Part shown: in pieces, positions 1 to 52,426 of the stretch
Layout: every line of letters begins with the position of its first letter
How positions within the stretch are numbered: the first letter of the stretch is position 1
Assembly (NCBI GenBank): GCA_035556555.1
Contig: DATMES010000036.1
Coordinates: 1-52,426 of the forward strand
DNA length: 52,426 nt
Source of the DNA: Frankiaceae bacterium
GTDB lineage: Bacteria; Actinomycetota; Actinomycetes; BP-191
Reading direction: 5' to 3'
Program-made: the position numbers and the translations under genes
Notes under the pieces: model-generated
Databases searched by the model: none
The model's input: only the letters and a program-made list of their open reading frames with translations
Told to the model about the DNA's origin: nothing

Positions 1-141
1 ACCCGCGCCGGCGACACTCCACCCTCGGCTACCTCAGCCCCGCCGACTACGAAGCCAAGCACCGGGCTCGACACCACACCGAGACCGCCGCATGATGCCC
101 GTCACCACACCCGCACCGTCCGGGAAAACGGGGGCACTCCA
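1..141 (+). mobile_element. Right end of an IS3-family insertion sequence
   Basis: The window opens inside an IS3-type element. The last residues of its transposase are followed by about 45 non-coding bases that end in CACTCCA at 135-141. Read inward, the terminus is TGGAGTGCCCCCGTTTTCCC, and the 5'-TG...CA-3' ends are characteristic of IS3 elements. The boundary at 141 also coincides with the point where the neighbouring recombinase reading frame loses its own sequence, which supports insertion there. The left end and target-site duplication lie outside the window, so the exact element is not named. Confidence 0.72.
3..95 (+). CDS. IS3-family transposase OrfB, C-terminal fragment
   Basis: Only the last 30 codons are visible; the gene runs off the left edge. 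The translation contains RRRHSTLGYLSPADYE, the motif at the end of the DDE (rve-type) integrase core of IS3-family OrfB, where an arginine-rich stretch precedes HS-LGYLSP. The frame closes with TGA at 93-95, and the element terminus follows. The DDE catalytic residues lie upstream and cannot be assessed, so whether the transposase is intact is unknown. The fragment matters mainly as proof that the left edge is mobile DNA. Confidence 0.8.
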   Translation, partial: PRRRHSTLGYLSPADYEAKHRARHHTETAA

Positions 142-1191
142 GTGAGCGCCTCACGCAGCTCCTCGACGGTGACCTCGATGTAGTAGTCGGTGGGGGTGCT
201 GCGGTCGTGGCCGAGCGCCTCCTTCGTCATGGCGGGGCTGTAGGTGCGGTTGAGCCACGGGTCGGCGGTCCTCGACGTAGCGGAGCAGGAACTCCCGCAG
301 CCCGGGGGTCATCGGGATGGTGCGCGGGACGCTGCCCTTGCCCCACACGTCGATGGTGCCGGCGGCGAAGTCGAGGTCGCACAGCCGGAGCAGCAGGATC
401 TCGCCGGTCCGCAGCAGCGCCCGCTCGGCGAGCATGATCACCAGGGTGTCGAGCATCGGGTCGGACCCGACCCGGCACAGCTGCCGGACCACGGCGGCCT
501 CGGCCCGGGTGTAGCCGCGGCGGTGCGACGAGCGTGGCTTGCCCGGCAGCCGCAGCGCCTTGGCCACAGCCGCGTCGGCGTAGCCCATCGCGTCGAGCCA
601 CGCCCAGAAGTGCCGGAACGCCTGGACGGCGGTGATGTGGGTGCGGACGCCGGTGACGCGGCGGACCCGCTGCGCGCGCGGGTCGGGCCGGGAGGCGAGC
701 CGGGCGGTGATGAGGTTGCTCAGGTCGCCGGTGCGGACCGTCGCCACGTCAGCCGCGCCGTGCGCGATGGCGAGCCGCCGGGTCCACGTCCGGTAGGTGC
801 GGCGGGCGTTCGGCGACAGCGCGAGGAACCCGGTCGTCTCGTACTCGGCCAGCGCCTCGTCCAGCGTGCGCGTCGGCGCCAGCGGCGCGCCGGCGGGGGC
901 GACGGTGCCGCTCCGGCGGCGCAGCAGCTCGAGCACCCTCGCGACCAGCGGCGCGACCTCGTCGTCGAGACCGGCGGCCTCCACGCAGGCCAGCACGTCG
1001 AGCGCGAACGCCGGGTCCTTCAGGGCGTCGGTGCCACGGCCGGCCGCCGCGACGCCCGCCGCGGTGGCGACGCCGGCGAGGACACCGGCCGGGTCGAGGG
1101 CGCGCAGCTCGGCCTCGACCGCCGCGCACAGCGCGGCCAGGCCAGCCGGGTCGGCCGTGCGGTGGGCGGTGCGGTCAGCGGGCGAGGGCAT
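142..1191 (-). pseudogene. Decayed tyrosine recombinase (integrase) interrupted by the IS
   Basis: From the ATG at 1191 the frame encodes an N-terminal SAM-like core-binding region (about residues 108-210) and the start of a catalytic domain, with the box I arginine in LLRTGEILLLR (R261) and the beta-strand lysine in WGKG. After about residue 309 (near position 265) the homology jumps. The HxxR box is missing and the true C-terminus continues in another frame, where the bases below 260 encode ALGHDRSTPTDYYIEV, including the LGH box and a candidate catalytic tyrosine. About 50-60 residues are therefore deleted with a frame change, and the 3' end is cut by the IS at 141. The product should be inactive. 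Its position downstream of the tRNA-Leu 3' end fits an integrative element that used this tRNA as its attachment site; that is inference. Confidence 0.78.
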
Positions 1192-1660
1192 CGGCCACCT
1201 CCTGCTGGCGGCGCGCGAAGTCCTCGCACGGGATGAGCAGCAGCCCGTCGCCGATCCCGACGACGACCGCGTCGAACGCCTCCACGTCCTCGACCGCGAG
1301 GTAGGCGCGTACGGCGCGGGAGAGCACGACCCGGCCGCGCGGGTCGACCGCGGCGGTGTCGCTGTGGTGCAGGCCGGGCAGCGGCGGCGGACTGGCCCCG
1401 GGCGGGCCGAGCCAGGCGGCGGTGTTGAACCCGACGGCGGCGGCGCAGACGCCCTGCGGGGCGACCAGGGCGCGGTAGCGGCCGAGCGCGACCCGGCCGC
1501 GGGTGACCGGGCGTCCGTCCGGGACCGGCAGCGGCGGCAGCGGAGCGGTCAGCTCCGCGGCGGCGGTCACGAGCAGCTCCACGAGCGCGGCGTGCGGCGC
1601 CGCCCGGTCGGGCGTGCGGCGGCGCGGACGGCGGGTCGGGCGGTGCGGGTGAGGGGGCAA
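1175..1660 (-). CDS. SpoVT/AbrB-like DNA-binding domain protein next to the recombinase
   Basis: A 161-residue frame that overlaps the start of the recombinase pseudogene by 17 bases, so the two were probably co-translated. The C-terminal part, from about residue 104, reads VDPRGRVVLSRAVRAYL and then VVVGIGDGLLLIPCEDF. This is the swapped-hairpin AbrB/SpoVT/MazE pattern (D-RGRVVLP--R--L, then a hydrophobic strand). The first 30 residues are rich in arginine and proline, so the true start could lie downstream of 1660. Small AbrB-type proteins often accompany integrases in actinobacterial elements and may regulate them. No operator was recognised. Confidence 0.55.
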   Translation of the reverse strand: MPPHPHRPTRRPRRRTPDRAAPHAALVELLVTAAAELTAPLPPLPVPDGRPVTRGRVALGRYRALVAPQGVCAAAVGFNTAAWLGPPGASPPPLPGLHHSDTAAVDPRGRVVLSRAVRAYLAVEDVEAFDAVVVGIGDGLLLIPCEDFARRQQEVADALAR

Positions 1661-1739
1661 CGGGCGGCTCCAGGCGGCGACGAAGGCTCACCTGGTAAAC
1701 CGGCCCGAGGCCCTTTGACGGCGACACTGCCGCCGCAGC

Positions 1740-1760
1740 CGAAAGGCCCCGGAGGGCCGT
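1740..1760 (-). terminator. Possible terminator downstream of tRNA-Leu
   Basis: On the minus strand a GGCCC/GGGCC stem with a 4-base loop (1745-1758) is followed directly by TTTC. It lies about 70 bases beyond the 3' end of tRNA-Leu. The stem is short, so the assignment is tentative. Confidence 0.4.
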
Positions 1761-1826
1761 TCAGCCGGTTTCGGGTGTTGCACCCTTCGGTGGTGGGCGA
1801 AGGCCCACGACTGCCCCCGGGTTCGG

Positions 1827-1910
1827 TGGGCGAGGGGGGAGTTGAACCCCCACGTCCTTTCGGACACACGGACCTGAACCGTGCGCGTCTGCCTATTCCG
1901 CCACTCGCCC
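1827..1910 (-). tRNA. tRNA-Leu (anticodon CAG)
   Basis: The minus strand folds as a class II tRNA of 84 bases. The acceptor stem is GGGCGAG/CTCGCCC with discriminator A. The anticodon loop TTCAGGT sits between CGG and CCG and gives CAG. There is a long variable arm (GTGTCCGAAAGGACGTG), and the T loop is TTCAACT. CCA is not encoded: CCG follows the discriminator. This tRNA commonly sits just before fhaA in actinobacteria, which supports the gene-order reading. The flanking recombinase suggests that its 3' end served as an attachment site. Confidence 0.95.
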
Positions 1911-2048
1911 GAGTGCCCGCAGGACGCTACCACGCACGCGCGGCCCCCTCACCTCGGATAGAACCGGCCGCACCGGGGCAAGACGCCCCACAGGAGGCGG
2001 GCGACCGCCGCCTATACGATCATGACCCGAGGCGGTGAGGAGGCGGAG

Positions 2049-2747
2049 ATGGGCGTGCTGTCCCGTTTCGAACGCCGCCTCGAAGGACTGGTCGAGGGAG
2101 CCTTCGCCAAGGTCTTCCGCGGCGGCGTGGAGCCGGTCGAGGTGGCGAAGGCGCTGCAGCGCGAGGCCGCCGACAAGAAGGCCATCAGCTCCCACCGGAC
2201 CCTGGTGCCCAACGACTTCGTGGTCGAGCTGGGCAAGACCGACGCCGCCAAGCTGAAGCCGTACGAGGCTCCGCTGGGCGCCGAGCTGGCCGCGATGGTC
2301 CGCGAGCACGCCGCCGAACGCCGCTGGTCGTTCGTCGGCCCCGTGATCGTCCACCTCGAGGAGCACGACGACCTCGACACGGGCGTCTTCCGCGTACGCA
2401 GCGCGGTCGTCGAGGGCGACCTCGACCCGGTGCCCACCACGACGACCCAGGGCGCCCCACGTATCAAGATCCTCAACGCCACCGGCGCCGAGAACGAGAT
2501 CCCCCTCACCCGCGACGTCCTCGTCATCGGCCGCGCGAGCACCGCCGACATCCGCCTGGACGACACGGGCGTCAGCAGGCAGCACGCCGAGGTACGCCGC
2601 GAGGGCGACGACGTCGTGCTGGTCGACCTCGGCTCGACGAACGGCAGCAGCGTCAACGGCCGCCCGGTCGAACGCGCACGCCTCACGCCCGGCGACCGCA
2701 TCGAGCTGGGACGTACGGTCCTCGTCTACGAGAGGGACGAGCGCTAG
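2049..2747 (+). CDS. fhaA: FhaA-type protein: DUF3662 plus FHA domain
   Basis: A 232-residue protein starting at ATG 2049, preceded by GGAGGCGGAG; an in-frame upstream start at 2022 lacks this site. Residues 1-115 form the DUF3662 (FhaA_N) domain that begins GVLSRFERRLEGLVEGAFAK. Residues of about 135-230 form a phosphothreonine-binding FHA domain with GRASTADI, SRQHAE and STNGSSVNG. In mycobacteria FhaA is a substrate of PknA/PknB and binds the phosphorylated pseudokinase domain of MviN, restraining peptidoglycan synthesis. This copy lacks the long proline-rich linker of the much longer mycobacterial protein, so the two domains sit close together. It is the first gene of the kinase/PBP operon and ends 3 bases before fhaB. 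Confidence 0.92.
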   Translation: MGVLSRFERRLEGLVEGAFAKVFRGGVEPVEVAKALQREAADKKAISSHRTLVPNDFVVELGKTDAAKLKPYEAPLGAELAAMVREHAAERRWSFVGPVIVHLEEHDDLDTGVFRVRSAVVEGDLDPVPTTTTQGAPRIKILNATGAENEIPLTRDVLVIGRASTADIRLDDTGVSRQHAEVRREGDDVVLVDLGSTNGSSVNGRPVERARLTPGDRIELGRTVLVYERDER

Positions 2748-2750
2748 CCC

Positions 2751-3230
2751 ATGTCAGAGATCGCGATCCTGCTCGTCCGGCTCGGCGTGCTGCTGCTCGT
2801 GTGGCTGTTCGTCTTCGCCGCGCTGCGCGTGATCCGCCTCGACGTGTTCGGGCCGCGCGTCCCGAAGTCCACCCGGCCCAAGCCCGCCCCGGCCACGCCC
2901 GCGAGACAGCAGGCACCGAAGCCGCAGAAGAACGCCAAGCTGCCCCGCCACCTCGTCGTCACCGCGGGCTCGCTGGCCGGCCAGAGCATCGACCTCGACA
3001 ACGCCCCCGTCACGATCGGCCGCGCGCCCGAGTCCACGCTGGTCCTGACGGACGACTACGCCAGCAGCCACCACGCGCGGCTGCTGCCGCAGGACGGGCA
3101 GTGGCTGATCGAGGACCTCGGCTCGACGAACGGCACGTACCTCGACAAGACGAAGGTCACGCGCCCCACGCCGGTGCCGCCGGGCTCGAAGGTGCGCATC
3201 GGCAAGACGGTACTGGAGCTGCGCCGATGA
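2751..3230 (+). CDS. fhaB: FhaB-type membrane-anchored FHA protein
   Basis: A 159-residue protein with one N-terminal membrane helix (about residues 6-27), a basic proline/alanine linker, and a C-terminal FHA domain (about 66-159) carrying IGRAPES, SSHHARL and STNGTYLD. The family (FhaB/FipA) is a PknA/PknB substrate that links the kinases to the division machinery through FtsZ/FtsQ in mycobacteria. The FHA domain would face the cytoplasm and bind phosphothreonine. The gene is 3 bases after fhaA, and its stop codon overlaps the ATG of the phosphatase gene (ATGA), indicating translational coupling. Confidence 0.93.
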   Translation: MSEIAILLVRLGVLLLVWLFVFAALRVIRLDVFGPRVPKSTRPKPAPATPARQQAPKPQKNAKLPRHLVVTAGSLAGQSIDLDNAPVTIGRAPESTLVLTDDYASSHHARLLPQDGQWLIEDLGSTNGTYLDKTKVTRPTPVPPGSKVRIGKTVLELRR

Positions 3231-4486
3231 TCGCCTGGCGCTACGCCGCGCTCTCCGACGTCGGCCTGCTGCGCGACGGCAACGAGGACGCCGCGTTCGC
3301 CGGGCGCCGCCTGCTGGCCGTTGCCGACGGCATGGGCGGGCACGCGGCGGGCGAGGTCGCGAGCGCCGCCGTCATCGCCGCGCTGGAGCAGCTCGACGAG
3401 CTCGGCGTCAACGCCGGCGACCCGCGCGAGGCGCTGCGCGAGGCGGTCCACGACGCCAACGTCCACCTCCGCGACATGGTCGCCGCCGAGAGCGACCTGC
3501 AGGGCATGGGTACGACGGTCACGGCGGTCCTCACGGACGGCGACTACACGTGGCTGGCGCACGTCGGCGACTCCCGCGCGTACCTCCTCCGCGACGGCCA
3601 CCTGACGCAGCTGACGCGGGACCACACGTTCGTACAGCAGCTGGTCGACGAGGGCCGCATCCGCAAGGAGGACGCGAGCACCCACCCGCAGCGCAACTTC
3701 ATCACCCGCGCGCTGGACGGCCGCGAGGGCATCGACATCGACCTCGACCGCCTCGACCTCCAGCCAGGCGACCGGCTGCTGCTCTGCAGCGACGGCCTCT
3801 CGGGCGTCGTCTCCGACGAGAGCATGGCCGAGGTCCTGACCGGCACCACGCCGGAGGAGGCGGCGCAGCGGCTGATCGACCTCGCGCTGCGCGGCGGCGG
3901 CCCCGACAACATCACCTGCATCGTCGCCGACGCCCTCGACGGCCAGCCGCAGCCGGGCACCGCGTCCCTCGTCGGGGCGGCCTCGGACGAGCCGACGCTA
4001 CGCGCCGAGGACGGGTCGCCCGCCGCGCGCGCGGCCGCACTGCGGCGTACCCCGAAGCACGTCGCCACGGCCGACGACGACGAGGACCCGCGCGGCAAGG
4101 CGCGGCGGATACGCCGCCGCCGCGCGATGCTCGCCGCGACCGCGGTGCTGGTGCTGTTCGCGCTCGGCGCGGTGGCGGGCTACTCGTGGACGCAGAAGCA
4201 GTACTACGTCGCCATGGCCGGCCCCGACGTCGCGATCTACCAGGGCGTCGAGGGCGGCGTCGCCGGCGTCGAGCTGTCCCACGTCCGCGAACGCGTCGCG
4301 CTCGACGTCGAGGCGCTGTCGGAGTTCGAACGCAAGCGGGTCGAGGACGGCATCACCGCGGGCAGCCTCGACGAGGCGCGCGCGATCGTCACCCGCCTCC
4401 GCGCGGCCGCCACCCCGAGCCCGACCCCCACTCCGAAGCCGAGTCCCACACCCAAGAAAACGCCGAGCCCGTCGGAGACGCCGTGA
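3227..4486 (+). CDS. pstP: PstP: membrane PP2C-family Ser/Thr protein phosphatase
   Basis: A 419-residue protein whose start at ATG 3227 overlaps the fhaB stop. Residues 1-235 form a PP2C (PPM) domain with the metal-binding motifs RDGNEDAAF and VADGMGGHAAGE, then HVGDSRAYL, LCSDGLSG and GGPDNITCIV. A juxtamembrane region leads to one membrane helix near residues 301-322, an extracellular domain, and a proline/threonine-rich C-terminus. In this family PstP reverses PknA/PknB phosphorylation of division and cell-wall proteins. The gene ends in a GTGA overlap with ftsW, so kinase, phosphatase and substrates are encoded together. Confidence 0.95.
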   Translation: MIAWRYAALSDVGLLRDGNEDAAFAGRRLLAVADGMGGHAAGEVASAAVIAALEQLDELGVNAGDPREALREAVHDANVHLRDMVAAESDLQGMGTTVTAVLTDGDYTWLAHVGDSRAYLLRDGHLTQLTRDHTFVQQLVDEGRIRKEDASTHPQRNFITRALDGREGIDIDLDRLDLQPGDRLLLCSDGLSGVVSDESMAEVLTGTTPEEAAQRLIDLALRGGGPDNITCIVADALDGQPQPGTASLVGAASDEPTLRAEDGSPAARAAALRRTPKHVATADDDEDPRGKARRIRRRRAMLAATAVLVLFALGAVAGYSWTQKQYYVAMAGPDVAIYQGVEGGVAGVELSHVRERVALDVEALSEFERKRVEDGITAGSLDEARAIVTRLRAAATPSPTPTPKPSPTPKKTPSPSETP

Positions 4487-5868
4487 ACCGCCGCCGCGCC
4501 GAGCTGGTGCTGCTGGTCTTCGCGATCGTCGTCGCGATGGCCGCGTCGGCCGCCGTGGACCTCGCGCACGACGACGGCAAGGTCACCGCGAGCGTCCTCG
4601 GCTACGGCGCCTCCCTCGCGCTGCTGTTCGGCATCGCGCACGTCGCCGTACGGTTCCTCGCCCCCGCCGCCGACCCGCTGCTGCTGCCGTGCGCCGCGCT
4701 GCTCAATGGCATCGGCCTCGTCCTGCAACGCCGCCTCGACCTCGCCGCCGCAGACCGCGCACAGCAGCTCGGCAACCCCGCGCCGAGCGGCCACGCCGGC
4801 CAGCAGCTGCTCTGGACGCTGGTGGGCGTGCTGCTGTTCGCGCTCGTGCTCCTCGTCGTGCGCGACCACAAGAGCCTCGACCGGTTCCGCTACACGCTGG
4901 TCGCGATCGGCCTCGTGCTGCTGCTGCTGCCGAGCGTTCTCCCCGCGCGGTTCTCCGAGGTCAACGGCGCCAAGATCTGGATCCGCGTCGCCGGCTTCTC
5001 GATCCAGCCGAGCGAGATCGCGAAGATCTGCCTGATCGTGTTCTTCGCGTCGTACTTCGTCGCCAAGCGCGAGCTGCTCTCCCTCGCCACCCGCCGCGTC
5101 GCGGGCCTCAACCTCCCGAGAGCGCGCGACCTCGGGCCCGTTCTCCTCGCCTGGGCGGCGAGCCTCGGCGTCCTCGTCCGCGAGAAGGACCTCGGCTCCT
5201 CGCTGCTGTTCTTCGGGATCTTCGTCGTGATGCTCTACGTCGCCACGGAGCGCACGTCGTGGCTGCTCATCGGCCTGGGGCTGTTCGCGGGCGGCGCGGC
5301 CATGGCGTACAACCTGTTCGGCCACGTCCGCGCGCGCGTCGAGACGTGGATGGACCCGTTCCAGGACGCCGGCAACCGGGGCTACCAGCTGACGCAGGGG
5401 CTGTTCGGCCTCGCGACGGGCGGGCTCACCGGCACCGGTCTCGGCAACGGCAGACCGGAGACCGTGCCGTACGCCGGCACCGACTTCATCTTCGCGACGA
5501 TCGGCGAGGAGCTCGGGCTCGTCGGCGTCGTCGCGGTGCTGACGGTGTTCGCGCTGTTCGTCTCGCGCGGGATGCGCGTCGCGCTGAGCTGCCGCGACGA
5601 CTTCGGCAAGCTGCTGGCGACGGGGCTCGCGTTCAGCGTCGCCCTGCAGGTCTTCGTCGTCGTGGGCGGCGTCACGCGGCTCATCCCGCTGACAGGGATC
5701 ACGCTGCCGTTCCTCTCGTACGGCGGCTCCTCGCTCGTCGCCAACTACGTGATCGTCGCGCTGCTCCTGCGCATCTCCGACGCCGACCGCTCGCCGCTGC
5801 CCAGGGCGACCGAGGTCGACGACGCGGAGCTCACCGGCGAGATGACGCAAGTGGTGATGGCCCGATGA
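4483..5868 (+). CDS. FtsW/RodA-family SEDS peptidoglycan glycosyltransferase
   Basis: A 461-residue polytopic membrane protein (about ten or more helices) starting with GTG at 4483, which overlaps the pstP stop. It carries the SEDS signature near its C-terminus, FLSYGGSSLVANYVIV, and the conserved GAKIWI and QPSEIAKI segments. SEDS proteins polymerise lipid II into glycan strands and work as pairs with a class B PBP; here the partner is the next gene. In this operon position the mycobacterial orthologue is called RodA (elongation) and the Streptomyces one is FtsW-like, so the precise role is left open. Confidence 0.93.
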   Translation: MNRRRAELVLLVFAIVVAMAASAAVDLAHDDGKVTASVLGYGASLALLFGIAHVAVRFLAPAADPLLLPCAALLNGIGLVLQRRLDLAAADRAQQLGNPAPSGHAGQQLLWTLVGVLLFALVLLVVRDHKSLDRFRYTLVAIGLVLLLLPSVLPARFSEVNGAKIWIRVAGFSIQPSEIAKICLIVFFASYFVAKRELLSLATRRVAGLNLPRARDLGPVLLAWAASLGVLVREKDLGSSLLFFGIFVVMLYVATERTSWLLIGLGLFAGGAAMAYNLFGHVRARVETWMDPFQDAGNRGYQLTQGLFGLATGGLTGTGLGNGRPETVPYAGTDFIFATIGEELGLVGVVAVLTVFALFVSRGMRVALSCRDDFGKLLATGLAFSVALQVFVVVGGVTRLIPLTGITLPFLSYGGSSLVANYVIVALLLRISDADRSPLPRATEVDDAELTGEMTQVVMAR

Positions 5869-7328
5869 ACAGACCGATCAGACGAGTGGCGATGGCGGCA
5901 CTGGCGCTGTTCGGCCTGCTGTTCCTCAACGTCAACTACCTGCAGGTCGTCAAGGCGGAGTCGCTGCGCAAGAACCCCCGCAACAACCGCCTGCTCCTCG
6001 ACGAGTACGGCCGTCCGCGCGGCGACATCATCGCCGGGCGCCGCACGCTGGTGGAGAGCAAGGAGACCAAGGACAGGCTGAAGTACCTGCGCGTCTACGC
6101 CGGCGGCAACGCCGAGCTGGCGAGCGTCTTCGCGCCGATCACCGGCTACTACTCGCTCGTGTACGGCGCCACCGGCATCGAGCGCGCGTACAACGACACC
6201 CTCTCCGGCAACGACGACAGGCTGTTCGTCCGCCGCGTCTCCGACATCCTCACCGGCAACTCGCCGCAGGGCGGCAGCGTCGTCCTCACCGTGGACCCCG
6301 AGCTGCAGCAGCTCGCCGCGCGCCAGCTCGGCAACCGCCGCGGCGCGGTCGTCGCGCTCGACCCGCGCACCGGCGCGGTGCTCGCGATGGTGACGAGCCC
6401 GTCGTACGACCCGAACGTCCTCTCCTCGCACGACCCCGCGAAGATCCGCGCCGCCAACGAGCGCCTCGGCAAGCAGAGCGACCAGCCGCTCACCAACCGC
6501 GCGGCCGAGCAGGTCTACCCGCCGGGCTCGACGTTCAAGGTCATCACGGCCGCGGCGGCGCTGGAGAACGGCATGAAGCCGACCGACCAGATCCCCTGCT
6601 CGCGCGACATCAAGCTGCCGCTCACGGTCAACACGCGGCTGCGCAACTTCGGCGGCGAGTCGTGCCCGGCGAAGGTGACGCTGTCGGAGGCGCTGCAGCA
6701 CTCGTACAACACGTCGTTCGCGACGCTCGGCATGGACATCGTGGGAGCCGAGAAGGTGCAGGACATGGCGGAGAAGTTCGGCTTCAACGCCCGTCCGGAC
6801 TTCGCGCTGCGCAGCGTGCCGAGCGTGTTCCCGCAGGGGCTGAACAAGCCGCAGACCGCGCAGGCGTCCATCGGGCAGTTCGACGTCCGCGCGACGCCGT
6901 TGCAGATGGCGCAGGTCGCGGCGACGGTCGCGAACAACGGCCGCACGATGCGCCCGTACCTCGCCGCCGAGGTCCTCGCCCCCGATCTGTCGGTGCTCGA
7001 CAAGGCCGAGCGCAAGGAGATCGGGCGGCCCTTCGGCGCGGACACCGCGAACGCGCTGACCCAGATGATGGTCGAGGTCGTCCGCGCCGGCACCGGCAGG
7101 CGCGCGCAGATCCCCGGTGTCGAGGTCGCCGGCAAGACCGGCACCGCGCAGAACGCCGGGCCTTCGCACGCGTGGTTCATCGGCTTCGCGCCGGCCGTCG
7201 ACCCGCAGATCGCGGTCGCCGTCATCGTCGAGAACGGCGGCGGAGACGACCAGGGCACCGGCGGCCGCGTCGCCGCGCCGATCGCGCAGGCCGTGATGGC
7301 GGCCAAGCTGCGAGGCGGTGGCGGATGA
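5865..7328 (+). CDS. pbpA: PbpA: class B penicillin-binding protein (transpeptidase)
   Basis: A 487-residue protein whose ATG overlaps the upstream stop (ATGA). One N-terminal membrane helix (about 8-27) is followed by a short dimerisation/pedestal domain and a transpeptidase domain with all three active-site motifs: STFK (S222, K225), SYN (S280-N282) and KTG (K424-G426). Class B PBPs cross-link peptidoglycan as partners of SEDS polymerases. In mycobacteria PbpA is a PknB substrate needed for division. Length and motifs are intact. The stop overlaps pknA, so this enzyme is co-expressed with the kinases that regulate it. Confidence 0.95.
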   Translation: MNRPIRRVAMAALALFGLLFLNVNYLQVVKAESLRKNPRNNRLLLDEYGRPRGDIIAGRRTLVESKETKDRLKYLRVYAGGNAELASVFAPITGYYSLVYGATGIERAYNDTLSGNDDRLFVRRVSDILTGNSPQGGSVVLTVDPELQQLAARQLGNRRGAVVALDPRTGAVLAMVTSPSYDPNVLSSHDPAKIRAANERLGKQSDQPLTNRAAEQVYPPGSTFKVITAAAALENGMKPTDQIPCSRDIKLPLTVNTRLRNFGGESCPAKVTLSEALQHSYNTSFATLGMDIVGAEKVQDMAEKFGFNARPDFALRSVPSVFPQGLNKPQTAQASIGQFDVRATPLQMAQVAATVANNGRTMRPYLAAEVLAPDLSVLDKAERKEIGRPFGADTANALTQMMVEVVRAGTGRRAQIPGVEVAGKTGTAQNAGPSHAWFIGFAPAVDPQIAVAVIVENGGGDDQGTGGRVAAPIAQAVMAAKLRGGGG

Positions 7329-8794
7329 CCGTCGAGACCGGCACCAGGCTGAACGACCGCTACCGCCTCGAGTCGCGCATCGCGACCGGCGGCATGGGCG
7401 AGGTGTGGCGCGCCCGCGACGAGCTGCTCGACCGCGACGTCGCGGTGAAGATGCTCAAGCACGAGTACGCCGACGACGAGTCGTTCCTCGAACGCTTCCG
7501 CGCCGAGGCCCGCCACACCGCCGGCCTCGCGCACCCCGGCATCGCGGGCGTCTTCGACTACGGCGAGGCCGAGGGCACGGCGTACCTCGTCATGGAGCTG
7601 GTCCCCGGCGACCCGCTCAACGCCGTCCTGCGCGAGGGGCGCCTGACGCCCGACCGGACGCTCGACCTCGTCGCGCAGGTCGCGCGCGCGCTCGACATCG
7701 CGCACCAGGGCGGTGTCATCCACCGCGACGTCAAGCCGGGCAACATCCTCGTCTGCCCCGACGGCACCGTGAAGGTGACCGACTTCGGCATCGCGCGCGC
7801 CGCCGACGCGGTGCCGCTGACGCAGACCGGCGTCGTCATGGGCAGCGCGCACTACATCGCGCCGGAGCAGGCGAGCGGCACGGAGGTCACGTACGCGAGC
7901 GACGTCTACTCACTGGGCGTCGTGGCGTACGAGTGCCTGGCGGGCCACCGGCCGTTCGACGCGGACACGCCCGTGGGGCTGGCGATGGCACATATGTACG
8001 AGGACCCGGTCGCGCTGCCGGAGGACGTGCCGGCGTCGGTGTCGCAGCTCGTCGCGCAGGCGATGGCGAAGGAGCCAGGCGACCGGTTCGTCAGCGCGGC
8101 GGCGTTCGCGCAGGCGGCCGACGCCGTACGCAGCGGGCTCCTCGGCGCGACGCAGGCGATGCCGGCGGTCGGCGCGGCCGCCCCCATGAACGCGACGATG
8201 GCGCTGCCGGTCGTGGACGACGCGCCCGCGCCGGTCGTGCGCGAGGAACGGCGCCGTCCCGCCTGGCTCGTCGCCGCGGTCCTCGGCGGGCTCGCGCTGA
8301 TCCTCGCCGTGGCCGGCTGGGCCGCGATGCGCCCCGCGCCCGAGGCGACGGTGCCGTCGTTGCGCGGCATGACGAAGGCCCAGGCGACCGCCGCGCTGGA
8401 CCGCCGCGACCTCGACCTGACGACCGAGGTGGCGTACCACGACACGGTCGAGCGCGGCCTCGTCATCAAGCAGGACCCCGCCCCCGGGGCGACCGTCCGC
8501 GAGGGAGATGACGTCTCGGTCACGATCTCCAGGGGCCCGCAACCCGTCTCCCTGCCCGACGGTCTGTCGGGGAAGCCGGTGGACGAGGTCGCGAGAACGC
8601 TGGAAGGGCTGGGCCTGAAGGTGCGGCGGATAGGCGCGGTGAGCGAGGCGCCTTTCGGTACGGTGCTCTCGGTGGCGCCGGGGTCGGGCCTGCGCAAGGG
8701 CGACACCGCCACGGTCACCTTCTCGTTCGGGCCTCCGCGCCAGGAGGAGCCGAAGGGCGAGGGCAAGAAGAAGGGCGACAAGGGCGATGACTGA
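7325..8794 (+). CDS. pknA: PknA-like Ser/Thr kinase, here with two PASTA repeats
   Basis: A 489-residue transmembrane kinase with ATG 7325 overlapping the pbpA stop. The Hanks-type kinase domain spans about 1-275, with glycine loop ATGGMGEV, K42, HRD at 133-135, DFG at 153-155 and APE at 179-181. A membrane helix follows near 318-343. The extracellular part holds two PASTA units, beginning near ATVPSLRGMTKAQA and VSLPDGLSGKPV, and a lysine/glycine-rich tail. By position it is PknA. The textbook mycobacterial PknA has no PASTA repeats, so direct sensing of muropeptides or lipid II by this kinase is possible; that is inference. It overlaps pknB by 8 bases. Confidence 0.9.
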   Translation: MTVETGTRLNDRYRLESRIATGGMGEVWRARDELLDRDVAVKMLKHEYADDESFLERFRAEARHTAGLAHPGIAGVFDYGEAEGTAYLVMELVPGDPLNAVLREGRLTPDRTLDLVAQVARALDIAHQGGVIHRDVKPGNILVCPDGTVKVTDFGIARAADAVPLTQTGVVMGSAHYIAPEQASGTEVTYASDVYSLGVVAYECLAGHRPFDADTPVGLAMAHMYEDPVALPEDVPASVSQLVAQAMAKEPGDRFVSAAAFAQAADAVRSGLLGATQAMPAVGAAAPMNATMALPVVDDAPAPVVREERRRPAWLVAAVLGGLALILAVAGWAAMRPAPEATVPSLRGMTKAQATAALDRRDLDLTTEVAYHDTVERGLVIKQDPAPGATVREGDDVSVTISRGPQPVSLPDGLSGKPVDEVARTLEGLGLKVRRIGAVSEAPFGTVLSVAPGSGLRKGDTATVTFSFGPPRQEEPKGEGKKKGDKGDD

Positions 8795-10502
8795 GCGGGC
8801 GACCTTGCTCGGCGGCCGGTACGAGGTCGGCGCGCCGCTCGGGCAGGGCGGCATGGCGGAGGTGTTCCGCGGCCGCGACACCAGGCTCGGGCGCGACGTC
8901 GCGATCAAGGTGCTGCGCTCGGAGCTCGCGACCGACCCGACGTTCATCGCGCGGTTCCGCCGCGAGGCGCAGGCCGCCGCGTCGCTCAACCACCCCAACA
9001 TCGTCTCCGTCTACGACACCGGCGAGGACGACGGGGCGCCGTTCATCGTCATGGAGTACGTCGAGGGCCGCACGCTGCGCGAGATCCTCCGTACGCAGGG
9101 GCGGATGCTGCCGCAGCGCGCCATGGAGATCACCGCCGACGTCTGCGCGGCGCTGGAGCACGCGCACCAGCAGGGGCTCGTGCACCGCGACATCAAGCCG
9201 GCGAACGTCATGATCAGCGCCGGCGGCGTGGTCAAGGTCATGGACTTCGGCATCGCCCGCGCGCTCTCGCAGTCGTCGTCGACGATGACGCAGACCGCGG
9301 CCGTCGTCGGCACCGCGCAGTACCTCTCGCCCGAGCAGGCCCGCGGCGAGCACGTCGACGCGCGGTCGGACGTCTACTCGACCGGTTGCTTCCTGTACGA
9401 GCTGCTGACCCACCAGCCGCCGTTCACCGGTGACTCGCCGGTGGCGGTGGCGTACCAGCACGTGCTGGAGGACCCGACGCTCCCCTCGACGCTGAACCCC
9501 GACGTCGAGCCCGCCGCCGAGTCCGTCGTCATGAAGGCCATGGCGAAGAACCCCGGCAACCGCTACCAGACCGCCGCCGAGATGCGCGACGACCTGCTGC
9601 GCGCGGCCGCCGGGCGGCCCGTGCGCGCGACGCCGATCCTCTCCGCGCAGGACACGACGCTGCTCACGCCGGCCGCGTCGACGGCGGTGCTGGGGACGTA
9701 CTCCCCGGAGCGGAAGAGCAGGCGCGGGCTCGCGTACGCCACCCTCGCCGTCGCGACGGTGCTGGTCTTCATCGCGTCGCTGCTGCTCGTGCGGTCGCTG
9801 TTCAAGGACACCGGGGCTCCCGTGCGGGTGCCCGACGTCCGCGGCCGGCAGATCGAGGTCGCCGAGGCGATGCTCCGTGAGGACGGGCTCGAGGTCGGCG
9901 AGGTCAACCGCGTGTTCAGCGACCGGCCGGTCGACGAGGTGCTCGACCAGGACCCGCTGCCGCAGTTCTCCATCGCGTCCGGCGGCGAGGTCAACCTCAC
10001 CGTCTCCAAGGGCATCGAACGCGTCCAGATCCCCGACGTCACCGGACAGTCACTCGAGGACGCGCGGCGCGAGATCGAAGGCCGCGGGCTCAAGGTCGGC
10101 AAGGTGACCGAGAAGGAGCAGGTCGGCCCGCCTGGCCGCGTGCTCGAGGTCGCCCCGCGGCCCGGTACGACCGTCGCGAAGGGGTCCGCGGTCAACCTCA
10201 CGGTGATCAGCGGGCAGATCACCGTGCCCGACCTGTTCGGGAAGACGTTCGAGCAGGCGCGCTCGGAGCTGGAGGCGCTGGGGTTCAGCAACATCCAGCG
10301 GCAGGACGTCGCCAGCGAGAACCCCGACGAGGCCGGCACCGTCGTCGGCCAGGACCCGGCCCGGGGTACGAAGGCCGCCCGCGACGCGGTCATCACGCTG
10401 CGGATCGCCCAGCCCCCGCCGACCACCCCGCCCCCGACGACCGCCCCGCCGACCACGGGCCCGCCCACGACGCCGCCGGCAACCCCGCCCATCACGCCGT
10501 AG
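8787..10502 (+). CDS. pknB: PknB: PASTA-domain Ser/Thr protein kinase
   Basis: A 571-residue protein starting inside the end of pknA. The kinase domain spans about 1-275, with GQGGMAEV, K41, HRD 133-135 and DFG 153-155, plus an activation loop containing a TMTQTA stretch like the autophosphorylated threonines of PknB. A membrane helix (about 311-335) leads to three PASTA repeats, starting RVPDVRGRQ, IPDVTGQS and VPDLFGKT, and a 30-residue proline/threonine tail. PASTA domains bind peptidoglycan fragments or lipid II. PknB controls peptidoglycan synthesis and division and is usually essential. Mycobacterial PknB has four PASTA units, so this copy is one shorter. Confidence 0.95.
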   Translation: MTERATLLGGRYEVGAPLGQGGMAEVFRGRDTRLGRDVAIKVLRSELATDPTFIARFRREAQAAASLNHPNIVSVYDTGEDDGAPFIVMEYVEGRTLREILRTQGRMLPQRAMEITADVCAALEHAHQQGLVHRDIKPANVMISAGGVVKVMDFGIARALSQSSSTMTQTAAVVGTAQYLSPEQARGEHVDARSDVYSTGCFLYELLTHQPPFTGDSPVAVAYQHVLEDPTLPSTLNPDVEPAAESVVMKAMAKNPGNRYQTAAEMRDDLLRAAAGRPVRATPILSAQDTTLLTPAASTAVLGTYSPERKSRRGLAYATLAVATVLVFIASLLLVRSLFKDTGAPVRVPDVRGRQIEVAEAMLREDGLEVGEVNRVFSDRPVDEVLDQDPLPQFSIASGGEVNLTVSKGIERVQIPDVTGQSLEDARREIEGRGLKVGKVTEKEQVGPPGRVLEVAPRPGTTVAKGSAVNLTVISGQITVPDLFGKTFEQARSELEALGFSNIQRQDVASENPDEAGTVVGQDPARGTKAARDAVITLRIAQPPPTTPPPTTAPPTTGPPTTPPATPPITP

Positions 10503-10533
10503 CGCCGCCCGCGCCGCCCGGCCGCCCGGGCCG

Positions 10534-10580
10534 CCGCTCGTCGGGCCCCGGTCGCGCGCCCCCGCTCGTCGGGCCCCGGT
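10534..10580. repeat. Two 19-base direct repeats between pknB and the methyltransferase gene
   Basis: The unit CCGCTCGTCGGGCCCCGGT occurs at 10534-10552 and again at 10562-10580, separated by 9 bases. It fills the short gap between the convergent pknB and methyltransferase genes. Each unit contains a GGGCCC palindrome. The repeat may act as a GC-rich terminator pair, but no T-run follows, so function is unknown. Confidence 0.6.
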
Positions 10581-10581
10581 G

Positions 10582-11388
10582 TCAGGCCGATGCGGTGGCG
10601 TAGACGGCGCGGATCGCGGTGTCGAGGTCACTCGCCCCGAAACGGGCGGCGAACGCCTCCGCCGCCGCGTCCGTCGCCTCGGCGAGGGCCGTCGCTGACC
10701 TGGGCTCGATCTCGTTGCGGAGCGTCGTGCCCTGCACGAAGGCGATCGCCGCCTCCCTCGCCGTCGCCGCCCGCGCCCGCGCGCTGACGGCGTCGACCTC
10801 CGCGCCGCCGAAGCCACCCGCGACGGCGTCGGCGCGGAGCACGGCGGGGTCGTGGTAGCCGTACGGCGTGCGTTCGAGGAACCGCGGCGGATCCTCCGGC
10901 CAGAGCCTGCCGAGGGTGCGCTGCGTCTCGTCGGGGAGCTCGTTGGCGGCCAGGCTGTCCCACACCGTGACGACGAGCGTGCCGCCGGGGCGGAGCACGC
11001 GCCGCGCCTCGGCCCAGCCGCGCACCCGGTCGGGGAAGAACATCACGCCGAACTGGCACACCACCACGTCGTACGACGCGTCGGCGAACGGCAGCGCGAG
11101 CGCGTCGGCCTGCCGCCACGTCACCTCGCGCGCGGTGCCGACCGTCGCGGCATGGTCGAGCATCGGCTGGTTGAGGTCCGTGGCCGTGATCGCGGCGTCG
11201 GTCGCGCGGGCCAGCGCGCGCGTGACGACGCCGGTGCCTGCCGCGACCTCGAGGACGTTCTCCGGCGAGAGCGCGGCGACGCGGCGCGCGGTCTCCTCGG
11301 CGTAGTCCGAGAAGATGAGCGGCACGAGGGCGCGCTCGTACAGCTCCGCGATCGAGCCGGTGAAGACCGCATCGGTGTCTCGTGCCAT
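10582..11388 (-). CDS. Class I SAM-dependent methyltransferase
   Basis: A 268-residue cytosolic protein with a Rossmann-type methyltransferase core. Motif I is VLEVAAGTGVVTRAL, the acidic residue ending strand 2 is in ITATDLNQPM, motif IV is YDVVVCQFGVMFF, and RVLRPGGTLVV follows. These are the marks of the UbiE/Methyltransf_11/25 group, which methylates small molecules. No substrate can be read from the sequence, and neighbouring genes give no pathway. It stands alone on the minus strand, convergent with pknB and divergent from the DUF1905 gene. Confidence 0.85.
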   Translation of the reverse strand: MARDTDAVFTGSIAELYERALVPLIFSDYAEETARRVAALSPENVLEVAAGTGVVTRALARATDAAITATDLNQPMLDHAATVGTAREVTWRQADALALPFADASYDVVVCQFGVMFFPDRVRGWAEARRVLRPGGTLVVTVWDSLAANELPDETQRTLGRLWPEDPPRFLERTPYGYHDPAVLRADAVAGGFGGAEVDAVSARARAATAREAAIAFVQGTTLRNEIEPRSATALAEATDAAAEAFAARFGASDLDTAIRAVYATASA

Positions 11389-11443
11389 GCGCGGATGCTA
11401 GCGACGCGTTGCGGGCAGGGGCCGTCCGCGGAACGCTGCGGGC

Positions 11444-11731
11444 GTGGAGCGGTCGTTCGACGCGGAGCTGTGGCTGTACGACGGCGACGGCGGCTGGCAC
11501 TTCGTGACGCTGCCCGAGGACGTCGCCGAGGAGGTCCGCGAGGTCGCGCCGGTACGCGGCGGGTTCGGCTCGGTACGCGTGTCGGTGACGGTCGGCGACG
11601 TGCGCTGGGCGACGTCGCTGTTCCCCGACTCGAAGTCCGGGTCGTTCGTGCTGCCGGTGAAGAAGCAGGTCCGCGAGGCGAACGACCTGCTCGCGGGCGA
11701 CACCGTGCGCGTACGGATCGAGCTGCTCTAG
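11444..11731 (+). CDS. DUF1905 domain protein
   Basis: A 95-residue protein starting with GTG 11444. The pattern FDAELWLYDGDGGWHFVTLPEDVAEEV, followed by RVSVTVGDVRWATSLFPD and the end GDTVRVRIEL, matches the DUF1905 beta-barrel family, in which a short W-F-LP start and a K-vR---gl--Gd-V-v end are typical. The biochemical role of the family is not established. The last bases of the gene overlap those of the convergent trpG, whose stop codon is at 11728-11730. Confidence 0.75.
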   Translation: MERSFDAELWLYDGDGGWHFVTLPEDVAEEVREVAPVRGGFGSVRVSVTVGDVRWATSLFPDSKSGSFVLPVKKQVREANDLLAGDTVRVRIELL

Positions 11732-12360
11732 AACGCCAACGCTGCGCGGCGGCGTTCCTCGACCTGCTCCACGAGCGCGGGCGCGAGGTCGAGCGCGGCG
11801 TCGTCGCCGCACTGGGCCAGCCAGTTGGCGAGCATGAGGTGTCCGCCCTGCGTGAGCACCGACTCGGGGTGGAACTGCACGCCCTCGACCGGCGCGTCGC
11901 GGTGGCGTACGGCCATGACGACGCCCGAGTCCGTGCGCGCGGTCACCTCGAGCTCGTCGGGCAGCTCGGAGACGGCGAGCGAGTGGTAGCGCGTCGCGGT
12001 GAACGGGTCCGGCAGCCCGCGCAGCACGCCGGCGTTCTCATGGTGGACCTCGCTGGTCTTGCCGTGCAGCAGCTCCGGCGCGCGGGTGACGACGCCGCCG
12101 TACGCCACCGCGATCGCCTGGTGACCGAGGCAGACGCCGAGCAGCGGGATCTCCGTCGCCTTGACGATCTCGACCGAGGCCCCGGCCTCCTCGGGCGTGC
12201 CTGGGCCTGGGGAGAGGAGGACGCCGTCGTAGCCGCGGACGTCGACGGGGCCGACCTCGTCGTTGCGCCGGACGTCGCAGTCGGCGCCGAGCTGGCCGAG
12301 GTACTGGACCAGGTTGAAGACGAACGAGTCGTAGTTGTCGACGACCAGGACCCGGGCCAC
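11728..12360 (-). CDS. trpG: Anthranilate/aminodeoxychorismate synthase glutaminase subunit
   Basis: A 210-residue class I glutamine amidotransferase starting at GTG 12360 (ARVLVVDNYDSFVFNL). It has the oxyanion and nucleophile loops SPGPGTPEEAG and GVCLGHQAIA (catalytic C77) and the His-Glu pair in VQFHPESVLT. TrpG/PabA-type subunits release ammonia from glutamine for chorismate amination in tryptophan or folate synthesis. The partner subunit is not in the window, as is usual for the copy between pknB and crgA in actinobacteria. It lies 2 bases after the acyl-CoA ligase gene on the same strand, so it is probably translated from that transcript. Confidence 0.92.
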   Translation of the reverse strand: MARVLVVDNYDSFVFNLVQYLGQLGADCDVRRNDEVGPVDVRGYDGVLLSPGPGTPEEAGASVEIVKATEIPLLGVCLGHQAIAVAYGGVVTRAPELLHGKTSEVHHENAGVLRGLPDPFTATRYHSLAVSELPDELEVTARTDSGVVMAVRHRDAPVEGVQFHPESVLTQGGHLMLANWLAQCGDDAALDLAPALVEQVEERRRAALAF

Positions 12361-12362
12361 GG

Positions 12363-14249
12363 CTACTCCGCGCGCTTGCGGGGCGCGGCCTTCTTCGCCG
12401 GCTTCTTCGCGGCGGGCTTGGCCGGCTTCGTGGCCGCGGCCTTCTTCACCGCGGGCTTGGCGGGCTTCGTGGCCGGAGCCTTCTTGGCCGGAGCCTTCTT
12501 CGCCGCGGCCTTCTTCGCCGGCTTGGCCGGTGCCTCGCCCGCCGCCTTGGCCTTCTCCTCCTCCAGGAGGACGCGGCGCAGCACCTTGCCGACGACGGTG
12601 CGCGGCAGCGACTCGCGGAACTCCACGATCTTCGGGACCTTGTACGCCGCCAGCGACGTCGCACAGTGCTCCACGACGTCGTCCTCGGTCAGCGTCTTGC
12701 CTGGCGCGACGACGACGTACGCCTTGACGGTCTCGCCGCGGTAGCGGTCGGGCACGCCGGCGACGACGCAGTCGGCGACGCCGTCGAGGGAGAAGAGGAC
12801 GTTCTCGACCTCGGACGGGTAGACGTTGAACCCGCCCGCGATGATGAGCTCCTTCTTGCGGTCGACGACCTCGAAGTAGCCCTCGTCGTCCATCCGCGCG
12901 ACGTCGCCGGTGAGGATGTAGCCGTCGGCGGTGAACGACGCGGCCGTCTCGTCGTCGCGGTTCCAGTAGCCGGTGAACACCTGCGGGCCGCGGATCGCCA
13001 GCTCGCCCGGCTCGCCGATCGGCACCTCCACCGTCGAGTCGTCCTGCGACACGATCTTGCACTCGGTACCCGGCAGCGGCATGCCGATGGTGCCGATCTT
13101 GCGCTTGCCGAAGACGGGGTTGCCGTGGGTGGACGGCGACGTCTCCGTCATGCCGTACCCCTCGACGAGCCGCCCGCCCGAGACCTTCTCGAACTGCTCC
13201 TGCGTCTCGAGCGGCAGCTTCATGGCGCCGGAGATGCAGGCCTTGATCGACTTGAGGTCGTGGCGGCGTACCTCGGGGGAGTCGACGATCGCCTTGTAGA
13301 TCGGCGGGACACCGGGGAACAGCGTCGGCTTGAACTCGTCGATCGCCTTGAACACCGCGTCCAGGTCGAACTTCGGGATGAGCACGAGCGTGCCGCCGAG
13401 GAGAACGGTGAGGTTCATGCAGACGGTGAGGCCGTACGCGTGGAACAGCGGCAGCACCGCGAGCGACACCTCGCGCCCTGCCTGGACGTCGGGGAGCCAG
13501 AGACGGTTCTGGTACGCGTTGGCGACGAGGTTGAAGTGGGTGAGCTTGGCGCCCTTGGAGAGGCCGGTGGTGCCGCCGGTGTACTGCAGCAGCGCGAGGT
13601 CGTTCTTCGGGTCGATCGCCACCTGACGGGCCGGCGTCTTGGCGGCGGAGAGCACCTTGACGAACGTCTTGACGCTCTTCGGCACCGGCGCGCTGATCTC
13701 CGCCTTGACCTTCTTCGCCTTGGCGATGGGCAGCTGGAGGAGCAGGCGCTCCTTCGACGGGAGGTACTCGACCACGGAGGCGACGATGACCTCGCGGACG
13801 CTCGTCTTCGCGCGCACCGCGGCGACGGTGTCGTACACCTTGTCGAGGCAGATCACGACCTCGGCGCCGCAGTCGGCGAGCTGGTGGGCCATCTCGGCCT
13901 CGGTGTAGAGCGGGTTGTGCTCCACGACGACCGCGCCGAGGCGCAGCGCCGCGAAGAACGCGATGACGTTCTGCGGGCAGTTGGGCAGGACGAGCGCGAC
14001 CCGGTCGCCCTTCTGCACGCCGAGGCCGGCGAGCGCCGTCGCGAACCTGTCGACGGAGTCCTTGAGCTCGCGGTAGGTGATCCGCGTGCCGAGGAACGCC
14101 AGCGCGGTCGTCGTCGGGAACGACGCCGCCGCCTCGTCGAGCAGCCGCGTGAGCGGCACCTCGGGGAACTCGTAGTCGGCCGGCACCTCGGGCGGGTACG
14201 AGGCGAGCCAGGGCTTGTCGGCGTACGTGATCTTCGGCTTGCGGGGCAT
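12363..14249 (-). CDS. Long-chain acyl-CoA ligase (FadD-like) with histone-H1-like C-terminal tail
   Basis: A 628-residue ANL-superfamily adenylating enzyme starting at ATG 14249 (PRKPKITYADKPWLASYP). It has the P-loop YTGGTTGLSKGAKLTH, the A5 motif EGYGMTETSPSTHG, the A7/A8 hinge GDVARMDDEGYFEVVDR followed by KKELIIAGGFNVYPSEVE, and the catalytic lysine in RTVVGKVLRR. It should activate fatty acids to acyl-CoA through acyl-AMP. Beyond the normal family end, residues 573-628 (12363-12533) are almost only Lys, Ala and Pro, with 18 lysines, like the tail of histone H1 or mycobacterial HupB. That addition is unusual for an acyl-CoA ligase. trpG follows 2 bases later. Confidence 0.92.
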   Translation of the reverse strand: MPRKPKITYADKPWLASYPPEVPADYEFPEVPLTRLLDEAAASFPTTTALAFLGTRITYRELKDSVDRFATALAGLGVQKGDRVALVLPNCPQNVIAFFAALRLGAVVVEHNPLYTEAEMAHQLADCGAEVVICLDKVYDTVAAVRAKTSVREVIVASVVEYLPSKERLLLQLPIAKAKKVKAEISAPVPKSVKTFVKVLSAAKTPARQVAIDPKNDLALLQYTGGTTGLSKGAKLTHFNLVANAYQNRLWLPDVQAGREVSLAVLPLFHAYGLTVCMNLTVLLGGTLVLIPKFDLDAVFKAIDEFKPTLFPGVPPIYKAIVDSPEVRRHDLKSIKACISGAMKLPLETQEQFEKVSGGRLVEGYGMTETSPSTHGNPVFGKRKIGTIGMPLPGTECKIVSQDDSTVEVPIGEPGELAIRGPQVFTGYWNRDDETAASFTADGYILTGDVARMDDEGYFEVVDRKKELIIAGGFNVYPSEVENVLFSLDGVADCVVAGVPDRYRGETVKAYVVVAPGKTLTEDDVVEHCATSLAAYKVPKIVEFRESLPRTVVGKVLRRVLLEEEKAKAAGEAPAKPAKKAAAKKAPAKKAPATKPAKPAVKKAAATKPAKPAAKKPAKKAAPRKRAE

Positions 14250-14420
14250 GGCGCGAATCCTAGGGGGTGCCGTCCGGCGCTGGCCGTCGCGAGCGACGTC
14301 GCCGGTGGTGGATCGCAAGGCGGAGAAGGAGGCATGGCAGCGCCATGCCGACGAAGTCAGCGCGGCCAGGCGCCGCCGACGGCGTCGCGGAGCAGGCCGT
14401 GTGCCGGGCGGCACCCCCTG
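14250..14420. other. Intergenic segment with a GCC-rich hairpin
   Basis: 171 bases between the acyl-CoA ligase start and the stop of the small membrane protein gene. It contains a perfect 8-bp palindrome, GGCATGGC-AGC-GCCATGCC (14331-14349), and a shorter GTGCC/GGCAC hairpin (14401-14414) just after the upstream gene. They may terminate the sortase operon; no T-run follows either. No convincing gene or -10 box was seen. Confidence 0.4.
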
Positions 14421-14600
14421 TTACGGCTGTGGCGTGGCCGTCTCGTGCGGGACCGTGACCTGGTTGAACGGCAGCCGCGGCTCCGCCCACGGGAACACCA
14501 CGAACATGAGCAGCGCGACGGCACCCGCGATCAGCACGAGCGAGCCGAGCAGCTTGCCGGGCCAGCCGCCGGGGAGGTGCCGCCAGATCCAGACGTACAT
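14421..14600 (-). CDS. Small single-helix membrane protein coupled to the sortase gene
   Basis: A 59-residue protein starting at ATG 14600 (MYVWIWRHLPGGWPGKLLGS). One membrane helix lies at about residues 16-37 (LLGSLVLIAGAVALLMFVVF), followed by a short extracytoplasmic PWAEPRLPFNQV tail. Its start overlaps the sortase stop (ATGA), so it is translated together with the enzyme and should be considered a partner or regulator of it. The family is not characterised as far as I can tell. Small genes of this kind next to class E sortase genes are seen in other actinobacteria; that is from general knowledge. Confidence 0.75.
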   Translation of the reverse strand: MYVWIWRHLPGGWPGKLLGSLVLIAGAVALLMFVVFPWAEPRLPFNQVTVPHETATPQP

Positions 14601-15271
14601 CAGGCGGCCAACGCGGGTGGGGGGCCTTCGGACTTGCGCTGGGTGTCGGCGAGCTGGGCGTAGACGATGATCCGCTGCCGCGCGGAGTACTTCGGGTGGC
14701 ACGACGTCAGCGTGAGCCGCGCGATCGTCGGCTTCGCGTCGCGGTTCTTCGGCACCGGGTACGTCACCTCGATCGCGGTCGGCGGCACGATCTCCTCCGT
14801 GGTGACGCGGTAGGTGTACCAGGTGCTGCGGGTCTCCACGACGATCGCGTCGCCCTGCTCGAGCTCGTCGATGCGGTTGAACGGCGCGCCGTACGTCGTG
14901 CGGTGCCCCGACACGACGAAGTTGCCGACCTGGCCGGGCAGCGCCGTACCCGGGTAGTGCCCTGGCCCCTCCTTGAGGTCGGAGACGCCGACGCCCTCGA
15001 CGACGACCTTCGCCCAGTCGCGGCCGAGCCGCGGGATGCGCAGGATCGCGACACCGGTGCCGAGCGGGATCTTCTTGAGGAGGTCCTGCGGGGTGTCGTA
15101 CGACCCGCCGCCGGCGCCCCACACGGCCTCGATCTCGTCCTCGAGCCGGTTCTGCGCGCGGGCGGTCTCGATGCCGGTGAAGTACAGCTCGTACACGACG
15201 AACAGCAGGATCACGAGGCCGGACGTGATGAGCGTCTGGCCGATGCCGCGCAGGACGGTGGCGAGCCTCAT
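14600..15271 (-). CDS. Class E sortase
   Basis: A 223-residue membrane-anchored cysteine transpeptidase starting at ATG 15271. An N-terminal helix (about 10-31) precedes a sortase beta-barrel with H123 in VSGHRTTYGAPF, the catalytic cysteine C191 in LTLTSCHPKYS, and arginine R200. Class E sortases attach LAxTG-type proteins to peptidoglycan in actinobacteria. No LPxTG-like substrate was noticed in the window, so its clients must be elsewhere. The start overlaps the DUF881 stop and the end overlaps a small membrane protein gene, making a three-gene translationally coupled unit. Confidence 0.93.
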   Translation of the reverse strand: MRLATVLRGIGQTLITSGLVILLFVVYELYFTGIETARAQNRLEDEIEAVWGAGGGSYDTPQDLLKKIPLGTGVAILRIPRLGRDWAKVVVEGVGVSDLKEGPGHYPGTALPGQVGNFVVSGHRTTYGAPFNRIDELEQGDAIVVETRSTWYTYRVTTEEIVPPTAIEVTYPVPKNRDAKPTIARLTLTSCHPKYSARQRIIVYAQLADTQRKSEGPPPALAA

Positions 15272-16023
15272 GGGGCGACCTCGCTGTGGGAGAGCTGGAG
15301 GGCGCCGTCGTACGCCGGCATGGGCAGGTCGTCGAGGGGCTCGACGACGAAGCCGAGGCCGTACGCCGCGACGTACGACCGGAACAGCTGCACGCCGCGC
15401 GAGTCGTCCAGCGCGTGGGTCAGCTTGTCCCGGTCGCCGATGGCGGCGACGACGAACGGCGGGGAGTAGACGTTGCCGTGCAGCAGCAGGGTGTTGCCGA
15501 CGCAGCGGACGGCGCTGGTGCCGACGATGCGCTCGTGCATGACGCTGACGGCGTCGGCGCCGCCCGCCCACAGCGCGTTGATGACGGCGAGGACGTCCTG
15601 CTCGTGGACGACGAGGTCGTCGGGCGTCGGGTTGCCCGGCCGCTGCTCCCCGGGCGCGAGGCGCGGCGCGTCGTCGAGGGTGACGACGACGCCCGGGCCG
15701 CGCAGGGCGGAGAGGCCGACGGGGACGCCGAGGCGTTCGTTGGCGGCGTTGAGGTCGCGGACCTGGGAGTTGCCGCGCGCGGCCTCCTCGGTCGTCGCCT
15801 CGACCTGCGCGCGCAGCCTGGTGGCGTTGGCGTCGAGCGCCTCGACGCTGCGCTGCTGCGACGCGATGAGGTCGGTGAGGCGTGTCCTGCTGGACGTGCT
15901 GCGGAGGTCGGTGCCGCGCGCGGTGTTGGCGCTCGCGGCGAACAGCAGGCCCGCGAGGGCCGCCGTCACGACGACGAGCGCGCGCCACGCGTTGGGGCGG
16001 CGCCGCTCCCAGACCAGCCGCAC
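15268..16023 (-). CDS. DUF881 membrane protein
   Basis: A 251-residue protein with one N-terminal helix (about 14-32), a predicted coiled coil (RTRLTDLIASQQRSVEALDANATRLRAQVEA region, about 46-85) and an extracytoplasmic DUF881 domain. Typical motifs are GPGVVVTLDDAPR, VHEQDVLAVINALWAGGADAVSV and FVVAAIGDRDKL. DUF881 proteins neighbour division and cell-wall genes in actinobacteria; the biochemical role is not known. The gene is divergent from crgA with an 87-base promoter gap and overlaps the sortase start (ATGA). Confidence 0.9.
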   Translation of the reverse strand: MRLVWERRRPNAWRALVVVTAALAGLLFAASANTARGTDLRSTSSRTRLTDLIASQQRSVEALDANATRLRAQVEATTEEAARGNSQVRDLNAANERLGVPVGLSALRGPGVVVTLDDAPRLAPGEQRPGNPTPDDLVVHEQDVLAVINALWAGGADAVSVMHERIVGTSAVRCVGNTLLLHGNVYSPPFVVAAIGDRDKLTHALDDSRGVQLFRSYVAAYGLGFVVEPLDDLPMPAYDGALQLSHSEVAP

Positions 16024-16110
16024 TCGGGGCCTCCGCTTTCTGCCAGAACGGTCCGTGCCGTTACGCTAGCCGACGCCGCATGCCGGAGAACGTTCGACCG
16101 AGGAGCCGCA

Positions 16111-16371
16111 GTGCCCAAGTCGAGGGTCCGTAAGAAGAAGACGGACACCTACGTCCGCGACGCCACGATCGCCGCGCCGAAGAAGAAGCAGCCGTCGCCG
16201 GCCTGGTACGGCGCGCTGGTGCTCGGCACGATGGTGGTCGGCGTCGCGTGGCTGGTGACGTACTACGTGAGCGGCGGAACGCTGCCCGTGGACGACCTCA
16301 AGGCGTGGAACGTCCTCGTCGGCTTCGCCTGGATCGCGACCGGCTTCGCGCTGTCGACGCAGTGGCGCTGA
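16111..16371 (+). CDS. crgA: CrgA: cell division membrane protein
   Basis: An 86-residue protein starting at GTG 16111 after GAGGAG. A basic cytoplasmic N-terminus (PKSRVRKKK) precedes two membrane helices, at about 32-52 and 66-84, joined by a short loop with LPVDDLKAWNVL. This is the CrgA architecture. CrgA coordinates FtsZ and PBPs at the septum in Streptomyces and mycobacteria. It sits in its conserved place next to the DUF881 gene and close to the kinase operon. A cluster of DnaA-box-like sequences lies directly downstream. Confidence 0.94.
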   Translation: MPKSRVRKKKTDTYVRDATIAAPKKKQPSPAWYGALVLGTMVVGVAWLVTYYVSGGTLPVDDLKAWNVLVGFAWIATGFALSTQWR

Positions 16372-16405
16372 CGGCGTACCACCGCCGTAGTTCCATGCGT
16401 GTCAT

Positions 16406-16437
16406 TCGTCCACACGAGTTGTCCACACTGTGGACGA
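16406..16437. promoter_or_regulatory. Cluster of three DnaA-box-like sites before fmdB
   Basis: Three 9-mers close to the actinobacterial box TTGTCCACA lie within 32 bases: TCGTCCACA (16406-16414), a perfect TTGTCCACA (16419-16427), and the inverted TGTGGACGA (16429-16437). The last two form the 15-base palindrome GTCCACA-C-TGTGGAC. The cluster sits between crgA and the fmdB-like gene, ending 7 bases before its ATG, so DnaA binding would cover its translation start region or promoter. The arrangement resembles the paired boxes at 44277-44297. Confidence 0.65.
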
Positions 16438-16444
16438 CGGCCTG

Positions 16445-16687
16445 ATGCCGATCTACGAGTACGTCTGCACGTCGTGCGCGGCGGTCGAGGAGCACCTGCT
16501 CTCTCTCGGGGCTGACGGGCCGTCGGAGTGCGCGGCGTGCGGGGAGCCGTTGCGGCGGAAGTTCTCCCGCGTGGCCGTGAAGTACGAGGGCTGGGGCTTC
16601 TCCGCGACCGACAACCTCGTCGGCGACACCCGCGGCAAGGACTACAAGGCGCTCCGCGAACGCGCCGAACGCATCTCCGACGAGTAG
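16445..16687 (+). CDS. FmdB-family zinc-ribbon protein
   Basis: An 80-residue protein beginning MPIYEYVCTSC, the hallmark of the FmdB/CxxC_CxxC_SSSS regulatory family. Two CxxC pairs (C8/C11 and C29/C32) form the zinc ribbon. The usual serine-rich tail is replaced by a charged segment ending RERAERISDE. Family members are often called putative regulators, but none is well characterised. An in-frame ATG at 16430 adds five residues, but the family start is at 16445. DnaA-box-like sequences occupy the region just upstream. Confidence 0.9.
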   Translation: MPIYEYVCTSCAAVEEHLLSLGADGPSECAACGEPLRRKFSRVAVKYEGWGFSATDNLVGDTRGKDYKALRERAERISDE

Positions 16688-16723
16688 CGGGCGGCCGCCC
16701 CCTCGTTCTCTGCGTTCCGCACG

Positions 16724-16756
16724 CCGGTCTCACGCGTGATGATCTTCAAAGAACGA
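16724..16756 (+). repeat. Copy A of a 33-base dispersed element
   Basis: The element starts CCGGTCTCACGCGT and ends CTTCAAAGAACGA, with GATGAT in between. A second copy, identical at 30 of 33 positions, lies on the opposite strand at 52272-52304. This copy occupies the gap between two convergent genes (fmdB ends 16687; the zinc-ribbon gene ends 16772). It contains the palindromes TCACGCGTGA and TTCAAAGAA. Homology stops sharply at both ends. Function is unknown. Confidence 0.75.
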
Positions 16757-16771
16757 GAGCGGCGCGCGGTC

Positions 16772-17137
16772 CTACAGGTCCTCGGGAACGTAGTCGGGCA
16801 CCGTGTCGGTCTCCGGGACGATCGCGTACGTCATCGCCTCGCCGCAGTGCCGCGGCGCCTTGTCGGAGCCGCGCCGCAGCAGCACGAGCTGGGTCCCGCA
16901 CTCCTTGCACGAGTACACGGGGACGCCGGAGTCCTCCACGACGTCCACCGGGTCGTACGTCTTCGTCCCCAGCTGCAGCGGCCGCATCGACGCGAGCCCC
17001 CACCGGATCACGAACGTCGCGATGAGCAGCCCGCCCGCCGCCCGCAGCCCCCACGACACGCCCCCTGCGTAGTGCAGGACGACCAGGAGAGCACAGACCG
17101 CCAGCAGCAGCCGGAACGTCAGCCTCCGGGAGGGCAC
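16772..17137 (-). CDS. Membrane-anchored zinc-ribbon-like protein
   Basis: A 121-residue protein starting at GTG 17137, which overlaps the stop of the thiolase gene. Two hydrophobic stretches (about 8-24 and 32-48) are followed by a cytoplasmic domain with CKEC and a later HCGEAM (C-x2-C then a third cysteine), a likely small zinc-binding fold. The C-terminus is acidic (VPETDTVPDYVPEDL). I do not recognise a characterised family. The coupling to a thiolase gene suggests co-expression but not a shared pathway. Confidence 0.7.
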   Translation of the reverse strand: MPSRRLTFRLLLAVCALLVVLHYAGGVSWGLRAAGGLLIATFVIRWGLASMRPLQLGTKTYDPVDVVEDSGVPVYSCKECGTQLVLLRRGSDKAPRHCGEAMTYAIVPETDTVPDYVPEDL

Positions 17138-18267
17138 TAGACGAGTTCGAGGATGGTGGCGTTGGCCATGCCGCCGCCCTCGCACATGGTCTGCAGGCCG
17201 TACCGGATGCCGTTGTCGGCCATGTGGTGCACGAGCGTCGTCATGAGCCGCGCGCCGGACCCGCCGAGCGGGTGGCCGAGGGCGATGGCACCGCCGTTGG
17301 GGTTGACGACCTTGCGGTCGGCGCCGGTCTCCTTCTCCCACGCGAGCACGACGGACGCGAACGCCTCGTTGATCTCGACCGCGCCGATCTCGTCGAGGGT
17401 CAGACCCGAGCGCTTCAACGCCTTCGCCGTCGCGGGGATCGGGCCCGTCAGCATGGTCACCGGGTCGACGCCGGCCAGCGCGGCGGTGTGGAAGCGCGCG
17501 ATCGGCCGCAGCCCGAGCTCGCGGGCCCGCTCGGACGTCGTCACGAGCAGCGCGGCCGCGCCGTCGGAGATCTGCGAGGAGTTGGCGGCGGTGACGATGC
17601 CGTCCTCCTTGAAGGCGGGCTTCAGCGCGCCGAGCGTCTCCAGCGTGCCGCCGCGGCGTACGCCCTCGTCCACGGCGAAGTCGCCGACCGGCGCGATCTG
17701 GGCCTCGAAGCGCCCGGAGTCGATGGCGGCCGCCGCCTTGGCGTGCGACTCGAGCGCGACCTCGTCGACCTGCTCGCGGGTCAGGCCCCACCGTGCGGCG
17801 ATGAGCTCGGCGGAGATCCCCTGGGGTACGAGGTCGTAGCGCTCCATGAGCTTCGGCCCGAACGGGATCCCTGGCCCCTGCGTCAGCGTCACGAGCATCG
17901 GCACCCGGGTCATGGACTCGACGCCGCCCGCGACGACGACGTCGTAGTGCCCGGCGATGACGCCCGCGGCGGCGAAGTGGACGGCCTGCTGCGACGAGCC
18001 GCACTGCCGGTCGATGGTCACGCCGACGACGTCCTCGGGCCACCCAGCGGCGAGGGCGGCGTTGCGGCCGACGTTGGCGGCCTGCTCGCCGGTCTGCGAC
18101 ACGCAGCCCCAGATGACGTCCTCGACGAGCGAGGGGTCGATGCCCGAACGCTGCGCCAGCGCCTGCAGCACGTGGGCCGACAGGTCGACGGGGTGCCAGT
18201 CCTTCAGGGAGCCGTTGCGCTTGCCGACCGGGGTGCGTACCGCCTCGCAGATGACCGCGTCTCTCAT
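17137..18267 (-). CDS. Acetyl-CoA C-acyltransferase (thiolase)
   Basis: A 376-residue thiolase-fold enzyme starting MRDAVICEAVRTPVGK. The acyl-accepting cysteine is C89 in IDRQCGSSQQAVHFAA. The C-terminal motifs are NPNGGAIALGHPLGGSGARL (active-site histidine) and MCEGGGMANATILE (proton-transfer cysteine). Such enzymes either cleave 3-ketoacyl-CoA in beta-oxidation or condense two acetyl-CoA; the sequence does not decide. It could work with the acyl-CoA ligase at 12363-14249, but they are not in one operon. Length is a little short for the family (about 380-400). Confidence 0.92.
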   Translation of the reverse strand: MRDAVICEAVRTPVGKRNGSLKDWHPVDLSAHVLQALAQRSGIDPSLVEDVIWGCVSQTGEQAANVGRNAALAAGWPEDVVGVTIDRQCGSSQQAVHFAAAGVIAGHYDVVVAGGVESMTRVPMLVTLTQGPGIPFGPKLMERYDLVPQGISAELIAARWGLTREQVDEVALESHAKAAAAIDSGRFEAQIAPVGDFAVDEGVRRGGTLETLGALKPAFKEDGIVTAANSSQISDGAAALLVTTSERARELGLRPIARFHTAALAGVDPVTMLTGPIPATAKALKRSGLTLDEIGAVEINEAFASVVLAWEKETGADRKVVNPNGGAIALGHPLGGSGARLMTTLVHHMADNGIRYGLQTMCEGGGMANATILELV

Positions 18268-18280
18268 GGCGCGAATCGTC

Positions 18281-19048
18281 TCACGGCAGGATGCGCACCG
18301 GCGTGCCGAGGGGGAGCCGCTGGGCGAGGTACGTGACGTCCGCGTTGCGCAGCCGGATGCAGCCGTGGCTGACGTCCTTGCCGATGCTCGACGGGTCGTT
18401 GGTGCCGTGGATGCCGATGACGCCGTCGCCGCCGTTGAACGACGTGAGGACGTTGGAGAAACCGGAGAGGCCGTACGCGTACGGGCCGTAGTCGCCCTGG
18501 GGGTTGGGCGGCTTCAGCAGCTCCTTGAGGTAGAACGTGCCGCCCGGCGTCGGCGTGTTGCCGGTCCCGATCGCGACGGGGAACGTCCGCACGAGCGCCT
18601 CGCGGTCGTACAGCCGCAGCTCGTGCGCCCCCCGCAGCACGTCGACGCGATACGTCACCCCGCGCAGCACGACGTCGCGGCGGCGGACCCAGCCGGTCGA
18701 GCCGTTGGGGCGGGCGGGCAGGTGCACCTTCAGCCAGTCGCCGTCCTCCTCGGCGAGGAGGAACACCAGCGGCGCCCCGGACGGCTGCGGGTCGGCGAAC
18801 GTCCGCAGCACCCGGCCGCCCGGCGTGGAGAAGACCGGCACGCGAGAGCCCTTGGCGTCGGCGGCGTACGCCGGGAACGTCTCGGTCCTCGGCGTCGAGA
18901 ACGTGTGCCGCCGCGGCGGCGTCGCCGGCACGCTCGGCGTGCCCGAGCCGCTGCTGGGTCCCGCGACGGGGTCGGCGGGCGGCGCGCAGCCCGCGGCGAG
19001 CACGGCCGCCACGGCGAGCGCGTACGCGTGCGCGGGCAGCCGGGTCAC
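18281..19048 (-). CDS. Lipoprotein L,D-transpeptidase (YkuD domain)
   Basis: Starting at GTG 19048 the protein has 255 residues and a clear lipoprotein signal (ALAVAAVLAAGC, lipid cysteine at 21). A longer frame begins at 19108 but would bury this signal. After a proline/threonine linker and a small beta domain, the C-terminal YkuD domain carries GIHGTNDPSSIGKDVSHGCI, the HGT and SHGC-R active-site motifs. L,D-transpeptidases make 3-3 cross-links in peptidoglycan or attach proteins to it, and underlie beta-lactam tolerance. It adds to the cell-wall theme but is transcribed alone. Confidence 0.9.
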   Translation of the reverse strand: MTRLPAHAYALAVAAVLAAGCAPPADPVAGPSSGSGTPSVPATPPRRHTFSTPRTETFPAYAADAKGSRVPVFSTPGGRVLRTFADPQPSGAPLVFLLAEEDGDWLKVHLPARPNGSTGWVRRRDVVLRGVTYRVDVLRGAHELRLYDREALVRTFPVAIGTGNTPTPGGTFYLKELLKPPNPQGDYGPYAYGLSGFSNVLTSFNGGDGVIGIHGTNDPSSIGKDVSHGCIRLRNADVTYLAQRLPLGTPVRILP

Positions 19049-19149
19049 GTCCCCGATGCTAGGCGCGCCGACCCGGAAAAGTCGGCAAAGCGCTCCGGAG
19101 TGGACCAATCCCCGGTAGCGTCCTCGGCAGTCTCGAGAACGGGGACCCG

Positions 19150-19863
19150 ATGTCTCGCTCCATCGTGCTCAGCGCCGTCGCCGCGTGCGCCCTGGCCACG
19201 TCCCTGCTCGCCGCGCCCGCGTACGCCGCCGACGAGTTCCCCATCACGGTGACGCCCGACGAGGGCAAGACCGCCGCGAGCCTGCACGTCGAGGGCGACG
19301 CGACGGACCCGACGTGCGCCGACGACGGCGTCGCCGTCTCGCTGCACTACACGAAGCCCGACGGCACGATGGCCGCCACGACCGTCAACACGACCGCCGA
19401 CGCGGCCGGCCACTTCGAGGCCGACCTCACGGTGCCGGACAACGCGTACGCCGGCGAGAAGGCGTTCGTCAACGCCGTCATCGCCGACTGCACCCCGCCG
19501 GACGGACCCACGAGCAGCCGGTCGAGCGTCGCCGTCGACTTCGAGGTGCTGGCGCGTACGGGCTCGTTCAAGGTCAGCGCGCTGTCCGGCAAGCCGGGCG
19601 ACGTCGTCGACTTCGAGGGCACCAACTGCTGGGGCGGCGTCACCGCCGTCTTCTTCGGCGACGACGTCGTGACCGGCAAGCCCGACGCGGACAAGACGTT
19701 CGAGGGCTCGTACGAGCTGCCGGACCTGCCGGGCGGGACGTACGAGCTCGGCGCCGAGTGCCCTGGCACCGACTACCGCGTCTACTCGTTCACCCTCGTC
19801 AACGCGGCCCCGGTCGCGCCGCCGGCGGCACCGGTGCCGGGGGCGCCGACGTTCACGGGGTGA
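19150..19863 (+). CDS. Secreted Cys-containing protein of unknown function
   Basis: A 237-residue protein with a Sec signal peptide (about 1-27, ending APAYAADE). Two beta-rich domains follow, each with a cysteine pair (TCADD/ADC and NCWGG/AEC), and each begins with a gain-of-charge strand such as FPITVTPDEGKTAAS or GSFKVSALSGKPGDVVDF. This resembles Ig/IPT-like extracellular modules. The C-terminus is proline-rich with no membrane helix or sortase signal. No function can be assigned. It overlaps the next gene by 4 bases (GTGA). Confidence 0.75.
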   Translation: MSRSIVLSAVAACALATSLLAAPAYAADEFPITVTPDEGKTAASLHVEGDATDPTCADDGVAVSLHYTKPDGTMAATTVNTTADAAGHFEADLTVPDNAYAGEKAFVNAVIADCTPPDGPTSSRSSVAVDFEVLARTGSFKVSALSGKPGDVVDFEGTNCWGGVTAVFFGDDVVTGKPDADKTFEGSYELPDLPGGTYELGAECPGTDYRVYSFTLVNAAPVAPPAAPVPGAPTFTG

Positions 19864-20285
19864 CCCAGGAGCGGCTGACGTACGCCGTCCCCGGCTGGCT
19901 GGCGGGGGCGTTCGCGGCGGGGTCGGTGGCGGCGTTCGCCGTCGCGACGACGACCGACACGGCGGGGCGCTTCCTCTTCGTGGTGCTCGGTCTCGTCGCC
20001 GCGGTCGAGGCGCTGCGCGCGGTGCTGCTGCGCCCCACCATCCGCGCCGACGCCGGCGGCATCGAGGTCGTGACCGGCGTACGCCGCGAACGCCATCCCT
20101 GGACCGCCGTCGCCGCGGTCGGCACGCTCGAGCCGCCCGCCGACGGGGCCCGGCTGCGCCGGCGCGCGAACGCCGTCGAGGTCGACCTCCGCGAACGCCT
20201 GCTCGTCGTCCCCGGCTACCGGCTCGGCGCGCCCGTCGCGGAGGTCGCCTCGGAGCTGACGAGGCTGCTGACCCCCAGGTCCTGA
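19860..20285 (+). CDS. Two-helix membrane protein with a PH-like domain
   Basis: A 141-residue protein starting at GTG 19860. Two membrane helices (about 12-30 and 38-56) precede a domain beginning LRPTIRADAGGIEVVTGVRRERHPWTAVAAV, typical of bacterial PH (DUF2581/bPH6-type) proteins in which a strand pair precedes a W residue. Function is unknown. Its 3' end overlaps the convergent rhomboid gene by 70 bases, an unusually long tail-to-tail overlap. Confidence 0.75.
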   Translation: MTQERLTYAVPGWLAGAFAAGSVAAFAVATTTDTAGRFLFVVLGLVAAVEALRAVLLRPTIRADAGGIEVVTGVRRERHPWTAVAAVGTLEPPADGARLRRRANAVEVDLRERLLVVPGYRLGAPVAEVASELTRLLTPRS

Positions 20286-21157
20286 CGCAGCTGCTGGACG
20301 CGCAGCACCGAGGCGACAGCGAGGACGACGACGATCCCGACGACGCCCGCCGTCTGGAGCGCCGCCTGGCGCGGCCCGCGCGGCACGTGCGCGAAGACGT
20401 ACGCCACGGCGGCGCCGGTCGCGAGGCCGCCGATGTGGGCCCAGTTGTTGATGAGCCCGCCGGCGGAGAAGCCGATCGCGAGGTTGATGCCGATCATGAG
20501 GAGGATCTGCGAGGTGTCGGCGCGCAGCTTGCGCGCCAGCACGAAGAACGCGCCGAACAGCCCGAAGACCGCGCCGCTCGCGCCGACCGACGATCCGTAC
20601 CGGAACCCGTCCTCGGTCACGACGACGGCGTCGAGGAGGTACAGCGTGAACGTCGACCCGCCCACCGCCGACACGAGGTAGAGCGCCAGGTAGCGCGCAC
20701 CGCCGAGGAGGCGTTCGACCTGGGAGCCGAACGCCAGCAGCGCGTAGCCGTTGAACACGATGTGCAGCGGGAAGTACGTCACGTGCAGGAACGCGCTCGT
20801 GACCATCCGGTAGTACTGGCCGTCGCTCGCGACGAACGCCGGGGTCATCGCGAAGTCGTCGGTGAACGTCGCGATCGCGAACTGCGCGACGAACGCCACG
20901 ATGCAGATCCCGAGCAGCGCCTTCGACACCTGCGCGTCGGCGCCGACCCGCCCGCCGAACACCGTGCGCGCCTGCCGGATGGACTTGTTGCCCTCCTTGA
21001 CGCACTCCGGGCACTGGAAGCCGACGGCGGCTTCGTTCATGCAGTCCGGGCAGATCGGGCGGTCGCAGCGGGTGCAGCGGACGTACGTCTCCCGGTCGGT
21101 GTGCCGGTAGCAGGTCGGCGGCGGCGCCTCGTCGGTCTCCGTGTCGGTCTCGGTCAC
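20216..21157 (-). CDS. Rhomboid intramembrane serine protease with N-terminal zinc finger
   Basis: A 313-residue protein. Residues 16-52 contain a B-box-like zinc-binding set (C16, H19, C28, C31, C36, C39, C49, C52). A six-or-seven-helix rhomboid core follows, with the nucleophile S194 in GASGAVFG and the general base H241 in NNWAHIGG. The HxxxN motif of helix 2 appears as LHIVFNGYAL. Rhomboids cleave membrane substrates in the bilayer. The zinc-finger fusion is common in actinobacteria. The gene lies just downstream of the cyclophilin gene on the same strand. Confidence 0.93.
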   Translation of the reverse strand: MTETDTETDEAPPPTCYRHTDRETYVRCTRCDRPICPDCMNEAAVGFQCPECVKEGNKSIRQARTVFGGRVGADAQVSKALLGICIVAFVAQFAIATFTDDFAMTPAFVASDGQYYRMVTSAFLHVTYFPLHIVFNGYALLAFGSQVERLLGGARYLALYLVSAVGGSTFTLYLLDAVVVTEDGFRYGSSVGASGAVFGLFGAFFVLARKLRADTSQILLMIGINLAIGFSAGGLINNWAHIGGLATGAAVAYVFAHVPRGPRQAALQTAGVVGIVVVLAVASVLRVQQLRQDLGVSSLVSSEATSATGAPSR

Positions 21158-21164
21158 CGCAGGG

Positions 21165-21689
21165 CTACGCGTCCCGCCGCTCGATGACGACCGACTCGAG
21201 GACGACGTCCTTGGTGGGGCGGTCCATCTGGCCGGTCTCGACGCCGGCGATCGCGTCGACGACGTCCACGCCGTTGGTTACCTCGCCGAAGATCGTGTGC
21301 TTGCCTGTGAGCCACGCGGTCGGCGCGACGGTGATGAAGAACTGCGAGCCGTTGGTGCCGGGGCCGGCGTTGGCCATCGCGAGGAGGTACGGCTTGGTGA
21401 ACGCCAGCTCGGGGTGGATCTCGTCGCCGAAGCGGTAGCCGGGGCCGCCCATGCCGCTGCCGAGCGGGTCGCCGCCCTGGATCATGAAGCCGCTGATCAC
21501 GCGGTGGAACACGGTGCCGTCGTACAGCTTCGTGGTCTGGGTCTTGCCGCTGCGCGGGTCCGTCCACTCCTTGGTGCCCTCGGCGAGGCCGACGAAGTTG
21601 TCGACCGTCTTGGGGGCATGGTTGGGGAAGAGCTTGACCTCGATCGTGCCCATGTTGGTGTTGAGCTGGGCGTAGGTGTCCTGGGCCAC
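21165..21689 (-). CDS. Cyclophilin-type peptidyl-prolyl isomerase
   Basis: A 174-residue cytoplasmic cyclophilin starting MAQDTYAQLNTNMGTIEVKLFP. It keeps the catalytic pattern FHRVISGFMIQGGD (arginine and phenylalanine pocket) and GSQFFIT. It lacks a signal peptide. It catalyses cis-trans isomerisation of Xaa-Pro bonds in folding. The position between rhomboid and tRNA-Ala genes matches the PpiA locus of mycobacteria. The start codon is preceded by AGGAGCACC at a normal distance. Confidence 0.94.
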   Translation of the reverse strand: MAQDTYAQLNTNMGTIEVKLFPNHAPKTVDNFVGLAEGTKEWTDPRSGKTQTTKLYDGTVFHRVISGFMIQGGDPLGSGMGGPGYRFGDEIHPELAFTKPYLLAMANAGPGTNGSQFFITVAPTAWLTGKHTIFGEVTNGVDVVDAIAGVETGQMDRPTKDVVLESVVIERRDA

Positions 21690-21814
21690 GGGTGGTGCTC
21701 CTCGTCGGTCGGGTGCGCGTACGGCGGCATCCTCGCACGGGGGTGTGACGGCGTGCGCGGCGGGGCATGCCTCTTGGTGACACCAGCAGTCTTGGACGCC
21801 GTCGGGAGACTTTC

Positions 21815-22297
21815 ATGCGATCCGTCAACACCACCGCCGCCCGCGACACGGTCACGCCGGCTCTGCACAAGGCGCAGGACACGCTGACCGACACCGTGCT
21901 GCCGACGGTCCGCGACGCGTTCTCCACCGCGAAGGTGAAGAGCGCGGACCTGCTCGACAGCGACTTCGCCCTCGAGGCCCGCCGCCGCGGCTACGCCATG
22001 GTGAAGGCCGCGAAGGGCGACACCCTCGTCACCAGGCCCACCCGCCGCTGGCGCTTCGGGCTCGGGATGGTCACGCTCGGCACGGCGTTCGGCTTCGCCG
22101 CGGCGTGGGCCGCGCGCAGGCTGTCCGCGCCCGTCGAGTCGTACACGCACACCATGCCGGTCCCGTCGGGCACCGACGGCGGCACCGTTCCCGCCACCGG
22201 CAACGTCACCACCGGCATCAACGGCTCCACGCCGGCGCCGTCCGGCACCCCCACCGACGAGATCAACCTCAGCGCAGGGGCGCCCACTAAGTTCTAG
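21815..22297 (+). CDS. Small membrane protein, DUF-type, unknown function
   Basis: Starting at ATG 21815 (MRSVNTTAARDTVTPALHKA) after GGGAGA, the product has 160 residues. An amphipathic N-terminal half (HKAQDTLTDTVLPTVRDAFS) resembles small stress or apolipoprotein-like helices. One membrane helix (about 71-95, LGMVTLGTAFGFAAAWAARRL) follows, then a Ser/Thr/Gly-rich tail. I do not recognise a named family. The next gene starts 2 bases after its stop, so the pair is probably one transcript. Confidence 0.65.
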   Translation: MRSVNTTAARDTVTPALHKAQDTLTDTVLPTVRDAFSTAKVKSADLLDSDFALEARRRGYAMVKAAKGDTLVTRPTRRWRFGLGMVTLGTAFGFAAAWAARRLSAPVESYTHTMPVPSGTDGGTVPATGNVTTGINGSTPAPSGTPTDEINLSAGAPTKF

Positions 22298-22299
22298 GC

Positions 22300-22815
22300 A
22301 TGGCACTGTTCGTACGGCGGCGATGGCCCAAGGTCCTCGCCGCCGTCGGCGTTCTCGGGGCGATCGTGCTGGTCGTCGTGCTGCTGACCCGCGACTCCGG
22401 GCCTTCGGTGCGCCCGGGAGCCAACGCGGGCGACCCGGAGATCGTCGAGACCGCGGAGCCGGTGCCCGACCCGACGCTGCCGTCCGTGGCGCTGTCGACC
22501 GTTCTCACGGCGTCGGACACGGAGATCAAGACGTTCGCCGAGCAGACCGTCCGCGGGAACGACGTGCCCGTGCTCGGGCTCGTGGGGCCGAGCGCGATCT
22601 GGGTCGGCGACTCGCCCGAGCACCGCGTGCTGCTCGTGATGGTCGGGACCGAGCAGACGTTCGACGACGTCGAGGTCGGGGCGCGGCTGTCGTTCGACGG
22701 GGTGGTGCGGCGTACGGCGCGCGGCTTCGGGCGCGCACTCGGCCTGCGCGGCGCGGACAACACGGAGTTCGACCGGCAGGGCACGTACGTCGAGGTGGCG
22801 TCGTACGAGGACTGA
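22300..22815 (+). CDS. Membrane-anchored extracytoplasmic protein of unknown function
   Basis: A 171-residue protein: basic start (MALFVRRRWPK), one membrane helix (about 12-30), a proline-rich linker and an extracytoplasmic beta-rich domain with few landmarks (VPVLGLVGPSAIWVGDSPEH). No known family was recognised. It ends 5 bases before the 3' end of the oppositely oriented tRNA-Ala gene, so transcription of the two converges with no visible terminator between. Confidence 0.6.
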   Translation: MALFVRRRWPKVLAAVGVLGAIVLVVVLLTRDSGPSVRPGANAGDPEIVETAEPVPDPTLPSVALSTVLTASDTEIKTFAEQTVRGNDVPVLGLVGPSAIWVGDSPEHRVLLVMVGTEQTFDDVEVGARLSFDGVVRRTARGFGRALGLRGADNTEFDRQGTYVEVASYED

Positions 22816-22820
22816 ACGGG

Positions 22821-22893
22821 TGGAGACGACGCGACTTGAACGCGCAACCCCCGCCTTGCAAAGGCGGTGCTCTGCCAGTTGAGCTACGTCCCC
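22821..22893 (-). tRNA. tRNA-Ala (anticodon TGC)
   Basis: The minus strand gives a 73-base tRNA: acceptor GGGGACG/CGTCTCC with discriminator A, D arm GCTCAACTGGCAGAGC, anticodon arm CCGCC-TTTGCAA-GGCGG (TGC), and T loop TTCAAGT. The third acceptor pair is G3-U70, the alanine identity element. CCA is not encoded. The first 10 bases also form the last codons and stop of vsr. In related actinobacteria this tRNA is normally close to tRNA-Ile; here they are 9.3 kb apart. Confidence 0.95.
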
Positions 22894-23357
22894 TCGCGCG
22901 GATCGCGCTGACTCTCTCGCAGCGAGCGTACCCGTCGCGCGGCAACAAGGCGCGCGATGTCGGTGGCCGCGACGCTGAGATCCTCGTGCTCCCAGACGCG
23001 GACGACCATCCATCCCTGACTTTCGAGAACGCAGCCCGTCTCCGCGTCCCGCTCGCGGTTGCGCCGGATCTTGTCGTTCCAGAACTGGGCGTTCGCGGCG
23101 GTGGATCGCACCGTGGATCGACAGCCACAGCCGTGCCAGAAGCAGCCGTCCACGAAGACGGCGACACGCGCCGGGCCGAACACGATGTCCGCCGCTCGAC
23201 GCAGTGCCGGAAGCGGTCTGCGATGCACTCGGTACCGCAGGCCCGCGCCGTGTAGCAACGACCGCAGCCGAAGCTCCACCGCCGTGTCACGTCGCTTCTG
23301 GCGTCGCATGCGCTCGCGGACCTCCGTCGAGGTCGCGAAGGACTCACGATCGCGCAC
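22884..23357 (-). CDS. vsr: Very short patch repair (Vsr) endonuclease
   Basis: Starting at GTG 23357 the protein has 157 residues. The start was chosen because STEVRERM aligns with the conserved N-terminus of Vsr; ATG 23309 would remove it. Motifs are LRYRVHRRPLPALRRAADIVF (catalytic Asp region), AVFVDGCFWHGC (zinc/catalytic His) and FWNDKIRRNRERD, then a C-terminal VWEHEDL. Vsr nicks 5' of T in T:G mismatches left by deamination of 5-methylcytosine, so it protects a genome carrying the neighbouring C5 methyltransferase. The stop codon TAG lies inside the tRNA-Ala gene. The upstream endonuclease gene ends 20 bases before this start. Confidence 0.9.
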   Translation of the reverse strand: MRDRESFATSTEVRERMRRQKRRDTAVELRLRSLLHGAGLRYRVHRRPLPALRRAADIVFGPARVAVFVDGCFWHGCGCRSTVRSTAANAQFWNDKIRRNRERDAETGCVLESQGWMVVRVWEHEDLSVAATDIARLVAARRVRSLRESQRDPREGT

Positions 23358-23377
23358 GGCAGAGACGATAACTGTGA

Positions 23378-24295
23378 TCAGGTGGAGGTCCGCTGGTCGC
23401 TGGCCTGAACGAACGTCGTGAGCGCGCTGAGGTCGTGTTCCCAGAAGAGCGCTACCCCTTGCGTCTGGGCCGCAACCAGGCAGGCAACGTCGAACACGCC
23501 ACCCAGCACGACCGCGGTGACTACCTGCGTCCCGAACCGCTGACGCCAGGTCTCGGCCTTGCCTCCAACCTCGCGGTTGACCCGCTTCCAGCCGTTCTTC
23601 GGGCCGTTCGACACCTTGCACTCAAGCGCGAGCAAGCGACCGTCCCGCAGTCGAACAGGGACGTCGCACTTGGCGCCCGCGACCTTACGTTCTCGGCTGT
23701 AGCGACCGCGTTCGAGCCCGTCGAGCAGCATGATCGGCGTGCGTGCGACGTCCAGCTCGTATCCGGCCTCGTGGAGTACCGCGGCGACAGCGGCTTCCTG
23801 ACGTACCGACGCGTCGCCTCGCCGGTTCGTCCCGACGACCCGGCTGGCCAGCAGGACCGTGGTCGCCATCACGGCGCGCACGCGCTCCTCGTCGGTGGGG
23901 CGACGTCCAGCCTCGACCCAGGGGAAGCGCACAGGGTCGATGACCAGTGAGATGACCGCGGCGGTCTCCTCGGCCAAGCCGGAGGGCACCCGCTTGAACT
24001 TGGTACCCCCGACGAGCGTCCAGAGATCCTCTTCCGAGATGGGCGGACCGCAGAAGTACCGCAGGATCTGGAACAGCACCGGATCTTCGCGCAGTACCTC
24101 GCCGTCGAGCCGCAGCAGGTCGTCTGTGAGTTCCAGCGCCCCCTCCACTTGAGGCCGAATGCGATCACAGACAGCCTCGAACGTTCGGGGCCCTTCACGC
24201 TGACGGGCCTCCTTGAAGATCCCCTCAGCACGGTCACGTGCGGCGCGCATGTCTTCGGTGGTCCAGGTCGGCGGACTCACGAAGTAGGCCGGCAC
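23378..24295 (-). CDS. Type II restriction endonuclease, XamI-like
   Basis: From GTG 24295 (PAYFVSPPTWTTEDMRAA) the product has 305 residues. I recognise the XamI-type pattern: an N-terminal helical region, then RQEAAVAAVLHEAGY and LLALECKVSNGPKNG, whose E-C-K with the preceding KCDVPVRL gives a PD-(D/E)xK nuclease core. A final VLGGVFDVACLVAAQTQGVALFWEHDLSAL segment follows. XamI cuts GTCGAC; specificity here is inferred only from family. The gene sits between the methyltransferase (5 bases upstream) and vsr, the expected order of a type II system. Base composition looks less GC-rich than the surroundings, suggesting horizontal acquisition. Confidence 0.68.
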   Translation of the reverse strand: MPAYFVSPPTWTTEDMRAARDRAEGIFKEARQREGPRTFEAVCDRIRPQVEGALELTDDLLRLDGEVLREDPVLFQILRYFCGPPISEEDLWTLVGGTKFKRVPSGLAEETAAVISLVIDPVRFPWVEAGRRPTDEERVRAVMATTVLLASRVVGTNRRGDASVRQEAAVAAVLHEAGYELDVARTPIMLLDGLERGRYSRERKVAGAKCDVPVRLRDGRLLALECKVSNGPKNGWKRVNREVGGKAETWRQRFGTQVVTAVVLGGVFDVACLVAAQTQGVALFWEHDLSALTTFVQASDQRTST

Positions 24296-24299
24296 GGGC

Positions 24300-25523
24300 T
24301 TAGCGTACTGAGGCTCGCACCCGCACGCGGTGTTCGCCGTTGGTCTTGTGCTCCGCCACGGTGTAGCGCACTCTGCGGTGGAACTCCGCCGGCAGCGGAG
24401 CAGAGTGCGGCACCTCACGTGCGCCGTCGGCAGATGCGAGCAAGGCTCGTCCGAGAGCCTCGACCATCGCCGTCTGAACCGCGTTGCCGATCTGCCGGAA
24501 GCGGCTCGCCGCGCCCCCGGAGAAGCGCCACTCGGGGGGGAAACCCTGCAGCGCTGCACATTCGCGCCAAGTCAGCCGACGATGCGCTCCACTTGGCTCA
24601 CGAATCCAGTCGGGCGTCGCCGCAGCCCGGATCGTTCGCGAGGGCACCAGCGGGTCGGCGACGAAGCAATCCTGACGGTATCCCCAGTGGCCGCTGGGCC
24701 GGTTGTTCTCGACGCGGCCCTGCGTCCGCAGGCCCGTACCGGGCATCAGCGTGGCCAGCTCCGCGGCTCGTCGCTCGTTCGGACGAACGACGTCCTCCGG
24801 GTACGGCGGCGGCAGCAACTCGAGGAACTCGCCCAACGTCACCCAGGGCAACCGTCCCGGTGCCTGCGCCGGGTCCTTGGCATGGGTCGGCTCGGGTATC
24901 GCGGGCAGACGGACGTCGCGTGAGGCGAGCATGTAGAGGCGAACGCGCCGCTGCGGTGCGCCGAAATCCGCGGCGTTCAATGTCGCGAAACGCGTGGCGT
25001 AGCCGAGGTTCTCGAACTCCGCCTTGATCCACGCGAGAACCTCGCCCGGACGCCCTGTTCGACCTACTGCGGTGACAAGGCCGCGAACGTTCTCGAACAA
25101 CACAAGTGAGGGGTTCAGCTCGTCCGTCAGCCGGATCATCTCGGAGATGAGCTGACCGCGGTCGTCTTGGAGCCCTCGCTGCAACCCGGCGGACGACCAT
25201 GGCTGGCACGGCGGTCCGCCCGCGAGCAACGTAGGCCGCCACGCCTTCCCAGCGCGGGCGGGACGGAGATCCGCCCCGTTCAGACCGCGGATGTCTGCGC
25301 GGACGATCCGCGCACCGCGGAGGTATGTGTCACAGGGTCCGCCCATGATCGGAATATGGGCTTCCCGAGACGCGACCATCGTCGTGACGCAGTCGGAGTC
25401 GCTATCCGTCGCCGTCACCGTCCGCCATCCGGCGCGCTCGAGAGCGACGTCCATTCCCCCCGCTCCGGCGAACAACGAGATGACGCTCGGCCGCTGCCGC
25501 GAGCGGCCGATCCGTTGCGTCAC
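24300..25523 (-). CDS. DNA (cytosine-5) methyltransferase of the restriction system
   Basis: A 407-residue C5 methyltransferase. Two GTG codons, at 25529 and 25523, could start it; GAGGAG lies 5 bases before the second, which is preferred. Motifs: I (VISLFAGAGGMDVALE), IV (AGGPPCQPWSSAG, catalytic Cys), VI (LFENVRGL), VIII (FGAPQRRVRLYML), and X (RFRQIGNAV). It transfers methyl groups from SAM to cytosine C5 within the recognition site and protects host DNA from the adjacent endonuclease. The target recognition region lies between VIII and X. It is divergent from a small ribbon-helix-helix gene. Confidence 0.93.
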   Translation of the reverse strand: MTQRIGRSRQRPSVISLFAGAGGMDVALERAGWRTVTATDSDSDCVTTMVASREAHIPIMGGPCDTYLRGARIVRADIRGLNGADLRPARAGKAWRPTLLAGGPPCQPWSSAGLQRGLQDDRGQLISEMIRLTDELNPSLVLFENVRGLVTAVGRTGRPGEVLAWIKAEFENLGYATRFATLNAADFGAPQRRVRLYMLASRDVRLPAIPEPTHAKDPAQAPGRLPWVTLGEFLELLPPPYPEDVVRPNERRAAELATLMPGTGLRTQGRVENNRPSGHWGYRQDCFVADPLVPSRTIRAAATPDWIREPSGAHRRLTWRECAALQGFPPEWRFSGGAASRFRQIGNAVQTAMVEALGRALLASADGAREVPHSAPLPAEFHRRVRYTVAEHKTNGEHRVRVRASVR

Positions 25524-25563
25524 ACGCACTCCTCGTCACTCACCCTGACCGCTACGATCTACT

Positions 25564-25576
25564 CTCTAGACTCTAG
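25564..25576. promoter_or_regulatory. Candidate operator: CTCTAG direct repeat / CTAGA-C-TCTAG palindrome
   Basis: The sequence CTCTAGACTCTAG lies in the 60-base divergent gap between the methyltransferase gene and the ribbon-helix-helix gene. It is at once a 7-base-period direct repeat of CTCTAG and an 11-base inverted repeat. AT-rich CTAG sequence is rare here and stands out. A possible -10 for the rightward gene (TAGACT, 25567-25572) lies within it, with CTGACC about 16 bases upstream, so a bound protein would block that promoter. The assignment is inference. Confidence 0.4.
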
Positions 25577-25583
25577 CGAGGGG

Positions 25584-25865
25584 GTGCGACAAAAACTGGC
25601 AAGCGAGCGCGCACGTTCTGAACAGGTGAACATCAGGCTGACCGAAGGCGAGCACGATGTGCTGCGCGCGCTGGCGTTCCTGGACAACACCTCAGGGGCC
25701 GATGTCTTGCGCGATGTCGTCTCGTCGCACCTTGCGCAGCAGGCACAAGATCCCGACGTACGCTCTGCGCTGGCCGCGTTGACGGCACGCCGCGCACGAC
25801 AGGAAGGCCGTCTGACGTCGCTTCGGCGCAAGGCCGCGGGACGCGACGGCGCCAAGGGCAGCTAG
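25584..25865 (+). CDS. Small ribbon-helix-helix-like protein divergent from the methyltransferase
   Basis: A 93-residue frame from GTG 25584 (possibly leaderless, since the candidate -10 ends 11 bases before it); GTG 25626 would give 79 residues. The segment EQVNIRLTEGEHDVLRALAF then SGADVLRDVVSSHLAQQA fits a ribbon-helix-helix fold: strand, helix, turn, helix. A charged helix (ALTARRARQEGRL) follows. Such proteins are repressors or antitoxins. Its location suggests a controller of the restriction-modification genes or a mobility-related regulator. Its stop overlaps that of the convergent DLW-39 gene. Confidence 0.6.
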   Translation: MRQKLASERARSEQVNIRLTEGEHDVLRALAFLDNTSGADVLRDVVSSHLAQQAQDPDVRSALAALTARRARQEGRLTSLRRKAAGRDGAKGS

Positions 25866-25993
25866 CGCAGGTCCGGCGCCGCCGTGGCCTCGGTCCAGAG
25901 GTCCTGCTCGTCCTTCTTCGCCTTGGCCTTCTTCGCGGCGAAGAACCCGCCGACGGCGGCGACCAGCAGGAACAGCTTCTTCTTCTTGGCCAT
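25862..25993 (-). CDS. DLW-39 family small protein
   Basis: A 43-residue protein: basic start MAKKKKLF, one short membrane helix (LLVAAVGGFFAA), a lysine-rich stretch, and the signature EQDLWTEATAA that names the DLW-39 family. This tiny actinobacterial protein is conserved near tRNA-Ile/tRNA-Ala and gyrA; its function is unknown. Here it has been separated from both tRNA genes by accessory DNA, which helps to locate the insertions. Confidence 0.85.
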   Translation of the reverse strand: MAKKKKLFLLVAAVGGFFAAKKAKAKKDEQDLWTEATAAPDLR

Positions 25994-26070
25994 CGTGTGT
26001 ACGCCTCTCGCACCAGGACAACGGGCTCGGTCTCCGACCGTACCCCACACTCGCCCCGCGCGACGTGGAA

Positions 26071-26085
26071 TACCCCTGGGGGGTA
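26071..26085. promoter_or_regulatory. CsoR operator upstream of csoR-copZ-copA
   Basis: TACCCCTGGGGGGTA is a near-perfect inverted repeat of TACCCC, the known binding pattern of copper-sensing CsoR repressors (GTA/TAC ends around C/G tracts). It lies 33 bases before the csoR ATG, as expected for autoregulation. Binding of Cu(I) to CsoR would release it and switch on the efflux genes. Confidence 0.85.
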
Positions 26086-26117
26086 CGCTGGTTGCGAGCG
26101 ACCGAGGAGGCCACGAC

Positions 26118-26399
26118 ATGCACGGGTACACGGCCGGCAAGGACGACCTGACCAAGCGGCTGCGCCGCATCGAGGGCCAGGTCCGCGGCATCCAGCGGAT
26201 GGTCGAGGAGGACACGTACTGCATCGACGTCCTCACCCAGATCTCCGCCGCGACGAAGGCGCTCGAAGCCGTCGCGCTCGGGCTCCTCGAGGACCACCTG
26301 CACCACTGCGTCGCCGCGGCGGTGGCCGCCGGTGGCGCGGAGAGCGACGCCAAGATCACCGAGGCCGCGGCGGCGGTACGCCGCCTGGTCCGTTCCTAG
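26118..26399 (+). CDS. csoR: CsoR-family copper-sensing repressor
   Basis: A 93-residue all-helical DUF156 protein starting at ATG 26118. The Cu(I) ligands C35, H60 and C64 keep the spacing of the mycobacterial C-H-C site (25 then 4 residues). The conserved [21 protein letters not shown] helix provides DNA contacts. The residues define copper rather than formaldehyde or persulfide sensing. The operator upstream and copZ-copA immediately downstream make it a self-contained copper response. Confidence 0.94.
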
Positions 26400-26407
26400 G
26401 GAGCGAC

Positions 26408-26611
26408 ATGAGCACGCGTACGTACACGGTCGACGGGATGACCTGCCAGCACTGCGTCGACGCCATCACCGGCGAGGTCACGAAGGTCGGGGGCGTCGCC
26501 GACGTCACCGTCGACCTCGGCGCCAAGACCGTCACCGTCGACGGCGAGCCTCTCGACGACGCCGCGATCCGCGCGGCCATCGACGAGGCCGGATACACCG
26601 TGAGGGGGTAG
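26408..26611 (+). CDS. copZ: CopZ-type copper chaperone
   Basis: A 67-residue heavy-metal-associated (ferredoxin-like) domain with the Cu(I)-binding MTCQHC motif (C13, C16) near the N-terminus and the usual beta-alpha-beta-beta-alpha-beta hydrophobic pattern. It delivers Cu(I) to the P-type ATPase encoded next and may exchange copper with CsoR. The gene starts 8 bases after csoR and its TAG stop touches the first candidate GTG of copA. Confidence 0.93.
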
Positions 26612-26616
26612 TGGCC

Positions 26617-28797
<2,181 letters not shown>

Positions 28798-28906
28798 CGG
28801 CTGTTTGACGCCATGCCCCTCGGCGGGTGTTGGATCTCGTACGGCTGCCGTGTCGCCCCCCGTCGACACGGCCGTTCAGGGGGAAGCCGAACACGGAGGT
28901 AGACGC

Positions 28907-30370
28907 ATGGCGACGTACACCCGCAGGAACGCCTGGGAGCTGGAGACCGAAGACCCCGGCAACGTCTGGGACCCCTACACCCTGGCGTACGCCAAGGCCG
29001 TCGTGGAGATGCGGTCGAGGGCGGACGACGACCCGACGAGCTGGACGTACCAGGCCGCGATGCACGGCACGTACACGACCCCGCCCGCCGGAGCCACGTG
29101 GAACCAGTGCCAGCACGGCTCGTGGTACTTCCTGCCCTGGCACCGCATGTACTGCTACTGGTTCGAGCGCATCGTCCGCTCGATCGTCATCGCCCAGGGA
29201 GGTCCCGACGACTGGTCGCTGCCGTACTGGAACTACAGCGCCAGCACGCAGCAGGCGGCGATGCCGCCGGCGTTCCGCCTGCCCACGTGGAACCCCGACG
29301 GCCAGGGCGAGCAGCCGAACCCGCTCTACACGACGCACCGGGCCCAGAAGTACAACGACGGCGACCCGCTGCCGCCCAGCGTCGTGTCGCTCGAGGCGCT
29401 CACCGCGACGAACTTCTCCGGCCCGCCGCTGCCTGGCTTCGGCAGCGTGCCGACCGGCTGGAGCCACGAGCCGCACGTGTTCGGGCGGCTCGAGAACATC
29501 CCGCACAACCAGGTGCACGTGCAGATCGGCGGCAACGAGCAGGACCCGTGCGTCGGCGGCTGGATGGTCGACCCGAACTGCGCCGCCGAGGACCCGATCT
29601 TCTGGCTGCACCACTCGAACATCGACAGGCTGTGGAGCGTCTGGAACGACGCCGGCGGCGCCAACCCCGACCGCGTCAAGGCGTGGACGGGGTACGTGTT
29701 CCACTTCTGGGACGAGAACGGCGACCCGCAGACCATGACGCCGGGCGACGTGAGCAGCCTGTCCCAGCTGGACTACGTGTACGAGCCGACGGCGGCGGAG
29801 GAGGGGGCGCGGATGGCGGCACCGACCGGTCGTGCCGCGGGTGGCTCCGGCGACGCGGTCGACCCCGGCGCGGCGCGGCGCAACGCCCCGCGGCTCGTCG
29901 CGGCGTCCGAGAACGAGGTCGAGCTGACCGGCGGCCGTACGGACGTCACGGTCCCCGTGGGCGGCGGCGGCAACGACCGGCTGCGCGCGGTCGCCGACCC
30001 GGCCGACGCGTCGGCGCAGCACGTGTACCTCAACGTCGAGGGGCTCACCGCCGAGCACACGCCCGGCACGTCGTGGGAGGTCCACCTCAACCTCCCCGCG
30101 GACGCGCCCGGCGGCGGCGGCGACCGGCTCGTCGGGCTGGTGTCGTTCTTCGGGTTCCGCCGGCAGCTCGACGCGGACTCGCACGGGCTGGGGCCGATGG
30201 TGCACACGTTCGACATCACCGACCTCGTCTCCGGGCTGCGCGACCGCGGCGAGTGGGACGAGCTCGCGGCGACGGTGTCGTTCGTGCCGGTCGGCGGCGA
30301 CGACGTGGCCGAGGGCGGCGCCGTGCACGGGCGGCCGCGGGTCGGCCGGGTCAGCATCAGCACGCAGTAG
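28907..30370 (+). CDS. Tyrosinase / polyphenol oxidase with C-terminal KFDV-like domain
   Basis: A 487-residue type 3 copper enzyme starting at ATG 28907 after GGAGGT. CuA ligands are H53, H70 and H79. C68-x-H70 matches the Cys-His thioether motif of fungal and plant enzymes. CuB ligands lie in PHNQVHVQIGG (H200, H204) and FWLHHSNIDRLW. The last ~140 residues resemble the PPO1_KFDV domain of plant polyphenol oxidases, which covers the active site in the latent enzyme. There is no Sec or Tat signal, unlike some exported bacterial tyrosinases, and no MelC1-type copper chaperone gene. It should oxidise monophenols or diphenols to quinones, in the cytoplasm unless exported with a partner. Confidence 0.92.
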   Translation: MATYTRRNAWELETEDPGNVWDPYTLAYAKAVVEMRSRADDDPTSWTYQAAMHGTYTTPPAGATWNQCQHGSWYFLPWHRMYCYWFERIVRSIVIAQGGPDDWSLPYWNYSASTQQAAMPPAFRLPTWNPDGQGEQPNPLYTTHRAQKYNDGDPLPPSVVSLEALTATNFSGPPLPGFGSVPTGWSHEPHVFGRLENIPHNQVHVQIGGNEQDPCVGGWMVDPNCAAEDPIFWLHHSNIDRLWSVWNDAGGANPDRVKAWTGYVFHFWDENGDPQTMTPGDVSSLSQLDYVYEPTAAEEGARMAAPTGRAAGGSGDAVDPGAARRNAPRLVAASENEVELTGGRTDVTVPVGGGGNDRLRAVADPADASAQHVYLNVEGLTAEHTPGTSWEVHLNLPADAPGGGGDRLVGLVSFFGFRRQLDADSHGLGPMVHTFDITDLVSGLRDRGEWDELAATVSFVPVGGDDVAEGGAVHGRPRVGRVSISTQ

Positions 30371-30382
30371 GCGGGTCCGTCG

Positions 30383-31072
30383 ATGACGGTGCTGCCGTGG
30401 CGGGGGCCGGTACGCCGGCTCCCGCCGCTGCCGTGGGTGGTCGCGGCGATCGTCGTGGCGTGGGTCGTGCTGGCCGGCGCGTACGCCGCGGGGTACGGCG
30501 GGTGGTTCGGCCACGAGCGGGCCGGGTCGGTCGTCGCGTGGCAGGTGATGACGGTCGCGATGATGGGGCCGTCGTGCCTGCCGGTCGCGCGGTACGTCGC
30601 GGCCAACACGCTCGTGCCGGGTCCCGCCGTCGCCCTGTTCCTCGGCGGGTACCTCGCGGCGTGGACGGCGTTCCTCGGCGCGTTCGCGCTGGCGGACCTC
30701 GCGGCGCACGCGGTGGCCGAGCCGGGGTCCGGCGGCGCCGGCGCGGGGGTTGCTCTGGCGCTCGCGGCGGGGTGGCAGCTGACGCCGTACAAGCGGACGT
30801 TCCTCCGCGCCTGCCGCACCGTGGACGTGCTGCCCGCGCACGGCGCGCGCGCCCGCCGCGCCGCCGGGCGGCTCGGGCTCGGCCAGGGCGCGGCGTGCGT
30901 CGGGTCGTGCGGGGCGCTGATGCTCGCCGCGATGGCGACGGGCTCGGTGGCGTTCATGGCGGCGTTCGCCGTCCTGGCGTGGCTGGAGAAGGCGGCGGGG
31001 CGGCCGCTGCCGCTCGCCCGGCCGAGCGCGGCGGTCCTCGTCGCGGCGGCGCTCGCGTACGTCCTGGCGTAG
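30383..31072 (+). CDS. DUF2182 integral membrane protein
   Basis: A 229-residue polytopic protein (about five or six helices) starting 12 bases after the tyrosinase gene. DUF2182 marks include WQVMTVAMMGPSCLPV, GWQLTPYKRTFLRACR and AACVGSCGALML. The conserved methionines and cysteines in membrane segments suggest metal handling, but no activity is established for the family. DUF2182 genes are often paired with DUF1326; here the partner is a tyrosinase instead, suggesting a role in copper loading or quinone-related chemistry. That link is inference from gene context. Confidence 0.82.
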   Translation: MTVLPWRGPVRRLPPLPWVVAAIVVAWVVLAGAYAAGYGGWFGHERAGSVVAWQVMTVAMMGPSCLPVARYVAANTLVPGPAVALFLGGYLAAWTAFLGAFALADLAAHAVAEPGSGGAGAGVALALAAGWQLTPYKRTFLRACRTVDVLPAHGARARRAAGRLGLGQGAACVGSCGALMLAAMATGSVAFMAAFAVLAWLEKAAGRPLPLARPSAAVLVAAALAYVLA

Positions 31073-31561
31073 GTGCACCATCGCCCGGTGACCTCCCCGG
31101 TGGTGCGCCCTGGCGCGCGGGTGCTGCTGCTCGACGACGCGGACAGGCTGCTGCTGTTCCGCGGTGTGAGCGACGCGGGCGACGGCTTCTGGTTCCCGCC
31201 CGGCGGCGCTGTGGAGCCGGGCGAGGACGCGGCGGCTGCCGCCGTGCGCGAGGTACGCGAGGAGACGGGCGCGGAGGTCGTGCTCGGGCCCGAGGTCTGG
31301 CACCGGCGGCACGTCGTGGCGTGGGGCGGGGTGACGTACGACTGCAGGGAGCGGTGGTTCGTGGCGCGGGTGGCGGCGTTCGAGGTCGACACGAGCGGGT
31401 TCACCGACGAGGAGCACGAGGCCGGCTTCGTACACCGGTGGTGGACGCTCGCGGAGCTGCGCGCCGCGACCGAGCGCCTGGTGCCGGCCGTGCTGGCGAC
31501 GGCGCTGGAGACGTTGCTGCGCGAAGGCCCGCCCGCGGAGCCTGTGGACGTCGGGGTCTAG
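31073..31561 (+). CDS. NUDIX hydrolase
   Basis: A 162-residue protein starting at GTG 31073 directly after the DUF2182 stop (GTG 31088 is also possible). The NUDIX box is complete: [26 protein letters not shown] (GX5EX7REUXEEXGU). The preceding strands ([19 protein letters not shown]) and FWFPPGG are typical. Substrates are nucleoside diphosphate derivatives, not determinable here. Being in line with the tyrosinase genes it may be co-transcribed. Its stop overlaps that of a convergent small gene. Confidence 0.9.
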
Positions 31562-31776
31562 CTGGAGACGACCGCCAGGATCCCGAGGACGACGAGGATC
31601 CCGATGACCACCCACACTGTCGGCGTGATCATGGCGGGCCGGTACTTGAGCCCCGCGGCGTGCATCTGCTCGGCGGCACGGACCGTGGCGGCGTCGGGCT
31701 GACGCCCCGTGGCGAGCGCGTCGTTGCGGCCGACGTGCTGAGCCGCGCTGTCCGGCGGCGGTACCCCCATGACCAT
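31558..31776 (-). CDS. Small tail-anchored-like membrane protein
   Basis: A 72-residue protein starting at ATG 31776 (or ATG 31770). A soluble N-terminal part ([19 protein letters not shown]) is followed by a C-terminal membrane helix ([23 protein letters not shown]), suggesting a tail anchor. No family was recognised. It is convergent with the NUDIX gene and shares stop-codon bases with it. Confidence 0.6.
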
Positions 31777-31884
31777 GCGGCGCAGCGTACTCCCCAGGTG
31801 AGCCGCCGGATACGCCGGTCTCGTCACCCCGCCGCGTCGCCGGTACCGTCGGCGGTCCCTACCCGTACGACACGGAGGAGCACG

Positions 31885-32076
31885 ATGAGACCCAGACGAG
31901 TTCTTGCTCTGCGCGCGGAGACGCTCGGCGAGCTGACCACGGAGGAGCTGACCGGCATCGCCGGCGCCGCGATCCCCACCGCCCCGATCGTCGCGTGCGT
32001 GAGCCGCGAGCTGAACTGCGCGATCTACGACCCGCACTCCATCGTCTGCCAGGTGGTCTCCGAGCGCGTCTGCTGA
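31885..32076 (+). CDS. RiPP-like precursor peptide
   Basis: A 63-residue peptide with a strong ribosome-binding site (GGAGGAG, 8 bases before ATG). The leader VLALRAETLGELTTEELTGI matches the leader type seen in actinobacterial class I lanthipeptides and related RiPPs (L-LR-ETL-ELT-EEL--V-G), ending in GIAGAA, a plausible cleavage region. The following 34-residue core IPTAPIVACVSRELNCAIYD... has four cysteines and few Ser/Thr, so lanthionine, thioether or disulfide cross-links are all possible. No modifying enzyme is encoded within the window. The gene is followed by a strong terminator. Confidence 0.62.
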   Translation: MRPRRVLALRAETLGELTTEELTGIAGAAIPTAPIVACVSRELNCAIYDPHSIVCQVVSERVC

Positions 32077-32095
32077 GCGGTCGTACGCACGAGTC

Positions 32096-32122
32096 GGCCC
32101 GTCCGCGAGGTGCGGACGGGCC
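32096..32122. terminator. Strong hairpin terminator between precursor peptide and tRNA-Ile genes
   Basis: A perfect 11-bp stem (GGCCCGTCCGC / GCGGACGGGCC) with a 5-base loop lies 19 bases after the precursor stop and 22 bases beyond the 3' end of the convergent tRNA-Ile. GTTGTCGT follows on the plus strand. It can terminate both converging transcripts. Confidence 0.75.
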
Positions 32123-32144
32123 GTTGTCGTGCGGGGTGTGCGAG

Positions 32145-32218
32145 TGGGCCTGGGAGGACTTGAACCTCCGGCCTCATCCTTATCAGGGATGCGCTCTAAC
32201 CAGCTGAGCTACAGGCCC
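32145..32218 (-). tRNA. tRNA-Ile (anticodon GAT)
   Basis: The minus strand folds into a 74-base tRNA: acceptor GGGCCTG/CAGGCCC with discriminator A, D arm GCTCAGCTGGTTAGAGC, anticodon arm CATCC-CTGATAA-GGATG (GAT), and T arm GGAGG-TTCAAGT-CCTCC. CCA is not encoded. It follows gyrA and the DUF3566 gene on the same strand, as in most actinobacteria. Confidence 0.96.
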
Positions 32219-32249
32219 GCGTGCGGAGGAGAGGGTACCCCAGGCGCCG

Positions 32250-32687
32250 TCAGTCCCGCTCCGCCAGCGTCAGCTCGATGCCGCCGACGATGTCCGAGCA
32301 GAGGTTGTAGAGGAACGCGCCGAGGGTGCTGATCGCGGTGATGATGACGACGTTGATCGCCCCGATGACCGCCGCGCCGCCGATGACCTTGCCCGCGGAG
32401 AACGTCACGTCGAAGCCGCCCGTGGGCCGGTCGGCGGGCCCGGTCTCGGTGATGTCGCGGACGATGTCGTTGATCGAGTCGAAGATCCCGAGCGAGTCGA
32501 GCGCGAAGTAGAGCGCCGCCACCGCGACGACGAACACGATGAGCAGGCAGATCGAGAACAGCAGCGAGAACTTCAGCACCGACCACGGGTCGACGCGGCG
32601 TACGACGAGCCGTGCCCGCCGGGGTTTGCCGGTCTTCAACGGCTGCGCGGACGCCGGGCCGGCGGCGGCCGACGGGCCGGGCGTCAC
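32250..32687 (-). CDS. DUF3566 membrane protein
   Basis: A 145-residue protein starting at GTG 32687, overlapping the gyrA stop (GTGA). After a proline/alanine start, [24 protein letters not shown] leads into a first membrane helix (about 34-58). A second long helix lies in the last third ([27 protein letters not shown]). The family is conserved downstream of gyrA in actinobacteria (mycobacterial Rv0007 position). Its function is unknown. The C-terminus [11 protein letters not shown] is typical. Confidence 0.92.
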
Positions 32688-35600
32688 GCGCCGGCCCCCT
32701 CGTCGTCGGCGTCGTCGTTCTCGGCGTTGCGGGCCACGGCGACGACGGTAGCGCCGGCGTCGAGGTTGATGAGCTTGACGCCCATCGTGGCGCGCGAGAG
32801 GTGACGCAGCGGCTTGACCGGCATCCGGATGACGACGCCGTTGGAGGTGATGGCGAACAGCTCGTCGTCGGGCTGCACGACGAGCGCGCCGACGAGCTGG
32901 CCGCGCTTGGCGACGATGCGCGCGGTGAGCACGCCCTTGCCGCCGCGCCCCTGCGGCGAGTACTCCTCGATCCGCGTCTTCTTGCCGAACCCGCCGTCGG
33001 TGACGACGAGCAGCGCCGCGCCCTCCTGGACGACCTGCATCGACAGCAGCTCGTCGCCGTCGTTGAGGCGCATGCCGATGACGCCCGAGGTCGCGCGGCC
33101 CATGGGGCGCAACGCCTCGTCGTCGGCCGTGAACCGGATCGACTGCGCCTGCCGGCTGACCAGGATCAGGTCGTCCTCGGCGGTGATGAGCGTCGCGCCG
33201 ATGAGCTCGTCGTCCTCGCGGAGGTTGACCGCGATGAGCCCGCCGGAACGGTTGGAGTCGAACTCGCTCAGCGCCGTCTTCTTCGTGATGCCCTTGCGGG
33301 TGGCGAGGACGAGGTACGGCGCGACGCCGTAGTCCTTGATGTCGATGACCTGGGCGATCTTCTCGTCCGGCTGGAACGCGAGGATGTTCGCCACGTGCTG
33401 GCCCTTGGCGGTGCGGGCCTGCTCGGGCAGCTCGTACGCCTTGCAGCGGTAGACACGGCCCTTGTTCGTGAAGAACAGGATCCAGTGGTGCGTGTTGGTG
33501 ACGAAGAAGTGCTCGACGATGTCGTCCTCGCGCAGCTGCGCGCCCTGCACGCCGCGGCCGCCGCGGCGCTGCTGCCGATAGACGTCGGTCTTGGTGCGCT
33601 TGGCGTAGCCGCCGCGCGTCACCGTGACGACGACGTCCTCCTGCGCGATGAGGTCCTCGTCGGAGAGGTCGCCCTCGGCGGGGAGGAGCCGCGTACGCCG
33701 CTCGTCGCCGTACTTCTCCGCGATCTCGGCCAGCTCGGTCTTGATGATCGAACGCTGCCGGGGGACGTTGGCGAGGATGTCGCGCAGGTCGGCGATCTCC
33801 CGCTCGCGTTCGCCGAGCTCGTCGATGATCTTCTGGCGTTCGAGGGCGGCGAGCCGGCGCAGCTGCATGTCGAGGATCGCGACGGCCTGGATCTCGTCGA
33901 TGTCGAGCAGGTCCATGAGGCCTGACCGCGCCGCCTCGGCCGACTCGGAGCCGCGGATGAGCGCGATGACGGCGTCGAGCTGGTCGAGGGCCTTGGCGAG
34001 GCCACGCAGGATGTGGGCGCGTTCCTCGGCCTTGCGCAGCTGGTAGCGGGTGCGGCGCTGGATGACCTCGACCTGGTGCTCGACGTAGTACGTCACGAAC
34101 TCGTCGAGGCGCAGCGTGCGCGGCACGCCGTCGACGATCGCGAGCATGTTGGCGCCGAACGTGTCCTGCAGCTGCGTGTGCTTGTACAGGTTGTTGAGGA
34201 CGACCTTCGCGACGGCGTCGCGCTTGAGCACGATGACGAGGCGCTGGCCGGTGCGGGCGCTCGACTCGTCCTTGACGTCGGCGATGCCGCTGATCTTGCC
34301 GTCCTTGACCAGCTCGGCGATCTTCTCGGCGAGGTTGTCGGGGTTGACCTGGTACGGCAGCTCGGTCACCACGAGGATCGTGCGGCCCTTGCGGTCCTCG
34401 TCGACCTCGACGACGGCGCGCATACGGATGGAGCCGCGGCCGGTGCGGTAGGCGTCCTCGATGCCCTGGCGGCCGACGACCAGCGCGGCGGTCGGGAAGT
34501 CGGGGCCCTTGATTCGTTCCATCAAGGCCTCGAGGAGCTCCTCGGGCTGCGCGTCGGGGTGGTCGAGCGCCCACTCGACGCCGGCCGCGACCTCGCGGAG
34601 GTTGTGCGGCGGGATGCTCGTCGCCATGCCGACCGCGATGCCGGCGGCGCCGTTGACCAGCAGGTTGGGGATGCGGCTGGGGAGGACCGTCGGCTCGGAG
34701 GAGCGGCCGTCGTAGTTGGGCTTGAAGTCGACCGTCTCCTGGTCGATCTCCCGCAGCATCTCCATGGCGAGCGGCGCGAGCTTGGCCTCGGTGTTGTGGC
34801 TGACGAAGCCGTTGGAGACGAACGCGTGGTCGTCGGTGTCGACCCGGATGGAGTAGACCGGCTGGATACCGGCGTCCTCGACGGTCGCCACCTCGGCGAA
34901 GTAGTAGCCGGACTCGACGAGCGGCTCCACGACCCGCCGGGCCTCGGCGCTGGTGACGTGCGACCAGATCAGGCCGGCGTCGCGCTCCCAGCGCTCGACC
35001 CGGTCGACGTTGTGCCTGCGCAGCCAGTCGCGGTCGGCGTACGAGGTGGCGCCCTCGGCGCGCAGGTACCCGGCCACGAACGGGATGTGGTCGCCGGACA
35101 GCGCGGTGCTCTCCAGCGGGATCGTCTCCAGGGCGGCGTCGAGCTTGGCCTGCTTGGCGCCGACGAAACCGACCTCCCGCGCGAACCGGCGGGCGTCACG
35201 GCGGTTGGTGACGACGACCTTGTACTCGCCGCTCGCGTGCGTGCACAGGCGCGAGACCACGCCGAACTCCAGCAGGAGGTCCTGCACGTCACGCGCGAGC
35301 CGGCGGCTCCGCGTCGGGTACGACACCTGGATCGTGTTGCGCGGCAGCAGCGACGAGGAACCGTCGCCCGTGAGGAGCGACTGAAGGAATGCCCGCTTGA
35401 CCCCCGGCGACCCGGTCCACACGAACTCGGGTACGACCTTCGCGGCGCTGCGCAGCCCGACGAGGCACGCCAGCGGCGAGGCCCGGAACGCGTCGAGGTT
35501 CTGCACGTCGAGCTCGTGGATGACGTTGCCGGACGCGATCGTCCGCGAGTTGACGTAGCGCGGACCGCCCACGATCGCGTCGTACGCCTCGACGACGTCG

Positions 35601-36424
35601 CGGAAGTACGTCTCGTCCTCGTTGTTGAACCCGGCGCGCTTCTCGCCCGCCCAGCCCTCGGAGACCATCGCGCCCGCGAGGAACGCGAGCTGCCAGTCCT
35701 CCTGCGTCACGTCGGCTGGCACGGCCTCGGTCGGCCGGCGCAGGGCGACGACGTCGCCGGGCTCGATCTCCTCGACCAGCTTCCACAGCAGCATCGGGAC
35801 GCCCGCGGGCGCCGTGAGGCAGAGGAGCGGGTGGTTGAGCGTGCCGGTGAGCTCGTACCCCTCGGACGTGACCACGCGCTTCGTCGGGTGGTCGCCGGAG
35901 TGGAAGAGCTTCGTCGCGCGGACCGGCTCTCCGAGCCGCCCCTCGACCTTGAGGTCGAGGTCGTGCTCGGAGTCGGGCGCCGCGCCGGGCACGAGCGCGT
36001 CGATGCGGGGAGTGCCGTCGAACGTACGGACCCTGGTGTCGCCCGTGATGCAGTACCTCATGGCCGCGGCCGGGTCGTTGCCGGGCGAGCCGAAGTTGCC
36101 GTTGCCGTCGATGAGCGGCGCGCGCATGGACCACGGCTGCGCGAGGCGGACGAGGGTGTCGTAGATCGCGGTGTCGCCGTGGGGGTGGTAGTTGCCCATG
36201 ACGTCGCCGACGACGCGGGCGCACTTCACGTAGCCGCGGTCGGGGCGGTAGCCGCCGTCGTACATCGCGTACAGCACCCGCCGGTGCACCGGCTTGAGGC
36301 CGTCGCGGACGTCGGGGAGCGCGCGGGACACGATGACCGACATCGCGTAGTCGATGAAGCTGCGCTGCATCTCGACTTCGATGCCGACCGGCTCGATGCG
36401 GTCGTGGGCCGGTACGTCGACCAA
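32684..36424 (-). CDS. gyrA: DNA gyrase subunit A with an in-frame intein
   Basis: A 1246-residue precursor. Removing the 420-residue intein (residues 125-544) leaves 826, normal for actinobacterial GyrA. The breakage-reunion domain starts [22 protein letters not shown]. The catalytic tyrosine is Y124 in AAMRY, and the intein is inserted directly after it; the host resumes with [13 protein letters not shown]. The quinolone region reads [10 protein letters not shown] (T85 and D89 are the 83/87 equivalents). The C-terminal beta-pinwheel includes the GyrA-box-like [10 protein letters not shown] and an acidic end. With GyrB it forms the A2B2 enzyme that introduces negative supercoils. Splicing is required to restore the active site. 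It starts 30 bases after gyrB. Confidence 0.97.
34793..36052 (-). other. GyrA intein with LAGLIDADG homing endonuclease
   Basis: The insert begins with C1 ([13 protein letters not shown]) and ends [10 protein letters not shown], followed by Thr of the host. Splicing motifs are present: block A Cys, block [10 protein letters not shown] (TxxH), block [16 protein letters not shown], block G His-Asn. Between them lie an endonuclease with block [14 protein letters not shown] and block [12 protein letters not shown], both keeping an acidic residue, and conserved [16 protein letters not shown]. At 420 residues it equals the length of mycobacterial GyrA inteins as I remember them, and occupies the same site. 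It is probably able to splice and perhaps to home. Confidence 0.95.
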
Positions 36425-36454
36425 CTCAGGTGTCCTTCCGTAACGCCGGAGCGG

Positions 36455-38455
<2,001 letters not shown>

Positions 38456-38496
38456 CTACGGCCCGTACAGCGGCCGTGCGCGTTGGAACTCCCGTC

Positions 38497-38502
38497 ATCC
38501 TA
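38497..38502 (-). promoter_or_regulatory. Candidate -10 element of the gyrB promoter
   Basis: On the minus strand TAGGAT in the context CCGGTAGGATGACGG matches the actinobacterial -10 consensus (TAnnnT). The -35 region at the expected distance is weak (GCGTTT), as in other gyrase promoters sensitive to supercoiling. Confidence 0.5.
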
Positions 38503-38539
38503 CCGGGTCGGAGCGACAGAAACGCGCCGTGGAGCCGCC

Positions 38540-38580
38540 TGTGGACGATTCTCCGCCGCGAACGCCTCGGCTGTGGATAC
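38540..38580. promoter_or_regulatory. Two DnaA-box-like sites upstream of gyrB
   Basis: TGTGGACGA (38540-38548) and TGTGGATAC (38572-38580) each differ from the inverted consensus TGTGGACAA/TGTGGATAA at one position. They lie about 40-80 bases upstream of the candidate gyrB -10. DnaA could modulate gyrase expression from here; this is inference. Confidence 0.45.
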
Positions 38581-38628
38581 CGATACGCGGAGCGGGGGTT
38601 GGTGTGGGTCTGCGCGGCGCCGCGCGAG

Positions 38629-38697
38629 GTTACTGGTGAGTAGCGACGTCGTGGGTCACCAGTTCGTGCTCGGCGTTCGTCGCTACCCACCAGTAAC
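38629..38697. repeat. 20-base near-perfect inverted repeat between dciA and gyrB
   Basis: Arms GTTACTGGTGAGTAGCGACG (38629-38648) and its inverse at 38678-38697 match at 19 of 20 positions and are separated by 29 bases. The loop itself contains GGTCACCAGT, a partial copy of the arm sequence. The element starts 41 bases downstream of the dciA stop. It could be a terminator for the recF-dciA transcript, although there is no T-run, or a protein-binding site. Confidence 0.7.
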
Positions 38698-38738
38698 TGC
38701 CGGGTGGGCCGGGTGTCGCCGTGTGCGCGGCGCCCGGC

Positions 38739-39215
38739 TCAGCCGTACGTGTCGCGCTCGCCGCGGCCGCCGGACACGCGCCACTCGCCGGGCCTGCGCT
38801 TGGCCGACGAGGGGCCGTTGACCCGGACGCTCTTGACGACGGTGGCGCCGAGGTCGGAGTTGACGCGGTCGGCGATCTGGCGGGCCATGAGCCGCAGCTG
38901 CGTCGCCCACGCGGTCGACTCGGCGGTGAGGACCAGGTCGCCGTCGCGCAGCGAGACCGGCGTGCAGTGGTCGGCGATCTCGTGGCCGGCGATCCGCTCC
39001 CAGCGGGCGAAGATCGCGTGCTCGCGCGCGTCCTTCTCCCAGCCCTCGTTCTTGAGGAACGCCGCGATCGCCGTACCGAAGCTCACCGGGTCGCCGGCCT
39101 CGCGGCTCGGGCGACGGCGCTTGGGCTTCGGCTTGGGCGCGCGGGCCTTCGCCTGCTCCAGCATCTGCCGGGCCAGGTCGGGGCCGCTCAGGTCGTCGTG
39201 CGCGTCATCGGACAC
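38739..39215 (-). CDS. dciA: DciA-like DUF721 protein (replicative helicase loader/operator)
   Basis: A 158-residue protein. A basic, proline-rich N-terminus ([17 protein letters not shown]) precedes the DUF721 domain: [42 protein letters not shown], the W--I-G--ia-h--P------L-v---s-aW-qqL pattern. DciA is the ancestral bacterial helicase operator that works with DnaB where DnaC/DnaI are absent. It is conserved between recF and gyrB in actinobacteria. The start overlaps recF by 11 bases. Confidence 0.9.
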
Positions 39216-40325
39216 GGGTGACCTGCCCGGCGGCGACGTCGTAGCGGGCGCCCTGCAGCTCCTCGGGTACGTCGGCGATGACGGCCGCGGTGATGAGCAC
39301 CTGCTCGCGGGGCGCGCAGAGGTGCGCGAGGCGGTCGCGGCGCGAGGCGTCGAGCTCGGCGAACACGTCGTCGAGGATGAGCACCGGCTCGCCGCCGTCG
39401 GCGGTGAGCAGGTCGTGCGAGGCGATGCGCAGGGCCAGCGCGAGCGACCACGACTCGCCGTGGGAGGCGTACCCCTTGGCGGGCAGCGTGCCGATGGACA
39501 GCGCGAGCTCGTCGCGGTGCGGGCCGACGAGGCTGATGCCGCGGTCGAGCTCCTGCGGGCGCATGCGGGCGAGGTCGTTGAGCAGCGCGGCGGAGAGCAT
39601 GTCGCGGTCGGGAACCATCGGGGCGTCGGGGCCGAGGGAGGACTTGTAGTCCAGCGCCGTGGGTCCGCCGCCGCCGGAGAGGACGTCGTACGCCTTGTCG
39701 ACCAGCGGCCGCAGCGCCTCGACGGCCTCGAGGCGGCCGGCGAGCAGCTCGGCGCCGTGGTTGGCGAGGTGCTCGTCCCACACGTCGAGCGTGCGGAAGT
39801 CGGCGCCGCCGCGCGCGAAGCCGGCCGACTTCAGCAGGGCGTTGCGCTGCTTGAGGACGCGGTCGTAGTCGGCCTTGACGCCGTGGTAGCGGGGCGTACG
39901 CGCGATGAGCAGCTGGTCGAGGAAGTGCCGCCGGTCGTGCGGGTCGCCCTTGACGAGCGCGAGGTCCTCGGGGGCGAAGAGCACCGTACGGAGCGTTCCC
40001 AGCACCTCGCGGGGGCGCGGCACGGGCGAGCGGTTGATGCGCGCGCGGTTGGCCTTGCCCGCGGTGATCTCGATCTCGACGAGCGTGGCGCGCCCGTCGC
40101 GCTGGACCTCGCAGCGGACGACGGAGCGTTCGGCGCCGGCGCGGACCAGCGGCGCGTCGGTGGCGACGCGGTGCGAGCCGAGGGTGGCGACGTAGCCAAT
40201 GGCCTCGACGAGGTTGGTCTTGCCCTGGCCGTTCGGGCCGATGAGCGTCGCCGCGCCCGGCTCGAACTCGACCAGCGCCTCCGGGTACGAACGGAAGTCG
40301 GTCAGGCCGAGGCGGGAGACGTACA

Positions 40326-40326
<1 letters not shown>
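39205..40326 (-). CDS. recF: RecF DNA replication and repair protein
   Basis: A 373-residue SMC-like ATPase starting at ATG 40326 ([21 protein letters not shown]). The Walker A is GPNGQGKTN, the signature region is [20 protein letters not shown], and Walker B is [13 protein letters not shown]. The family motif LVGPHRDEL is present. RecF loads RecA at gaps through RecR/RecO. The start overlaps the gnd stop (ATGA). Confidence 0.96.
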
Positions 40327-41224
<898 letters not shown>

Positions 41225-41228
<4 letters not shown>

Positions 41229-41344
41229 CCGGGCATCTTGTCATCGAGGCGCCGGAACACCTTTGGTGCCTTCGCCGCTGCCCGCCGCAGCGGTTCGTTG
41301 GGGACGTATGGCTGGGCCTCGTACTCGTCGTCTGTCGGATCCAT
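41225..41344 (-). CDS. 39-residue peptide gene between dnaN and gnd
   Basis: Starting at ATG 41344, which has GGAGGA 6 bases before it (ATG 41350 is too close), the frame encodes [20 protein letters not shown] followed by [18 protein letters not shown]. It has an acidic N-terminus and a basic C-terminus. Its TGA overlaps the GTG of gnd, giving translational coupling, and it follows dnaN by 59 bases on the same strand. A good ribosome-binding site and the coupling argue that it is a real gene. No homologous family is known to me. Confidence 0.6.
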
Positions 41345-41403
41345 CGCCATTCCTCCGTCCGTGGGTTGTCTACGGCGGAGCCCCCTGGCGGTCAACGGTG
41401 TCG

Positions 41404-42519
41404 TCAGCCGGAGAGGCGGATCGGCATGAGGAGGTACCGGTAGTCCTCGGCGCCCTTGCCGGTGATGACCGCGGGCTTGACCGGGCCGTTGAACGACAGC
41501 TCGGCGTCGTCGGTGCCGATCGCCGCGAGCCCGTCGAGGAGGTACGTCGGGTTGAACGCGATCGTCATCGGCTCGCCCTCGTACTGCGCCTCGATCGCCT
41601 CCGACGCCTGCGCCTCGTCGCCCGTGCCGGCGTCGAGCACCAGCTCGCCGGCGTCGAACGACAGCCGGATCGGCGTGTTGCGGGCCGCGACGAGAGCCAC
41701 GCGCTTGACCGCGTCCATGAGCGTCGTGGTGTTGACCGACGCGACGGAGGCGAAGTCGGCGGGGATGAGCGCGCGGTAGGCCGGGAAGTCGCCTTCGAGC
41801 AGCCGCGTGGTGGTGCGCCGGGTGCCGCCCGCGAAGCCGGCCATGCCCTCGCCCTGCGCGCCGTTGCCGAGCGCGACCCCGACCTCGGCGCCGGTGCTGG
41901 CGAGCGTCTTGGCGGCGTCGGCGAGCGTCCGCGCGGGGATCAGCGCGGTGGACGTCGCGCCGTCGCCGTCGGGGCGCCACTTGAGCTCGCGGACGGCGAG
42001 GCGGTAGCGGTCGGTCGCCGCGAGCGTGAGCGAGTCGCCGTCGATCTCGACCTTGACGCCGGTGAGCATCGGCAACGTGTCGTCCTTGCCGGCGGCGACG
42101 AACACCTGGCCGACGGCGGCCGCGAACGCGTCGGACGCGATGGTGCCCGCGGCCGGCGGCATGTCGGGCAGCGACGGGTAGTCCTCGACCGGCATGGTCG
42201 GCAGGGTGAACCGCGCCGAGCCGCACGTGAGGACGGCGCGGTTGCCGTCGGTCGTGAGCTGCACCGGCGCGACGGGGAGCTTCTGCGCGATCTCGGCGAG
42301 CAGGCGGCCGAGGACGACGACGGTGCCGGCCTCCTCCGCCTGGACCTCCAAGGTCGCCTGCGCGGAGACCTCGTAGTCGAAGCCGGACAGCGTCAGCTCG
42401 TGGCCCTTGACCTCGAGGCGCAGGCCGGAGAGCACGGGCACGGCGGGGCGCGCCGGGAGGGACCTGGCGGTCCAGGCCACGGCGTCCGCGAACTCGTCGC
42501 GTTCGACTCGGAACTTCAC
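41404..42519 (-). CDS. dnaN: DNA polymerase III beta subunit (sliding clamp)
   Basis: A 371-residue protein of three topologically similar domains, starting MKFRVERDEFADAVAWTARSL and ending AEDYRYLLMPIRLSG. The hydrophobic pocket that binds client peptides is indicated by the conserved C-terminal Y-LMP-RL. The clamp encircles DNA and tethers the polymerase. It lies downstream of dnaA in the standard order and starts the leftward dnaN-orf-gnd-recF-dciA transcript. Confidence 0.97.
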   Translation of the reverse strand: MKFRVERDEFADAVAWTARSLPARPAVPVLSGLRLEVKGHELTLSGFDYEVSAQATLEVQAEEAGTVVVLGRLLAEIAQKLPVAPVQLTTDGNRAVLTCGSARFTLPTMPVEDYPSLPDMPPAAGTIASDAFAAAVGQVFVAAGKDDTLPMLTGVKVEIDGDSLTLAATDRYRLAVRELKWRPDGDGATSTALIPARTLADAAKTLASTGAEVGVALGNGAQGEGMAGFAGGTRRTTTRLLEGDFPAYRALIPADFASVASVNTTTLMDAVKRVALVAARNTPIRLSFDAGELVLDAGTGDEAQASEAIEAQYEGEPMTIAFNPTYLLDGLAAIGTDDAELSFNGPVKPAVITGKGAEDYRYLLMPIRLSG

Positions 42520-42784
42520 TGCTACCGCCCTCTTCCGGCCTGTGGGATGTGTGCCTGTTCTTGTCTTGTGTAGTTCATAGGAGAGACAACTACGTCTCCA
42601 TAGGCGGCGCCAACCTGGGGACGACGCGCATCGTCGCAGGTCAGGCCGGGAAAGTTGTCCTTCGCTCCCTGGGGAGAACGGCTGTGGAGTACACAGGGGG
42701 CGTCGTTCGTCCCCGGCTGTCCCCAGGCGATCACGGGTGACGGGTCAGCCGTCCACATGCTTTTCCCCAGGGTGTGCAGCGCCG
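42520..42784. other. dnaA-dnaN intergenic region
   Basis: 265 bases with no gene. Positions 42553-42605 are notably poorer in G and C than the surroundings (TTCTTGTCTTGTGTAGTTCA and following), so this could be an easily melted segment or the dnaN promoter region. Only weak DnaA-box-like 9-mers are visible: TGTGGAGTA (42683-42691) and CCGTCCACA (42749-42757), each with two mismatches. In many actinobacteria the origin is here, but the better boxes lie on the other side of dnaA. Confidence 0.5.
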
Positions 42785-44194
42785 TCACGACTGCCGGGCC
42801 CGGACCTTGATGCGGTTCGTCAGCTCGGAGACCTGGTTGTAGATGGCGCGGCGTTCGGCCATGAGCGAGCGGATCTTGCGGTCGGCGTGCATGACGGTCG
42901 TGTGGTCGCGGCCGCCGAACGCCTGCCCGATCTTCGGCAGCGACAGGTCGGTGAGCTCGCGGCACAGGTACATGGCGATCTGCCGCGCCGTGACGAGGAC
43001 GCGGGACCTGGACGAGCCGCAGAGGTCCTCCATGGACAGGCCGAAGTACGCCGCCGTCGCCGCCATGATCGTCGCCGCGGTGATCTCGGGGCCGCCGTGG
43101 TCGGGGATGAGGTCCTTGAGCACGACCTCGGCGAGCGCGAGGTCGACGCCCTGCCTGTTGAGGCTGGCGAACGCGGTCACGCGGATGAGCGCGCCCTCGA
43201 GCTCGCGGATGTTCGACTGGATCTTGGAGGCGATGTACTCGAGGACCTCAGGCGGGGCGTTCAGCCGCTCGGCGGCCGCCTTCTTGCGGAGGATCGCGAT
43301 GCGCGTCTCCAGCTCGGGCGGCTGGACATCGGTGATGAGGCCCCACTCGAACCGGTTGCGCAGCCGGTCCTCCAGCGTGGACAGCTGCTTCGGCGGCCGG
43401 TCCGAGGAGATGACGATCTGCTTGTTCGCGTTGTGGAGCGTGTTGAACGTGTGGAAGAACTCCTCCTGCGTCCGCTCCTTGTTCTCCAGGAACTGGATGT
43501 CGTCGACGAGCAGCACGTCGACGTCGCGGTAGCGCCGCTGGAACGCGCCGGCCTTGTCGTCGCGGATGGAGTTGATGAAGTCGTTCGTGAACTCCTCGCT
43601 GCTCACGTAGCGCACGCGGGCGGCGGTGGAGAGGTTCAGCGCGTAGTGGCCGATGGCGTGCAGCAGGTGCGTCTTGCCGAGGCCGGACTCGCCGTAGATG
43701 AACAGCGGGTTGTACGCCTTCGCGGGCGCCTCGGCGACGGCGACCGCGGCGGCGTGCGCGAAGCGGTTGGACGAGCCGATGACGAACGTCTCGAACGAGT
43801 ACTTGGGGTTCAGCCGCGCGGGCTCGGTCGGGCCGCGCCCGGGCGTCTCACGTCCCGTACCGGGCGAGACGAGCGCTTCGGGGGCAGGGCCGGTCGGCTC
43901 CGGCACCTGCTCGGGCGCCTGCGCCTCCTCGGGAAGCGGCTCGACGGTGACCGCGACGCGGATCTGCCGGCCGAGCTGCCCCGACAGCGCCTCGGCGATG
44001 AGCGGCCGGTACCGCGTGTCGAGCAGGTCCTTGGTGAACTCGTTCGGCGCGGCGAGCAGCGCCGTGTCCTCGACGAGGCCGAGCGGGCGGGTCAGCTGGA
44101 TCCACGCCTTGTTCTGCGGCGTGAGGGCTCCATCGGCAAGCGACTCCACCGAACGTTGCCACACAGCGACCAGATCGAGGGTGTCCTCGGGCAC
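42785..44194 (-). CDS. dnaA: Chromosomal replication initiator DnaA
   Basis: A 469-residue AAA+ protein starting at 44194 ([20 protein letters not shown]). Domain I is residues 1-85, with a short acidic/proline linker (domain II, about 85-130). Domain III has Walker [10 protein letters not shown], Walker [11 protein letters not shown], and sensor 2. Domain IV has the DNA-binding signature [15 protein letters not shown]. It binds 9-mer boxes, melts the origin and recruits DnaB. The linker is much shorter than in Streptomyces DnaA. Boxes upstream suggest autoregulation. Confidence 0.98.
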
Positions 44195-44227
44195 GCGCGT
44201 CCCCTGCTTCTTCAGGTCTCGCTTGGC

Positions 44228-44257
44228 GGGTGCGACGGGCGTCGCACCCTTTGTCTA
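44228..44257 (-). promoter_or_regulatory. dnaA: Candidate dnaA -10 and leader hairpin
   Basis: On the minus strand TAGACA (44252-44257) is a candidate -10. Directly downstream lies a perfect 9-bp stem, GGGTGCGAC with its complement around a 4-base loop (44228-44249), which would form at the very 5' end of the dnaA mRNA, about 34 bases before the start codon. The -35 region would overlap the DnaA box at 44277-44285, offering autorepression. In plus orientation the stem is followed by TTTGTCT and could act as a terminator. Confidence 0.5.
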
Positions 44258-44595
44258 GGGCCACTGGTCCGTACGTTCGTCCACACCTCTGTCCACAAGC
44301 TGTGCACGGTGTGCGGAGCCGCCGGGGTGCGTACCGACCCATATCGGGACGTATCCGGGCGTCGTACGGGCGCTCCGTTGTCCACAACGAGTCACGAAGT
44401 GGTAACGGAACCGCGACACGGAGGGGAACCGTGCCGGGCGGGACGCTTCGTCCGGTAGTGGACGAGGCTGGGGAAGCCGGCGCCGAGGGACCATAACGCG
44501 GCGCCGACGCTGTGGACAAGGTGTTCTCCACAGGTCTGACCGATCGGCCGATGGGTCTATCCTGCGGGTCGCGCGGCGTGTCCCCAGGGCTGTGT

Positions 44596-44624
44596 TTGAC
44601 CCTCCGGGCGCCGCTGCGTACTGT
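44596..44624 (+). promoter_or_regulatory. rpmH: rpmH promoter
   Basis: TTGACC (44596-44601) and TACTGT (44619-44624) are separated by 17 bases, close to the sigma-A/HrdB consensus. The predicted start of transcription lies near 44631, leaving a leader of about 58 bases. It drives rpmH-rnpA-yidD-yidC and probably on to jag, rsmG and parAB. Confidence 0.7.
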
Positions 44625-44688
44625 TGTGCCCCTCTGTGCACGCGCCGGTCACGTCCGGTGCGCCTTTTACTGTCGTGGAGCCGATCCC

Positions 44689-44826
44689 GTGAGCAAGCGC
44701 ACGTTCCAGCCGAACAACCGCCGCCGCGCCAAGACGCACGGCTTCCGGCTGCGCATGCGCACCCGGGCCGGCCGCGCCATCCTCGCCGCGCGCCGCGCCA
44801 AGGGCCGCCGCGAGCTCTCGGCTTAG
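44689..44826 (+). CDS. rpmH: Ribosomal protein L34
   Basis: A 45-residue, strongly basic protein starting at GTG 44689: [20 protein letters not shown] then [20 protein letters not shown]. This is the full L34 motif. It binds 23S rRNA in the large subunit. GGAG lies 10 bases before the start. It is the first gene right of the origin and ends 6 bases before rnpA. Confidence 0.98.
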
Positions 44827-44832
44827 CCCCGC

Positions 44833-45171
44833 GTGCTTCCCGCCGCCGCACGGCTGCGGCGCCGCACGGAGTTCACCGACGTCGTACGCCGCGGCCGCCG
44901 GACCTCCCGTGGCCCGCTGACGTTCCACCTCGCCTCTGTGGACGACCCGGTCTCGCCGCAGGTCGGCTTCGTCATCGGCAAGGTCGTCGGCAACGCCGTC
45001 ACCCGCAACCGCCTCCGCCGCCGCCTGCGGCACCTGCTCCGTACGCGGCTCGCCTCGCTGCCCTCCGGGGCTCGCCTCGTCGTGCGGGCCAGGCCCGGCG
45101 CCGGCGAGCTGTCCTCGAACGACCTCGCGCGGCTCGTCGACGCGGCGTTCGGCAAGCTGGCCGCCCCGTGA
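44833..45171 (+). CDS. rnpA: Ribonuclease P protein component
   Basis: A 112-residue basic protein starting at GTG 44833. The RNR signature is [18 protein letters not shown], and the strand [14 protein letters not shown] precedes it. It binds RNase P RNA and pre-tRNA leaders in 5' processing. The end overlaps yidD by 4 bases (GTGA). Confidence 0.96.
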
Positions 45172-45419
45172 CCGCCGTGCTGCTGCTCCTCGTACGGGGC
45201 TACCGGCGGTTCGTGAGCCCGTTCCTCGGCGCCCGGTGCCGCTTCGCGCCGTCGTGCAGCGCGTACGCCGAGCAGGCGTTGCGCACGCACGGGCTGCGCG
45301 GCGCCTGGCTCGCCCTGCGGCGCCTGGCGCGCTGCCACCCGTTCAACCCCGGCGGCCATGACCCGGTGCCGGACGTCGTTACGGGGCGGCTGCCCCACCG
45401 AGCAGGAGTTGGTACGTAG
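45168..45419 (+). CDS. yidD: YidD membrane protein insertion efficiency factor
   Basis: An 83-residue protein starting at GTG 45168 that overlaps rnpA. The amphipathic start [20 protein letters not shown] leads to the conserved [15 protein letters not shown] and [14 protein letters not shown]. Cysteines at CRFAPSC and RC are typical. YidD assists YidC-dependent insertion at the inner face of the membrane. It ends exactly one base before the yidC start. Confidence 0.95.
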
Positions 45420-46422
45420 ATGATGGACCTCTTCCGCGGCCTGCTGACGCTCATCGCGCAGGCCATCGTGAAGCTGCACGACCTCACCGGACCGGTGTTC
45501 GGTGACGACAGCGGCATCGCGTGGGGCCTCGCGATCGTCCTGCTCACGGTCTGCGTGCGGCTGCTCATGTACCCGCTGTTCGTCAAGCAGATCAAGACGC
45601 AGCGGGCGATGACGGCGTTGCAGCCCAAGATCAAGGAGCTGCAGGCCAAGCACAAAGGCGACAAAGAGACCCTCAACACCGAGATGATGAAGCTCTACAA
45701 GGAGCACAACGCGAACCCGTTCGCGGGCTGCCTGCCGGTGCTGCTGCAGATGCCGATCTTCATCGCGCTGTTCCAGGTGCTCAACCAGCTGGCGCCCAAG
45801 CTCAAGGGCGAGGTGTACGAGTACCCGGCGAAGTTCGGCCTCTCCGAGGCGCAGAACATGTCGTTCATGAAGGCCAAGGTCTTCGGCGCGCCGATCGGCG
45901 CCGGCTTCCAGTCGCCCGCGCGGCTGCTCACCGAGCTCGGCGGCTCGTCCGGCGCGGTCAAGCTGGTGGCGATCACGCTCATCGTCGCGATGGCGCTGAC
46001 GACGTTCTTCACGTCGAAGCAGATGATGGGCAAGAACCCCAACGCCGACGCCTCCCAGGCCACGCAGCAGAAGATCCTGCTGTACGTCATGCCGGTGCTG
46101 CTCGGCGTCTTCGGCTTCCAGGTCGCGATCGGCGTCCTCATCTACTGGACGACGACGAACCTGTTCAGCATGGCGCAGCAGACCGTCGTCATGAAGCGGC
46201 TCGGGCCGCCCGAGGTGACGCTCGCCGCCGGCAAGGCCAAGGCGGCCGCGAAGAAGAAGAACGCTGCCGCCGCCGCGAAGCCCGCCGCGCCGAAGACGCC
46301 CGCGAAGACCGCTCCCGCCGGGTCGTCGTCCGTGGCGTCGTCGTCCGACGGCGCGGCCGCCGCGAAGCCCGCGGCCCAACGACCTGCCAACCGCAACAAG
46401 AACCGTGGAAAGGGGCAGCGCC

Positions 46423-46439
<17 letters not shown>
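45420..46439 (+). CDS. yidC: YidC/Oxa1-family membrane insertase
   Basis: A 339-residue protein with five predicted helices. Marks include IVLLTVCVRLLMYPLFVKQI, KELQAKHKGDKETLNTEMMKLYKEHNANPFAGCLP, and LLQMPIFIALFQVL. The conserved arginine in the hydrophilic groove is in CVRLL. There is no lipoprotein cysteine. The basic Lys/Ala-rich tail (from about 265) ends NRNKNRGKGQRRGGRR and likely contacts the ribosome. It inserts membrane proteins with or without SecYEG. The last 17 bases overlap jag. Confidence 0.96.
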
Positions 46440-49022
<2,583 letters not shown>

Positions 49023-49026
<4 letters not shown>

Positions 49027-49934
49027 ACCAGCAACGACGAGGCGGCCTCGGCCGAGGCCTGGGTGCGCTGATCCCGAGCGGCATGCCGGCCGACCCGAAC
49101 GCCGGGACGGTGCAGGGGGCGACGTTCCGCGAGCTGCCGCTCGACGCGATCACGCCGAACGCGCGGCAGCCGCGCGAGCACTTCGACGAGGAGGCGCTCG
49201 CCGAGCTGGTCACCTCCATCAAGGAGGTCGGCCTGCTGCAGCCGGTCGTCGTCCGCGAGATCGCGGACGGCCGGTACGAGCTCATCATGGGCGAGCGGCG
49301 CTTCCGCGCGTCGCGCGCGGCGGGGCTCGCGACGATCCCGGCCATCGTGCGCGACACGCCGGACGACGCGATGCTGCGCGACGCCCTGCTGGAGAACCTC
49401 CACCGCCAGCAGCTCAACCCGCTCGAAGAGGCGGCGGCGTACCAGCAGCTGCTCGAGGACTTCGGCGCGACGCACGAGCAGCTCGCCGAGCGGATCGGTC
49501 GCTCGCGCTCGCAGGTCACCAACACGATCCGTCTGCTCAACCTCCCCGGCGGCGTGCAGAAGCGCGTGGCCGCCGGCGTCCTCACGGCGGGCCACGCGCG
49601 TGCGCTGCTCGGCCTCGACGACGCCGCCGCGCAGGAACGCCTCGCGACGCGCATCGTCGCGGAGGGCATGAGCGTCCGCGCGACGGAGGAGGCCGTCCAC
49701 CTCGGCGAGGCCGGCGCGCAGCCGGTGGCCGAGCGCGTGCAGCGCAGCGCACCGCGGTCCCCCGCCGCCGCCGAGCTGCAGAACCGCCTCTCCGACTACT
49801 TCGAGACGCGGGTGAAGGTCGACCTCGGCCGGCGCAAGGGGAAGATCGTCGTGGAGTTCGGGTCGCTGGACGACCTCGAACGCATCGTGGAGATCATGGC
49901 TCCGGACCTGGCCGAGGACGCGCCGGCGCGATAA
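49023..49934 (+). CDS. parB: ParB chromosome-partitioning protein (CTPase)
   Basis: A 303-residue protein starting at GTG 49023, overlapping parA. The N-terminal [11 protein letters not shown] motif contacts ParA. The CTP-binding domain has LLQPVVVRE and GERRFRAS; the helix-turn-helix ([21 protein letters not shown]) reads parS; the C-terminal dimerisation domain ends near [15 protein letters not shown]. ParB loads at parS, spreads as a sliding clamp and recruits SMC. Its stop lies in a large palindrome. Confidence 0.96.
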
Positions 49935-49957
49935 CCGGCGCGGGCCGGTTATCGCGC
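49926..49957. terminator. Bidirectional hairpin containing both parB and ddl stop codons
   Basis: A perfect 14-bp stem, GCGCGATAACCGGC and its complement, encloses a 4-base loop GCGG. The parB TAA (49932-49934) is in one arm and the ddl TAA (49949-49951) in the other, so both converging genes end in the same symmetric sequence. It probably terminates both transcripts, although no T-run follows. Confidence 0.75.
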
Positions 49958-50896
49958 GGCGGCGGCGGCGAGCAGGTCGCGGCAGACGACGCCGAGGTCG
50001 AGCCCGGCGGCGGCCACCGACATGGGCAGCATCGACGTCTCGGTCATGCCGGGTGCGACGTTGACCTCGAGGAACCACGGCGTGCCGTCGGCGTCGACGA
50101 TGAGGTCGGTCCGCGACAGGTCGCGCAGCCCGAGCACACGGTGCGCGGCGAGCGCGACGGCGGCCGCGGCGTTGACCGAGCGTTCGGGCAGCCGCGCGGG
50201 CGTGTAGTAGTCGGTCTGACCGGCGGTGTAGCGGGCGGCGTAGTCGAACACTCCGCTCTTCGGCACGATCTCCACCGCGGGCAGCACCGTCGGCGTCCCG
50301 TCGACGTCGAGCACGGACACGGCCAGCTCGGTCCCCTCGACGAACCGCTCGACGAGCGCGGTGTCGCCGTACGAGAAGCAGTGCACCATCGCCGACGGCA
50401 GCGCGGCCTCGTCGTGGACGACGGTGGCGCCGAGCGACGAGCCGCCGGACGAGGGCTTGACGAGCAGCGGCAGTGCCAGCCGCGTCAGCAGCCGGTCGAG
50501 CACGGCGTGGGCCCCCAGCTCGCGGAACGTCCCGTGCGGCAGCGTCACCGCCTCCGGCGTCGCGACCCCGGCCGCGCGCAGCAGCCCCTTCGCCGTCGGC
50601 TTGTCGAACGCCATCCGGCAGGCGTGGGGCGTGGACCCCGCATAGGGAACGCCCGCGAGGTCGAGCACGCCGCGGATCGCGCCGTCCTCGCCGGGCCCGC
50701 CGTGCAGCGCGATGAACGCCGCGTCCGGCCCGACCTCGTCCAGTGTCGTCAGCAGGGACGCGTCGGCGTCGTGCACCGACGCCTCGACGCCCGCGGACCG
50801 CAGCGCGTCGCAGACCCGGCGGCCCGAGCGCAGCGACACCTCGCGCTCGAACGACAGCCCGCCGGCCAGGACGACCGCGCGCCGTACGCCGCTCAT
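49949..50896 (-). CDS. ddl: D-alanine--D-alanine ligase
   Basis: A 315-residue ATP-grasp enzyme starting at ATG 50896. The N-terminal VVLAGGLSFEREVSLRSG has the family HGG-like loop with AFIALHGGPGEDGAIRG. LLVKPSSGGSSLGATVV binds ATP, and FLEVNVAPGMTETSMLPMS is the metal-binding and substrate end. It makes the D-Ala-D-Ala terminus of peptidoglycan precursors. It is short (usual about 310-370) but complete. The start overlaps the aminotransferase stop (ATGA). Confidence 0.93.
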   Translation of the reverse strand: MSGVRRAVVLAGGLSFEREVSLRSGRRVCDALRSAGVEASVHDADASLLTTLDEVGPDAAFIALHGGPGEDGAIRGVLDLAGVPYAGSTPHACRMAFDKPTAKGLLRAAGVATPEAVTLPHGTFRELGAHAVLDRLLTRLALPLLVKPSSGGSSLGATVVHDEAALPSAMVHCFSYGDTALVERFVEGTELAVSVLDVDGTPTVLPAVEIVPKSGVFDYAARYTAGQTDYYTPARLPERSVNAAAAVALAAHRVLGLRDLSRTDLIVDADGTPWFLEVNVAPGMTETSMLPMSVAAAGLDLGVVCRDLLAAAAAR

Positions 50897-52176
50897 GCCA
50901 TGTCCGGGGCCGGGCCGTCGGCGGCGGACCGCGGGGACGTACGAGCACCTGGCCCGAACGTCTCCCGCAGCTCCTGCTCGGCCTCGATGACGCCGGCGAG
51001 GCGGCGTACGCCCTCCCGGATGCGCTCGGGCTCGGGGTAGCAGTAGGAGAGGCGGAGGTTCGAGGCGCCCTGGGTGTCGGCGTAGAAGGCGGTGCCGGGG
51101 ACGTACGCCACCCGCGCCGTCACCGCGAGCGGCAGCATCTCCTTGGCGTCCAGGCCCTCGGGCAGCGTCACCCAGGTGTAGAAGCCGCCGTGCGGGGTCG
51201 TCCACGACGCGTCGGAGGGGAACAGGTCTGATAACGCATCGAGCATCGCATCGCGGCGTTCGCGGTAGAGCTCGCGGAACACCTTCACCTGGTCTTGCCA
51301 GGGCTGCGTACGGAGGTAGTCGGCAACGACGAACTGCGTGAAGTTCGGCGGGCAGAGCAGCGACGCCTCGGACGCCAGCACGAGCTTCTCGCGGACGGCG
51401 TGCGGCGCGAGCACCCAGCCGACCCGCAGCCCGGGGGCGAACGTCTTCGAGAACGACCCCAGGTAGATGACGCCGTCGGCGGTCCTGGCCCGCAGGGCCG
51501 GCTCCGGCTCGCCGTCGAAGCCCAGGAGGCCGTACGGGTTGTCCTCCAGCACCAGGATGTTGTGGCGCGCGGCGATCTCCAGCACTACATCTCGTCGTTC
51601 GCGGGAAAGCGACACTCCAGCGGGATTATGAAAGTTCGGGACGGTATAGAGGAACTTGGCCCTAGCCCCCACCCGCGCCAGTGTCTCCTCCAGCGCCTCA
51701 GGGACCAGCCCCGCGTCGTCCATCGTCACGTGGACGACCTCGGCCTCGTACGCCGCGAACGTCCCCAGCGCCCCGACGTACGACGGTGCCTCCGCCACGA
51801 CCACGTCGCCCGGGTCGACGAAGATGCGCGTGACGAGGTCCAGTCCCTGCTGCGAGCCGACCGTGACGACGACGTCGTCGGGCGAGGCCACGATGCCTTC
51901 GAGCGCCATGACCGTGCAGATGAGCTCGCGCAGCTCGGGGTCGCCCTGGCCGGAGCCGTACTGCAGCGCGACCGGCCCGCGCGTGGCGACCAGGTCGGCG
52001 ACCGCGGCGGCGACCGCGTCGAGGGGCAGGGCCGCGGTGTACGGCATCCCGCCGGCCAGCGACACGACCTCCGGGCGGGACGCGACCGCGAACAGCGCGC
52101 GAATCTCCGACGCCGTCATGCCACGCGTCCGGGCGGCGTAGCGGTCGCCGTACGGGTCGAGGTTGACGCCGGTCAT
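50893..52176 (-). CDS. PLP-dependent class I/II aminotransferase (LysN/2-aminoadipate type)
   Basis: A 427-residue fold-type I enzyme. SRPEVVSLAGGMPYTAALP is the N-terminal signature of the MocR-like/2-aminoadipate aminotransferase group. YTVPNFHNPAGVSLS, VLEDNPYGLLGF (Asp binding the PLP nitrogen) and LGSFSKTFAPGLRVGW (Schiff-base lysine) follow. The arginine in NLRLSYCYPEPE binds the substrate carboxylate. The exact amino donor is unknown. It is translationally coupled to ddl, which suggests but does not prove a role in amino-acid supply for the cell wall. Confidence 0.92.
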   Translation of the reverse strand: MTGVNLDPYGDRYAARTRGMTASEIRALFAVASRPEVVSLAGGMPYTAALPLDAVAAAVADLVATRGPVALQYGSGQGDPELRELICTVMALEGIVASPDDVVVTVGSQQGLDLVTRIFVDPGDVVVAEAPSYVGALGTFAAYEAEVVHVTMDDAGLVPEALEETLARVGARAKFLYTVPNFHNPAGVSLSRERRDVVLEIAARHNILVLEDNPYGLLGFDGEPEPALRARTADGVIYLGSFSKTFAPGLRVGWVLAPHAVREKLVLASEASLLCPPNFTQFVVADYLRTQPWQDQVKVFRELYRERRDAMLDALSDLFPSDASWTTPHGGFYTWVTLPEGLDAKEMLPLAVTARVAYVPGTAFYADTQGASNLRLSYCYPEPERIREGVRRLAGVIEAEQELRETFGPGARTSPRSAADGPAPDMA

Positions 52177-52426
52177 CGTCCGAGGCTACCCCTCCGGACG
52201 CGCCGGCTCGCCAGGTCCCTGCGCAACCGGGAGCCTTTTCCATCCTGACGGCGTGGTTGGCGCCGGCATAGTCGTTCTTTGAAGGTCACTACGCGTGAGA
52301 CCGGCTGCTGGGCTGCAGGGTTGGGCCGACGCGGGTGCGCGGGCGCCGCTCGTCCGGGGTTGACCGCCGTTCTTGTGGTGGTCCAGCGCCAAAGGGGCTC
52401 CTCCCCAGCACGATCCAGGCCCAGCG
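52177..52426. other. Right-end non-coding stretch
   Basis: 250 bases upstream of the aminotransferase with no convincing gene. It contains copy B of the 33-base element and a TTGACC hexamer near 52360 without a clear partner -10. The window ends here. Confidence 0.5.
52272..52304 (-). repeat. Copy B of the 33-base dispersed element
   Basis: Read on the minus strand it begins CCGGTCTCACGCGT and ends CTTCAAAGAACGA, the same as copy A at 16724-16756; the central six bases are AGTGAC instead of GATGAT (three differences). It lies about 100 bases upstream of the aminotransferase start. The core ACGCGT is kept, but the longer TCACGCGTGA palindrome is broken here. Confidence 0.75.

What the first reader, a model, noticed from the sequence alone, without database searches (positions are those of the whole stretch)
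16406..16437. Compact DnaA-box cluster 28 kb from the origin, in front of an fmdB-like gene
Seen: three box-like 9-mers in 32 bases, one perfect and two with one mismatch, two of them forming a 15-base palindrome, ending 7 bases before the ATG of the zinc-ribbon gene. The pattern TTCGTCCACAC...TGTCCACA also occurs at the origin (44276-44297). Inference: this may be a DnaA titration or ATP-hydrolysis locus (datA/DARS-like in logic) or DnaA control of the FmdB-like gene next to crgA, linking initiation to division.
Basis: partly seen in the sequence, partly recalled or inferred. Interest (0 to 1): 0.7.

Follow-up and report, generated by a model that had tools for sequence, protein, structure and literature searches.

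The report
Conserved DnaA-binding site beside crgA
A short stretch of DNA next to a cell-division gene carries three docking sites for the protein that starts chromosome copying; it is the local version of a site already shown to bind that protein in mycobacteria, and it turns out to be conserved across most of the actinobacteria sampled, which points to a shared way of tuning the cell cycle.

Summary
The three boxes are real (16406-16414 +, 16419-16427 +, 16429-16437 -); 0 of 400 shuffles of the window put three in 32 bp. They form the right half of a ~62-bp element (16386-16447) whose left half is an imperfect inverted repeat. The element belongs to the 3' side of crgA, not to the fmdB-like gene. 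A profile finds it in 72 of 90 crgA 3' flanks from 33 families (58 of 76 non-seeds) and in 0 of 90 upstream flanks, 0 of 90 reversed flanks and 0 of 24 other loci. The next gene is convergent in 59 of the 90, so a promoter role is not general. In mycobacterium-like loci the repeat ends 66 bp before the next gene; Hicks et al. 2020 put the palindrome of the Rv0010c-Rv0011c (crgA) DnaA site 65 bp before Rv0010c. That region binds DnaA in vitro, and its M. smegmatis homologue in vivo. So this is a new member of a known kind of site; its class-wide conservation appears unreported. Most likely it tunes DnaA (titration, datA- or DARS-like); which is untested. DnaA control of fmdB is not supported.

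The parts
16386..16447 (+). whole conserved crgA-3' element (profile match, positions 1-62 of 64)
   Evidence: 50 bits; profile built from 24 crgA 3' flanks, the window being one of the 24
16387..16405 (+). left half: imperfect inverted repeat GTAGTTCCA-N4-TGTCAT (core TTCCATGCGTGTCA 16391-16404); cleaner as TTACAC/GTGTAA or ATCACAC/GTGTGAT in other families
16406..16414 (+). DnaA box 1, TCGTCCACA, one mismatch
16419..16427 (+). DnaA box 2, TTGTCCACA, perfect; the middle box, which lies in the opposite orientation in congener G001 and in several families
16429..16437 (-). DnaA box 3, TCGTCCACA, one mismatch; at fixed distance from box 1 across families
16111..16371 (+). crgA, cell division protein CrgA (86 aa); the element follows its stop codon
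   Evidence: Pfam PF06781, 97.6 bits
16445..16687 (+). FmdB-like zinc ribbon gene (80 aa from the ATG); neighbour, not a constant partner of the element
   Evidence: Pfam PF09723 and TIGR02605; orthologues start at the same residue
15268..16023 (-). DUF881 protein gene, divergent from crgA
44277..44532 (.). five boxes at <=1 mismatch in the dnaA-rpmH spacer (dnaA 42785-44194 -)
   Evidence: gene names from reading the translations

Best explanation
The element is a chromosomal DnaA-binding locus, the positional homologue of the Rv0010c-Rv0011c DnaA site of mycobacteria. Shown here: three DnaA boxes in fixed register with an inverted repeat, directly behind crgA, conserved across most families of the class sampled, in either orientation, and mostly between convergent gene ends. 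Shown by others in M. tuberculosis and M. smegmatis: DnaA binds the site. Inferred for this genome: DnaA binds the boxes cooperatively; because the locus is about 28 kb from the origin it is duplicated soon after initiation, and the doubled site then withdraws DnaA or changes its nucleotide state, restraining the next initiation and tying initiation to division timing. DnaA binding I put at about 0.9; action on DnaA rather than on a neighbouring gene at about 0.6.
For: Boxes beyond chance. 84 of 90 crgA 3' flanks (300 bp) carry at least one box at <=1 mismatch to TTRTCCACA, 70 of 90 at least two, 33 of 90 at least three; shuffled flanks 114, 5 and 0 of 1800; flanks upstream of crgA 7, 1 and 0 of 90; other loci 25, 1 and 0 of 229 windows. 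28 of 33 families have a member with two or more. Profile: 72 of 90, controls 0 of 90, 0 of 90, 0 of 24. 97 of 128 genomes have a profile match; the crgA place was known for 60 of the 97, and the best match lies 0-400 bp behind crgA in 54 of the 60 (47 same strand, 7 opposite). In L176, L151, L111 and L116 the palindrome AATCACAYGCGTGTGATT ends exactly 66 bp before the ATG of the PH-type gene, against 65 bp in Hicks et al.. Rv0011c is crgA. The middle box is free in orientation while the outer two are fixed, as expected of separate protein sites.
Against: No DnaA binding was measured for this genome. The window's own inverted repeat is degenerate, and two of its three boxes are imperfect. 18 of 90 flanks have no profile match at E <= 0.01, among them all 10 sampled from family f16; those ten keep one to three boxes each, without the repeat. 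Six of 60 best matches are not 0-400 bp behind crgA: one overlaps its end by 3 bp, five lie 1.6 kb or more away. The left half recurs at nrdR/nrdJ loci, so part of the conservation may be owed to another protein. A role on DnaA activity rests on mycobacterial data and analogy.
Confidence: 0.65

Rival explanations
1. Operator of the FmdB-like gene: DnaA (or another factor) bound over the 5' end represses or activates fmdB, linking initiation to that gene.
For: The boxes end 7 bases before the ATG. In all 5 of the 90 loci where fmdB was the first neighbour found, the element is present.
Against: The element is found behind crgA with a convergent rhomboid gene (35 of 48), a convergent thiolase gene (11 of 11) and a codirectional PH gene (14 of 14). 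In M. tuberculosis neither neighbour's expression changes in dnaA mutants.
Confidence: 0.1
2. The inverted repeat is the main conserved site and binds a protein other than DnaA; the boxes are secondary or serve the same partner.
For: The repeat is conserved in fixed register with the boxes. It recurs behind NrdR-box-like sequences at nrdR/nrdJ loci (25 of 26 non-crgA pattern hits show a nrd sign). HigA2 binds the M. tuberculosis palindrome in vitro at 8 uM (PMC11205783).
Against: All 10 f16 loci keep boxes but match no profile. The M. tuberculosis fragment binds DnaA in vitro, and Hicks et al. read the palindrome itself as two DnaA-like boxes.
Confidence: 0.18
3. A structured RNA: 3' untranslated region, terminator or leader hairpin built on the box palindrome.
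For: Boxes 2 and 3 can pair in RNA; the element is transcribed with crgA if transcription runs through (inference from the sequence).
Against: RNAalifold on 24 sequences predicts no pair at all. The palindrome lies between boxes 2 and 3 in some species and 1 and 2 in others. 7 of 54 elements are inverted relative to crgA. No Rfam match there in the window or in the nine crgA loci scanned.
Confidence: 0.03
4. Chance cluster of DnaA-like words in a GC-rich genome.
For: Single words at one mismatch are common: 168 in the genome against 162 for the reversed word.
Against: 0 of 400 shuffles give three in 32 bp, and the arrangement is conserved over many families.
Confidence: 0.01

Closest known systems
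M. tuberculosis / M. smegmatis DnaA site in the Rv0010c-Rv0011c intergenic region (Hicks et al. 2020, PMC7738170)
   Same: Directly behind crgA (Rv0011c); palindrome plus DnaA-like boxes; spacing to the next gene of 66 bp in mycobacterium-like loci here against 65 bp reported; near the origin.
   Different: In the window the next gene is fmdB-like, not the PH gene; the repeat is degenerate; the box words are TTGTCCACA-like. Hicks et al. saw no obvious correspondence in other species; the class-wide set found here is one.
E. coli datA
   Same: DnaA-box cluster outside oriC; a second site type lies beside the boxes.
   Different: datA works with IHF and promotes hydrolysis of DnaA-bound ATP; no IHF site and no such activity is shown here; sequence and neighbours are unrelated (comparison from abstracts and recall, not aligned).
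E. coli DARS1/DARS2
   Same: Few DnaA boxes in set orientation outside the origin (recalled).
   Different: Nucleotide exchange not shown; box layout not compared position by position.
S. coelicolor DnaA-box cluster near oriC (Smulczyk-Krawczyszyn et al. 2006)
   Same: Actinobacterial box cluster near oriC said by reviews to restrain untimely initiation (passages in PMC4585315 and PMC5742627).
   Different: Original paper not held; whether that cluster is the crgA one is unknown to me.

Membership tests
crgA-3' DnaA site (Rv0010c-Rv0011c type) | Lies between crgA and the next gene | tested here: met
   crgA 16111-16371, element 16386-16447
crgA-3' DnaA site (Rv0010c-Rv0011c type) | Cluster of DnaA-like boxes including a palindrome | tested here: met
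crgA-3' DnaA site (Rv0010c-Rv0011c type) | Sequence alignable in fixed register with mycobacterium-like loci | tested here: met
crgA-3' DnaA site (Rv0010c-Rv0011c type) | Binds DnaA | not testable with these tools
   shown for M. tuberculosis and M. smegmatis only
datA | Box cluster outside oriC on the origin side | tested here: met
   about 28 kb from the dnaA-rpmH spacer
datA | Binding site for IHF or an equivalent protein needed for function | not testable with these tools
   an inverted repeat is present, its protein unknown
datA | Promotes hydrolysis of DnaA-ATP | not testable with these tools
   needs biochemistry
DARS | Promotes release of ADP from DnaA | not testable with these tools
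   needs biochemistry
DnaA-controlled promoter of fmdB | Boxes travel with the fmdB gene | tested here: not met
   67 of the 72 elements are where fmdB was not the first neighbour found
Structured RNA / Rfam family | Conserved base pairing or Rfam match | tested here: not met

The most novel reading that the evidence does not exclude
A class-wide actinobacterial control locus for DnaA: a bipartite site behind crgA made of a DnaA-box triplet plus a site for an unknown partner protein, the partner also acting at ribonucleotide reductase (nrdR/nrdJ) operators, so that one device couples initiation, nucleotide supply and division; it would be the actinobacterial counterpart of datA/DARS with a different partner.
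Probability: 0.25. Interest if true: 0.85.

Novelty: new member of a known kind. Interest (0 to 1): 0.6.

Why it matters
How actinobacteria limit initiation is poorly known. Hicks et al. found this site in mycobacteria, tied it to cell length and drug susceptibility, and could not link it to other bacteria. Showing that the same architecture sits behind crgA across the class turns a mycobacterial oddity into a general element with a defined core (repeat, box 1, free middle box, box 3) that can be deleted in harmless laboratory strains. It also suggests a partner protein, with nrdR/nrdJ operators as a second place to look for it.

Tried and rejected
Promoter of fmdB: rejected as the general role after the next-gene survey. 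RNA element: no consensus structure, no Rfam match. A competence-type operator (direct repeat TCCACAG-N-CGTCCACAG, starts 21 bp apart) found in the own genome was considered as the family of this site and rejected: the spacing here is 13 bp and the arrangement palindromic. MtrA as binder of the repeat: passages of PMC6265350 describe a direct-repeat motif, which does not fit an inverted repeat; not tested further. Naming mycobacterial and Streptomyces relatives through genome contigs: the one scan returned five loci, three of them Frankiaceae/Frankiales MAGs already seen as G handles. Literature search for the S. coelicolor cluster led only to reviews; one search was useless because 'datA' matches 'data'. 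The claim that class-wide conservation is unreported rests on searches (the last, DnaA + crgA + DnaA-binding site, found 0 papers) in an open-licence library only.

Rows dropped and limits: of 256 genomes, 249 have crgA; only part of the places were listed (I did not count them exactly, about 155); I analysed 90 loci (30 given automatically, 60 picked over families). For 6 of the 60 picks (G108, G119, G129, G252, G023, G053) I already knew the motif was there. Loci fetched because of the motif (L056-L085, L176-L195) were left out of the counts, but some served as profile seeds. In one search, 37 of 97 genomes could not be judged because I had no crgA place for them in the list I used. The window, G001 and G002 are not among the 90.

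Full report
What is there. The window is a 52,426-base contig (C36) of a 3.98 Mb genome. Close relatives with names are Frankiaceae/Frankiales MAGs. The gene order, by my reading of the translations with Pfam support for DUF881, CrgA and the zinc ribbon, is DUF881 gene (-), crgA (+, 16111-16371), the cluster, an 80-aa FmdB-like gene (+, 16445-16687), a thiolase gene (-), later gyrA/gyrB, dnaN (41404-42519 -), dnaA (42785-44194 -) and rpmH. The three DnaA boxes stand exactly as described. None of 400 dinucleotide shuffles of the window holds three such boxes in 32 bp.

It is larger than three boxes and belongs to crgA. Both congeners (G001, G002) and three genomes of family f13 with crgA-fmdB keep the element, with a conserved left part, GTAGTYMCA-N4-TGTSATTYRYCCMCA. 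A scan of 393 genomes of the class for that 28-mer with two mismatches hit 71 genomes; the reversed control pattern hit none in the genomes listed. Frankia-like genomes of family f17 (name inferred) have the same triplet behind crgA without fmdB. I therefore collected crgA 3' flanks: 90 loci from 33 families. Within 300 bp of the stop, 84 of 90 have at least one box at one mismatch or fewer, 70 at least two, 33 at least three. Dinucleotide shuffles of the same flanks give 114, 5 and 0 of 1800, and flanks upstream of crgA 7, 1 and 0 of 90. In 229 windows of 300 bp from 24 other loci the figures are 25, 1 and 0. 28 of the 33 families have a member with two or more boxes; f3, f37 and f43 (one locus each) have none, f27 and f32 one.

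Architecture. A profile of 24 sequences aligns over 64 bases with 12 invariant columns: an inverted repeat (such as TTACAC or ATCACAC, a few bases, GTGTRA), box 1 pointing right at once after it, a middle box, and box 3 pointing left. The middle box points right in the window, G002 and families such as f9, f17 and f28, and left in G001, f4, f36 and f38, while the outer boxes keep their places. The profile finds 72 of 90 flanks at E <= 0.01; 14 of these were seeds, so 58 of 76 are independent. Upstream flanks 0 of 90, reversed flanks 0 of 90, other loci 0 of 24. The 18 misses include all 10 sampled f16 loci, which still carry one to three boxes each without the repeat. Over 128 whole genomes the profile matches 97. 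Of the 60 whose crgA place I had, 54 have the best match 0-400 bp behind crgA, 47 on the same strand and 7 on the other; one overlaps the end of crgA by 3 bp and five lie 1.6 kb or more away.

It is not a promoter feature in general, nor an RNA. Of the 90 loci the nearest neighbour found by tblastn was a convergent rhomboid gene in 48 (element in 35), a convergent thiolase gene in 11 (11), a codirectional PH gene in 14 (14), fmdB in 5 (5), none recognised in 12 (7). The names rhomboid, thiolase and PH are my reading of the translations. RNAalifold predicts no pair on the 24 sequences, and Rfam has no match there.

The known counterpart. Hicks et al. 2020 (PMC7738170; I read the abstract, section 9 and found passages) mapped DnaA in M. 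tuberculosis by pull-down sequencing: five regions, among them Rv0010c-Rv0011c, confirmed by gel shift, and homologues of the same five by ChIP-seq in M. smegmatis. They describe a palindrome 65 bp upstream of Rv0010c made of two DnaA-like sequences, recurrently mutated in clinical strains. Reconstructed variants gave longer cells and altered isoniazid susceptibility. [quoted passage not shown] Rv0011c is crgA (PMC3989709, one passage). In loci L176, L151, L111 and L116 the palindrome AATCACAYGCGTGTGATT ends 66 bp before the PH gene's ATG in all four, which agrees with the published place. The order crgA, PH gene, convergent cyclophilin seen in L176 resembles Rv0011c-Rv0010c-Rv0009 (the last gene recalled, not from a call). 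A second paper (PMC11205783, found passages) reports that HigA2 binds the same place in vitro. The window element aligns in register with such loci, so I take it as the positional homologue.

Mechanism. Shown: sequence, place, conservation. Shown elsewhere: DnaA binding in two mycobacteria. Inferred: that DnaA binds here and that the site acts on DnaA. Reviews say that S. coelicolor and B. subtilis have box clusters that restrain untimely initiation (found passages in PMC4585315 and PMC5742627). A titration or datA-like role is therefore the best fit, with a DARS-like role open. The repeat may be a partner's site, as datA works with IHF (abstract of PMC13036160 in the listing). In 25 of 26 non-crgA loci with the 28-mer a nrd sign (NrdR-box-like sequence, NrdR start or NrdJ motif) is present; the exception is L177. 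In the own genome the second copy lies upstream of a gene I read as nrdJ (L195).

Verdict. Observation confirmed; DnaA part of the interpretation supported; control of fmdB not supported. New member of a known kind of site, with a class-wide conservation that my searches of an open-licence library did not find reported.

Noticed in passing
own genome loci L032, L033, L034, L038, L040, L041, L044, L045, L046 (and L036 with one base more): A separate recurrent motif, direct repeat TCCACAG-N-RTCCACA with starts 21 bp apart (9 of 22 hits of TCCACAN{0,30}TCCACA span exactly 27 bases), near competence-like genes: a ComF-like phosphoribosyltransferase (L041), UPF0102/YraN plus ComM-type Mg-chelatase (L044), a ParA/CpaE-like ATPase (L038), rpsF-ssb (L036). 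Candidate competence-regulon operator that a DnaA-box search would misread.
   Followed up: partly
L056-L061, L063, L067, L068, L076, L081-L083, L184-L195: The left half of the element (inverted repeat plus TCCACA) recurs at nrdR/nrdJ loci after an NrdR-box-like sequence; 25 of 26 non-crgA loci examined show a nrd sign, L177 does not.
   Followed up: partly
L002 / G001:C66:85446-85495: In a congener the middle DnaA box points the other way while box 1 and box 3 keep their places.
   Followed up: yes
window 42520-42784 and 44195-44690: The dnaA-dnaN spacer has only boxes with two mismatches, while the dnaA-rpmH spacer has five with one or none; which one is oriC in this lineage is open.
   Followed up: no
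G044:C1:10712, G026:C1:1314458, G061:C1:236104 (family f25): In three small genomes the best profile match lies about 9-41 kb from crgA (G044 across the contig ends, if circular), and the crgA flank of G044 (L172) has no box; the element may have moved.
   Followed up: no
G000:C2:182014-182065 (L049): The genome's other FmdB-family gene has two TCGTCCACA boxes at and behind its 3' end; several relatives show the same word behind that gene.
   Followed up: no
window 16430-16687: An in-frame GTG at 16430 inside box 3 could also start the FmdB-like gene; orthologues favour the ATG at 16445.
   Followed up: partly

Follow-up and report, generated by a model that had tools for sequence, protein, structure and literature searches.

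The window, by which we mean the whole stretch of 52,426 nucleotides analyzed here, is contig 36 of the 71 contigs in the 3.98-Mb genome of an uncultured Frankiaceae bacterium (G000). It contains two matches to a 33-base pattern, on opposite strands, with the coordinates and strands given in the original prediction (Table 1). The two copies differ at 3 of the 33 positions, confirming the reported identity at 30 of 33, and 100 shuffled windows gave no match to the pattern, so the claim that such a match is beyond chance in 52 kb holds. Genes were called by codon usage with a caller trained on the window. Copy 1 was said to lie between convergent genes, and it does, between an FmdB-type zinc-ribbon gene and a gene on the minus strand. 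Copy 2 is indeed upstream of a gene, 96 bp 5' of an aminotransferase gene (50893–52176, minus strand), and the two copies flank the origin region, as stated, with dnaA at 42785–44149. The origin region is also marked by a YidC-like gene (45420–46439).

Table 1. Features of the two copies of the element and their surroundings in the window.
Feature	Position	Strand	Basis
Solitary hairpin copy	16702..16761	+	Covariance model R1, 60 positions (full model), 74.1 bits, E 4.1e-18; folding
Outer stem, 5' arm CGTTCTCTG	16704..16712	+	Alignment A1, pair counts
Outer stem, 3' arm CAAAGAACG	16747..16755	+	Alignment A1, pair counts
33-mer of the original prediction, spanning the conserved tip and 3' side of the hairpin element	16724..16756	+	Pattern match
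Apical GCG, matching the site at which IS30-type insertion is fixed in the sister species; uninterrupted here	16734..16736	+	Sister junctions mapped via alignment
FmdB-type zinc-ribbon gene, convergent neighbor; stop codon ~15 bp before the element	16430..16687	+	Gene call; Pfam PF09723
Convergent neighbor gene without Pfam match; stop codon ~16 bp past the 3' arm	16772..17137	-	Gene call
Class A MITE-like repeat with copy 2; TIR 52223–52247, other end beyond the contig end	52223..52426	-	Repeat alignment
33-mer core within the class A repeat; CCCAACCCTG in place of the 5' arm, outer stem lost	52272..52304	-	Pattern match, flank alignment

Alignment of the copies with their flanks shows the 33-mer core in two contexts, solitary hairpins, such as copy 1, and a longer class A repeat, which carries copy 2. 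The 33-mer makes up the 3' portion of an imperfect palindrome of about 54 bp (54–58 bp are shared), and in copy 1 the conserved unit extends beyond it on the 5' side, covering 16702–16755. The solitary copies have sharp ends and unrelated flanks, with no similarity outside these ~54–58 bp. Their consensus is CTCGTTC[CT]nTGCAGnCCACnCGCCGGTCTC[AG]CGCGTGGTGATCTTCAnrGAACG, with CGTTCynTG and CAnrGAACG forming the outer stem. The tip of the hairpin, TCTCnnGCGTnnTGATCTTCA, is nearly invariant, and TCTC, GCGT, TGATCTTCA, and GAAC are almost unchanged among the solitary copies; the 5' strand is loosely conserved and variable in the loop region. The stem arms of G000 are CGTTCCTTG, CGTTCTCTG, and others, paired with CAAGGAACG or CAAAGAACG, and those of the sister species, the congener Frankiaceae bacterium BP_191 (G001), are CGTTCTGTG and CACAGAACG. 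The outer stem is supported by covariation of its arms at two positions. Across 41 sequences, pair 9–49 occurs as G-C 20 times, as U-A 9 times, and as U-G 3 times, and 12 of its changes are two-sided; pair 8–50 is seen as U-A, U-G, and C-G. The remaining stem pairs are mostly near-constant, so they are little informative on covariation. This is the only stem that we claim; an inner stem predicted by folding had no covariation support and was rejected. A stable fold is predicted for both strands of the element, and the curated Rfam covariance models gave no match up to E = 1. The core can also be read in one frame as P-V-S-R-V-V-I-F-K-E-R, and many of the changes fall at third positions of that frame, as they would in a repeated protein motif. 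However, the copies lie between called genes, have one-base length differences inside, and are flanked by stop codons; the coding reading was rejected and is almost certainly wrong.

The 33-mer pattern with ≤3 mismatches has 107 matches in G000, and reversed-pattern controls have none. The matches are divided 57/50 between the contig strands, which has little meaning since contig orientation is arbitrary. A slightly relaxed pattern of the conserved core, also with ≤3 mismatches, is found at 144 places in G000, 87 in G001, and 0 in G002, a third congener; the three belong to one genus, and the covariance model also found nothing in G002. We use pattern counts throughout, as the covariance model, built on a near-palindrome, matches the complementary strand of a copy too, and its search stopped at 150 matches. 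In a scan of 394 genomes of the class, there are no strong matches outside the genus and only weak, mostly single ones. With the relaxed pattern required to match exactly, BP_191 is the sole other genome with the element among ~85,000 species, and collections of viral contigs, plasmids, and phages gave no match to the element. Thus, the suggestion that the two copies belong to a genome-wide family is correct, with >100 copies in this genome and 87 places in one congener.

Ten filled sites in G000 were picked for their conserved flanking genes, and the orthologues were located in G001 and G002. At none of the ten sites was the element found at the orthologous place in either congener. At four sites where the same convergent gene pair is kept, the gap is much shorter in the congeners. 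The gap at the TsaE site is 64 bp when filled in G000 vs 4 bp in the empty congener, and at the RecR site it is 83 bp vs −4 and +6 bp in the congeners. Similarly, the gap is 106 bp filled vs 6 bp empty at GatB/YqeY and 111 bp filled vs −14 bp in both congeners at the DAHP synthase site. A different hairpin fills the orthologous gap at FmdB in G001 and at LepA in G002. The one in G001, 3' of the FmdB orthologue in the gap that holds the window element (locus L207), is a perfect long-stem hairpin, CCCCGTTGTGTGCGGGAT ... ATCCCGCACACAACGGGG. When 30 sampled loci of the sister species were compared with ~90 loci of G000, there were three flank homologies but none had the element at the same site. 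Because orthologous sites are empty and positions are not shared, we conclude that the copies were placed independently in each lineage by dispersal. The flanks of the solitary copies carry no signal of a target duplication. Together, the copy number, the restriction to a lineage, the empty orthologous sites, and the sharp ends support the idea of a small mobile repeat, one of those put forward in the original prediction.

What might have moved these copies? A Y1 transposase (PF01797) was not found in G000, G001, or G002, with positive controls, an absence that is not absolute in draft assemblies, and the enzyme was dropped as the mobilizer. Gene pairs bracketed by two elements were considered as a source; the two regions inspected hold only ordinary genes. 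These searches yielded no mobilizing enzyme, neither a Y1 transposase nor an assembled IS30 transposase, which counts against a mobile repeat, as does the lack of a target-duplication signal.

The solitary copies are strongly biased in their gene context. Convergent-gene gaps hold 39 of 94 vs a background of 12% (p about 1e-12), a 3–4 fold enrichment, and divergent-gene gaps hold 3 of 94 vs 22% (p about 3e-7); the background is from neighboring gene pairs without the element at the same loci and is approximate only. Convergent enrichment is also seen in the sister species (12 of 35 copies). The distance from the edge of a solitary copy to the stop codon has a median of 24 bp and a peak at 10–20 bp. 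This placement, together with the stable fold predicted for both strands and the nearly invariant tip, is what would be expected of a 3'-end signal recruited by the host, an RNA hairpin serving on either strand as terminator or stabilizer and kept for separating convergent transcripts. Furthermore, the unrelated hairpin at the FmdB site of the sister species has a similar length and fills the same gap. However, the window copy has no U-tract and no terminator-like match, and its 3' flank is G-rich. The same convergent pairs in the congeners lack the hairpin and even overlap. In tandem gene pairs, the element is in the sense orientation in 22 and antisense in 30, which is no clear preference for the strand of the adjacent gene. 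Moreover, >100 independent origins of one sequence are impossible without copying. We therefore regard recruitment as a 3'-end signal as a serious but rather unlikely explanation of the family. Since the relatives do without the element and the U-tract is missing, an essential terminator role is argued against, and an incidental effect on the 3' ends of transcripts, or a secondary role there, is possible. Two points speak against the mobile-repeat reading: the copies crowd more closely around 10–20 bp after stop codons than mere tolerance would demand, and selection for a role in the cell could also account for the invariant tip. Two related ideas were rejected: C-rich, rho-like 3' flanks, as the skew in G000 equals the background, and placement of the element within older terminator hairpins, as locus-specific pairing of the flanks was not above that of re-paired flanks.

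A site for chromosome organization or DNA segregation, with polarity relative to oriC, would have the high copy number and directional sequence seen here, and one window copy lies on each side of dnaA. Against this, the close congener G002 has no copies, positions are not conserved between congeners, and such a role leaves the strong gene-end bias unexplained and is not needed; it is very improbable.

The ends of a single insertion sequence are found at nine contig ends of the sister species (loci L300–L303, L305–L307, L322, and L331), and all nine are within copies of the hairpin, at the same base. The inverted repeat of the insertion sequence is GGYGGTCTCAACYGRTCRGTGCAAC, and its transposase has the C-terminus NGRPRKTLGSMTPSEKLNEVLVALTG. 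The left junctions join CCCCTCTTGAGCG to GGTGGTCTCAAC and the right junctions join GTTGAGACCGCC to GCGTGGTGATCTTCACAGAACG, which places the insertion at the apical GCG, with an apparent 3-bp duplication. The ~39 C-terminal residues of the transposase that are assembled are ~62% identical to an annotated IS30 family transposase, the best-covered plasmid match, and the fragments have no convincing match in Pfam or NCBIfam. The family model finds no full-length IS30 transposase gene in the G001 assembly because the full gene is not assembled. The ends of the insertion sequence were not found in G000. A transposase, probably of the IS30 family, thus clearly selects the hairpin sequence in the sister species, and the element is possibly a protein-binding site in a wide sense, bound by the transposase.

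For some insertion sequences, REP palindromes are known to be fixed sites of insertion (PMC1525189). As with ISPsy8, IS1397, ISPpu9/10, and others, the palindrome here is broken at a constant base, and all assembled copies are in the palindrome; however, the REP-targeting elements described belong to IS3, IS110, IS4, IS256, and IS5 (PMC1525189), whereas this one, judged from its C-terminus, is probably of the IS30 family. IS30 itself inserts preferentially at near-palindromic hot spots, duplicating a short stretch of the target (PMC9333248). The near-palindromic hot spot is common to both, but in the present case it consists of a dispersed family of repeats, and the target duplication appears to be 3 bp long (GCG) instead of 2 bp.

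Could the palindrome be a by-product of IS30-type transposition, formed from IS ends or IR–IR junctions and spread by the IS30 transposase? The location of all nine assembled ends within the hairpin would agree with this, two abutted IS ends would form a palindrome of similar length, and GGTCTCA and TGATC are common to the IS inverted repeat GGYGGTCTCAACYGRTC and the G000 core. These common words are short and differently spaced, however, and could be chance. G000 has the most copies yet no IS ends, and for IS30 such sites normally serve as targets rather than substrates (PMC9333248). We consider this origin decidedly improbable.

The class A repeat, in which the hairpin no longer has its 5' arm, has inverted ends GCAACCGGGAGCCTTTTCCATCCTG ... 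CAGGATGGAAAAGGCTCCCGGTTGC and a length of ~230 bp, often longer. Besides window positions 52223–52426, about 40 other loci of G000 carry it, and the assembly breaks there at many contig ends. Its terminal inverted repeats (TIRs) are at least 25 bp and it is non-coding. G000 has 75 TIR matches, paired ~220 bp apart, and at 30 TIR loci the pairs are ~150–220 bp apart, a space too short for a transposase. Some copies have longer outer inverted ends that begin with CGATCGGGGTGCG. No autonomous parent was seen, most copies breaking at contig ends, and the class A ends are missing from both congeners. With its TIRs, short length, lack of coding sequence, and many copies, the class A repeat is MITE-like. 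The solitary hairpins differ in that their inverted ends are only the stem arms and no target duplication is visible.

The solitary hairpins resemble REP sequences more closely, being short, imperfect, extragenic palindromes in high copy. They share with the REP/REPINs dispersed by TnpA_REP (RAYT) a number of >100 per genome, a preference for convergent genes, lineage specificity, and use as an IS target (PMC1525189, PMC8266576, PMC2817692). By contrast, no GTAG or similar tetranucleotide was found beside the palindrome from flank composition by position; in G000 C-T precedes the stem and A/G-G follows it, and in the sister species AGTCGGG follows. The element is also ~54 bp long with a conserved one-sided tip, and occurs mostly as single copies rather than BIME clusters. 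Because the two defining features that were tested, the GTAG motif and a Y1 transposase, are both lacking, we do not file it as a REP.

We propose, with a probability of about 0.75, that the element is a new family of non-autonomous, REP-like, lineage-specific mobile palindromes of ~54 bp, not REPs in the strict sense. In the proposed mechanism, an enzyme acting in trans, which would recognize a folded strand or the palindrome, made the copies, and these would survive where they are harmless. The conserved tip may be read by the dispersing enzyme, by the IS30 transposase, or by both. A broader proposal, that extragenic palindromes spread without a Y1 transposase through an enzyme reading the TCTCnnGCGTnnTGATCTTCA tip and serve as convergent-gene insulators and as safe landing sites for the IS30 family, is doubtful. 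The spread of short palindromic repeats in bacteria is usually linked to one domesticated transposase. This family has become abundant in actinobacteria in whose genomes no such enzyme was found; with empty sites in close relatives and a transposon that reads the tip, it makes a separate system for studying the dispersal mechanism and effects on convergent gene ends.

Some copies depart from the simple hairpin. A variant element in G000 (locus L067, 1065–1126) has a perfect inner hairpin, CGCGG TCTCC CCGCG, and another copy with the same orientation lies ~110–120 bp away. At seven loci of the sister species (L105, L137, L139, L143–L145, and L148), the hairpin is at the center of a larger imperfect palindrome, whose outer arms resemble GGNTCTGCGAARCTCC; this is possibly a second MITE.
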